Below, piece by piece: positions 1-46,139 of a stretch of DNA of 46,139 nucleotides. This DNA is from Bacteroidales bacterium Bact_14. GTDB lineage: Bacteria; Bacteroidota; Bacteroidia; Bacteroidales; UBA932. Positions within the stretch are counted from its first letter, which is position 1. Each line of letters opens with the position of its first letter. The stretch spans positions 1-46,139 of the forward strand of contig LUZF01000002.1 in NCBI GenBank assembly GCA_001602865.1. The letters are read 5' to 3'. The notes beneath the pieces were generated by a model. The model was not told the origin of the DNA. It ran no database searches and worked only from the letters and a program-made list of their open reading frames with translations. The position numbers and the translations under genes are program-made.

Positions 1-1
1 C

Positions 2-811
2 GACGCCTACCGGATGCCGGAGGCGGCGCCGACCGCGCTCCGCAGCGGCGTGACCGCGGACGGCCTCGCCTGGAGCGTCCGCTTCGACGAAGCGGGAGCG
101 CTCTGCTCCTACACCCTCGGCGGCCGCGAGCTGCTCTCCGCGCCGCTGCAGCCCTGCTTTGCCCGCGCGCCGATCGAGAATGACCTCGGCGCGCACCTCG
201 AGCGCCGGATGGGCGCCTGGATGGATCCGGCGACCTGGCCCGCCAAGGTCAACGTCGCCTACGAGGTGCTCGAAGACGGCACGCTCGTCGTGACCGAGAC
301 GATGTCCGAGATCCGGGAAGGCGCGCCGGACCTCTTCCGCTTCGGTATGGAGTTCGCGATGCCGGGCGACTATTCCGTGCTCGAATTCTACGGCAAGGGC
401 CCCTTCGAGAACTACGCCGACCGTCAGTCCGCCGCCCTCGTGGGCCTGTACCGCCAGTCCGTGGCGGAGCAGTACCACTACGGCTATGCCAAGCCGCAGG
501 AATCCGGTACCCACGTGGGAATGAAATGGATGCGCGTCGTCGATGAGGACGGCTGCGGCCTGGAGATCTCCGCACCCGCCCGCTTCTCCGCCTCCGCCCT
601 CCCGATCGCGCGCGAGACCCTCGACTCGACCCGCAGCGGCATCAAGCACTCCCTCGAACTCCCCGAGGACGGCCAGACCCACGTCAACGTGGACCTCGTC
701 CAGATGGGCCTCGGCAGCATCAACTCCTGGGGCGCCCTCCCGCGCGAGGAATACCGCATCCACCCCGCCGACCGCAGCTTCACCTTCGTCATCAAACCCG
801 TACACAATTGA
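2..811 (+). CDS. Beta-galactosidase (GH2), C-terminal part, truncated by the window start
   Basis: Reading frame open to the window edge; 'ARAPIENDLGAHLERR...FGMEFAMPGDYSVLEFYGKGPFENYADRQSAALVGLYRQSV' resembles the C-terminal (small-chain) domain of LacZ-type GH2 enzymes. Confidence 0.85.
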   Translation, partial: DAYRMPEAAPTALRSGVTADGLAWSVRFDEAGALCSYTLGGRELLSAPLQPCFARAPIENDLGAHLERRMGAWMDPATWPAKVNVAYEVLEDGTLVVTETMSEIREGAPDLFRFGMEFAMPGDYSVLEFYGKGPFENYADRQSAALVGLYRQSVAEQYHYGYAKPQESGTHVGMKWMRVVDEDGCGLEISAPARFSASALPIARETLDSTRSGIKHSLELPEDGQTHVNVDLVQMGLGSINSWGALPREEYRIHPADRSFTFVIKPVHN

Positions 812-812
812 T

Positions 813-1997
813 ATGAAACGAATTACCCTGATCCTCAGCGCAGCCTTCTGCCTGCTTGCCGCTTCGCTGTCCGCGCAGGAAGTCCAGAACTTCCGCCCGT
901 CCAGCATCGTCTCCCCCGAAATCAAGGCCGACACCGTCACCTTCCGGCTCTACGCCCCCTACGCGACGGTCGTCACGGTCAACCCCTCCTGGCTCAACAC
1001 CCTCCCCGCCGGCGCTCCCGAAAAGGCGATGCGCAAGGACTTCAACGGGGTCTGGAGCGTCAGCTATCCCCTGCCGGCCTCCGAGCTCTACTATTACACC
1101 TTCACGGTCGACGGCGTGCGGACCCTCGACCCGGCGAACAACTTCGTCCTCCGCGACGTCGGCAACTTTATGAACGCCCTCATCGTCCCCGGCGAGCGCG
1201 GTGACCTCTATGCGGAGGCGAACCACAAGGGCAACATCGAGGAAGTCTGGTACTACTCCGCGACCAACGATATGAACCGCCGGATGACGGTCTACACGCC
1301 CTACGGCTATGACCGTTACAACCGCAGCAAGAAGTATCCGGTCCTCTACCTCCTCCACGGTGGCGGCGGCGACGAGACCGCCTGGGCGACCCTGGGCCGT
1401 ACCCGCCAGATCCTGGACAACCTGATCGAGCAGGGCAAGGCGACCCCGATGCTGGTCGTGATGCCGAACGGCAACCCGAACCAGTACGCCGCCCCGACCC
1501 TCCACATCCCGGTCAACGCCAACGCGAAACGCTACCAGAACAGCTTCGACAACTACGAATCCCTGACGGCCGACATCGTCCCCTTCATCGAGAAGAACTA
1601 CAACGTCATCCGTGACCGGCGCGGCCGCGCCGTCGGCGGCCTCTCGATGGGCGGCGGCCAGTCCTTCTACGAAGGCTTCCGCCACGTCGACATCTTCGGC
1701 GCCGTCGGCATCTTCAGCTCCGGCCTGATCGGCGGCACCTCCGCCGGCATGGCCGCGTTCGACGCCGAACGCGAAATGCCCGGCATCTTCACGGCGCCGG
1801 CCAAGTACAACCGCTTCAGCGTCCTGTACCTCTCCTGCGGCCAGCAGGATCCCCGCATCGCAGGTATGGAGGAGTTCGTCAGCAGGCTCGAGGGCCTCGG
1901 CTACAAGAACGTCTCCTACGAGTCCTTCCCGGGTGCCCACGAGTGGCACGTCTGGCGCGAAAGCCTGACCAGCTACGTAAAACTGTTATTTAAGTAG
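813..1997 (+). CDS. Secreted esterase: N-terminal CBM48/E-set-like domain plus esterase-D-type alpha/beta hydrolase
   Basis: Signal peptide MKRITLILSAAFCLLAASLSAQ; 'VLYLLHGGGGDETAW' and 'GGLSMGG' nucleophile elbow; ATG at 813 is preferred over the longer ORF start. Confidence 0.85.
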   Translation: MKRITLILSAAFCLLAASLSAQEVQNFRPSSIVSPEIKADTVTFRLYAPYATVVTVNPSWLNTLPAGAPEKAMRKDFNGVWSVSYPLPASELYYYTFTVDGVRTLDPANNFVLRDVGNFMNALIVPGERGDLYAEANHKGNIEEVWYYSATNDMNRRMTVYTPYGYDRYNRSKKYPVLYLLHGGGGDETAWATLGRTRQILDNLIEQGKATPMLVVMPNGNPNQYAAPTLHIPVNANAKRYQNSFDNYESLTADIVPFIEKNYNVIRDRRGRAVGGLSMGGGQSFYEGFRHVDIFGAVGIFSSGLIGGTSAGMAAFDAEREMPGIFTAPAKYNRFSVLYLSCGQQDPRIAGMEEFVSRLEGLGYKNVSYESFPGAHEWHVWRESLTSYVKLLFK

Positions 1998-2009
1998 ATA
2001 TACAAAAAA

Positions 2010-2074
2010 GCAGAAAGAACTATTTTTCTGAGTCGGCATTTTTCTGACGATCTCAGGAAAATAGTTCTTTCTGC
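2010..2074. terminator. 23-bp inverted repeat (one mismatch/wobble, 19-nt loop) between convergent genes
   Basis: Arms gcagaaagaactatttttctgag (2010-2032) and ctcaggaaaatagttctttctgc (2052-2074). Confidence 0.7.
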
Positions 2075-2098
2075 GATACTGAGGCAGCGCTATCTTAA

Positions 2099-3967
2099 CT
2101 ACTGCTCGTCGGGAGCTTCCGGACCCGGCTGAGGACCGGGCTGCGGGCCCGGCTGCGGGCCGGCCTGGGCGCCGGACATACTCTGGTAGAGCTCGCCCAT
2201 CACCCGGTTCAGCTCCTCGGTGTAGCGGTCGATGTCGGCCACGTTCTGGTTCTTGACCGCTTCCTTGAGGCCGTTCAGCGGAGCCTCGACGGCCGCCTTC
2301 TTGTCGGCGGGCACCTTGTCCCCGTTCTCGCGGAGGAACTTCTCGCACTGGAAGCTCAGGGCGTCGGCGTTGTTGATCTTGTCAACCCGCTCCTTCTCCG
2401 CCTTGTCGGCGGCCTCGTTGGCCTTCGCCTCGTCACGCATCCGCTGGATCTCAGCCTCGGACAAGCCGGAGGAAGCCTCGATGCGGATCTTCTGCTCCTT
2501 GCCCGTCGCCTTGTCCTTCGCGGACACGGACAGGATGCCGTTGGTATCGATGTCGAAGGAAACCTCGATCTGAGGGATGCCACGCGGGGCCGGCGCAATG
2601 CCGTCGAGGTGGAATACACCGATCTGCTTGTTGTCCTTCGCCATCGGGCGCTCGCCCTGCAGGACGCGGATTTCGACGGAAGGCTGGTTGTCGGCCGCGG
2701 TCGAGAAGATCTGGTCCTTGTGGATAGGAATGGTCGTATTGGATTCGATGAGCCGGGTCATCACGCCGCCGAGGGTCTCGATGCCGAGGGACAGCGGAGT
2801 CACGTCGAGCAGCAGTACGTCCTTCACGTCGCCGGCGAGGACACCGCCCTGGATGGAGGCGCCGATCGCGACGACCTCGTCCGGGTTCACGCTCTTGTTG
2901 GGCTCCTTGCCGAAGAAGTTCTTCACGAGCTCCTGGATCTTCGGGATACGGGTCGAACCGCCCACAAGGAGGACCTCGTCAATCTCGGACGCCGACAGAT
3001 GGGCGTCGGCGAGGGCCTTGCGGCAAGGCTCGATGCTGCGCTGGAAGAGCGCATCGCAGAGCTGCTCGAACTTCGCGCGGGTCAGGGTCTTCACGAGGTG
3101 CTTCGGAATCCCGTCGACCGGCATGATGTACGGCAGGTTGATCTCCGCCGCGGTCTGGTTCGAGAGTTCGATCTTCGCCTTCTCGGCCGCTTCCTTGAGG
3201 CGCTGGAGGGCCATCGGGTCCTTCTTCAGGTCGATGCCGCCGTTCTCGGAGGCGAATTCGCCGGCGAGCCAGTCGATGATGACCTGGTCGAAGTCGTCGC
3301 CGCCGAGGTGGGTGTCGCCGTTGGTGGACTTCACTTCGAAGACACCGTCGCCGAGCTCGAGGATGGAGATATCGAACGTACCGCCGCCGAGGTCGTAGAC
3401 CGCGACCTTCATATTCTTGTTCTTCTTGTCAAGGCCATAGGCAAGCGCAGCCGCCGTAGGCTCGTTGATGATACGCTTGACGTCGAGGCCCGCGATCTTG
3501 CCGGCCTCCTTGGTCGCCTGGCGCTGCGAGTCGGAGAAGTACGCCGGAACCGTGATGACGGCTTCCGTAACGTCCTGGCGCAGATAGTCTTCGGCAATCT
3601 TCTTCATCTTCTGGAGGATGATGGCGGAGATTTCCTGCGGGGTGTAGAGACGGCCGTTGATGTCGACGCGCGGGGTGTTGTTGTCGCCGCGGACGACCTG
3701 GTAAGGCACGCGCTCGACTTCCTTACCGACCTGGTCGTAAGTTTCGCCCATGAAACGCTTGATGGAGAACACGGTGTTCTTCGGGTTCGTGATCGCCTGG
3801 CGCTTCGCGGCGTTGCCGACCTTGCGCTCGCCGCCGTCGGTGAATGCCACGACGGACGGGGTCGTACGGGTACCTTCCTCGTTGATGATGACAGTAGGCT
3901 GGTTGCCTTCCATAACGGAAACGCACGAATTCGTGGTTCCGAGGTCAATTCCGATAATCTTTCCCAT
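2099..3967 (-). CDS. dnaK: Chaperone protein DnaK (Hsp70)
   Basis: [37 protein letters not shown]; full-length Hsp70 sequence. Confidence 0.98.
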
Positions 3968-4070
3968 AATGTATTTCCTTTTTTATTGTTTTCGACAGTT
4001 TTTTCAACGCCTCCCATCCATATCGAAAGCTGTGCCACCTGTTATTTTCTGCCATTTTGTCATAATATCG

Positions 4071-4140
4071 GAACGTGAATCTGTCTTTTGGCCGGCCCAT
4101 AAAAAAGGGACAGGGCCGGCCAAAAGACAGATTCCCGTTC
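4071..4140. repeat. Long inverted repeat (22-bp perfect core, 28 bp with one mismatch, 14-nt loop) in the divergent dnaK/RluA intergenic region
   Basis: gaatctgtcttttggccggccc (4077-4098) and gggccggccaaaagacagattc (4113-4134), extended by gaacg/cgttc. Confidence 0.85.
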
Positions 4141-4170
4141 TATACCTTTTTAAATGAATAATATAAGTGT

Positions 4171-4178
4171 TAACTTTG
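4171..4178 (+). promoter_or_regulatory. Bacteroidetes -7 box TAACTTTG upstream of the RluA-family gene
   Basis: Match to TAnnTTTG; ATG follows 6 nt later. Confidence 0.6.
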
Positions 4179-4184
4179 TCATAT

Positions 4185-4928
4185 ATGGAATACAGGAAGT
4201 TATCGGAAGAAGAGTTCAAGGATCTGGCGGAACGGATTCTTTATGAGGACAATCATATCCTGGCGATCAACAAGCGCGCGGGAGAGATCGTGCAGGGGGA
4301 CAAGACCGGGGACGAATGCCTGGCGGAGACGCTGAAGGCGTTCATCGCCCAGCGGGACGCCAAGCCCGGCAAGGTCTTCCTCGGCGTGCCGCACCGCCTC
4401 GACCGCCCCGTCTGCGGCATCTGCCTCTTCGCGAAGACAAGCAAGGCCCTCGAGCGCCTCTCGGAGCTTTTCCGCACCGGCGCCGTCCACAAGACCTACC
4501 TCGCCCTCTGCTGCGCGAAACCGGAGCAGCCGCAGGCGCTGCTGGAAAACTGGATGACCCGCAACGAAGCCCAGAACAAGGCCTACATCGTCCGCAAGCC
4601 CGCCGGCGAAGCCAAACTGGCCCGCCTCGAGTACCGCTACCTCGGCAGCACGGAGCGCTACCACCTCCTGGAAGTCCGCCTCCTGACCGGCCGCCACCAC
4701 CAGATCCGCTGCCAGCTCTCCCACATCGGCTGTCCCATCAAAGGCGACCTGAAATACGGCGCGCCCCGTTCCAACCCAGACGGCGGCATCAGCCTCCAGG
4801 CCCACAGCATCTCCTTCCTCCACCCGGTCAAGAAGACGCAGCTCGACATCACTGCGCCGCTCCCCTCTTCCTGGAAAGGCGTCGCTCCCCTGCTGAAATC
4901 AAGTCAGGAACTCAGCGAGGTCCGGTAA
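4185..4928 (+). CDS. RluA-family rRNA/tRNA pseudouridine synthase
   Basis: 'GVPHRLDRPVCGICLFAKTSKALERLSELF' HRLDR-type motif and 'LLTGRHHQIRCQLSHIGCPIKGDLKYG'. Confidence 0.93.
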   Translation: MEYRKLSEEEFKDLAERILYEDNHILAINKRAGEIVQGDKTGDECLAETLKAFIAQRDAKPGKVFLGVPHRLDRPVCGICLFAKTSKALERLSELFRTGAVHKTYLALCCAKPEQPQALLENWMTRNEAQNKAYIVRKPAGEAKLARLEYRYLGSTERYHLLEVRLLTGRHHQIRCQLSHIGCPIKGDLKYGAPRSNPDGGISLQAHSISFLHPVKKTQLDITAPLPSSWKGVAPLLKSSQELSEVR

Positions 4929-5839
4929 CGCTGGAGCCACTCGCTCGGCGTCTCATTCATAAACAGCCGGAACGCCATATTGTAGGACACGACCGTATGG
5001 AAGCCTGACATCATCGCCAGTTCTTCCACCTTCAGCCGCGGATCGCGCTTCGCCAGGTCCGTCGAATACCGGACCCGGTAATAATTCACAAACTGGCGGA
5101 AATTTCTGCCCGACAACGCATTGATGGTCCGTGACAGGTAAACTTTATTGGTAAAGATCCGCTTCGCGAAACTCTCCAGGTCGAACGACTCGTCCAGGAA
5201 GGGCTTCTTCTCCTCCATAAACGCGATGGCCCGCTTGTACAGGGACATCATCTTCCGGTTCTCGATCGAGCAGTCATATTCCAGGGGATCGCGCAGGTTC
5301 GTGCGCGCGATCGTGCGCATCACGCGAACCTGCTTCTCCGTCAGCAGCAGCGTCCTTTCCTTCAACCGCAGTCGCAGGGACAGCCACACTACCCCGAACT
5401 GCATCATTCCCACCGCGACAGCCATCCACCAGGAGCGGACCTCCACCGTTGAAACAGCCACCAGCCAGAGCGCATAAAGCCCATTGGAAAGGTCCACCAC
5501 CGTGTTATAAACTTCATCACTCCGGAATAACCTGCGCACGCGAAGCAATTTCAGCCACAGGCGCACAAACATATCCACACCCAGCGCGAAGGACACAAAG
5601 AGCCGCAGCCACGACGGAGCCAGCGCAGCGAGCAAAGTGCCGGCGCCCAGGAAGACCCACGCCCGTATCTGGATCCACCGGCTGTTTTCACCGGGAAAAG
5701 GAGCCATCACGAGCAGCACGCCTCCCCCATACAAAGCAAGCGGAACCACGTGCAAGAAGAAATCTTTGTGGAATAAGAATAATAGTACTGCCCAGCCAAA
5801 CGTAGCGGACAGGCAAAGAAAAACAGATTGACTCTTCAT
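4904..5839 (-). CDS. AraC-family regulator with a multi-pass N-terminal membrane domain
   Basis: Several hydrophobic segments, then 'FAKRIFTNKVYLSRTINALSGRNFRQFVNYYRVRYSTDLAKR...EELAMMSGFHTVVSYNMAFRLFMNETPSEWLQ' (AraC HTH). Confidence 0.85.
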   Translation of the reverse strand: MKSQSVFLCLSATFGWAVLLFLFHKDFFLHVVPLALYGGGVLLVMAPFPGENSRWIQIRAWVFLGAGTLLAALAPSWLRLFVSFALGVDMFVRLWLKLLRVRRLFRSDEVYNTVVDLSNGLYALWLVAVSTVEVRSWWMAVAVGMMQFGVVWLSLRLRLKERTLLLTEKQVRVMRTIARTNLRDPLEYDCSIENRKMMSLYKRAIAFMEEKKPFLDESFDLESFAKRIFTNKVYLSRTINALSGRNFRQFVNYYRVRYSTDLAKRDPRLKVEELAMMSGFHTVVSYNMAFRLFMNETPSEWLQRYRTSLSS

Positions 5840-5897
5840 ATCTCAGGACCGTTAATTCGTTTCCGGTCCCAAAATAAAGAAAGGCCACTTTTCGCCG

Positions 5898-5921
5898 GTG
5901 GTCTGAAAAGTGGTCTAAAAC
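5898..5921. promoter_or_regulatory. Tandem 12-bp imperfect direct repeat upstream of the AraC-family gene, candidate operator
   Basis: gtggtctgaaaa / gtggtctaaaac (10/12 identical), 59 bp upstream of the start codon. Confidence 0.35.
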
Positions 5922-6013
5922 AAAAGTCGTGATATTTAAATCGTAAGAAGAAATAAACGAAGAAGCTACTATAGATATTGATACATTAGAAAATGAAACA
6001 TATCTCAAATCTA

Positions 6014-7642
6014 CTATGCTGATTTTATTAGTTCAGAAGGAGACTGGCCGTAATACTCTTTAAAGGAGGTGGACAAAAACGCCGCGGAGGAGAAGCCGGT
6101 AAGCTGCGCAATCTGCGGAAGCGTCTTTCCGCCCTGGAGCATCAGCTCGCGCGCCGCGATCATCCGCCGCGCCTTCAGGATCGCGGAGGGAGAGACGCCG
6201 ATTTCCTGCTGCAACTTCCGGTTGACGTGCACGCGGGAAAGCAAAAGACGGGAGGCGATATTCTGGACAGAGAAATCCTGATCCGGATAGCAGTCCTCAA
6301 TCATATTCCAGACCTTCAAGGAGAATTCCGGAGCATTGGCATTCTTCAGCTTATTTATTGCTTCGAGAATATCTTCACGGGACGGAGGAACGGCGGCGGA
6401 AGAATCGAGAGGCGGCGTGTCCGGCTTTTTGGCAGGACTGACTTGTTCAGCCGGAGTGACAGGAAGTCTTTCAGCGGAAGGCGTGACAATAGGAACGCTG
6501 GCCGGTTTCACGGACACACGACGGGAAACAAGGAATCGCCCAAGAATAAAACCGGCAAGTCCAACGGTGAGTATGAACAGCAAATGCCAGAACGAAAAAC
6601 CGCGGCTATCAGACTTATGAAGGACCTCCGGTTCCTGGCTCCAAGGAAGGGCCAAAGGAGCGGAATCTGTCAGGATTGCAGCCAGCCCACGAGGACCACC
6701 GAAATAGAAAACAGTGTTTTCGCCAAGTTGCTTTGTTCCGCAGGAGAAGGATTCGCCCGCGAAATAAGCATTAGGTCCTGAAACATTAGGATTTGAAACA
6801 TTCAGGCGCTCTACGCCATTGGAAGTAGCAATCAGAATCGCATCTTTCCCATCAAACAAGAGCGCTTTGATTCGATTCGAGATTAATCCGTCCACAGCAG
6901 AATAGCGCGTCCACGCGCCCTGCGCCCAACAATAGAGCCCCTGGCCGGTACCCGCCCAGAGATCTCCCCCCTCGAGGGCCAACAGGCAGGTCGGCACATC
7001 CGGAAGCGGAGGCGTAACCGACGCTACCGCTCCTGAACCGGAGACAGAGACGACCCTCCGGCTGTCCGCCCCGATAACATAGACCAAGCCTTCTCGGGCC
7101 AGCGTCATCGTTGCTACCGGTTCACGGATATCTCCCAGAAGAACCGGCGACGATTCATCGATCCGATAAATCTTTCCGTCCGCCGTCGCGAAGATCAGCG
7201 TACCAGTCTCATACCCTGGCAGGATTTGCGTAATCGGGGAGTCAGGTTTATTTCCCTGCGAATATCCCTGCGTCGAAGAGTAACGCCCCAACCTGCCATC
7301 CGCATACAATATATAAAGGAGGCTCGGCGAAACGAAAGTCAGCTGCGAGATCCGGTCCGACAACAGATGGTTCGACCGGACGGAATAATGGATTCTTTTC
7401 CCGTTGCGCCCGATGCGAAGGATCCCCTCATCTTCGGTCCCGATCCACAGGGACTCGTCCGAAGGGCCGACGGCAATCGCCGTGATAGCGCCGAAAGAAT
7501 GGCCGGTTACTGCCTCCGGATCGAGGGACAAGAACTCCCCGTCCATCGGAATCTGCGCGTTCGATGAGGAGGAGAGCAGTAGGCAAAAAGCGACAAATAA
7601 CCCTTTGAAACCGCGTTTTGTTTCAAAATCTAAATGTTTCAA
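6014..7642 (-). CDS. Beta-propeller (two-component-regulator propeller type) - TM - AraC HTH one-component regulator
   Basis: Signal peptide; propeller-like repeats ('SLWIGTEDEGILRI', 'DLWAGTGQGLYCW', 'ILIATSNGVERLN'); TM 'LLFILTVGLAGFILGRFLV'; C-terminal AraC HTH. Start is TTG or unresolved. Confidence 0.82.
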   Translation of the reverse strand: MKHLDFETKRGFKGLFVAFCLLLSSSSNAQIPMDGEFLSLDPEAVTGHSFGAITAIAVGPSDESLWIGTEDEGILRIGRNGKRIHYSVRSNHLLSDRISQLTFVSPSLLYILYADGRLGRYSSTQGYSQGNKPDSPITQILPGYETGTLIFATADGKIYRIDESSPVLLGDIREPVATMTLAREGLVYVIGADSRRVVSVSGSGAVASVTPPLPDVPTCLLALEGGDLWAGTGQGLYCWAQGAWTRYSAVDGLISNRIKALLFDGKDAILIATSNGVERLNVSNPNVSGPNAYFAGESFSCGTKQLGENTVFYFGGPRGLAAILTDSAPLALPWSQEPEVLHKSDSRGFSFWHLLFILTVGLAGFILGRFLVSRRVSVKPASVPIVTPSAERLPVTPAEQVSPAKKPDTPPLDSSAAVPPSREDILEAINKLKNANAPEFSLKVWNMIEDCYPDQDFSVQNIASRLLLSRVHVNRKLQQEIGVSPSAILKARRMIAARELMLQGGKTLPQIAQLTGFSSAAFLSTSFKEYYGQSPSELIKSA

Positions 7643-7650
7643 AATCTAAA
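7619..7650. repeat. Perfect tandem 16-bp direct repeat over the start of the propeller regulator gene
   Basis: tgtttcaaaatctaaa x2 (7619-7634, 7635-7650). Confidence 0.85.
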
Positions 7651-7654
7651 AGGA

Positions 7655-9532
7655 TTATTTTGTCCGGAACAGGTAAATGATTGACGCCTGCAGGTTGGAA
7701 GGGAGCTGCCAGGTAAAGGTGTTGCTCATTTTGTACACCATATCGCCCTGGCTGTTTCTTTCAGACAGGTCGAAAGCCGTATGGATGGGACCGATTCCGC
7801 CGGCCAGCTTCAACCGCCAGGGCGAAAGGGAAGATCCCAATACGAAAGAGTAGCCGCCGCCCAGGGTCAGATAATAGATATTCCCCGACCAGCCTTTCTT
7901 CGCCCCGACAAGGTCGTATTTACCACCGCCCACGCTCGCAGATACGAGCCATCCCTTCATATAGGGGCCGTTGTCATTGAAATAATAGGCGGCGCCGAGA
8001 TCGCCCAGCATCAGGCTGTTTTTCCGACCGCCGGAGAACGGCATATCGTTATAGACGGCGTCTGCAATGATTGTCCAATGTCTTGATACAGGCACTTCCA
8101 GGCCCACATTGAAGGCCGTCAGCGCATCGTAAAGCAGGTTCGTCGATACGCCGAACAACGGCTTGACAAACTCGCCGACCTCAAGTTTTACTTCAGGTTT
8201 AATCTCCTCAGGCTCAGGAACTTCCACGACCGGTTCTTCTTCAGGCTCTTCTTCGAGCTCTTCCTCGACCTCCTCAGCAGCCTCCTCTATTTGCTCTTCC
8301 ACGACCTCTTCGACCTCTACGACCTCTTCTACCTCTTCTACGGCCTCCTCAACTGCCTCTTCCACGACTTCCTCTTCCGGCGCCTCTTCGATCACCGGCT
8401 CTTCCACGACAGGCTCCTGCGGCGCGACGACCGGCTTCGGGGCGGCCTTCAGCGCGAGGACTTCGACGCGGCGGAGATCCGCCATCTGGTTCTGGATGAG
8501 GGACTGCCAGGTACGGCCGCCGTCCAGCTTCTTCAAGGCGCTTTCCTTCGCGGAAGGAAGCATCGTACCATCCTGCACGATTCGGAGCACCTCTTCGCGG
8601 TCAGCGCCGTCATACGTGGCCTTTACAGCCTTGGCGAACCCTTCCCAGTCTTCACCGAGGTCCAGGGTTGAAATCATATTCACAGGAATACCGGTCTGTT
8701 TCGAGAGGAAATCACGCATCGTCGCGGACCTTCTCTTCGAGAACGACATATTGACAGCCTCCGTACCTTCCGGAGATGCGTAGCTCACGATCGCCAGCGA
8801 ATCGGCGCCGGCCGCAACCGCCCGGCGGATATGGTCAATCTCTCCGGCATTGCCGGCATATTCCTGCTGCAGCGCGGACGACGAACGGTTGAAGTAGATT
8901 GCATACGCGCCCTCCGGGACGATCTTCTCCGGAGCCGCAGGCGTCACGACGGGCTGTTCCTGCCGCTCGCCGATCTCGGAATAGTAAATCCGCAGCTTGA
9001 CGGAACGCAACCAGGGGAATGCATATTTATATAGGTCATCCCAGGCTTCTCCCGCATACAGGTCCTGCAGGAGTTCCTTGCGGTTCGGAGAGGCGTTGCG
9101 CACGATCTGCGCCGCTTCGTTCTTGTAGGGTTCCGTCGACCTGCGCAGGTAATCGGCGACGCCGTCCCAGTCTTCGGGAACTTCTTCCACCTGCCATACG
9201 GAAGCAGGGAGCGACGGGAAACGTTCGGAGAGGGACTGTTTCAACCATTCGGCACGCTCGTGCGCGACGCGCGCGTTGGCGGCATAAGGTCCGTCGGGCG
9301 AAGAGGACGCGCGCAACTCGATCCGCTGGATATTCGCGGACCTTTCCGCGAGGATGGTCTCCAGTTTGGCGAGATTCTCCGCGTTCGGATTCAGTCGCGG
9401 GTCCACCTCCACCTTGCCGATGCGGTACCGGAAAGATACCTCGTCGGGGGCGGGCGCGGTGCTCACCTGGACCGGCTGGGCCGACAGGCTGAACGCCAGG
9501 GGGAGCGCAACGAATAATCGGAACAATCGCAT
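7655..9532 (-). CDS. OmpA-like / DUF3575-like surface protein with a Glu/Val-rich linker
   Basis: Signal peptide MRLFRLFVALPLAFSLSAQ; two segments with 'IELRASSSPDGPYAANARVAHERAEWLK' style; C-terminus 'FGVSTNLLYDALTAFNVGLEVPVSRHWTIIADAVYND' is DUF3575-like; low-complexity EEVVEE linker. Confidence 0.75.
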   Translation of the reverse strand: MRLFRLFVALPLAFSLSAQPVQVSTAPAPDEVSFRYRIGKVEVDPRLNPNAENLAKLETILAERSANIQRIELRASSSPDGPYAANARVAHERAEWLKQSLSERFPSLPASVWQVEEVPEDWDGVADYLRRSTEPYKNEAAQIVRNASPNRKELLQDLYAGEAWDDLYKYAFPWLRSVKLRIYYSEIGERQEQPVVTPAAPEKIVPEGAYAIYFNRSSSALQQEYAGNAGEIDHIRRAVAAGADSLAIVSYASPEGTEAVNMSFSKRRSATMRDFLSKQTGIPVNMISTLDLGEDWEGFAKAVKATYDGADREEVLRIVQDGTMLPSAKESALKKLDGGRTWQSLIQNQMADLRRVEVLALKAAPKPVVAPQEPVVEEPVIEEAPEEEVVEEAVEEAVEEVEEVVEVEEVVEEQIEEAAEEVEEELEEEPEEEPVVEVPEPEEIKPEVKLEVGEFVKPLFGVSTNLLYDALTAFNVGLEVPVSRHWTIIADAVYNDMPFSGGRKNSLMLGDLGAAYYFNDNGPYMKGWLVSASVGGGKYDLVGAKKGWSGNIYYLTLGGGYSFVLGSSLSPWRLKLAGGIGPIHTAFDLSERNSQGDMVYKMSNTFTWQLPSNLQASIIYLFRTK

Positions 9533-9540
9533 AATCGTCC

Positions 9541-9548
9541 CAAATATA
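9541..9548 (-). promoter_or_regulatory. -7 box TATATTTG upstream of the DUF3575-like gene
   Basis: CAAATATA on the + strand; 8 nt before the ATG. Confidence 0.5.
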
Positions 9549-9620
9549 GAGAATCCCCAAGAATGTTGCAAAAAAAATCCCGAAAAAGATACATATCTTC
9601 CTCGGGAACCCCTGATTTCG

Positions 9621-10568
9621 CTATTCGGAGGGTTTCTTTGCGGAGAGTTTGATCGGGTCGAACCCACGGCCGTAGACGCCCGTGACGGAGGCGACGGACA
9701 GGAAGGCGTCGGGGTCGATGGCCTTGACGAGACGGAGGAGCAGGTTCAGGTCGGTCTTGCGCGTGACGACCATCACGATCTCCGCCGGCTGCTTGGTAAA
9801 CCAGCCGCGGCCGTCGATGATGGTCACGCCGCGGTGGAGTTCCGTGACGATCGCATCCGCAATTTCCGCGTATTTCTTGGAATTGATGAAGACCTGGACG
9901 GACTGGCGCGAGCCGGAAAGGTACAGGTCGAGGACGGTGCTGCAGATCGTGATGAGGATCAGACCGTAGACCACCGTCGTGATCTTCTCCGTAAACGGGA
10001 GAAGCACTCCCTCCGCGGTATAGGAAGGCACCAGCAGGGAGGAAAGGATGATGACGACGTCGATCCAGAGGATCATCCGGCCCGGAGAGACGTTCCGGTA
10101 CTTGTTGACCACCAGCGCGATGATGTCCGTGCCGCCGGTGCTGCCCCCCTGGGAAATCGTCATACCGATGCCGGCGCCCGCCATGATGCCGCCCATAATG
10201 GTGCACATCAGCTTGCCGTTGGCGATGGCCAGGGTCTGGATGATGTCCGCGGGGATCGCATTCTGGAGCACGTTGAGCCCGACGGAGGCGAGGATGATGG
10301 CGAATACCGACTTTACGCCGAAGCTCTTGCCCAGGGTGAAGAGGGCGATGATGAGCAGGACGACGTTGAGCGCGAAGTAGGTATAGCCCATCTTGATGAG
10401 GCCGCCGGTGGCGTACTGGAGGATGGAGGAGATACCCGTGACGCCGCCGCCGACGAGGTTGTTCGGCACCAGGAAGACGGTCCAGCCGAGGACGTACATC
10501 GCGATGCCCAGCGTGATCAGGAGGTACTCCTTGACGGCTGTGAGGATGGTTTTCTGTTTATTCGCCAT
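9621..10568 (-). CDS. YitT-family membrane protein (DUF161/DUF2179)
   Basis: 'NNLVGGGVTGISSILQY', 'GGSTGGTDIIALVVNKY', 'RGVTIIDGRGWFTKQPAEIVMVVTRKTDL'. Confidence 0.93.
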   Translation of the reverse strand: MANKQKTILTAVKEYLLITLGIAMYVLGWTVFLVPNNLVGGGVTGISSILQYATGGLIKMGYTYFALNVVLLIIALFTLGKSFGVKSVFAIILASVGLNVLQNAIPADIIQTLAIANGKLMCTIMGGIMAGAGIGMTISQGGSTGGTDIIALVVNKYRNVSPGRMILWIDVVIILSSLLVPSYTAEGVLLPFTEKITTVVYGLILITICSTVLDLYLSGSRQSVQVFINSKKYAEIADAIVTELHRGVTIIDGRGWFTKQPAEIVMVVTRKTDLNLLLRLVKAIDPDAFLSVASVTGVYGRGFDPIKLSAKKPSE

Positions 10569-11499
10569 TGTCGTTTTCTTTTGCCTTGTTTTTTCTGTAC
10601 AGCCCGACCTTCATCTCCTCAAAGCCTTCGCCGAACACGCTCTTGGCGCTTGTCACGGAGATGAAAGCCTTGTTGTCCAGGGACTTGATCACCTTGGAGA
10701 TCTCGGGGAGCTCGCGCTTCCGGAGCAGGACGAGCAGGACCTGCTTGTCCTGCTTGGTAAACCAGCCGACCGCCTTGAGGGCGGTCACGCCGCGGTCCAT
10801 CCGCTTGTTGATGTAGTCCGCGATCTGCGGGTATTTTTCGGAGAAGATCAGGAGCTGGACCGTAGACTGGCGGCCCAGCATCACGTAATCCAGCGTCGTC
10901 GCACTGACCATCATCATGATGAAACCGTAGATGACGTCCGCGAAGACCTTGCCCGGGAGGAGGAGCAGCGCGGCGATGATGACCATATCCATATAGATGT
11001 ACATCTGCCCGATGGAGACGGGCCAGTACTTGTTCACGACGAAGGCGACGATGTCGCTGCCGCCGGTGCTGCCGCCGTAGATGAAGATGATGGCCAGGCC
11101 CACGCCTTCCATCAGACCGCCGACCACGGGGAGGACCAGCTTCTCCGGGATGTACAGGAAATTACCTTCCACGGAGTGGAGGAAATCAAACTGCGGGAGC
11201 ACCTCGAAGAGGATGGTCGTCAGGGCGATGCAGTAGAGCGTCTTGATGCCGAAACGTGCGCCGAAGACGATCAGGGCCACGACGAGCAGGAAGACATTGA
11301 CCACGCCGTAAGACAGCGAGACCTGGATGGCGCCGTTCGTCGCATATTGGATGATGGTGCAGAGACCGATCAGGCCGCCGCTGGTGAAGTTGTTCGGAAT
11401 GATGAAACACTCCCACGCCAGGCAGAAGATGAGGCAGCCGAACGACATCGCCAGGTATTCCCAGATGCGGAAAAGGATCTTTCGGGTCTTCGGGGTCAT
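10558..11499 (-). CDS. YitT-family membrane protein, tandem paralogue
   Basis: 'PNNFTSGGLIGLCTIIQYATNGAIQ', 'GGSTGGSDIVAFVVNKYWPVSIGQMYIYMD', 'RGVTALKAVGWFTKQDKQVLLVLLRKRE'. Confidence 0.93.
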   Translation of the reverse strand: MTPKTRKILFRIWEYLAMSFGCLIFCLAWECFIIPNNFTSGGLIGLCTIIQYATNGAIQVSLSYGVVNVFLLVVALIVFGARFGIKTLYCIALTTILFEVLPQFDFLHSVEGNFLYIPEKLVLPVVGGLMEGVGLAIIFIYGGSTGGSDIVAFVVNKYWPVSIGQMYIYMDMVIIAALLLLPGKVFADVIYGFIMMMVSATTLDYVMLGRQSTVQLLIFSEKYPQIADYINKRMDRGVTALKAVGWFTKQDKQVLLVLLRKRELPEISKVIKSLDNKAFISVTSAKSVFGEGFEEMKVGLYRKNKAKENDNGE

Positions 11500-11502
11500 A
11501 CG

Positions 11503-14232
11503 CTATTTCAGGACGATGTTGACAATCTTACCGGGGACGACGATGACCTTGACGATGGTCTGGTCGCCCACGTATTTGGCCGTCTGGTCCAGCGGGCGCA
11601 CGGCGGCTTCGACGCCGTCCTTGTCCAGGCTCTTCGGCAGGTCCACGGTGAAGCGGGTCTTGCCGTTGAAGGAGACGGCGTAGGTGCAGCTGTCCTCGAC
11701 CGTGTAGCTTTCGACGTACTCCGGGAAGGACGCGTCCGCGACGCTGGTCTCGTGGCCGAGGCGGTGCCATAGCTCCTCGCAGATGTGCGGGGCGAAGGGG
11801 CTGAGGAGGATGACCATCGGCTCCAGGATCGCCCGCTTGTTGCACTTCAGCGCGCCGAGCTCGTTGGCGGCGATCATAAAGGCGCTGACGGTCGTGTTGA
11901 AGGAGAAGGCTTCGATGTCCTCCTGCTCCTTGCCGATGAGCTTGTGGAGGGCCTTCAGTTCCTCGCGGGTCGGCTCACCGTCGCTGACGAGGCACGTGTC
12001 GCCGTCGTAGAAGAAGCGCCAGAAGCGCTTCAGGAAGCGGTGGACGCCGTCGATGCCCTTGGTGTCCCAGGGCTTGCTCTGCTCGAGCGGGCCGAGGAAC
12101 ATCTCGTAGAGACGGAGCGTATCGGCGCCGTAAGTATCGCAGATGTCGTCCGGGTTGACGACGTTGTACATACTCTTGCTCATCTTTTCGACGGCCCAGC
12201 CGCAGATGTACTCCCCATCCTCGAGGATGAAATCCGCGTCGGCGAACTCCGGCCGCCAGGCCTTGAAGCCGGCCAGGTCGAGCCTGTCATTGCGCACCAG
12301 GCTGATGTCCACGTGGATTTCCGTCGTCTGGTAACCGTCCTTGAGGCCGGCGGAGACGAAGGTGTTCGTCCCGACGACGCGGTAGACGAAGCTCGAACGG
12401 CCCTGGATCATGCCCTGGTTGATGAGCTTGCGGAAAGGCTCGTCCTCGCAGACGTATCCGCGGTCGAAGAGGAACTTGTTCCAGAAGCGGGAATAGATGA
12501 GGTGGCCGGTCGCGTGCTCCGTGCCGCCGATGTACAGGTCCACGCTGCGCCAGTATTCGTCCGCCTCGCGGCTCACCAGGGCGTTGTCGTTGTGGGGATC
12601 CATATAGCGCAGGTAGTAGGCGCTGGAGCCGGCGAAGCCCGGCATCGTACTCTTCTCCAGCGGCCAGCCCTCGTAGGTCCAGTCCTTTGCGCGGGCGAGC
12701 GGCGGTTCGCCGTTCTCGGCCGGCTTGAACTCGGAGATCTCCGGCAGGGTCAGCGGGAGTTTCTCCAGCGGAAGCGCCGTCGGGATGCCATCCTTGTAAT
12801 ACACCGGGAAGGGCTCGCCCCAGTAGCGCTGGCGCGAGAAGATCGCGTCGCGCAGACGGTAGTTCGTCTTGCGGCGGCCGAGGCCCTTCGCCTCGACATA
12901 ATCCTTGGCGGTCTCGATCGCGACCTTCACTTCCAGCCCGTTCAGGAAGCCGGAGTTGCACATCTTTCCTTCCTTCGCGTCGAAACTTTCCTCGCTGACG
13001 TCACACCCCTCGATGATAGGGACGATCGGCAGGTTGAATTTCTTCGCAAACGCGTAGTCGCGGCTGTCGTGGGCCGGGACGGCCATAATGGCACCCGTGC
13101 CGTAGCCGGCGAGGACATATTCGGAAATCCAGATGGGAATCTTCTCACCCGTGACGGGATTGGTTCCGTAAGAACCTGTAAACACGCCTGTTACTGTTTT
13201 CGTTTCGGCGATGCGCTCGCGCTCGGTCTTCTTCTTGACATAGGTCAGGTACTCGTCCACGGCGGCCCGCTGGGCGGGCACGGTCAGGGCGTCGACCAGC
13301 GCGCTCTCCGGCGCCAGGACCATAAAGGTCACGCCGTAGATCGTGTCCACGCGGGTCGTGAAGACCGTCACCGGGAGCTGCTGCTCCCCGCAGAGGAACT
13401 CCAGTTCCGTGCCTTCCGACTTGCCGATCCAGTTGCGCTGCATCTCCTTCAGGGAGTCCGTCCAGTCGAGCTTATCCAGGCCCGCGAGCAGCCGCTCCGC
13501 ATAGGCGGAAACGCGCAGCTGCCACTGCGTCATCTTCTTCTGCTCCACGGGATAGCCGCCGCGCACGGAGAGGCCGTCCTTGACCTCGTCGTTCGCGAGC
13601 ACGGTCCCGAGCTGCGGGCACCAGTTCACGGCGGTCTCGCCCTGGTAGGCGATTCTCCAGCGCATCAGGAGGTCCGATTTCTCCTTCTCGGAGGCGGCGT
13701 TCCAGCGCTCCGGGGTCACATCCCCGTACCCGGTCGTCTCCAGCCGGGCGACGAGCTCGCGGATCGGGCGCGCCTTGTCGGCGTCGGGATCATACCAGCT
13801 GTCGAACATCTCGAGGAACGCCCACTGCGTCCATTTATAATAGGCGGGGTCGCAGGTGCGGACCTCGCGGTCCCAGTCATAGGAAAAGCCGATGCGGTCG
13901 AGCTGGCTGCGGTAGCGGGCGATGTTGCGGGTCGTCGTCACCTCCGGGTGCTGGCCCGTCTGGATGGCGTACTGCTCCGCGGGAAGGCCGAAAGAGTCGT
14001 ACCCCATCGGATGGAGCACATTGTACCCCTGGAGCCGCTTGTACCGGGAGAAGATGTCGCTGGCGATGTAGCCCAGCGGATGACCGACGTGCAGGCCCGC
14101 ACCCGAAGGATACGGGAACATATCCAGTACATAAAACTTCTTCCGGGAAGGGTCCTCCTTCGCCTGGAATGTCTTGTTCTCAGCCCACCAGGACTGCCAT
14201 TTCTGCTCGATTGACTTGAAATCGTACTCCAT
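11503..14232 (-). CDS. leuS: Leucyl-tRNA synthetase
   Basis: [22 protein letters not shown]; '[19 protein letters not shown]' (HIGH) and '[16 protein letters not shown]' (KMSKS). Confidence 0.98.
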
Positions 14233-14242
14233 GCTTCTAATT

Positions 14243-15565
14243 CTATTTTTTCTCCAGCCGGAATTCGACATACAGCGAAATCTCGGCTTTCACTTTCTTG
14301 CCCAGCACCGACCCGGCCTTCCAGTCGGGGGATGCGTTGATGACCCGCAAGGCCTCGTCGTCCAGCAGCGGATCCACGCCGCGCAGCACCTTGGCCTCGG
14401 TCACCTTGCCCCGCTCGTCGATGATGAAATCGACGAGCACGCGGCCCTGGATGCCCTGGCGCACCGCCGCATCCGGATACCGCAGGTATTTGTAGACCCA
14501 TCGCTCGAGGAAGACCTTCGGGTCCGCACTGCCGAGGAAGGTCGGCCGGCGGTCGCAGTCGTAGTAAGGGACGACGTTGTCTTCCGTGGAAGAGCGCTTT
14601 TTCAGCTCGTCCGCCGCGTTGAAGATGGGTTTCGGTCCGTTGATGAGCGAGACGGCGTAATTGTAGATGTATTCGAGTTCACGTTCCATATCCTCGTACT
14701 GGAGGATGGACTCCGTGTCCCGTTCGGTGTTGTGTTCCGGATAGCGGCCGCTGGTGAAATAAACCGACGGGATGCCGGCCGCGTAGAAGGCACGGTGGTC
14801 GGAGGGATAGGGCTCCTCCGCCGTCAGGGTCGGCTGCACCGGCTGCAGGGTCCCCGCCAGCGCGGTCACGATCGCGTTCATATCCGGATTCGAGGACGTG
14901 TAGGCGTAAAAACCGGACGTCCCGGTCCCCAGCATATCGAGGTTGATCATCGCATCGACGTTCGCGGTATCCGAGAACGAGCGGTTCAGGAAGTACCAGG
15001 CGCCGGCATTGTTCAGCGACGAGCCGCCGAAGCCGACCAGCAGCACGGAGCGGCGCAGCAGGCGGAAATTGGTCCGCAGCATCCGGCCCAGCTCGATCAG
15101 CATCGCCAGCCCGGAGGCATTTCCGTTCGCGCCGGGATAGATGCGCTCGTGCTTCACGCCGTCGATGGTAATCTCGCCCGGCGCGAGGTTGTCCAGGCGC
15201 GCGCCGATGACGATGTAATGGTCTTTCAGTTCCTTGTCATAGCCCGGGATGAAACCGATGACATTCCGGGAAGTAAGGGTATCCCCGCTCTCCTGGCGGA
15301 CGCCGAAAAGGTCGCCCTCCCGGGCGGAGACCAGGTCGATGCCCTGCTTCTCGAAGGCCTCGCCCAGGTACACGGCCGCTTCCTTCTCCCCGTCGGTCCC
15401 GGCGCCGCGGCCCTCCAGCACGCGGGCGGAAAGGAAACCGATGTGGCGCCGCATCGCCGAGACAGTCTCGCTGTCCGAGAGCGTCGAATACGGAGCACGG
15501 AACTGGGCGGAGGCGGTGCCTGCCCAGAGCAACAGAAGGATACAGAGGCCGGGGATTCTTTTCAT
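14243..15565 (-). CDS. M28-like peptidase fold (apparently catalytically degenerate) fused to a TonB C-terminal-like domain
   Basis: M28 landmarks '[11 protein letters not shown]', '[19 protein letters not shown]', 'INLDMLGTG', '[19 protein letters not shown]'; C-terminus '[47 protein letters not shown]' is TonB_C-like. Confidence 0.85.
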
Positions 15566-15568
15566 ACG

Positions 15569-16129
15569 CTAATAGTTTACCAGAATCCAGGAGTCCGCAG
15601 GAACGGTCCCGCCGCCGACGAGGGTCTTGTACGAGGCCACAATCTCATCCACACCGTCGGAAGGACAGGCCCCGACCGCAGTCCGGCGGGCCGAGAACGG
15701 AATCAGCTCGGATTCATACCCCTGGGAGAGCAATTTTGCTGCCAGACTTTCGGCATTCTCCCGCTCCGCGAACGAACCGGTGATGATATAATAATTGTGG
15801 GAGAGCGCGGCGGGCAGCTTCAGCCCCAGCGTGGATACGGAATTCACGAGGCAGCCGGCGGCCCGCAGGGCCGTGAACGACGTGGCGTCCGGTTTCGGGG
15901 CCGCCGCGACCGCTTCCTGCGCCTCGTGCGCTTCCTCCTCCGCCGCTTCGCGCGCCTCTTCCGCCGCCATCACCCGCGCCTGGATCGCATCCCGTTTCGC
16001 GGCAAGGTCCGCGGACGTCGGACGCCCGGCCACGCGGCGCATGAAATCACATCCGCCGAGCATCAGGGAGCCCAGAATCAAAACGCTGACAGACAGACTG
16101 CCAAGCCACTTTTTTGTCACTTTTGCCAT
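15569..16129 (-). CDS. SPOR-domain lipoprotein
   Basis: Lipobox 'LMLGGC'; 'NYYIITGSFAERENAESLAAKLLSQGYESELI' SPOR-like. Confidence 0.82.
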   Translation of the reverse strand: MAKVTKKWLGSLSVSVLILGSLMLGGCDFMRRVAGRPTSADLAAKRDAIQARVMAAEEAREAAEEEAHEAQEAVAAAPKPDATSFTALRAAGCLVNSVSTLGLKLPAALSHNYYIITGSFAERENAESLAAKLLSQGYESELIPFSARRTAVGACPSDGVDEIVASYKTLVGGGTVPADSWILVNY

Positions 16130-16135
16130 AACTCG

Positions 16136-16143
16136 CAAATTTA
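16136..16143 (-). promoter_or_regulatory. -7 box TAAATTTG for the SPOR lipoprotein gene
   Basis: CAAATTTA on the + strand, 6 nt before the ATG. Confidence 0.5.
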
Positions 16144-16169
16144 ATGAATTATCCGTGACAAAAAAACCC

Positions 16170-16177
16170 TATCTTTG
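16170..16177 (+). promoter_or_regulatory. -7 box TATCTTTG for phoH
   Basis: Match to TAnnTTTG, 7 nt before the ATG. Confidence 0.65.
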
Positions 16178-16184
16178 TGCTGAT

Positions 16185-17126
16185 ATGAAGAAAACCATCC
16201 ATCTCGACGCGGCGGACCCCATCGAAATCTACGGGGCCGGGAACAAAATCCTGGAAGAATTCTGCTCCTATTTCCCGGAGCTCAAAGTCGTCGCCCGAGG
16301 CACGGACATCATGCTGGATGGAACGCCCGGGGATATCGAGTCGTTCGAAGTCAAGTTCGCGGAGCTCGTCGAGCGCCGCCACCGCAAGATGAACCTGACC
16401 GTCTACGACGTGGAGGACATCTTCGACGCCGAATCCGACCCGGATAAATTCCGCCTCAACGCCGACTCCATCATCATCCACTCGACCGAAGGCAAGCCCA
16501 TCCGCGCGCGCAACAAGACCCAGCAGGAGATGGTGCGGGCCTATTTCGAGAACGACCTGATCTTCGCCGTCGGCCCCGCCGGCACCGGCAAGACCTACGT
16601 CGCCATCGCCCTCGCGGTGCGCGCCCTAAAGAACCGGGAGATCAAGCGCATCATCCTGACGCGCCCCGCCGTCGAAGCCGGCGAGCGCCTCGGCTTCCTC
16701 CCCGGCGACCTGAAGGACAAACTCGACCCCTACCTCCAGCCGCTCTATGACGCGCTCGGCGATATGATTCCCGCGCGCCGGCTGCAGGAATTCATCGCCG
16801 ACGGCATCATCCAGATCGCCCCGCTCGCCTATATGCGCGGCCGGACGCTGGACCGCGCCTGCGTCATCCTGGACGAAGCCCAGAACACCAACCTCGGCCA
16901 GCTCAAGATGTTCCTCACCCGTATGGGCAACGACGCCAAATTCATCGTAACCGGCGACGCGACCCAGGTGGACCTCCCCCACCGCGACGATTCCGGCCTG
17001 CTCAAGGGCATCTCCCTCGTCAAGGACATCAAGGGCGTCAAGACCATCTTCTTCACCTCCGAGGACATCGTCCGCCACCCCCTGGTAGCAAAAATAGTAA
17101 AGGCCTTCGACCGGGAAACCCGGTGA
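16185..17126 (+). CDS. phoH: PhoH-family ATPase
   Basis: 'FAVGPAGTGKTYVAIALAV' Walker A; 'CVILDEAQNTNLGQLKMFLTRMGNDAKFIVTGDATQVDLP'. Confidence 0.95.
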   Translation: MKKTIHLDAADPIEIYGAGNKILEEFCSYFPELKVVARGTDIMLDGTPGDIESFEVKFAELVERRHRKMNLTVYDVEDIFDAESDPDKFRLNADSIIIHSTEGKPIRARNKTQQEMVRAYFENDLIFAVGPAGTGKTYVAIALAVRALKNREIKRIILTRPAVEAGERLGFLPGDLKDKLDPYLQPLYDALGDMIPARRLQEFIADGIIQIAPLAYMRGRTLDRACVILDEAQNTNLGQLKMFLTRMGNDAKFIVTGDATQVDLPHRDDSGLLKGISLVKDIKGVKTIFFTSEDIVRHPLVAKIVKAFDRETR

Positions 17127-17134
17127 AGGCCTTT
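17099..17134. terminator. 16-bp hairpin spanning the phoH stop codon
   Basis: aaaggccttc-g-accggg / aaa / cccggt-gaaggccttt; the upstream arm is the last phoH codons. Confidence 0.75.
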
Positions 17135-17154
17135 GCCTTAAGTTTCAACGACTT

Positions 17155-18537
17155 TTATTCGCCGCGGACGATGGCGTCGTACTTGTTGTACGCCTCCATG
17201 AACTTCGGGTCCTCATCGCGGAAGCGATAGCAGGCATTCTTGAGGTACTCGGCGACGCTGACCTTCACGTCATTGTCCTTGGTCACCTCGAAAGCCTTCT
17301 CGAACGGCGCGATGGCGTTCTTCAGGGTCGTCTCGAACTCTGCGACGAGCGCGGCATACTTCGCGTCGTCAAGCTCCTGCTGGGCCTTGTCCTGCAGGTC
17401 GACGGCCTTGTTGTACCAGTACACACCCTCGCCCACGTAACCGAACTCGTAGTTCGGGTTGATGTCGGCGCACTTGCGGTAGGCCGCGACGGCGGCGTCC
17501 TCGTTGCCGAGCTGGACGTTGATGTTGCCTTCCACATAATAGAGGGAAGCGTTGTTCGGCTCATTGGCCTTGGCCTGGTTGATCAGGTCGAAGAGCTTGC
17601 CGGTGTCCTCGTTGTTGTCGATGTAGTAGTTGATCAGGCCGATCAGGATGCTCTGGCTGTCAGGGAACTTGGCAAAACCTTGCTCCAGGTACTGCTTCGC
17701 CTTGGCCGGATCGTCCTTCTCGGAGATGTTGGCCAGCTTGGCAAATACCTCGCCGCCTTCACCGTAGAAGTTGTAACCCAGGCACTTCTCGAACATCTGC
17801 TTGGCACGGGCCATATCGCCGGCGGAGTGGGCCACGAAACCTGCGTTGTAGTAGGCCGAGGTATCCAGCTGGCCGCCGAGGGCGGACACGTCCGCGGACT
17901 GCTCGAAGAGCTTGCTGGCCTCGGAGCCCTTACCGAGGTTGTAGAGGTTGAACGCCTCGTCGGAGAGCTTGTCGGAGATGCTGTTGAAAGCCTTGTCCAG
18001 GTCCTTCTTCTTGCTGCCCTTGGTATCGAGGGCCGCCGCCTTCTTGTAGGCGTCAACCGCCTTGGTGAGGGCGTCCGGGACGACCGGGCGGGTCACTTCG
18101 ACGATGGCGAGCCTGTCTCCGTTGAAATAGAAGTTGTGGGTACCGTAGTCCTCTTTGGTGAGCTGCATACCGTTGACAACCACTTCTTCCGTGGAGCGCG
18201 GACGGGCGTTGCCCGTCACGAGCGCGAGTTCCTGCCTGCCGGCGCCGATCCAGGCGTTGCCCGCCGGAGCGTCATAAGCAGCGACATATGCCTGACCGAG
18301 CTTGATCAGGTTGGCTACGTTGTTCTTCTTTGCAACGGCAGCCTCAGCGGCGTCGACAGCCGCCTTCTTGGCTTCCAGGGCGCGGGCAGCGCTGTTACCG
18401 CCGCCACCGGGGCCACCCATGCCACGCGGAGCTCCACCGGGGCCACCGCCACCAGGGCCACCCATTCCACCGCCCGGCTGGGCGTATGCGAAGGAAATCG
18501 AGGCAACAAGTGCCAAAGTCATCAGAATCTTTTTCAT
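17155..18537 (-). CDS. Secreted TPR-repeat protein with a Gly-rich N-terminus
   Basis: Signal peptide MKKILMTLALVASISFAYA; PGGGMGGPGGGGPGG segment; TPR-like helical repeats. Confidence 0.8.
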   Translation of the reverse strand: MKKILMTLALVASISFAYAQPGGGMGGPGGGGPGGAPRGMGGPGGGGNSAARALEAKKAAVDAAEAAVAKKNNVANLIKLGQAYVAAYDAPAGNAWIGAGRQELALVTGNARPRSTEEVVVNGMQLTKEDYGTHNFYFNGDRLAIVEVTRPVVPDALTKAVDAYKKAAALDTKGSKKKDLDKAFNSISDKLSDEAFNLYNLGKGSEASKLFEQSADVSALGGQLDTSAYYNAGFVAHSAGDMARAKQMFEKCLGYNFYGEGGEVFAKLANISEKDDPAKAKQYLEQGFAKFPDSQSILIGLINYYIDNNEDTGKLFDLINQAKANEPNNASLYYVEGNINVQLGNEDAAVAAYRKCADINPNYEFGYVGEGVYWYNKAVDLQDKAQQELDDAKYAALVAEFETTLKNAIAPFEKAFEVTKDNDVKVSVAEYLKNACYRFRDEDPKFMEAYNKYDAIVRGE

Positions 18538-18551
18538 AATGTTAATTTTTA

Positions 18552-21080
18552 TTAGTTGTTAGTAATTGTTTCTTCTGTCGCCACTTCCTCTTCCTCCTCG
18601 GCGCCGGCCACGACGGATACCGCCGCAATCACGTCCCCTTCCCGGAGGTTAATGAGTCTGACGCCCTGCGTGGCCCTTCCGGCCTCCCTGATGTCGGTCA
18701 CTTTCATACGGATCGTGATTCCGGACTGGTTGATAATCATCAGGTCGTTTTCCTCTTTCACGGTCTTGATAGCAACGAGCGTGCCAGTCTTTTCCGTGAT
18801 GTTGATCGTCTTGACGCCGCGGGCGCCACGGCTGGTCAGCCGGTACTCGTCCGGGGCGGTACGCTTGCCGAAACCGCGCTCGCTGACGACGAGGACTGTA
18901 TTCTCCTTGGCATCAGGGGCTTGCGGGTCGTAGGAGATCGCGCCGACGACTTCGTCGCCCTCGGAGAGGGTGATGCCGCGGACGCCGGAGGCGCTGCGGC
19001 CCAGGGCCCTGGCGTCGGCCTCGTTGAAGCGGACGCAGCGGCCGTCGCGGCCGGCGATCATGATCTCGTGGTTGCCGTTGGTCAGGAGCGCGTCGAGCAG
19101 CTCGTCGCCATCCTTGACGGTTACGGCGATGATGCCCTTGTTGCGGCTGCGCTTGTTGGAGTATTCCGAGAGGGCGGTCTTCTTGATCGTTCCGTTCTTG
19201 GTCACGAGGACCACGAAGTTGTTCGAAGTGTATTCCGGATCCTCGATGGATTTCGCATTGAGATAGGTCTTGATCCGGTCGTCGGGTTCGATCGGCATCA
19301 GGTTCTGGACGGCGCGGCCCTTGGAGGTCTTGTTGCCTTCCGGAAGTTCGTAGACCTTCATACGGTAGCAGAGGCCCTTCTGGGTGAAGAAGAGCATCGT
19401 GCTGTGCATGTTGGCGACGTAGATGTGCTCGATGAAGTCCTCGTCGCGGGTCGCGCTGCCCTTCACGCCGACGCCGCCGCGGTTCTGGGTGCGGTATTCG
19501 GTCAGCGGGGTGCGCTTGATGTAGCCGAGGTGGGAAATCGTGATTACGACGTCCTCGTCCGGATAGAAGTCCTCCGGGTTGAAGTCGTCGGCGGAGAAGA
19601 CGATCTCCGAGCGGCGCGGGTCGGCGTGGCGGGCCTTCAGGTCCATCGTCTCCTGCTTCACGATCGCGAGCTGCTCTTCCTCGCTGCCGAGGACTTTCTC
19701 GCAGTAGGCGATGAACTTCTCGAGCTCGTCGTATTCCGCCTGGAGCTTGGTCTTTTCGAGGCCGGTCAGCTGGCGGAGGCGCATCTCGATGATGGCGGAC
19801 GCCTGCGGATCCGTGAAGCCGAAGGTCTCCATCAGGCGGGCCTTCGCGTCGTCGACGCTCTTCGAGGTCTTGATGATCTGGACGATTTCGTCAATCACGT
19901 CGATGGCCTTGAGGAGGCCTTCGAGGATGTGGGCGCGCTTGCGGGCCTTTTCCAGCTCGAAGCGGGTCCGGCGGACGACGACTTCGTGGCGGAACTCGAC
20001 GAAGTTGCGGATCAGGTCCTTGAGGGACAGGGTCTGCGGACGGCCTTTCACCAGGGCGACGTTGTTGATCGCGAAGCTGCTCTGGAGGGCCGTATATTTG
20101 AATAAGGTATTCAGGACGACGTTGGAGTTGGCGCCCGCCTTGAGGCGGAAGACCACCCGGACGCCCTCGCGCGAGGTCTCGTCGTTGATATAGGAGATGC
20201 CGTCGATGCGCTTGTCCTCGACCATCTGGCCGATGCGCTCGATCATATCCTTCTTGTTGACCATATACGGGATCTCGGTCGCGACGATGGTCTCGCGGCC
20301 GTTCTCGCCGACTTCGATCTCGGTCTTCGCGCGGACGACGACCTTGCCGCGTCCGGTCTCATAGGCGTCGATGATGCCCTGGCGGCCCTGGATGATGCCT
20401 CCGGTCGGGAAGTCCGGACCCTTGACATACTGCATCAGGCCTTCGGTCGTAATCTCAGGGTCGTCGATGTAGGCGCAGATCGCGTCGCAGACCTCCCCGA
20501 GGTTGTGGGGCGCCATATTCGTCGCCATACCGACCGCGATGCCGGACGAGCCGTTGAGCAGCAGCAGCGGAGCCTTGGTCGGAAGGACCGTCGGCTCGAG
20601 GATCGTATCGTCGAAGTTCAGCTGGAAGTCGACCGTATCCTTGTCCAGGTCGGCCAGGACGTCTTCCGTAATCTTTTCCAGCTTCGCTTCCGTATATCGC
20701 ATCGCCGCCACCGGATCTCCGTCCATCGAGCCGAAGTTGCCCTGGCCGAAGATGAGGGGGTAGCGCTGGTTCCAAGGCTGCGCCAGGCGGGCCATCGCGT
20801 CGTAGACGCTCGAGTCGCCGTGCGGATGGAATTTGCCGAGCACCTCGCCGACGATACGCGCAGACTTCTTCGTCTGGCCGCCGTAGCCGATGCCCATGCC
20901 GTCCATGCCGAAGAGCACGCGGCGCTGCACCGGTTTCAGGCCGTCCCGGACATCCGGGAGGGCGCGGGACACGATGACGGACATCGAGTAGTCGATGTAC
21001 GCAGAGCGCATCTCCTGGTCGATTTCGACCGGTTCGATATAGCCGTGAATCTGCTCTTCTTTCAGTTCCTCATTCTCCAT
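18552..21080 (-). CDS. gyrA: DNA gyrase subunit A
   Basis: '[28 protein letters not shown]', '[20 protein letters not shown]', C-terminal blades with '[10 protein letters not shown]'. Confidence 0.95.
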
Positions 21081-21116
21081 AAATCTTCTCCAAATATTCG
21101 CTTCAATATAAACATA

Positions 21117-21124
21117 CAAATTTA
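21117..21124 (-). promoter_or_regulatory. -7 box TAAATTTG for gyrA
   Basis: CAAATTTA on the + strand, 36 nt upstream of the gyrA ATG. Confidence 0.45.
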
Positions 21125-21138
21125 GTGAAAATATTTTA

Positions 21139-21146
21139 TATTTTTG
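21139..21146 (+). promoter_or_regulatory. -7 box TATTTTTG for the Clp_N protein gene
   Basis: TAnnTTTG, 5 nt before the ATG. Confidence 0.5.
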
Positions 21147-21151
21147 CAGTG

Positions 21152-21688
21152 ATGAAGCTAGAACTGTCCGAAGAAATCACAAAGATCCTGGAGTACGCGA
21201 AGAATGAGGCGATGCGGACCGGATCCTACCAGGCCGGCACCGGCCATCTGCTGCTGGGTCTCCTCCGCCACGGCGACAACGACGCCTGCCGCATCCTGGC
21301 GCAGGCGGGCGTAGACCCGGCCGCGCTGAAGCTCCACCTGGACGGGAAGCTCTTCCGCCGCGCGGGCATCCCCTACGTCGAGGAAGAGCGCATCGGCTTC
21401 TCGCGGGACGCGGAAAACACGATGAGCCTCGCCTTCCTGGAGGCCTCGATGGCATCGCAGCGCGAGGTGCGCGCCGTCCACCTCCTGCTCTCCGCCGTCC
21501 GCTGCCCCGGCAGCCTCTGCACGGACTTCCTCGAGCAGCACGGCGTCAGCTACGCAAAGCTGGCGGAAGCGATGCGCGCGGCGGGGCTGCTGCAGCCCGA
21601 GGTCCGGGAAGAGAAAGAAGAAAAGCCTGCGGAACGGCTGCTCGATGTGCTCGAGCTGATCGGCCGCGAAAACCAGATATTCAGCTGA
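21152..21688 (+). CDS. Stand-alone Clp_N (Clp repeat) domain protein without AAA+ modules
   Basis: 'LEYAKNEAMRTGSYQAGTGHLLLGLLRHGDNDACRILAQAGVD' and second repeat 'MSLAFLEASMASQREVRAVHLLLSAV'; ends at 178 aa. Confidence 0.85.
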   Translation: MKLELSEEITKILEYAKNEAMRTGSYQAGTGHLLLGLLRHGDNDACRILAQAGVDPAALKLHLDGKLFRRAGIPYVEEERIGFSRDAENTMSLAFLEASMASQREVRAVHLLLSAVRCPGSLCTDFLEQHGVSYAKLAEAMRAAGLLQPEVREEKEEKPAERLLDVLELIGRENQIFS

Positions 21689-21689
21689 G

Positions 21690-22643
21690 ATGAAAAAGAA
21701 CCTTCTTACCGCGGGCGTGGCCGGGATGGCCCTCCTCTGCACGGTGCCGGACCTGGAAGCCCAGGAGTTCGAGCCTTCCGGCGTCTATCTGTATGCGGAA
21801 AAAGACGGGCAGGAGCTGTCCCTGAGCATCTATGATCCTGCGCCCGGCAGCCAGACCAGGCTCGACGGCAGGAGCAAGCCGACCATCATCTTCTTGTTCG
21901 GCGGCGGCTTTAAGGAAGGGACGCGCGACAACGTGTTCTACCACCCCTGGTACCGCCGGCTGACGGAGAACGGCTACCGGGTCATCTCCATCGACTACCG
22001 CCTCGGCCTGAAGGACGTCACCAAGCTGGGCATCTTCCAGAACAAGCTCCTGGAAGACGCGATCCGGCTCGCCGTGGACGATCTTTTCAGCGCCACGGCC
22101 TTCCTGCTGGACAACGCGGAGAGCCTCGGCATCGAGCCGGACAACATCGTCGTCAGCGGCTCCTCCGCCGGCGCGATCACGTCCCTCCAGGCGGACTGGG
22201 AGGTCTGCAACCGTGCGCCGGCCGCGCGCATCCTGCCGGCGGACTTCCGCTACGCCGGCGTGATGGCCTTCTCCGGCGCCATCTTCTCCCGCAGCGGACT
22301 CCCCTCCTACCTCCGGGAGCCGGCGCCGACGCTGTTCTTCCACGGCACCGCGGACAAGCTCGTCCCTTACAAGCAGATCTCCTTCCTGCGCATCCATTTC
22401 GCCGGCTCCGACAAGCTCAGCAGCATCTTCCGGCGCAAGGGTTACAATTACAACATTTTCCGTTTCCTGGGCAACACCCACGAAATCGCCGCCTCCATGG
22501 AGCACAACTTCGACCGGGAGATCGAATTCCTGGAGACCAACGTGATCCGGCGCGAAAAAAGGATCATCGACTTGTCCATCGACGATCCTTCGATCGAAAG
22601 GCCGGATTGGGCGACCAAAACCAGCAAGGATATCTATCAGTAG
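21690..22643 (+). CDS. Secreted alpha/beta hydrolase (carboxylesterase/lipase-like)
   Basis: Signal peptide; 'PTIIFLFGGGFKEG', 'RVISIDYRLG', 'VVSGSSAGAITSL'. Confidence 0.85.
   Translation: MKKNLLTAGVAGMALLCTVPDLEAQEFEPSGVYLYAEKDGQELSLSIYDPAPGSQTRLDGRSKPTIIFLFGGGFKEGTRDNVFYHPWYRRLTENGYRVISIDYRLGLKDVTKLGIFQNKLLEDAIRLAVDDLFSATAFLLDNAESLGIEPDNIVVSGSSAGAITSLQADWEVCNRAPAARILPADFRYAGVMAFSGAIFSRSGLPSYLREPAPTLFFHGTADKLVPYKQISFLRIHFAGSDKLSSIFRRKGYNYNIFRFLGNTHEIAASMEHNFDREIEFLETNVIRREKRIIDLSIDDPSIERPDWATKTSKDIYQ
22555..22590 (-). terminator. Probable minus-strand intrinsic terminator for the nucleoside phosphorylase, embedded in the 3' end of the convergent esterase CDS
   Basis: Minus strand: aaggatcgtcga-tggacaag-tcgatgatcctt followed by tttt; 12-bp stem with one mismatch. 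Confidence 0.65.
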
Positions 22644-22646
22644 CGC

Positions 22647-23516
22647 CTACATCGTCAGGCGGTCCAGCGCCAGGCCGACGAGCGAATGGACCATCGGTTT
22701 GTAATCGGTATTGCTGCTCTTCAGGTAGCGGTTTGCGATGATGCAGCAGACCGTGCCGGCTTCGTGGCCCATATGGCGCGCGAGGCCCGCGATGGCCGAT
22801 CCCTCCATCTCGAAATTCGCTATCCGGTAGCCGTCGAAGGAGAAGGTCTCGAAATCCCGGATCATATCAGGCATCGCGAGCGGGAGCCGCACGACGCGGC
22901 CCTGGGGCCCGTAGAAGCCCGAGGCGGAGATGGTCATTCCCTTGACGGTGCAGTCTTCGAAGCGCCGGATCATATCCTCGCCCGCCTTGGCGAAATACGG
23001 ATCCGGGAGGTGCTTATTCCACTTGACGTGCTTCTTGAACGCCTCTTCCATCGCGAGGTTGGAGATGCTGTCGCGGTCGGCGTACCAGTTCAGCAGGCCG
23101 TCGCAGCCGATGGAGTAGTGGGAGAAGACGCTGGCGCCGATCGGGATGTCGGGGTGGATCGCGCCGCTGGTCCCGATGCGCAGGATCTTGAGTTTCCGCA
23201 GCTCCGGCCGGACCTCGCGGGTCGCGAAGTCCACGTTGGCGAGCGCGTCCAGCTCGGTCATCACGATGTCGATGTTGTCCGTGCCGATGCCGGTCGAGAG
23301 GGCGGTCACGCGCTTTCCGTGGTAGCTGCCCGTCAGGGAGTGGAATTCCCGGGAGGAATGCTCGCACTCGATGTCCGTGAAGTAGTCCTTGAAGAAGTCG
23401 ATGCGGCTCTGGTCGCCGACGAGGACGACGATGTCGGCGAGCTCTTCCGGGCGGAGGTGGATATGGAACGCCGAGCCGTCGGCGTTGATGATGAGTTCGG
23501 ATTCTGCGATTCTCAT
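22647..23516 (-). CDS. Nucleoside phosphorylase (uridine phosphorylase-like)
   Basis: 'DIVVLVGDQSRIDFFKDYF', 'VTALSTGIGTDNIDIVMTELDAL', 'RIGTSGAIHPDIPIGASVFSHYSIGCDGLL', 'NFEMEGSAIAGLARHMGHEAGTVCCI'. Confidence 0.93.
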   Translation of the reverse strand: MRIAESELIINADGSAFHIHLRPEELADIVVLVGDQSRIDFFKDYFTDIECEHSSREFHSLTGSYHGKRVTALSTGIGTDNIDIVMTELDALANVDFATREVRPELRKLKILRIGTSGAIHPDIPIGASVFSHYSIGCDGLLNWYADRDSISNLAMEEAFKKHVKWNKHLPDPYFAKAGEDMIRRFEDCTVKGMTISASGFYGPQGRVVRLPLAMPDMIRDFETFSFDGYRIANFEMEGSAIAGLARHMGHEAGTVCCIIANRYLKSSNTDYKPMVHSLVGLALDRLTM

Positions 23517-23538
23517 GGCTGTCGTGTCTAGGGTTACG

Positions 23539-23546
23539 CAAATGTA
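23539..23546 (-). promoter_or_regulatory. -7 box TACATTTG for the nucleoside phosphorylase gene
   Basis: CAAATGTA on the + strand, 22 nt upstream of the ATG. Confidence 0.45.
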
Positions 23547-23567
23547 GGTTTTTGCGGCGGTTTTTCC

Positions 23568-23575
23568 TATTTTTG
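23568..23575 (+). promoter_or_regulatory. -7 box TATTTTTG for the DUF4293-like gene
   Basis: TAnnTTTG, 21 nt before the ATG. Confidence 0.45.
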
Positions 23576-23596
23576 TCCCACAAAACCGAAATCCCT

Positions 23597-24028
23597 ATGT
23601 GGCAACGCATCCAAACCCTGTACCTGCTGCTCTCGACGGTCCTCGTCGGCCTGCTCTTCTTCGTCAACAAGGCCGTCATCCCCGGCGCCGACGGCATCGC
23701 GCAGGAAATCACCTACACGGTCTATACGCCTTACCTGATTCTGTTGATCGTCATTACCCTGCTGCACCTGATCGCGCTGACGACCTTCCGCGTGCGTGTC
23801 CTGCAGATGCGGACGGCGATGTTCGCCGCCCTGGTGACCCTCGGCCTGCTGGGCTGGCTGGCCGTGGACTATTTCACGGCGGATCCGGGCGTGGTTTTCC
23901 GCGTCAGCGTGCTCTTCCCGCTCGCCGCGATCGTGCTGGACGTGCTCGCCGCGCGCAGCATCCTCGCCGACCAGCTGATGGTCGAGAGCGTGGGACGGCT
24001 CCGCAGCCGCCGGAAAAACGGGAAATAG
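23597..24028 (+). CDS. DUF4293-like membrane protein
   Basis: MWQRIQTLYLLLSTVLVGLLFFVNKAVI... with four TM segments, typical of this Bacteroidetes family. Confidence 0.8.
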   Translation: MWQRIQTLYLLLSTVLVGLLFFVNKAVIPGADGIAQEITYTVYTPYLILLIVITLLHLIALTTFRVRVLQMRTAMFAALVTLGLLGWLAVDYFTADPGVVFRVSVLFPLAAIVLDVLAARSILADQLMVESVGRLRSRRKNGK

Positions 24029-24910
24029 CTAGCGGGAGTTGAAGCGCCGCAGGACGTTCTCTTCGTACGTTTTCGTTACCGGAATCGGATCCGAATCCTC
24101 GAGGTCCAGTTCAATCGTGTACCCTTCCTTCTGGCGCGTCAGGACCTTGACGTGCGTCATATTGACGATGTACTTGCGGTGGCAGCGGACCAGTTCGCTG
24201 TCGAGGAAGCTCTCCTCGACGGTCTTCAGGCGGCAGCGCAGCATATACTGCTTCAGCATCCCCTTCGCGTCGGCGTACCAGACCTTGATGTAATTGTCGT
24301 CTGACTCGATGTAGTACAGGTTCGAGGAGCTGATGGAGAGCCGCAGCGCGCCGCTGTTGTCGAAGAGCGTGATCTTCTTCTCCTGCTGCGGGGTCAGCGT
24401 CTCGTCGGAGACGACGCTGCCGTAGTTCATCAGCCGGATGGTGTTGTCCTTGTCGTTCAGGGCGAAGTACATCCCGGCGAGGATGTACGGGATGCCGAGG
24501 GAGACCGTCGCATACACCAGCGCATTCAGGAAGACGGAATGGAGTTTCGTGCCGGCCAGGTCGATCAGGCCCGCCCTGTCGGCGAGGACGGTGAAACAGG
24601 TGTAGAGGGCGCAGACGACGATGACTTCCGCAAGATTCCAGAGGATGTAATGGCTGAAACGCATCTCGAAGCGCTCGCGGGTCTTGTACATCAGGCGCTT
24701 GCTCAGCGAGACGAGCAGGAACGACAGGAGGAAGAAGAGGACCGTGTACGCGAAGGCTTCGGAGGCGCCCAGCTGGAACCAGGCGTTGTGGGAGAACGGC
24801 ACGCTGACCAGCATGAACACGACGGAGAAGAAGAACGTGAAGTTCACCGTCGAGATCAGCTGCTCTTTCCCCAGCAGATAACCGGGCAGTCTGTCGTTCC
24901 AGGAAATCAT
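24029..24910 (-). CDS. Membrane-embedded LytTR DNA-binding regulator
   Basis: Four TM segments, then 'YYIESDDNYIKVWYADAKGMLKQYMLRCRLKTVEESFLDSELVRCHRKYIVNMTHVKVL' (LytTR); no receiver domain. Confidence 0.88.
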   Translation of the reverse strand: MISWNDRLPGYLLGKEQLISTVNFTFFFSVVFMLVSVPFSHNAWFQLGASEAFAYTVLFFLLSFLLVSLSKRLMYKTRERFEMRFSHYILWNLAEVIVVCALYTCFTVLADRAGLIDLAGTKLHSVFLNALVYATVSLGIPYILAGMYFALNDKDNTIRLMNYGSVVSDETLTPQQEKKITLFDNSGALRLSISSSNLYYIESDDNYIKVWYADAKGMLKQYMLRCRLKTVEESFLDSELVRCHRKYIVNMTHVKVLTRQKEGYTIELDLEDSDPIPVTKTYEENVLRRFNSR

Positions 24911-24960
24911 CGCGCAAATATAGTGAATCCTGCGGAATTGATAAAATTCAGGAAAATGCC

Positions 24961-24968
24961 TACCTTTG
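24961..24968 (+). promoter_or_regulatory. -7 box TACCTTTG for fabF
   Basis: TAnnTTTG, 16 nt before the ATG. Confidence 0.6.
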
Positions 24969-24984
24969 CAGTCCCTTTTTAATT

Positions 24985-26247
24985 ATGGATACGAAAATTA
25001 GAAGAGTAGCCGTAACCGGACTCGGCGTCCTGACCCCGGTCGGAAATGATGTCCCCACCTTCTGGAAGAACCTCATCGGCGGCGTCTGCGGCATTGACTA
25101 TATCACTGAATTCCCTGTCGAGGAACTCCTCGTCAAGATCGGCGGCAAGATCCACGATTTCGACCCCGAGCAGTACGGGATGGACAAGCCGTTCATCCGC
25201 AAGCAGGATCCCTTTACCATTTACGCGATGGCGTCCGCCTGGCAGGCGATGCGCGACTCCGGCCTCGTCGCCGAGGGCGAAGGACAGAACATCGACCCGA
25301 TGCGCCTGGGCGTCTATGTCAGCTCCGGCATCGGCGGTTTCAGCACCATCTACACCGAAGTCGGCAAAATGTACGAGGACCCTTCAGGCAAGTGGCTGTC
25401 CCCGAACTTCATCCCGACGATGATCAGCAACATCGCCGCCGGCCAGATCGCCATCCGCTACCACGCCCAGGGCCCGAACATCAACGTCGTGACCGCCTGC
25501 GCCTCCTCGACGCACGCCCTCGGCGAGGCGTTCCGCGCCATCCGCCACGGCTACGCCGACGCCATCATCGCCGGCGGCTCCGACCACTGCACGATTCCGA
25601 TCGGCCTCGCCGGCTTCGCCAACGCCCGCGCCATCAGCCGTGCGGAGGACCCGAAATACGCCTCCCTGCCGTTCAACGCCAACCGCGGCGGCTTCGTGAT
25701 GGCGGACGGTTCCGCGATGCTGATCCTGGAAGAGTATGAACACGCCGTCGCGCGCGGCGCGCACATCTATGCGGAGCTGGTGGGCTACGGCAGCACCTGC
25801 GACGCTTACCACGCGACCGCCCCGCGTCCGGACGGCACGACCCAGGCCGCCTGCATCCGCCAGGCCCTCGACGAAGCCGCCTTCGACGAGGCCCGCGACA
25901 CGGTCTACATCAACGCCCACGGCACCGGCACCCGCCTCAACGACGTCTCCGAGACCAAGGCCTTCAAGCTCGCCCTCGGCGACTACGCCTACCGCTGCCA
26001 CATCTCCTCGACCAAGTCGATGCACGGCCATATGTTCGGCGCGACCGGCGCCGCCGAAGCCGTCGTCACGGTCCTCACCCTCGAGCGCGGCATCATCCCC
26101 CCGACCATCAACCTCGACACCCCGGACCCGGAGTGCGACCTCGACTACACCCCGAACCACGCCGTCGAAGCCCCCGTCAACCTGGGCCTCAGCGACTCCT
26201 TCGGCTTCGGCGGCCATAACGCCTGTCTGGCTTTCAGAAAAATCTAG
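24985..26247 (+). CDS. fabF: Beta-ketoacyl-ACP synthase II
   Basis: 'RRVAVTGLGVLTPVGNDV', 'NVVTACASSTHALGEAFRAIRHG' (Cys active site), 'INAHGTGTRLND', 'SDSFGFGGHNACLAFRKI'. Confidence 0.97.
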   Translation: MDTKIRRVAVTGLGVLTPVGNDVPTFWKNLIGGVCGIDYITEFPVEELLVKIGGKIHDFDPEQYGMDKPFIRKQDPFTIYAMASAWQAMRDSGLVAEGEGQNIDPMRLGVYVSSGIGGFSTIYTEVGKMYEDPSGKWLSPNFIPTMISNIAAGQIAIRYHAQGPNINVVTACASSTHALGEAFRAIRHGYADAIIAGGSDHCTIPIGLAGFANARAISRAEDPKYASLPFNANRGGFVMADGSAMLILEEYEHAVARGAHIYAELVGYGSTCDAYHATAPRPDGTTQAACIRQALDEAAFDEARDTVYINAHGTGTRLNDVSETKAFKLALGDYAYRCHISSTKSMHGHMFGATGAAEAVVTVLTLERGIIPPTINLDTPDPECDLDYTPNHAVEAPVNLGLSDSFGFGGHNACLAFRKI

Positions 26248-26269
26248 CGGTTTTTCTAAAAGCCCCACT

Positions 26270-26449
26270 TCTCAACCCCCTGTCGCTTCGCGAGTATCGG
26301 GTGTCGCAGGTGCGAAAATGATGGGGGTACCTGCAGCGATTTATGGGCTGGAGAACGGATTTGCGTCGCAGGTGTCGTATGCTTTATCGCACCTGCGACA
26401 CTTTAGCGGACGCTGAAAGACTGAAAGAGGCTGCCTAGGCAGCCTCTTT
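26270..26449. repeat. 180-bp intergenic repeat, copy 1 (between convergent fabF and prfA)
   Basis: 177/180 identical by eye to 33728-33907, direct orientation; contains GTGTCGCAGGTGCGA (26301-26315), its inverted copy (26387-26401) and a third GTCGCAGGTG (26365-26374). Confidence 0.95.
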
Positions 26450-26462
26450 CAGTCTTTCAGCG
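26411..26462. terminator. Perfect 52-bp palindrome whose right half encodes the C-terminus and stop codon of prfA
   Basis: cgctgaaagactgaaagaggctgcctaggcagcctctttcagtctttcagcg; self-complementary throughout. Confidence 0.85.
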
Positions 26463-27523
26463 TTTTCAGCGATCTGGAGCTGTTCGATGCATTCGAAGAT
26501 GTCGCCGTCCATGAAGACGGGGAGGTTGTACATGCTCCAGCCGGTGCGGTGGTCCGTGACGCGGCCCTGGGGGTAGTTGTAGGTGCGGATCTTGGCGGAG
26601 CGGTCGCCGGTCGAGACCATGGTCTTGCGCTTCGCGGCGATCTCGTCGAGATACTTCTGGTGCTCCATGTTGTAGATGCGGGAGCGGAGCTCCTCCATCG
26701 CGCGCTCGGCATTCTTGAGCTGGGAGCGCTCCTCCTGGCACTGGACCACGATGCCGGTCGGGATGTGGGTCAGACGGACGGCGGAGTAGGTCGTGTTCAC
26801 GCCCTGGCCGCCGGGGCCGGAGGCGCAGAAGAGGTCCTTGCGGATGTCGTTGGGATCGATGGTCACGTCGAACTCGCCGGCCTCGGGGAAGACGGCGACG
26901 GACGCGGCGGACGTCTGGATGCGGCCCTGGGTCTCGGTCTGGGGCACGCGCTGGACGCGGTGGACGCCGGACTCATATTTCATAATGCCGTAGACGCCTT
27001 CCGTGGCGGAGGAGAGCTTGAAGACGATCTGCTTGAAGCCGCCGGCGGTGCCGGGGGCCTGGTCGCTGACCTCGAGCTTCCAGCCGCGGGATTCGGCGAA
27101 ATGCTGGTACATCCGGAAGAGGTCGCCGGCGAAGATGGCGGCCTCGTCGCCGCCGGTGCCGCCGCGGATCTCGACCATCGCGTTCTTCGCGTCGTCCGGA
27201 TCCGCCGGGATGAGCATCAGCTTGATGTCATCCTCCATTTTCGGGAGCTTCTCCTGGATCTCGGCGATCTCCTCGCGGGCCATCTCCTTCAGTTCGTCGT
27301 CCTTCTCATTCATAAAGACATCCTTCGCAGAGGCTAGGTTGTCCAGCATACGCTTGTACTCGAGCCCGGTCTTGATGATCGGTTCGAGCTGCTTGTAATC
27401 CTTGTTGAGCTGGACGAACTTCTTCATATCGGCCATCACTTCCGGGCTCGCGAGCTGCTCCTGCAGCGAGGCGAACTTGTCCTGGAGGGACAGCACTTTT
27501 TCCAGCAATGTATTCTCTGCCAT
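26435..27523 (-). CDS. prfA: Peptide chain release factor 1
   Basis: 'EIRGGTGGDEAAIFAGDLFRMY', GGQ motif 'CASGPGGQGVNTTYSAVRLTHIPTG', 'IRTYNYPQGRVTDHR'. Confidence 0.97.
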   Translation of the reverse strand: MAENTLLEKVLSLQDKFASLQEQLASPEVMADMKKFVQLNKDYKQLEPIIKTGLEYKRMLDNLASAKDVFMNEKDDELKEMAREEIAEIQEKLPKMEDDIKLMLIPADPDDAKNAMVEIRGGTGGDEAAIFAGDLFRMYQHFAESRGWKLEVSDQAPGTAGGFKQIVFKLSSATEGVYGIMKYESGVHRVQRVPQTETQGRIQTSAASVAVFPEAGEFDVTIDPNDIRKDLFCASGPGGQGVNTTYSAVRLTHIPTGIVVQCQEERSQLKNAERAMEELRSRIYNMEHQKYLDEIAAKRKTMVSTGDRSAKIRTYNYPQGRVTDHRTGWSMYNLPVFMDGDIFECIEQLQIAENAERLKEAA

Positions 27524-27524
27524 A

Positions 27525-28643
27525 TCAGTCGATTGTCTTAATGTAACAGCGGCGCCGCATAAAATCCTCGTGGTCGTAGCTGCTCCAGATGTTCACGGCG
27601 CTGTTGCTTTCGATCTGGGGATTCGAGATGCCCCACTTCGAGCCGTACAGCTTCGCCTTGTCGGCGAGGATGCAATGGTACACGGCCGAAACGCCCTTGT
27701 TCTGCCACTTCGGCACGGCGCCGTTGACCATCAGGTCGAGCGTTTCATAGTTGCGCAGGGCGCGGAGCAGGTAGTACCAGCCGAACGGGAACAGCCGGCC
27801 CCGGGCCTTCTGGAGGGCCTCGGAAATCGAAGGGAACGAGATGCCGAAGGCGACCAGCTCGTCATTCTCGTCGAAGATGATGCTGGAGCACTTGTCCGAC
27901 AGGAACTGCAGCATCGAGGAGGCTTCCTCCACGATCTCCTCGTCCGTCAGCGGGATGAAATTGTAGACCGCGCTGGCGAAGCTCTCGTTGTACACCTCGA
28001 AGAACTTGCGGACCATCGCCGGATCCTTCTTCAGCTTCTCGATGCTTCCCTCGTGGAGGTTGTAGCGCTCCATCAGCAGCTTCGAGATGCGGACGGCCTT
28101 CTCGGGCACGCCCTTGTCCGCCGCCATCTTGTACTGGAGCCAGTCGCATTCCTTCTCGAAGCCCAGCTTCTTCAGGAGCGTATTGTAATAGGGATAGTTG
28201 TAGAGGCAGTTGAAGGGCGGGACGTTTTCATAGCCCTCGATGAGCATCCCCTGCTTGCCGAAGGTGTTGTAGTAAAGCGGGCCGTGGATTTCGGTCATTC
28301 CCTCTTCCTTCGCCCAGGCTTCGGCGGTGCTGATCAGCAGGCGGGCGACTTCGAGGTCATCGATGGTGTCGAACCAGCCGAAACGCGCCCGTTTCTTGTC
28401 GTAGAGCTCATTGTAGCGGGGGTTGATCATCCCGCAGATGCGGCCGACCACCTTCTTCCCGTCCAGCACCATCCACATCCGGCGCTTGCAGTACGACAGG
28501 GTCGAGACCCGGGTCAGGGACTTGACCTGGTCGGAATTCAGGGCCGGGACATACTGCTTGCAGTCCTTGTACAGGTCCAGCGGGAATTGGATGAACCTGC
28601 GGAGGTCCCTCCTCGTCAAAACTTCTACAACTTGGTAACTCAT
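27525..28643 (-). CDS. Conserved hypothetical protein, probable GNAT-fold
   Basis: 'RMWMVLDGKKVVGRICGMINPRYNEL...IHGPLYYNTFGKQGMLIEGYENVPPFNCLYNYPYYNTLLKKLGFEKECDWLQYKM'; GNAT-like architecture from recall. Confidence 0.7.
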   Translation of the reverse strand: MSYQVVEVLTRRDLRRFIQFPLDLYKDCKQYVPALNSDQVKSLTRVSTLSYCKRRMWMVLDGKKVVGRICGMINPRYNELYDKKRARFGWFDTIDDLEVARLLISTAEAWAKEEGMTEIHGPLYYNTFGKQGMLIEGYENVPPFNCLYNYPYYNTLLKKLGFEKECDWLQYKMAADKGVPEKAVRISKLLMERYNLHEGSIEKLKKDPAMVRKFFEVYNESFASAVYNFIPLTDEEIVEEASSMLQFLSDKCSSIIFDENDELVAFGISFPSISEALQKARGRLFPFGWYYLLRALRNYETLDLMVNGAVPKWQNKGVSAVYHCILADKAKLYGSKWGISNPQIESNSAVNIWSSYDHEDFMRRRCYIKTID

Positions 28644-28674
28644 CCGTTCTGCTGTTAATAATCAAGTAAGTCTG

Positions 28675-28682
28675 CAAAGTTA
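28675..28682 (-). promoter_or_regulatory. -7 box TAACTTTG for the GNAT-like/prfA operon
   Basis: CAAAGTTA on the + strand, 31 nt upstream of the ATG at 28643. Confidence 0.55.
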
Positions 28683-28712
28683 ACAAAAAAAGCCGATATG
28701 TTTTTTTCAACA

Positions 28713-29423
28713 TTACTGCAATATGGCGGTGATGGCTGCCTGGGCGCAGACGCAGCCGAAGACGGCCGGCATATAGGACAGGGTCCCGACCTGGGACTTC
28801 TTGTTGCGGCTTTCCTCCAGGGTCACGGACTCCCGGCGCGGCATCTCCTCCGAATAGACGGCGAGGAAGCCTTCCCGGATGTCGAGCTTGTGGAGGCGCT
28901 TGCGGAGCATATGCGCGAGCGGACAGTAGCGCGTCTTCGAAATGTCCGCGACGCGGACTTTCGTGGCGTCGCACTTCGCCCCCGCCCCCATCGACGAGAC
29001 CATCGGAATCCCTCGCGCCAGGCAATACTGGATCAGGCAGATCTTCGGGCTGAGCGTGTCAATCGCATCCACCAGGAAATCCAGCTTGTACGGATCCAGG
29101 AGCGATGCGACGGAAGCCTCATCCAGGTAAGCCTCCACCGTGTCCACCTGCAGCGTGGGGTTGATGTCTTTCAGCCGTTCCGCGAGCACGGCGCACTTGG
29201 AGCGCCCGACGGTCGAGGTCAGCGCCAGCAGCTGGCGGTTGCGGTTGGTGTCGCTGACGCGGTCGCTGTCCAGCAGGACCAGGTGGCCCACGCCGGCGCG
29301 TGCAAGCATCTCCGCGGCGTAGGCGCCGACGCCTCCGCAGCCGATGACGGCGAGCGTCGAGCCGGCGAGGCGGGCCAGCCCCGCGCTGCCGATCAGGAGT
29401 TCCGTGCGTTCCGTCCAGGCCAT
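28713..29423 (-). CDS. tcdA: tRNA threonylcarbamoyladenosine dehydratase (ThiF/E1-like)
   Basis: 'LAVIGCGGVGAYAAEMLARAGVGHLVLLDSDRVSDTNRNRQLLAL', 'SMGAGAKCDATKVRVADISKTRYCPLAHMLRKRL'. Confidence 0.92.
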   Translation of the reverse strand: MAWTERTELLIGSAGLARLAGSTLAVIGCGGVGAYAAEMLARAGVGHLVLLDSDRVSDTNRNRQLLALTSTVGRSKCAVLAERLKDINPTLQVDTVEAYLDEASVASLLDPYKLDFLVDAIDTLSPKICLIQYCLARGIPMVSSMGAGAKCDATKVRVADISKTRYCPLAHMLRKRLHKLDIREGFLAVYSEEMPRRESVTLEESRNKKSQVGTLSYMPAVFGCVCAQAAITAILQ

Positions 29424-29427
29424 GGCG

Positions 29428-30216
29428 TTACAGTCCCTTGCTTTTGCCTTCGTCCCAGATGGCGTCCATCTCTGCGAGGGTCAGGTCCGTGAGCTTGATG
29501 CCCTTCTTCAGCGTGTTCTCCTCGAGGTAGGTAAAGCGGCGGCGGAACTTCTCGCAGGCACGGTTCAGCGCGACCTCGGGGTCGATGCCGTAGAGCCGGG
29601 AGGCGTTGATGACCGCGAACATCAGGTCGCCGAATTCCTCCTCCATATGGGCGGGATCGCCCTCGCCCGCGGCTTCCTCCACTTCGCCGAGCTCCTCGTG
29701 GACCTTGTCCCAGACATCCTCCTTCTGCTCCCAGTCGAAGCCGCAGCCGCGGGCCTTCTCCTGCATGGAATGGGCCTTCAGGATGGCGGGCATCGCGACG
29801 GGGATGCCGGACATGATGGTCTTGTTGCCGTTCTTCTCCTTGGCCTTGACCAGCTCCCAGGTGTCGGCGATGTCCTTGGCGCTGAGCTTCCTGCGGTCGT
29901 CGCCGAAGACGTGGGGATGGCGGAATACCATCTTCTCGCAGACGCTGTTGATGCTGTCTGCGATGTCGAAATCTCCCTTTTCCTGGGCGATGCGGGCGTA
30001 GAAGACCATATGGTAGAGGAGGTCGCCGATCTCCTTGGAGGTCGCTTTCGCGTCGCCGCGGAGAATTGCGTCACTCAGTTCGTAGACCTCTTCCTCGGTC
30101 AGCGGGCGGATGGATTCCATCGTCTGGGCCGCATTCCAGGGGCACTCTTCCCGCAGCCGGTCCATGATGTCCAGCAGCCGCGCGAACTGTTCCAGCTTTT
30201 CGTCTTTTGTATGCAT
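29428..30216 (-). CDS. mazG: Nucleoside triphosphate pyrophosphohydrolase MazG
   Basis: 'LREECPWNAAQTMESIRPLTEEEVYELSDAI', 'KEIGDLLYHMVFYARIAQE', 'EEEFGDLMFAVINASRLYGIDPEVALNRACEKFRRRFTYLE'. Confidence 0.95.
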   Translation of the reverse strand: MHTKDEKLEQFARLLDIMDRLREECPWNAAQTMESIRPLTEEEVYELSDAILRGDAKATSKEIGDLLYHMVFYARIAQEKGDFDIADSINSVCEKMVFRHPHVFGDDRRKLSAKDIADTWELVKAKEKNGNKTIMSGIPVAMPAILKAHSMQEKARGCGFDWEQKEDVWDKVHEELGEVEEAAGEGDPAHMEEEFGDLMFAVINASRLYGIDPEVALNRACEKFRRRFTYLEENTLKKGIKLTDLTLAEMDAIWDEGKSKGL

Positions 30217-30229
30217 CAAATAATGTTTC

Positions 30230-30237
30230 TATCTTTG
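30230..30237 (+). promoter_or_regulatory. -7 box TATCTTTG for the acetyl-CoA hydrolase/transferase gene
   Basis: TAnnTTTG, 29 nt before the ATG. Confidence 0.6.
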
Positions 30238-30266
30238 TGTTCACAAAGTTAGCAATAATTACGCAG

Positions 30267-31568
30267 ATGAAAGACATCCGTTTCGTTTCCGCCGATGAGG
30301 CCGTCAGCCACATCCCCTCCCATTGCCATGTCCACCTGAGCAGCGTGGCCAGCGTTCCGCACATCCTGATCCAGGCGCTCTGCCGCCGCGCGGACGCGGG
30401 GGACGTGGAGGACCTGCATTTCCACCATTTCCACACCGAAGGCCCGGCGCCGTACTCGGAGCCGCGCTACGAGGGGAAATTCTTCGAGCAGGGCTTCTTC
30501 GTGGGACCGAACGTGCGGGCGAACGTGAACGCCGGTTACGCCGACTACCTCCCGGCCCACCTCGGCGAGAGCCAGAAGATGTACCGCGAGGGCGCGATCA
30601 AGCTCGGCGCGGCCCTGGTCCAGATCTCCCGGCCGAACAAGGACGGATACGTCTCGCTGGGCACCTCCGTGGACTGCTCCATCGCGGCCATCGAGAGCGC
30701 GGCCGTGCGCATCGGCGTCGTGAATCCCCACGTCCCCTTCGCCCACGGCGACCTCGTCTCCATCGACAGCTTCGACTACCTCGTCGAGGATGACACCCCG
30801 CTGGTGACCAAGGACTTCGCGGAGCCGACCCCGACCGAGGTGCTGATCGGCAAGAACTGCGCGGCGCTCGTCGACGACGGCGCGTGCATCCAGATGGGCA
30901 TCGGCGCCCTGCCGAACGCCCTCGCCGCCCAGCTCGTGAACCACAAGAACCTCGGCGTCCACACCGAAATGTTCGCCGACGGCATCCTGCGCCTCATCAA
31001 GAAAGGCGTCGTGACCGGCGCCTGCAAGAAGATCGACACCGGCAAGGTCGTCGCCTCCTTCCTCCTGGGCTCCCAGGAAGTCTACTCTTTCATCGACGAC
31101 AACCCCGACGTCCTGATGAAGGACATCAAATACACCAACGATCCCTGGATTATCTCCCGCAACCCGAAGATGATGGCCATCAACTCCGCCACCGAAGTGG
31201 ACATCACCGGCCAGATCAGCGCCGACTCCATCGGCACGCGCATCTTCTCCGGCACCGGCGGCCAGCTCGACTTCGTCAAGGGTGCGACCATGGCCGAAGG
31301 GGGCAAGTCCATCACCGCCTTCGCCTCCCGCACCAACAAGGGCAAGAACAAGATCGTCAGCTTCCTGAACCCCGGCGCCGGCGTCGTCACCCCCCGCGCA
31401 GACGCCCACTGGATCGTCACCGAGTACGGCGCCGTCGACCTCTATGGCAAATCCCTCCAGGAGCGCGCCAAACTCCTCATCTCCATCGCCCACCCCGACG
31501 ACCGCGAAATGCTGGATCGCGAAGCCTTCGAACGCTTCGGTCCGCACTATCATAATTTCAGCATCTGA
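30267..31568 (+). CDS. Acetyl-CoA hydrolase / 4-hydroxybutyrate-type CoA-transferase family
   Basis: 'GIGALPNALAAQLVNHKNLGVHTEMFADGILRLIKKGVVTG', 'GTGGQLDFVKGATMAEGGKSITAF', 'VVTPRADAHWIVTEYGAVDLYGKSLQERAKLLI'. Confidence 0.93.
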   Translation: MKDIRFVSADEAVSHIPSHCHVHLSSVASVPHILIQALCRRADAGDVEDLHFHHFHTEGPAPYSEPRYEGKFFEQGFFVGPNVRANVNAGYADYLPAHLGESQKMYREGAIKLGAALVQISRPNKDGYVSLGTSVDCSIAAIESAAVRIGVVNPHVPFAHGDLVSIDSFDYLVEDDTPLVTKDFAEPTPTEVLIGKNCAALVDDGACIQMGIGALPNALAAQLVNHKNLGVHTEMFADGILRLIKKGVVTGACKKIDTGKVVASFLLGSQEVYSFIDDNPDVLMKDIKYTNDPWIISRNPKMMAINSATEVDITGQISADSIGTRIFSGTGGQLDFVKGATMAEGGKSITAFASRTNKGKNKIVSFLNPGAGVVTPRADAHWIVTEYGAVDLYGKSLQERAKLLISIAHPDDREMLDREAFERFGPHYHNFSI

Positions 31569-31613
31569 CCACATCTAACCACATCTAACACATAACTACT
31601 AACCACAATTACT

Positions 31614-31754
31614 ATGGAAACCGGAAACAAGGAGATCTATTCGCCCCCTCAGTCCGAGGCGCTTGATCTTATACCGTCAACAACGCTACTGGACAGTTCG
31701 ACAGAAAGATACCGTTTGAGCGGCAACAGTTATGATGATGAAGATTTTGCATAG
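31614..31754 (+). CDS. Small ORF (46 aa) immediately upstream of the fimbrillin/FISUMP-like lipoprotein gene; absent from the supplied ORF track
   Basis: METGNKEIYSPPQSEALDLIPSTTLLDSSTERYRLSGNSYDDEDFA*, read from the sequence; 12-nt gap to the next gene. Confidence 0.6.
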   Translation: METGNKEIYSPPQSEALDLIPSTTLLDSSTERYRLSGNSYDDEDFA

Positions 31755-31766
31755 GAGGCCTTTGCT

Positions 31767-33623
31767 ATGAAGAGAACTATCCTTTTTGTCTTTATCGCCA
31801 TGCTGGCGGCCAGTGCCTGTGTAAAGGAACCTCTAGCCGTTGAAACAACCGAGGAATCATCCCAGGAGGCGCCTGTTGATGCTATTCTCACGTCATTTAC
31901 CGCCACGGCGGAAGGCGCGGTCACGAAAACGGACTTGTACGGAAACGATGCCGAAGGCTATGCCGTGCGATGGCGGGAATGGGATGCGATTCACGTTACG
32001 GATGCCGCCGGGAATACCGGTACATACAGGGCATTAGCAGGGGGAGAGATCACTACCTCGTTTACAATCAAAGGGTCCAGCAATGTCAATACTTCCCGTC
32101 CACCATTCATCGCGTATTACCCGGAAACCATCCGCGAGGCCGCTCGCATCTGGCCTTCTGAACAGGATTATATGGACGACGGAGTTGTACCGCTTCTCAA
32201 GACTGTCCCGATGCGCGGCCTGGCAGAGTCCATTGTCAGAGACGAAGAAAATGTATTCAACATTACGACAGATTTTACCTTCAAGAATCTTGGCGGCCTG
32301 ATACGCTTAAATTTGAAATCCACCACCCCCGGGACCACTGTTGGGAAGATTATCCTTTCTGCAGATGAAGGGATGAGCGGTCCGTTCAATATCGCCGCGG
32401 ATGGCCTTACGGCCGAAATAGAATCCGGCACAGGCGACGTGACGCTTTATGTTGTCAATGTATCACACGGATTTGCCGTTTCGCTCAGTTCGGAACCCAA
32501 GCCTTTCTATATTGCCGTTCCTGCGGGTACATACAACAATCTGAAGGTTACCGTCGTTCAGGACAATATGTCTGCCCAAACCAAGACCGCCAAGGTCCCT
32601 ATCGTCGTAGAGCGGAGCAAAATCACGGATATCACGCTTACTTTCAACGACTTCGCGCTTGAGACTACGAATCTCAGCGCCTCCGCGACAGCCAACTGCT
32701 ATGTGGTTGGCCGTGCCGGGTCGTACAAGTTCCGGGCCGACGTCGCGGGCAATGGAGCTGCGGATTTAAGTGGAATCAGCAAAACGATCAGCTCCGTCAA
32801 TTCCGCGGAACTGCTGTGGGCGACGATCGAGACGCAGTCGCCTCCAGGCAATACCCAGCTTATTCGGAATGTCCGTTATAGCGACGGCTTTGTTTTCTTT
32901 GATACCGGAGTGAAATATATAGAAGGGAATGCGCTGATTGCTGTCAAGGATGCCTCTTCCAATATTCTTTGGAGTTGGCATATCTGGTTCGAGAGTGATG
33001 ATCTGGAAGCGCTCAGACAGAGGTTTGGCTCCAACGTCGTGTTTATGGACAGAAATCTCGGCGCCATTGAGAATTATCACCGGACGGATTATTACTTCGA
33101 TTTCGGTATGTACTATGAATGGGGCCGCAAGGATCCGTTCCCGCATCAGGTTAATTCAAGCAGAACTCAGACCGTGGCCAGGAGGGGGAGTCGCACGACG
33201 ACCACTTTGGAAAGCCTGTCACTTGCCGGAACCATTGCCAACCCTACCGCAGTCTCCTCCGGTGGCATCAGTGGTGCCACATGGGATACCGATTCCAAGA
33301 ACATCTTCGACCCTTGCCCTCCGGGCTGGAAGGTTCCGAAACCGATTCAGTTTACAGCCCAGATTGCAGGCAAGGGCGTATGGCAGTCAGGCGTCGGTGC
33401 TACAATCACATACGGTGGTCACACAGCCTGGTACCCTGCCGCCGGTGCATTTGCCCATGGATCGACTAATTATTATCACCAAGGGGAAGGGGCCTACCTG
33501 TATACGACTACCTCTGCGTATTCCAGATCCTTCGACCTCTCTTCATCCTTATATGGATCGATGCAGGATAAGGATTCGTATTGGGCGTGTAGCGTCCGTT
33601 GCGTAAAGGAATTCGAGCCGTAA
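31767..33623 (+). CDS. Fimbrillin-like lipoprotein with a FISUMP-like C-terminal domain
   Basis: Lipobox 'MLAASAC'; 'SFTATAEGAVTKTDLYG...WREWDAIHV' fimbrillin-like N-terminus; 'VFMDRNLGAIENY...YYEWGRKDPFPHQ...IFDPCPPGWKVP' FISUMP-like. Confidence 0.82.
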   Translation: MKRTILFVFIAMLAASACVKEPLAVETTEESSQEAPVDAILTSFTATAEGAVTKTDLYGNDAEGYAVRWREWDAIHVTDAAGNTGTYRALAGGEITTSFTIKGSSNVNTSRPPFIAYYPETIREAARIWPSEQDYMDDGVVPLLKTVPMRGLAESIVRDEENVFNITTDFTFKNLGGLIRLNLKSTTPGTTVGKIILSADEGMSGPFNIAADGLTAEIESGTGDVTLYVVNVSHGFAVSLSSEPKPFYIAVPAGTYNNLKVTVVQDNMSAQTKTAKVPIVVERSKITDITLTFNDFALETTNLSASATANCYVVGRAGSYKFRADVAGNGAADLSGISKTISSVNSAELLWATIETQSPPGNTQLIRNVRYSDGFVFFDTGVKYIEGNALIAVKDASSNILWSWHIWFESDDLEALRQRFGSNVVFMDRNLGAIENYHRTDYYFDFGMYYEWGRKDPFPHQVNSSRTQTVARRGSRTTTTLESLSLAGTIANPTAVSSGGISGATWDTDSKNIFDPCPPGWKVPKPIQFTAQIAGKGVWQSGVGATITYGGHTAWYPAAGAFAHGSTNYYHQGEGAYLYTTTSAYSRSFDLSSSLYGSMQDKDSYWACSVRCVKEFEP

Positions 33624-33637
33624 TCGATAATATGAAT

Positions 33638-33677
33638 AAAAAAGAGGCCCTCTGAGCGTTCAGGGGGCCTCTTTTTT
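33638..33677. terminator. Hairpin with flanking A/T tracts downstream of the lipoprotein gene
   Basis: aaaaaagaggccctctga-gcgt-tcagggggcctctttttt. Confidence 0.85.
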
Positions 33678-33683
33678 ATTTTA

Positions 33684-33719
33684 CTAGATTTTCCTGAAAG
33701 CCAGGCAGGCGTTGTGGCC
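33684..33719 (-). pseudogene. Inverted 36-bp remnant or copy of the fabF 3' end (encodes GHNACLAFRKI* on the minus strand)
   Basis: 33/36 identical to 26212-26247; all three differences synonymous (CAT/CAC, TGT/TGC, AGA/AGG). Confidence 0.8.
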
Positions 33720-33727
33720 TCTGGCCA

Positions 33728-33907
33728 TCTCAACCCCCTGTCGCTTCGCGAGTATCGGGTGTCGCAGGTGCGAAAATGATGGGGGTACCTGCAGCGATTT
33801 ATGGGCAGGAGAACGGATTTGCGTCGCAGGTGTCGCATGCTTTATCGTACCTGCGACACTTTAGCGGACGCTGAAAGACTGAAAGAGGCTGCCTAGGCAG
33901 CCTCTTT
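33728..33907. repeat. 180-bp intergenic repeat, copy 2 (between the convergent lipoprotein and GH2-fusion genes)
   Basis: 177/180 identical to 26270-26449; carries the arm complementary to the prfA 3' end although prfA is not here. Confidence 0.95.
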
Positions 33908-33913
33908 TTGTTT

Positions 33914-36900
33914 CTATTTAAAATGGTTGTAAATCACGACCGGGCGGGTGCGGCGGATGGACATGGAGGGGAACCACATGTCGTCGGCGGTGATGCCACA
34001 TTTCTCGATGGCTTCGACGCAGTACTCGAGGCGGCCGAAGTTTGAGTCGACATTGTTGGTGCCGAAGGTAAACTTGATGCCGCGGGACTTTGCCTTGCGG
34101 ATGATATCCAGGCTTGGAATCTTGTAGCGCGGATTGATCTCGAGGGCGATCTGGTACTTCTGGAGGACGTCCAGGACGCGGTCGACGCGGGCCGGGGTCC
34201 AGTACTTGTCATAATCGGCCTGCATGTCTTCCGGGATGTATGTCGGATTCGCGAAAATATCCGCGGGCTCGTTGGTCAGGATGAGGACAGACTGGTTCAC
34301 GATCTGCTCCATATAACCTTCCTTGTCGATGTCGTCGTAATGGACTTCCTCCGCACGGTAGATGCGGCTGTTGCGGCCTTTGTGGTCGATGATCGTCATC
34401 GCATCCGTGAAGAGGTAATCGAACGCGCCGAGGGCTTCCTGGGAGAAGGTAGCGGTCCACTTGCGACCCTCGCCCTGCACGCCGCGGAGGAACGGCATAT
34501 CCTTCACCTCATCCAGGTAGGCATACACTTCCTCGTCATTGGCGAGCATGCGACCCACGCCGCCTTCCCCGGCATTCGGGGCCACGCCGTAGTTGATGCC
34601 ATAATTCATCGACATCGCGTGGGCCATCTCCTTCGTCAGGTCACCCTTGAGGTGGACGTGATAGTCGATCACCGGGAAATCCTGCTGCTGGAGGCGGATG
34701 ATGGCATCATTCTGCTCATCCACCGGCGGCATTTTGGCATCGGGGTTGGTCGCATCCGCGGGAAGCGCCTTCACGTGGAGGTCCTTGAAATGGACGATTC
34801 CCTCCGCGCCGGCGATGCGGATGCCGCCCTTGCCGAGCAGCTGGCGGTTGTGCTTCGCAGTGCGGTACGGGATCGCCGGCTCGGTATAGCAGACGACCTC
34901 CGTCCCGTTCACTTTCACGGAAATGTTCTTGCCGCGGACGGCGAGTTCCAGGTCGAACCATTCGCCGTCTTCGGCGAGCGAACGGTAGAGGTTGCGCACG
35001 GAGGCGAGGCTGCCGGTCTTGCGCGTCCCGTCTATCGGGCCGTTGTGGAGCAGGACCTCGTATCCGCCGCCCTTACCGTCGGTGTGAAAAAAAACCGAAG
35101 CGCTGGCCCCCTTCTCCGCAAGGACTTTGGTGTCCAGCACGAAATTGGTGTATTCGCCGCCCAGCTCGCGGGCCTTGTTCTCGGCCACGGCGAACTCGGA
35201 CATACAGTCGATTACCTTCTGATTCGCGGCAGCGACGCGCTCCACATCCATCTTGACGACTTCGCGGTCATAGGTCATCAGGCCGTTGACCTCGATTTCG
35301 ACGTCGGTGGTCTGGGTATAGACCGCCGCGGAGCAGCCCTCGCGCACCAGGTCTTCCAGCATCGCGGCGTACTCCACATAGGCGTCGGTCACTTCGGAGC
35401 CGCTCTTGTACTGGACGTAGCCCCAGTTCTTGTCCTTCTGCCAGAGATGGCCTTCCACCGGGAAGCCGATACCGCCGTACTCGCCGAGCACGTTGACCAT
35501 GTCAGGATCGGTGATGCGGAGGGCCGGGTGGGGGTAATTGTGGCTGTCGAGGATGTCGCCGACGCCCTCGAACCAGTTGCCGCCGGAGGCCATGTTGACG
35601 AGGCGCGTGCGGTCCTGGGCATAAGTGAAATCGACCACTTCCGGAGTATCGAACTGCGACCAGGCCTCGTTGAACGGGACCCAGACGACGATGCTCTGGA
35701 ACTTCTTCAGCTGGGCCATGATCTCGCTCCATTCCTTATAATAATTGGCTTTCGCCTCGTCGGTGACCTTGCTGTCATCCTCGCGCGTCGCATACGCACG
35801 CGTCTTCCAGTGGCTGCTGCGGTTGTCGGTGAAGGACGGCATGTCCTGCCAGACGAGCACGCCGAGCTGGTCGCAGGCGTAGAACCAGGTGAAGGGCTCG
35901 ACCTTGATGTGCTTGCGGATCATATTGAAGCCGTGGGCCTTGGTCTGCTCGATGTCGTAACGCATCGCTTCGTCAGTCGGCGGCGTATAGAGGCCGTCCG
36001 GCCACCAGCCCTGGTCCAGCGGGCCATATTGGAAGAGGAACTCGTTGTTCAGCGCCAGGCGCAGATGGCCCTCGGCGTCGCGCTCCTTGGAGATCTTGCG
36101 CATCGCGGTGTAGGCGTCCACCTTGTCCACCACCTTGCCGTTACGGACGATGCTGAGGCGCAGGCCGTAGAGGTACGGGGAATCCGGGCTCCAAAGCTGC
36201 ATATCCGGCACGCTGAGCTTGACCTCGACGTTCTTGCTGCCGGCCGCTTCCCCGCTCGCCAGGACCTTGCGGGAAGGCTTCTCCGTCGAGTAGCCGACGG
36301 CGCCGTCGAGCAGCTCGACGCGGACCTGGTCGCCGCCCCGGAGGGCGTCGGTCGCAACGCTGACGCTCAGCGAGGCGTTGTCGATGTCGGAGACGACATC
36401 GTAGTCCACGATGCGGCTCTCGGCCACCGGCTCGAGCCAGACGCTCTTCCAGATGCCGGTCACCGCGGTGTACCAGATGCCGCTCGGGTGGAGTACCTGC
36501 TTGCCGTGGGGCTGGAATTCGGTGATGTCGGTCGCATCGGAAACCTTGAGGACGAGCTTCTGCCCGCCATTCTCCAGGTACGGCGTGATGTCATATTCAA
36601 ACGCGGTATAGGCGCCGGTATGGGTCTCCAGCGGAATGCCGTTGATGGAGGCTTCGGCCTTCCAGTCGACGCCGTCGAAATGGAGCAGCACCCGCTTGCC
36701 CTTCCAGGCGCGCGGAATCTCGAAGGAGGTGCTGTACCAGAGTGCGTCGTCCGGAGTCACCGTGCGGCCGACGCCCGACAGGGCGGACTCCACGGAGAAG
36801 GGGACGAGGATCTGGCCGTCCGCTTCCGGCATCGCGGTCGCGGCGATCGGGGTGATGGCATAGTCCCAGAGGCCGTTCAGCGACTTCCAGTCGGAACGGA

Positions 36901-37078
36901 CCATCTGCGGGCGCGGGTACTCCGGGTGGACATTCGCCGGGGAGACTTCCGCCGCCCAGCGGGTCTTGATGTTGTCTCCGGCCGGGGCCCAGCCGGTCAC
37001 GGGCTCCTGCTTGCAGGAAACCAGGCCCAGCGCAAGCGCCGCGAGGATCAGAAGAATGCTGCGTGTTTTCATATGCAT
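33914..37078 (-). CDS. Multidomain lipoprotein: GH2 glycosidase + DUF1080-like (3-keto-disaccharide hydrolase) + PHP-like metal-dependent hydrolase
   Basis: Lipobox 'ALGLVSC'; GH2 'WVPFNEAWSQ' and 'VLGEYGGIG'; DUF1080-like 'FVLDTKVLAEKGASASVFFHTDGKGGGYEVLLHNGP...GEWFDLELAVRGKNISVKVNGTEVV...GGIRIAGAEGIVHFKDLHVKAL'; C-terminus 'VIDYHVHLKGDLTKE...ALEINPRYKIPSLDIIRKAKSRGIKFTFGTNN'. Confidence 0.85.
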   Translation of the reverse strand: MHMKTRSILLILAALALGLVSCKQEPVTGWAPAGDNIKTRWAAEVSPANVHPEYPRPQMVRSDWKSLNGLWDYAITPIAATAMPEADGQILVPFSVESALSGVGRTVTPDDALWYSTSFEIPRAWKGKRVLLHFDGVDWKAEASINGIPLETHTGAYTAFEYDITPYLENGGQKLVLKVSDATDITEFQPHGKQVLHPSGIWYTAVTGIWKSVWLEPVAESRIVDYDVVSDIDNASLSVSVATDALRGGDQVRVELLDGAVGYSTEKPSRKVLASGEAAGSKNVEVKLSVPDMQLWSPDSPYLYGLRLSIVRNGKVVDKVDAYTAMRKISKERDAEGHLRLALNNEFLFQYGPLDQGWWPDGLYTPPTDEAMRYDIEQTKAHGFNMIRKHIKVEPFTWFYACDQLGVLVWQDMPSFTDNRSSHWKTRAYATREDDSKVTDEAKANYYKEWSEIMAQLKKFQSIVVWVPFNEAWSQFDTPEVVDFTYAQDRTRLVNMASGGNWFEGVGDILDSHNYPHPALRITDPDMVNVLGEYGGIGFPVEGHLWQKDKNWGYVQYKSGSEVTDAYVEYAAMLEDLVREGCSAAVYTQTTDVEIEVNGLMTYDREVVKMDVERVAAANQKVIDCMSEFAVAENKARELGGEYTNFVLDTKVLAEKGASASVFFHTDGKGGGYEVLLHNGPIDGTRKTGSLASVRNLYRSLAEDGEWFDLELAVRGKNISVKVNGTEVVCYTEPAIPYRTAKHNRQLLGKGGIRIAGAEGIVHFKDLHVKALPADATNPDAKMPPVDEQNDAIIRLQQQDFPVIDYHVHLKGDLTKEMAHAMSMNYGINYGVAPNAGEGGVGRMLANDEEVYAYLDEVKDMPFLRGVQGEGRKWTATFSQEALGAFDYLFTDAMTIIDHKGRNSRIYRAEEVHYDDIDKEGYMEQIVNQSVLILTNEPADIFANPTYIPEDMQADYDKYWTPARVDRVLDVLQKYQIALEINPRYKIPSLDIIRKAKSRGIKFTFGTNNVDSNFGRLEYCVEAIEKCGITADDMWFPSMSIRRTRPVVIYNHFK

Positions 37079-37083
37079 CTTGT

Positions 37084-37620
37084 TTAATGTTTTTCAAAGA
37101 AAGAGAAATGGACGCGGCCGTACACCTTTTCCTTGACGAAGTACGGATGGTCCGTGTAGGAATGTTCATCCCCGTGTTCCAGGACGAGGTAGCGCTCCGG
37201 GTAGAGGATGTCCGCTTCGAACACCCGGTCCGGGAAGGACTCCAGCCCCTCCGTCGCATAGGGCGGATCGGCGAACACCAGGTCGAACTTCTGCGCGCAG
37301 CGCGGCAGGAAGTCGAATACGTTGTCCCGGACGACCGTGACGGCGTCCAGGCCGAGACGGGCGGCCTCCGCCTTGATGAAGGCCGCATTCTCGCGCGCCA
37401 TCTCGACGCTCAGGACCCGGGCGGCTCCCCGGGAAGCGAACTCGAAGGCGACGGCGCCGGTCCCGCCGAAGAGGTCCAGCACCTTGAGGTCCTCGAATTC
37501 GTATTCGTTGTTCAGGACATTGAACAGGCCTTCGCGGGCAAAGTCGGTCGTCGGACGCGCCTTGTACCCGGCCGGCGGCAGGATGCTCCGCCCCTTCAGC
37601 CTGCCCCCGATAATCCTCAT
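37084..37620 (-). CDS. rsmD: 16S rRNA (guanine966-N2)-methyltransferase
   Basis: 'MRIIGGRLKGRSI...RPTTDFAREGLFNVL', 'VLDLFGGTGAVAFEFASRGA', 'LVFADPPY'. Confidence 0.95.
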   Translation of the reverse strand: MRIIGGRLKGRSILPPAGYKARPTTDFAREGLFNVLNNEYEFEDLKVLDLFGGTGAVAFEFASRGAARVLSVEMARENAAFIKAEAARLGLDAVTVVRDNVFDFLPRCAQKFDLVFADPPYATEGLESFPDRVFEADILYPERYLVLEHGDEHSYTDHPYFVKEKVYGRVHFSFFEKH

Positions 37621-38078
37621 AACGACTCCACGGACTTGAAATACCGGCAGAGGGAAATCTCCTCCGCCTCTTTCAGGGGCGTCCGGAAATACAGGGTCGT
37701 CACCTCCGGATTCAGCTGCAGCGACTTCATCACCGCGAAGATGTAATACTCGGCGGTCACGAACTCCGGCGCCGGGAACACGTTCGCGAACAGCAGCTGC
37801 TCCCCCGCCGCGACGGCGAAACTCAGGCAGCCGTCCTGCCAGGCCGCGGCGATCCGGTAATGCTCCGGGATCCCCGGCAACGCCTGCAGCAGCGTCAGCA
37901 GCTCCGGAGGCTCCTTCCCGCCGGGGACATAGACGAGCACGGAATCATACGCAGGCAGGGCCGCGCTTGCCACGGCCTCGTCCTCCCCGAGGGGGAAAAC
38001 CTCTGAAAGAAAACACCTTGGGTCCTTCTCATCGTAGAAACGAGTCGGCACCAAGGTGCATTTAGGTATTTGAGTCAT
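37617..38078 (-). CDS. DUF3822-like protein
   Basis: Position next to rsmD and overall sequence style typical of Bacteroidetes DUF3822; 'LLFANVFPAPEFVTAEYYIFAVMKSLQLNPEVTTLYF'. Confidence 0.65.
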   Translation of the reverse strand: MTQIPKCTLVPTRFYDEKDPRCFLSEVFPLGEDEAVASAALPAYDSVLVYVPGGKEPPELLTLLQALPGIPEHYRIAAAWQDGCLSFAVAAGEQLLFANVFPAPEFVTAEYYIFAVMKSLQLNPEVTTLYFRTPLKEAEEISLCRYFKSVESL

Positions 38079-38082
38079 TATA

Positions 38083-38778
38083 CTACTCCCAGTTGCCCGC
38101 GTTGTTGTTCGGGGCGGTCACGCTGCCGACCTGGAGACCTTCGTACTTGTTCTGGTCCCTTCTCTCGGCATCGAGGTTGATCCGCAGCTGGTTGTCCATT
38201 CCCTTCAGGAGGGACTTGTAAGGCATCTTGGCCTCGAACAGAGGCACCTGGACACCGGAAACGGTCTTGATCACCGCGTCCATCTGGACAGGTTCGCCGT
38301 CGGAGAACGGAATGTTCTTCAGGAGGTCCGGGTTGAAATCGTCGCGGTCGGTAAAGAGGCTGGTCTTGACGGGGACCTTGTTCTTGACGCTGAACACGAG
38401 GTTCTGGTCGCCCTTCTGATACATCTCATACAGTTTCTCGGCGGTAATGCCGCGGTTGGCTTTCTTGACGGCCTCGGTATGGGACACGGCGAGGGAGTCA
38501 TCCTGGGAGCCGATCTGCATCACGACCTCCATCTCACCGTTCTTGTAGAAATCGGCCAGGGAGTCGATGGAAGCGGTGAAACGGTTGTGGACACTCTTGA
38601 AGGCGACCTCGAGGTCACGGATGTCCTTCAGGTTCTGGATGGCGACTTTCTCGCGCTGGGCTTTCTCCTTGTTGAACTTAACAGGCTGCATGATGCTGGA
38701 GACATTCACCCAAACGAGCAGCACGATGATGGCGGGAAGCACCAGCCAGGTCAAAAGTTTTTTGAGAATTCCGTTCAT
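38083..38778 (-). CDS. Conserved membrane-anchored hypothetical protein
   Basis: One N-terminal TM (LLTWLVLPAIIVLLVWVNV), then a soluble domain with an N-terminal coiled-coil-like stretch. Confidence 0.7.
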   Translation of the reverse strand: MNGILKKLLTWLVLPAIIVLLVWVNVSSIMQPVKFNKEKAQREKVAIQNLKDIRDLEVAFKSVHNRFTASIDSLADFYKNGEMEVVMQIGSQDDSLAVSHTEAVKKANRGITAEKLYEMYQKGDQNLVFSVKNKVPVKTSLFTDRDDFNPDLLKNIPFSDGEPVQMDAVIKTVSGVQVPLFEAKMPYKSLLKGMDNQLRINLDAERRDQNKYEGLQVGSVTAPNNNAGNWE

Positions 38779-38811
38779 ATTCTAGAATTTATTATAATTC
38801 GATGCGTCGGA

Positions 38812-38819
38812 CAAAGTTA
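38812..38819 (-). promoter_or_regulatory. -7 box TAACTTTG for the 38083-38778 gene
   Basis: CAAAGTTA on the + strand, 33 nt upstream of the ATG. Confidence 0.5.
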
Positions 38820-38851
38820 AAAAATTCATTTATGAAATGCAATATTCTTTG

Positions 38852-38859
38852 TAAATTTG
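38852..38859 (+). promoter_or_regulatory. -7 box TAAATTTG for the DHH phosphoesterase gene
   Basis: TAnnTTTG, 19 nt before the ATG. Confidence 0.5.
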
Positions 38860-38878
38860 CATTCGAAAAATCCAGCGT

Positions 38879-39910
38879 ATGGAGGACAGGTTCCCGGAAT
38901 TCATCATCCGCGCGAGGCAGATCGCGCTCGTGACCCACACGCATCCCGACGGGGATGCCGTGGGCAGCACGCTGGCCCTCCTTTCTTTCCTGGAGGAGAA
39001 CTGCGGCAAGCGCGCCGTGAAGGTCCTGTACCCGACTCCCTGGCCGGACCCGGTGGACTTCCTCTTCGACGGCGTCCGCGACCGCGCCCTGGTCTGGGAG
39101 AAGGATCCCCACGAAACCACGCGCTGGATCGCCGGCAGCGACCTCATCATCGCCCTGGATTTCAACGCCTTCAACCGCGCCGGCGGGATGGAGGAAGCCC
39201 TACGCGCCTCCGCCGCCGAAAAGGTTCTGGTCGACCATCACCTCAACCCCGACCGGGAGGCCTTCAGCCTGTGTTTCTCCCGCACGGAAATCTCGTCCGC
39301 CAGCGAACTGCTGTTCCAGCTCCTGCTGACGCTCCCCCAGAGCGGCGGCCTCGCCCGGAACCTGCCCAGGCGCAGCCTGGACGCCCTGATGACCGGCATC
39401 ACGACCGACACCAACAACTTCGCCAACTCCGTCTACCCTTCGACCCTGGAGGCGACTTCGGAGCTGCTGGCGGCCGGCGCCGACCGGGAAACCATCCTGG
39501 AGCACCTCTACCACAGCTTCCGCGAAAACCGCCTCCGGCTGATCGGCCATATGCTCGACAAGAAACTGGTCCTGCTGCCGAACGGCCTCGCCTATATGGT
39601 CCTCGACGCGCAGACGGCCGCCGATTTCGACATCCGCGAAGGCGAACTGGAAGGCCTGGTCAACATTCCCCTGTCGCTGGCGCAGGTCCGGATGAGCGTG
39701 TTCCTCCGCCAGGAGGGAGACCTCTTCCGCGTGTCCATCCGCACGAAGCGGGGCTGCTCCGCGAACCGCTGCGCGATGGAACAGTTCCACGGCGGAGGCC
39801 ACGAGCAGGCCGCCGGCGGCAAGCTCTTCTTCCCAGCCGACATCCCGACGCCCGCCGATGCCGCCGCCTACATTGAAACGCATACAAAGCCCTACCTGAA
39901 TGAAGATTAA
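38879..39910 (+). CDS. DHH/DHHA1 phosphoesterase (NrnA-like oligoribonuclease / PAP phosphatase)
   Basis: 'VTHTHPDGDAVGSTLAL', 'KVLVDHHLNPD', 'GITTDTNNFANS', 'GGGHEQAAGGKL'. Confidence 0.94.
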   Translation: MEDRFPEFIIRARQIALVTHTHPDGDAVGSTLALLSFLEENCGKRAVKVLYPTPWPDPVDFLFDGVRDRALVWEKDPHETTRWIAGSDLIIALDFNAFNRAGGMEEALRASAAEKVLVDHHLNPDREAFSLCFSRTEISSASELLFQLLLTLPQSGGLARNLPRRSLDALMTGITTDTNNFANSVYPSTLEATSELLAAGADRETILEHLYHSFRENRLRLIGHMLDKKLVLLPNGLAYMVLDAQTAADFDIREGELEGLVNIPLSLAQVRMSVFLRQEGDLFRVSIRTKRGCSANRCAMEQFHGGGHEQAAGGKLFFPADIPTPADAAAYIETHTKPYLNED

Positions 39911-40442
39911 CCCCATACTGGCCCTCGTCGTCCTCGTCTGCGCAGCCGCCTCCTGCGCCAAGGAAGGCATCGCCCTGACCTACCTCAACCAGGATGCGCA
40001 GATCGAGAAGTACGTCTCGGACCAGCTCAGCAAGATCGAGGGAAGCCGGGCGTCGTTCGAGAACGACACCGCGCGGCTGGTGGTCCGCGAAGGCAGCGGC
40101 GAAGTGCTGCGCGACGGCGGCACCGTTGCCTTCTACTATGCCGGCTACGTCTTCACGGGCAGCCTGTCGACCCTCTTCGCCACGAACAACGAAGACGTGG
40201 CGCAGAGCGCGGGCTGGTCGGGCCTCTCCGGCGAAGACCGTTACTCCGTCCAGGTGGCGGACCTCTCCGGCGGCCAGCTCCTCGAGGGCCTGCGCCGCGG
40301 CCTGGTCGGCGTCCGTCCCGGCGAGGAGTGCCTCATCCTATTTAATGGTAAATTGGGCTATGGCAGGAAGGTCCAAGGCACGATTCCTGCAGGGTCAGCC
40401 CTGGCCTATCACATTTGGGTCATCGACATTGAGAACAAGTAA
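39900..40442 (+). CDS. FKBP-type peptidyl-prolyl isomerase-like lipoprotein
   Basis: Lipobox 'CAAASC'; 'GTVAFYYAGYVFTGSL...LLEGLRRGLVGVRPGEECLILFNGKLGYGRKVQGTIPAGSALAYHIWVIDI'. Confidence 0.85.
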   Translation: MKINPILALVVLVCAAASCAKEGIALTYLNQDAQIEKYVSDQLSKIEGSRASFENDTARLVVREGSGEVLRDGGTVAFYYAGYVFTGSLSTLFATNNEDVAQSAGWSGLSGEDRYSVQVADLSGGQLLEGLRRGLVGVRPGEECLILFNGKLGYGRKVQGTIPAGSALAYHIWVIDIENK

Positions 40443-40448
40443 CAGCAG

Positions 40449-41483
40449 ATGAAGCTTAGAAATACCATCGGAATCCTGGCCCTGGCGGTCCTCGCGGCCT
40501 CCTGCGCAAAAAGCTATTCGCTTCCCGCCAACCTCACTTCCAAGAAACTTTTCGACGCCTGGGTCCAGGTCAACGCCCCCACCTCCGCGGAGACGGAGCT
40601 CGGCTGCCGCATCATCGAAGATGAACCCGGCACCGGCGCGCTCGTCGGCGATGTCCTGGATCACCCGTACGTCTACATCGAATACACCGTCTCCGACCTC
40701 GACGGCAACATCGCCTCGACGACCTGCGAAACGACGGCCCGCCGCCTCGGCACTTACTCCGAATCGACCTACTACGGCCCGGTTGTCGCCGACCGCCTCA
40801 ACGCCGATTCCTACGGCCGCTACACGGTCTGCCCCGGCCTGGACGAAGCCCTCTCCACGATGCGCGTGGGCGGCCGCCGCAAGGTCGCCGTCCCCGGCTG
40901 GCTGACGGGAACGACCCGCTATTCCGACCCGGAGGATTACTACAAGAACGAGAGCGGCTCCCACCTGATGTACGACGTCCGCGTCGTGGACGCCGTGTAT
41001 GATCTGGAAGCCTATCAGATCAAGGAGATCGAGCGCTATATGGAGACCCACCTCCACAAGGTGGACTCGACCCTCTACGGCTACTATTATATCCAGACCC
41101 AGGCCCCCAAGAACACGGACAAGTGGGAGGCCAACGACGTCATCTACGTCAACTACACCGGCCGCCTGCTGAACGGCCACGTCTTCGACACGACGATCAA
41201 GGACACCGCCAAGCGCTACGGCCTCTACGATGCGACGAAGACCTACGAGCCGATGTACGTAACCAGCATCTCCGGTGATTACAAAGACGTTACGATCACA
41301 ACCAGCAACTCCGGCGCCATCTACGGCTTCGGCTATGCGATGACCACGATGCACCTCGGCGAGAAAGGGACGGCCGTCTTCTACGCCGCCCTCGGCTACG
41401 GCAACTCCGCCCAGGGCACGTCCATCCCTGCTTACGCCCCCCTGCGTTTCGACTTCGAGATCGTACGGAAGAAAGAGAACTAA
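40449..41483 (+). CDS. Lipoprotein with two FKBP-like domains
   Basis: Lipobox 'LAASC'; second domain 'NDVIYVNYTGRLLNGHVFDTTI...GFGYAMTTMHLGEKGTAVFYAALGYGNSAQGTSIPAYAPLRFDFEIV'. Confidence 0.82.
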   Translation: MKLRNTIGILALAVLAASCAKSYSLPANLTSKKLFDAWVQVNAPTSAETELGCRIIEDEPGTGALVGDVLDHPYVYIEYTVSDLDGNIASTTCETTARRLGTYSESTYYGPVVADRLNADSYGRYTVCPGLDEALSTMRVGGRRKVAVPGWLTGTTRYSDPEDYYKNESGSHLMYDVRVVDAVYDLEAYQIKEIERYMETHLHKVDSTLYGYYYIQTQAPKNTDKWEANDVIYVNYTGRLLNGHVFDTTIKDTAKRYGLYDATKTYEPMYVTSISGDYKDVTITTSNSGAIYGFGYAMTTMHLGEKGTAVFYAALGYGNSAQGTSIPAYAPLRFDFEIVRKKEN

Positions 41484-41489
41484 CGGACG

Positions 41490-42887
41490 ATGGCAGCAGG
41501 CGCAGGTGCGGCTCCGACCCAGCTCGGAACCCTTGGAATCGGGAAACTCCTGAAGATGTACGCAGTCCCGGGCATCATCGCCCAGACTGCGGCTTCTTTG
41601 TATAACATCGTCGACAGCGTCTACATCGGCCACATCAAGGACGTCGGCTCCTACGCCATCTCCGGCCTCGCCGTCTCCTTCCCGCTGATGAACCTGTCCG
41701 CCGCCCTCGGGACCCTCGTCGGCGTCGGCGCAATGACGCTGATCTCCGTGATGCTGGGCCAGAAGAACTACGAGACCGCAGGCAAGGTGCTCGGCAACGT
41801 GCTGACCCTCAACGTCGCCATCGGTATCACCTTCACCACCTTCGCCCTCATCTTCCTCGAGCCCATCCTCCGCTTCTTCGGGGCCAGCGACAATACCCTC
41901 CCCTTCGCCTCGAAGTATATGACCATCATCCTGCTGGGCAATGTCTTCACGCACCTCTACTTCGGCTTCAACGGTGCCCTCCGCGCCGCCGGGCATCCCA
42001 AAACGGCGATGGGACTCACGCTGTTCACGGTAACATCCAACGCCATCCTCGACCCGATCTTCATCTTCGGGCTGAAGATGGGCATCCAGGGCGCCGCGCT
42101 CGCGACCATCCTCTGCCAGATGATGGCGCTCACCTATTCCTTCCGCTTCTTCCTGGACAGGAACAGCTTCCTCCATTTCCCGCGGCCGCTGTTCCGGCTC
42201 GACTGGCGCATCGCCAAATCCTCCCTCAGCATCGGCCTGGGACCGTTCCTGATGAATGCGGCCGCCTGCATCGTGGCCATCTTCATCAACCAGCAGCTCG
42301 GCAAGTACGGCGGCGACCTCGCCATCGGCGCCTACGGCATCATCAACCGCATCACCTTCATCTTCATTATGATCGTGATGGGCTTCAACCAGGGAATGCA
42401 ACCGATCGCCGGATACAACTACGGCGCGCGCCAGTACACCCGTGTGCGCCAGGTCTTCACCCTGACGGCGAAATGGGCCGTCCTGATCACCACGGTCTGC
42501 TTCCTCATCTCGGAACTGATCCCCGGCGCCGCCGTGGGCATCTTCACCAACGACCCGGAACTCCGCCGGATGGCCACCCACGGCATCCGCATCATGAACG
42601 CCGGCGTCGCCCTGGTCGGCTTCGGCATCGTGGCCTCCAGCCTCTTCCAGAGCCTCGGGATGGTGAAAATCTCCATTTTCCTGTCCCTGAGCCGGCAGCT
42701 CCTGTTCCTCGTTCCGCTGATCTACATCCTGCCGGATTTCCTCGCCGAGACGGGTGTCTGGCTGAGTTTCCCGATTTCGGACACCCTGTCCGTCCTCTTT
42801 TCCGCGTATTTCATCATCCGACTTTTCAGAAAACTCGCCAAACTCCGGGACGGCGACGAACCGGACATCCTTGGCAGCAACATCTAG
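41490..42887 (+). CDS. MATE-family multidrug/sodium efflux protein
   Basis: 'KMYAVPGIIAQTAASLYNIVDSVYIGHI', 'GFNQGMQPIAGYNYGARQYTRVRQVF'; about 12 TM segments. Confidence 0.94.
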   Translation: MAAGAGAAPTQLGTLGIGKLLKMYAVPGIIAQTAASLYNIVDSVYIGHIKDVGSYAISGLAVSFPLMNLSAALGTLVGVGAMTLISVMLGQKNYETAGKVLGNVLTLNVAIGITFTTFALIFLEPILRFFGASDNTLPFASKYMTIILLGNVFTHLYFGFNGALRAAGHPKTAMGLTLFTVTSNAILDPIFIFGLKMGIQGAALATILCQMMALTYSFRFFLDRNSFLHFPRPLFRLDWRIAKSSLSIGLGPFLMNAAACIVAIFINQQLGKYGGDLAIGAYGIINRITFIFIMIVMGFNQGMQPIAGYNYGARQYTRVRQVFTLTAKWAVLITTVCFLISELIPGAAVGIFTNDPELRRMATHGIRIMNAGVALVGFGIVASSLFQSLGMVKISIFLSLSRQLLFLVPLIYILPDFLAETGVWLSFPISDTLSVLFSAYFIIRLFRKLAKLRDGDEPDILGSNI

Positions 42888-42891
42888 CCCT

Positions 42892-43473
42892 ATGGATAAC
42901 CCCCTCATCATCAACATCGGAAGGCAGTACGGCAGCGGCGGCCGCCGCGTAGCCGCCGCCATCGGCGAAAAGCTGGGCATCCCCGTCTATGACAAGGAGT
43001 TGATCATCGCCGCCGCGAAGAAGAGCGGCTACAGCCCGGAGGTCTTCCGCCGCAAGGACGAGAAGAAGCGCTTCTTCAGTTTCTTCAGCAACAGCGGCAT
43101 CGATGACAACGAGGTGTTCCGCATCCAGAGCGAGGTCATCCGCGACCTTGCGGCCCAGGGCCCCGCGATCTTCCTCGGCCGCGCCTCGGACTACGTCCTC
43201 CGCGACCGGCGCTGCCTCAACGTCTTCCTGAGCTGCCCGCTCGGGCTGCGGCGCAAGTACATCGCGGAGCGCCGCTCCGTCGATGAAGCGCAGGCCGAAG
43301 CCATCTGCCAGCGCGAGGACAAGGAGCGCGAGAACTACTACAACTTCTTCACGTTCAGGAACTGGGGCGTCGCATCCAACTACGACCTGTGCCTGGACAC
43401 CTCCCTCCTCGGCATCGAAGGCACCGCCGATTTCATCATCGATTTCGCCCGCCGGAGCGGCTTCCCGGTATGA
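42892..43473 (+). CDS. Cytidylate kinase-like family protein
   Basis: P-loop 'INIGRQYGSGGRRVAAAIGEKLGIPVYDKELI', 'FLGRASDYVL', 'YNFFTFRNWGVASNYDLCLDTSLLG'. Confidence 0.9.
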   Translation: MDNPLIINIGRQYGSGGRRVAAAIGEKLGIPVYDKELIIAAAKKSGYSPEVFRRKDEKKRFFSFFSNSGIDDNEVFRIQSEVIRDLAAQGPAIFLGRASDYVLRDRRCLNVFLSCPLGLRRKYIAERRSVDEAQAEAICQREDKERENYYNFFTFRNWGVASNYDLCLDTSLLGIEGTADFIIDFARRSGFPV

Positions 43474-44753
43474 CGCGGAAGCGCCTGACCGTGCTGCTCG
43501 TCGCCGCCGGGTCCCTCGCGGTCCTGGCCGCGGGCCTCTGGCTCCGCTCCGCCTCCCACGCCGCGCCGGAGCCCCCCGCCCCCAAGATCCCCGTCATCCT
43601 CAACGAGACCCTGACCAACGAACTCTCCGACACCGCGGACCTGCGGGGCCTGGACGCCGCCGTGGCCCGCTATCTGCGGAACAACCACATCCACGGCGCC
43701 TCCCTGGCCATTATGCGCCGCGACTCCCTCGTCTACGCCAAAGGCTACGGAGAGGCCGACAAGGGCGTTCCCGTCGCCCCCAACACCCTCTTCCGCCTCG
43801 CCTCCGTCTCTAAACTCATCACCGCCACCGGCATTATGGTCCTCGTGGACCGCGGCAGCCTGTCGATCGACGACAAGGTCTTCGGCCCCGACGGCATCCT
43901 GAAAGAATTCAACGACTGCTACCGCGACAAGAAATACGAGCGCATCACCGTCGAGCACCTGCTCCGCCACGAAGGAGGCTTCTCCTCGCGCGTCCCGGAT
44001 CCGATGTTCTCGACCCGCACGCTGATGCAGCAGCACGGCTGGGCGCTTCCGCCGACCCCGGACGTCCTCCTCAAGGCCGTCCTGCGGCAGAACCTGACCT
44101 ACGTCCCGGGCACGACGCCCCAATACTCCAACCTCGGCTACCTGATCCTGACCCTCGTCATCGAAAAGGTCACGGGCCGCCCCTACGAGGAATGGATGCA
44201 GGAAAACGTGCTCCACCCCGCCGGCTGCCACGAGTTCCACCTCGCCCGCAATTTCTACGAAGGGAAATACCCCACGGAGACCCGCTACTACCTGCCCTCC
44301 AACGAGATAGCCGTCCCCTGCTATGACAACAGCGGCCAGCTGGTCGAGCGCTGCTACGGCGGCAACGACATCCACGGCCTCCTCGGCGCCGGCGCCTGGG
44401 TCGCCTCCATCCCCGAGCTCCTCCGCTTCGTCGCCACCATCGACGGCCGCAGCGAAGTCCCGGACATCATCTCCTTCGACCGCGTCGCCGATATGACCGA
44501 ATGGTTCGACGACCAGACCTACTCCCTCGGCTGGAACGACACCAAGGAAACCGGCGAATGGACCCGCACCGGCTCCTTCTCCGGCACCAGCGCCCTCATC
44601 AAGTACTACCCCGACGGCGAATGCTGGATCATGGTCCTCAACACCAGCACCTACCGCGGCAACCGCCAATCCTCCCAGACCGGACTCCTCTTCCACGACC
44701 TCCGCCGCGACTACTCCCGCTTTCTCCCCCACCGCGACTTCTTCTTCGAATAA
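43470..44753 (+). CDS. Serine hydrolase (class C beta-lactamase/PBP-like)
   Basis: 'FRLASVSKLITATGIMVLVDRGSLSIDDKV' (SxxK), 'YSNLGYLILTLVIEKVTGRPY' (YxN); ATG overlaps the upstream stop. Confidence 0.92.
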   Translation: MTRKRLTVLLVAAGSLAVLAAGLWLRSASHAAPEPPAPKIPVILNETLTNELSDTADLRGLDAAVARYLRNNHIHGASLAIMRRDSLVYAKGYGEADKGVPVAPNTLFRLASVSKLITATGIMVLVDRGSLSIDDKVFGPDGILKEFNDCYRDKKYERITVEHLLRHEGGFSSRVPDPMFSTRTLMQQHGWALPPTPDVLLKAVLRQNLTYVPGTTPQYSNLGYLILTLVIEKVTGRPYEEWMQENVLHPAGCHEFHLARNFYEGKYPTETRYYLPSNEIAVPCYDNSGQLVERCYGGNDIHGLLGAGAWVASIPELLRFVATIDGRSEVPDIISFDRVADMTEWFDDQTYSLGWNDTKETGEWTRTGSFSGTSALIKYYPDGECWIMVLNTSTYRGNRQSSQTGLLFHDLRRDYSRFLPHRDFFFE

Positions 44754-44759
44754 GCGCGA

Positions 44760-44879
44760 CGCGTCAGGGTACAATTATCCCCCTTGAAACTATGCCACCC
44801 TCGGCACTATAAGAGGGAGGGGCCCTTCGGGAGGGGTCGCGTAGCGACGTTTCAAGGGGGATAATTGTACCCTGACGCG
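44760..44879. repeat. 120-bp element with perfect 31-bp terminal inverted repeats (MITE-like or bidirectional terminator)
   Basis: cgcgtcagggtacaattatcccccttgaaac (44760-44790) and its exact reverse complement (44849-44879). Confidence 0.85.
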
Positions 44880-44880
44880 A

Positions 44881-45792
44881 TTAGCGGTTGACGAACATGA
44901 CCGCTTCGGCGATGGAGTTGAGCTTGGTGTCGACGCTGTCGGCGCGGCTGGCGAGGATGCAAGGGGCGGTCGTGCCGACGAGCATACCGGCCTGGCGGAC
45001 ATCCTTGGCGAGCTTGGAGTTGGTCTTCCAGAAGACGTTCGCGGACTCGATGTTCGGGAAGACGAGGCAGTCGGCGTCGCCGGCGACTTCGCTCTTGAGC
45101 TTCTTGATTTCCACGGACTCCTGGTCGATCGCGACGTCCAGCGCGAGCGGACCGTCACCGATGCAGCCCTTGATCTGGCCGCGGTCGCACATCTTGGCGA
45201 GCATCGAGCCTTCCATGCAGGCGGGCATCGAATCGAGCATCTGCTCGGAAGCGGCGATGAAGGCCACCTTCGGTTTCTCGATGCCGAAGGAATGGGCCAC
45301 ATCCACGATGAAACCGGTCATCTTCACCTTCTGGCGGAACTCCGGCGCGGGGATCACGGCCATGTCGGTGATGAAAATCAGCTTGTGGTAGTTCGGGTTC
45401 TCGATGACGCCGACGTGGCTCAGGAGGCCCTTCGCCGGCAGGAGGCCGGTCTCCTTGTTCAGGATGGCGCGGAGGAACTTGTCCGTCGAGCAGAGGCCCT
45501 TCATCAGGACATCGCCCTGCCCGTCGTGGACGAGCTGGACCGCCTGCGCAACCGCCTTCAGCTCATTGGGGTTGTGGACGATCTCGAACTTGGCGACATC
45601 GATGCTGAGGTCGTCGCAGACCGACTTGATCATCGCCTCGTCACCGACGAGGGTCGCTTTGACAAAGCCTTTGTCCACGGCCAGGCTGATGGCCTCGATG
45701 GAATGGGAATCAACGGCCCAGGCGCCTACCAGGCGCTTGCAGATACCTTTGGACTTTAAAGTCTCAAATACGTCTGAAAAAGTGGTAATCAT
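44881..45792 (-). CDS. ptb: Phosphate butyryltransferase / phosphate acetyltransferase family
   Basis: 'GDVLMKGLCSTDKFLRAILNKETGLLPAKGLLSHVGV', 'CIGDGPLALDVAID', 'ADCLVFPNIESANVFWKTNSKLA'. Confidence 0.9.
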   Translation of the reverse strand: MITTFSDVFETLKSKGICKRLVGAWAVDSHSIEAISLAVDKGFVKATLVGDEAMIKSVCDDLSIDVAKFEIVHNPNELKAVAQAVQLVHDGQGDVLMKGLCSTDKFLRAILNKETGLLPAKGLLSHVGVIENPNYHKLIFITDMAVIPAPEFRQKVKMTGFIVDVAHSFGIEKPKVAFIAASEQMLDSMPACMEGSMLAKMCDRGQIKGCIGDGPLALDVAIDQESVEIKKLKSEVAGDADCLVFPNIESANVFWKTNSKLAKDVRQAGMLVGTTAPCILASRADSVDTKLNSIAEAVMFVNR

Positions 45793-45812
45793 TTTGGGTT
45801 ATGGTTTTTGTG

Positions 45813-46139
45813 TTATTCTTCATTGCCGAGGACGAGGTGCATCGTGTCGCGGGCGATGACGAGCTCCTCGTTCGTGGATACGACGACGACCTTGACCTTG
45901 GAATCCGGGGCGGAGATGATCTTGTCCTCGCCGGGGGCGGCGTTGGCGTCGAAGTCGAACTTCAGGCCCACGTAGTCGAAGTTCTCGCAGACGCGGCGGC
46001 GCAGGCGGGGGTTGTTCTCGCCGATGCCGGCGGTAAAGACGATCAGGTCGACGCCGTCCATTTCCGCGATGTAGGAACCGATGATCTTGATCACGTCGTG
46101 GGTGAAGATCTTGAGGGCGAGCTTCGCGCGCTCGTTGCC
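45813..46139 (-). CDS. ackA: Acetate kinase, C-terminal part, truncated by the window end
   Basis: 'VDLIVFTAGIGENNPRLRRRVCENFDYVGLKFD...VVVVSTNEELVIARDTMHLV'; frame continues to the window edge. Confidence 0.88.
   Translation of the reverse strand, partial: GNERAKLALKIFTHDVIKIIGSYIAEMDGVDLIVFTAGIGENNPRLRRRVCENFDYVGLKFDFDANAAPGEDKIISAPDSKVKVVVVSTNEELVIARDTMHLVLGNEE

Follow-up and report, generated by a model that had tools for sequence, protein, structure and literature searches.

Introduction

The locus studied here raises the question of whether a single lipoprotein of a rumen-type gut bacterium truly carries a glycosidase, a beta-sandwich and a barrel in one chain, how such a chain arose, and what its last domain might do. 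The window (the whole stretch of DNA that was analysed, 46,139 nucleotides of contig LUZF01000002.1 from Bacteroidales bacterium Bact_14) had been read in a first-pass annotation as encoding a lipoprotein that joins a GH2 glycosidase, a DUF1080-like segment and a PHP-like hydrolase, and that could free an unusual or oxidised (3-keto) glycoside at the cell surface and then process it. In this study, we have used profile searches, structure models and a survey of relatives to examine the frame, the three domains and the origin of their union.

Results

One frame, three domains

The gene occupies exactly the span first assigned to it, on the minus strand, which had been left unstated (Table 1). 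It is a single frame of 1054 amino acids with an ATG start and no internal stops, and its description as one lipoprotein with three domains holds: a GH2 part, a DUF1080 part and a PHP-type barrel. As read from the sequence, the lipoprotein signal is one for membrane anchoring and leaves the facing side unspecified. AlphaFold2 models built from homologue alignments reached a mean pLDDT of 87.5 (pTM 0.73) for the full-length protein and of 92 (pTM 0.91) for the DUF1080-PHP half. A 915-aa antisense frame lies opposite the fused gene (34340-37087, plus strand); it bears no sign of being a gene and is probably a by-product of high GC.

Table 1. Features of the fused gene and its upstream neighbour (window positions)
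Feature	Residues	Position	Strand	Basis
Whole fused gene, GH2 + DUF1080-like + PHP-like lipoprotein		33914..37078	-	Open frame; same fusion in L032/G392
Signal peptide and lipobox (...LGLVSC, Cys22)	1-22	37013..37078	-	Direct sequence reading
GH2 glycosidase (jelly-roll, Ig-like, TIM barrel)	28-623	35210..36997	-	phmmer, Foldseek
Predicted acid/base Glu471 (FNEAW)	471	35666..35668	-	NE invariant in 52/52 rows; aligned with NE of 9J6N
Predicted nucleophile Glu533 (VLGEYGG)	533	35480..35482	-	Invariant in 52/52 rows; aligned with VLGE of 9J6N
Fusion junction; last GH2 helix (612-625) straight into beta-sandwich	612-640	35159..35245	-	L033 alignment, model
DUF1080/PF06439-like beta-sandwich	629-771	34766..35194	-	Pfam 1e-13, Foldseek, hhalign 98.8%
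PHP-like (beta/alpha)7 barrel	796-1040	33959..34693	-	NF006251, Foldseek, hhalign, model
HVHLK: HxH kept; Lys811 aligned with SDG Asp	807-811	34646..34660	-	H807, H809, K811 in 58/58
GTNN in place of GSDAH	1006-1009	34052..34063	-	N1008, N1009 in 59/59
RsmD-like methyltransferase, upstream, 5 bp from fused gene		37084..37620	-	Pfam Cons_hypoth95; same upstream in L032, L033

The GH2 part

Jelly roll, Ig-like domain and TIM barrel follow one another in the order of the GH2 family, and Pfam places the N-terminal, middle and barrel domains (PF02837, PF00703 and PF02836, all above cut-off) at residues 111-500. Against the PDB, residues ~28-625 match 7SF2 (phmmer E 2e-206), 9J6N (E 3e-134) and, more distantly, 7XYR, with target-normalised Foldseek TM-scores of 0.96 to 7SF2 and 0.92 to 9J6N. 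Both catalytic Glu regions, first reported as retained, are indeed intact: the first residues of WVPFNEAW and VLGEYGG are 466 and 530, and the Asn-Glu pair of the predicted acid/base (N470-E471) and the predicted nucleophile E533, invariant throughout the GH2 rows, align in 7SF2 as well as in 9J6N. The alignment runs end to end, with both Glu kept, at 52% identity to 7SF2, a Bacteroides cellulosilyticus enzyme, and at 40% identity to ORF1110, the beta-D-galactofuranosidase of Streptomyces JHA19 (9J6M/9J6N); those proteins stand alone, whereas the window protein runs 430 residues further and has two extra domains.

A 2025 division of GH2 assigns 9J6M to GH2_18 and 7XYR to GH2_19, the two furanose-active subfamilies, in group III (PMC12243196). 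The GH2 part scores 453 bits against 9J6N of GH2_18 and 228 bits against 7XYR of GH2_19, and judged by these scores its nearest subfamily would be GH2_18. That it is an active enzyme seems to us very probable; a preference for furanoses is an even call.

A truncated DUF1080-like sandwich

The middle segment had been placed near the family that includes the 3-keto-disaccharide hydrolases. Homology and fold bear this out, and the segment proves to be a truncated, divergent member. PF06439 (3keto-disac_hyd) matches residues 641-770 at 52 bits against a cut-off of 26.8, hhalign gives homology to DUF1080 the probability listed in Table 1, and Foldseek returns 3U1X, 3OSD (BT2157), 8V31 and 9FBE. The beta-sandwich fold is thus common to the DUF1080/PF06439 3-keto-disaccharide hydrolases and 3-keto-glycoside eliminase/hydratases (BT2157 = 3OSD, 8TDA, 8V31, 9FBE), of which BT2157 and others are treated in PMC9007349. 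Unlike these enzymes, the window sandwich is without the N-terminal quarter: the match begins at position 49 of the 187 in the profile, the first ~48 being gone, and the FDGxxLxGW motif, present in distant relatives, is absent from it. Its PF06439 score is 52-55 bits, while the remaining DUF1080 matches of this genome that pass the cut-off reach 124-165 bits.

The likeness extends in Pfam and Foldseek to LamG and CBM66, and Glu674 of the GYE motif is unconserved in distant members. Because the N-terminal part of PF06439 is missing and Glu674 is not conserved, the sandwich may only bind. Among the papers searched, none dealt with DUF1080 catalytic residues or with DUF1080 combined with PHP. When the DUF1080-PHP half was searched against the PDB by phmmer, the only results were designed repeat proteins and weak similarities that are probably due to chance or of LamG type.

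A PHP-like barrel that has lost most metal ligands

The Pfam PHP profile (PF02811) gave no match on the window protein at E up to 1, and for this reason fold and profile-profile tests were applied to the barrel. NCBIfam NF006251/PRK08392 matches residues 957-1037 (E 1.6e-10, a score far under its curated cut-off), and Foldseek matches the PHP domain of PolX (Thermus polymerase). A comparison with L094 as the only PHP protein told little, at a probability of 0.4%; eight canonical PHP proteins from Bacteroidales were then used, and against these the barrel family aligns by hhalign over the whole domain with a probability of 95-98%. The model has seven strands (804-808, 829-832, 864-869, 888-892, 941-943, 978-982 and 1003-1005). 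The C-terminal domain is accordingly PHP-like, as was proposed, in the sense of remote homology to a seven-stranded PHP barrel. None of the searched libraries has a name for this conserved, metal-depleted PHP-like family.

The barrel shares its seven strands, its HxH and its motif order with the PHP domains of YcdX/HisK-like phosphatases and PolX, and differs from them in the ligands. The motif DYHVHLKG lies at residues 805-812 and GTNNV at residues 1006-1010; the SDG Asp is replaced by K811, the DH His by N835 and GSDAH by GTNNV. Conservation was counted over 58-59 homologues, mostly DUF1080-PHP lipoproteins of Bacteroidales. The HxH of motif I is present in every row, and H807 and H809 are the only invariant His in the barrel; the rest of the trinuclear ligand set, including the DxH of GSDAH, is missing in these homologues, and most other metal-ligand positions are invariant Lys or Asn family-wide. 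The swapped positions themselves (K811, N835, GTNN) are invariant or nearly so, while position 1010 varies. Equivalents of the Glu ligand (Q868/E870), the fourth-strand His (M894/D892) and the fifth-strand His (N944) were read manually and depend on gap placement. The altered metal binding that had been suspected from GTNNV is therefore no local oddity and holds across the family.

Since only the HxH His remain and the other ligand positions are mostly invariant Lys or Asn, a trinuclear PHP site in this barrel is very unlikely. In the model, the invariant residues sit at the carboxy-terminal ends of the seven strands or just beyond them, the place of the active site in such a barrel, and we judged the location of the site by these strand-end positions. 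A sister subfamily (L220, 32% identity) still has GSD and HxH, which fits a stepwise loss of the PHP site. With the ligand loss conserved across many relatives, the barrel probably represents an enzyme or binding domain not described before.

Origin of the fusion

A scan of ~85,000 genomes gave 154 relatives, of which 80 were kept. The full fusion occurs beyond the window in one of these only, an independent assembly from goat omasum representing a second species (L032/G392), where the same frame is 92% identical and the differences are mostly silent. In a third species (L033/G487, UBA1736), a GH2 gene and a DUF1080-PHP gene, each with its own lipoprotein signal, overlap by one base at TAATG; every other relative that was kept either has just one of the halves or has the two at distant places. 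The genus was sampled with 400 genomes: the DUF1080-PHP part is present in 44 of them, and within a 1059-aa fusion frame in the window genome and G392 alone.

The window genome assembly is fragmented and 66% complete, as would suit an assembly chimera or a frameshift joining two genes, the artefact that had to be guarded against from the start. The independent genome carries the identical in-frame architecture; we reject the artefact, whose chance we put close to nil, and the fusion stands. In the trees of both domains L033 is sister to the window and L032 (support 99/97 and 100/99), so the genes were neighbours before they fused. Relative to L033, ~70 nt are gone, comprising the GH2 end, the stop and the second signal peptide, and Cys625 (35204-35206) falls at the lipobox-Cys column of the unfused second gene, where 53 of 55 homologues have Cys. 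Between the window and L032, dN/dS is 0.11 overall (GH2 0.12, sandwich 0.16, PHP 0.06), which indicates that the fused gene is maintained. The three-domain chain is a new domain architecture from recent fusion, and we hold it virtually certain that this was a real, lineage-specific and recent fusion of two neighbouring genes.

Genomic context and distribution

The surroundings of the locus are housekeeping: rsmD lies directly upstream, with DHH, FKBP, MatE, MazG, ThiF and RF1 nearby, and around the locus there is no sugar-utilisation cluster, dehydrogenase or 3-keto gene. Most of the stand-alone DUF1080-PHP genes that were examined are likewise orphans in unrelated housekeeping settings. DUF1080-PHP proteins without GH2 are common in Bacteroidales, and the PHP-like domain is present in 34 of 295 genomes of the order; as a phylum-wide sample yielded a clear relative in only one genome from beyond the order, the family is mainly one of Bacteroidales. 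The same PHP-like barrel is also fused to a peptidase M28 (L016:226-2199, 658 aa).

Two further observations concern the window. A 618-aa lipoprotein without Pfam match (31767-33623, plus strand), for which no counterpart was found in the L032 and L033 loci, adjoins a local rearrangement in which RF1, MazG and ThiF have changed place with respect to the fused gene. Two long frames overlap at 30207-31568 (plus) and 30249-31574 (minus); the plus-strand frame (453 aa, acetyl-CoA hydrolase/transferase-like) is taken as the gene because its conservation in L032 is 96%, whereas the minus frame reaches 81%.

Links of relatives to sugar chemistry

Four relatives (L132, L133, L137 and L138) are longer sandwich-PHP lipoproteins of ~640 aa. 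The one that was scanned, L132 (6624-8543), owes its extra C-terminal length to a full PF06439 domain (4.9e-55), and the genes around it encode a Gfo/Idh/MocA oxidoreductase, a BD-FAE esterase and a melibiase-type hydrolase. A BD-FAE-type esterase, a LOG-like protein and a Gfo/Idh/MocA-like gene recur as a cluster around the four. Elsewhere, relatives stand beside DUF1080 genes (L216, L218), an aldo-keto reductase (L217) or an AP_endonuc_2 isomerase (L220). The window genome itself (G000) has Gfo/Idh/MocA genes near full DUF1080 genes on contigs C30 and C38, sets that are probable 3-keto-glycoside pathways.

The same GH2 type is fused in several Bacteroidales to an aldose 1-epimerase, placed C- or N-terminally (L059:7392-10337, L061, L066, L072:6876-9803), and once in a triple peptidase M19-GH2-epimerase fusion of 1406 aa (L075:3316-7533). 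The lipoprotein fusions of L059, L072 and L075 resemble the window protein in joining this GH2 type to a sugar-processing domain, the partner being a mutarotase there and DUF1080-PHP here. GH2 with a product-processing domain is on this ground a repeated theme.

Discussion

Our best overall explanation, to which we give a probability of about 0.5, is a lineage-specific fusion in which the GH2 part cuts a terminal sugar and the barrel acts on the product. The ancestor would have had adjacent, overlapping lipoprotein genes, one for a GH2 exo-glycosidase of the group III furanosidase branch and one for a DUF1080-PHP protein; on the branch to the two sister species a deletion of ~70 nt would have taken the end of the first gene together with its stop codon, as well as the signal peptide of the second, leaving a single membrane-anchored protein. 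In this protein, the GH2 part would release a terminal beta-galactofuranose, alpha-L-arabinofuranose or similar beta-glycoside by the two-Glu retaining mechanism, the beta-sandwich would hold the glycan or present the product, and the barrel would act on the released or oxidised sugar. The putative barrel site would comprise the HxH, Lys811, Asn835, Glu870, Asp892, Asn944, Glu980 and Asn1008/1009, and would hold no more than one metal ion where classical PHP enzymes have three. The enzyme activity of each part, the furanose preference and any coupling between the parts are what we infer rather than observe. The sugar-linked relatives and neighbours, together with the repeated fusion of GH2 to a processing domain, lead us to favour a sugar-processing role of the barrel, with modest confidence and as a tentative assignment.

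The barrel could also be a non-catalytic ligand-binding domain, and drift could keep the fusion in place with no functional link between its parts. An ordinary GH2 enzyme to which fusion merely tethers two non-catalytic accessory binding domains would account for the truncated sandwich, with its LamG/CBM66 likeness, and for the absence of most PHP metal ligands; metal-ligand loss is a known precedent in some DnaE PHP domains. The polar residues at the strand ends, however, are invariant in 58-59 diverse homologues, to a degree far beyond the needs of a passive scaffold; of the three parts, the PHP one shows the lowest dN/dS, and PHP-only secreted relatives occur (L017, L024). We regard the tethered-accessory arrangement as possible rather than probable.

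The sequence of three steps on a 3-keto (C3-oxidised) glycoside, with DUF1080 as the eliminase/hydratase, draws on the activity of the PDB relatives of the sandwich, on the L132 barrel fused to an additional full PF06439 beside a Gfo/Idh/MocA gene, and on the Gfo/Idh/MocA and DUF1080 clusters of the window genome. Yet the window sandwich is without the quarter of PF06439 that includes FDGxxLxGW, the locus has no dehydrogenase or 3-keto gene near it, and a plain GH2 enzyme needs no oxidised substrate; we consider this sequence of steps distinctly improbable. By analogy with the neighbours and fusions of relatives (DUF1080, Gfo/Idh/MocA, AP_endonuc_2), a 3-keto-sugar role of the window protein in some form is plausible. 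That the DUF1080-PHP lipoproteins are an undescribed class, in which the barrel has been rebuilt around HxH, Lys and Asn into a one-metal or metal-free (keto-)sugar site that processes the product released by GH2, strikes us as rather unlikely when taken as a whole.

Returning to the explanation that we prefer, a fusion of a sugar-cutting GH2 part with a barrel acting on its product, the point of interest in the protein is the unnamed PHP-like family. As a Rosetta-stone clue, the fusion connects a common, unnamed lipoprotein family of Bacteroidales with a sugar-releasing enzyme, and this tie to GH2 gives the DUF1080-PHP family a testable role. If true, a PHP-fold family with systematic replacement of its metal ligands and an invariant site would offer a useful example of how an active site is remodelled.
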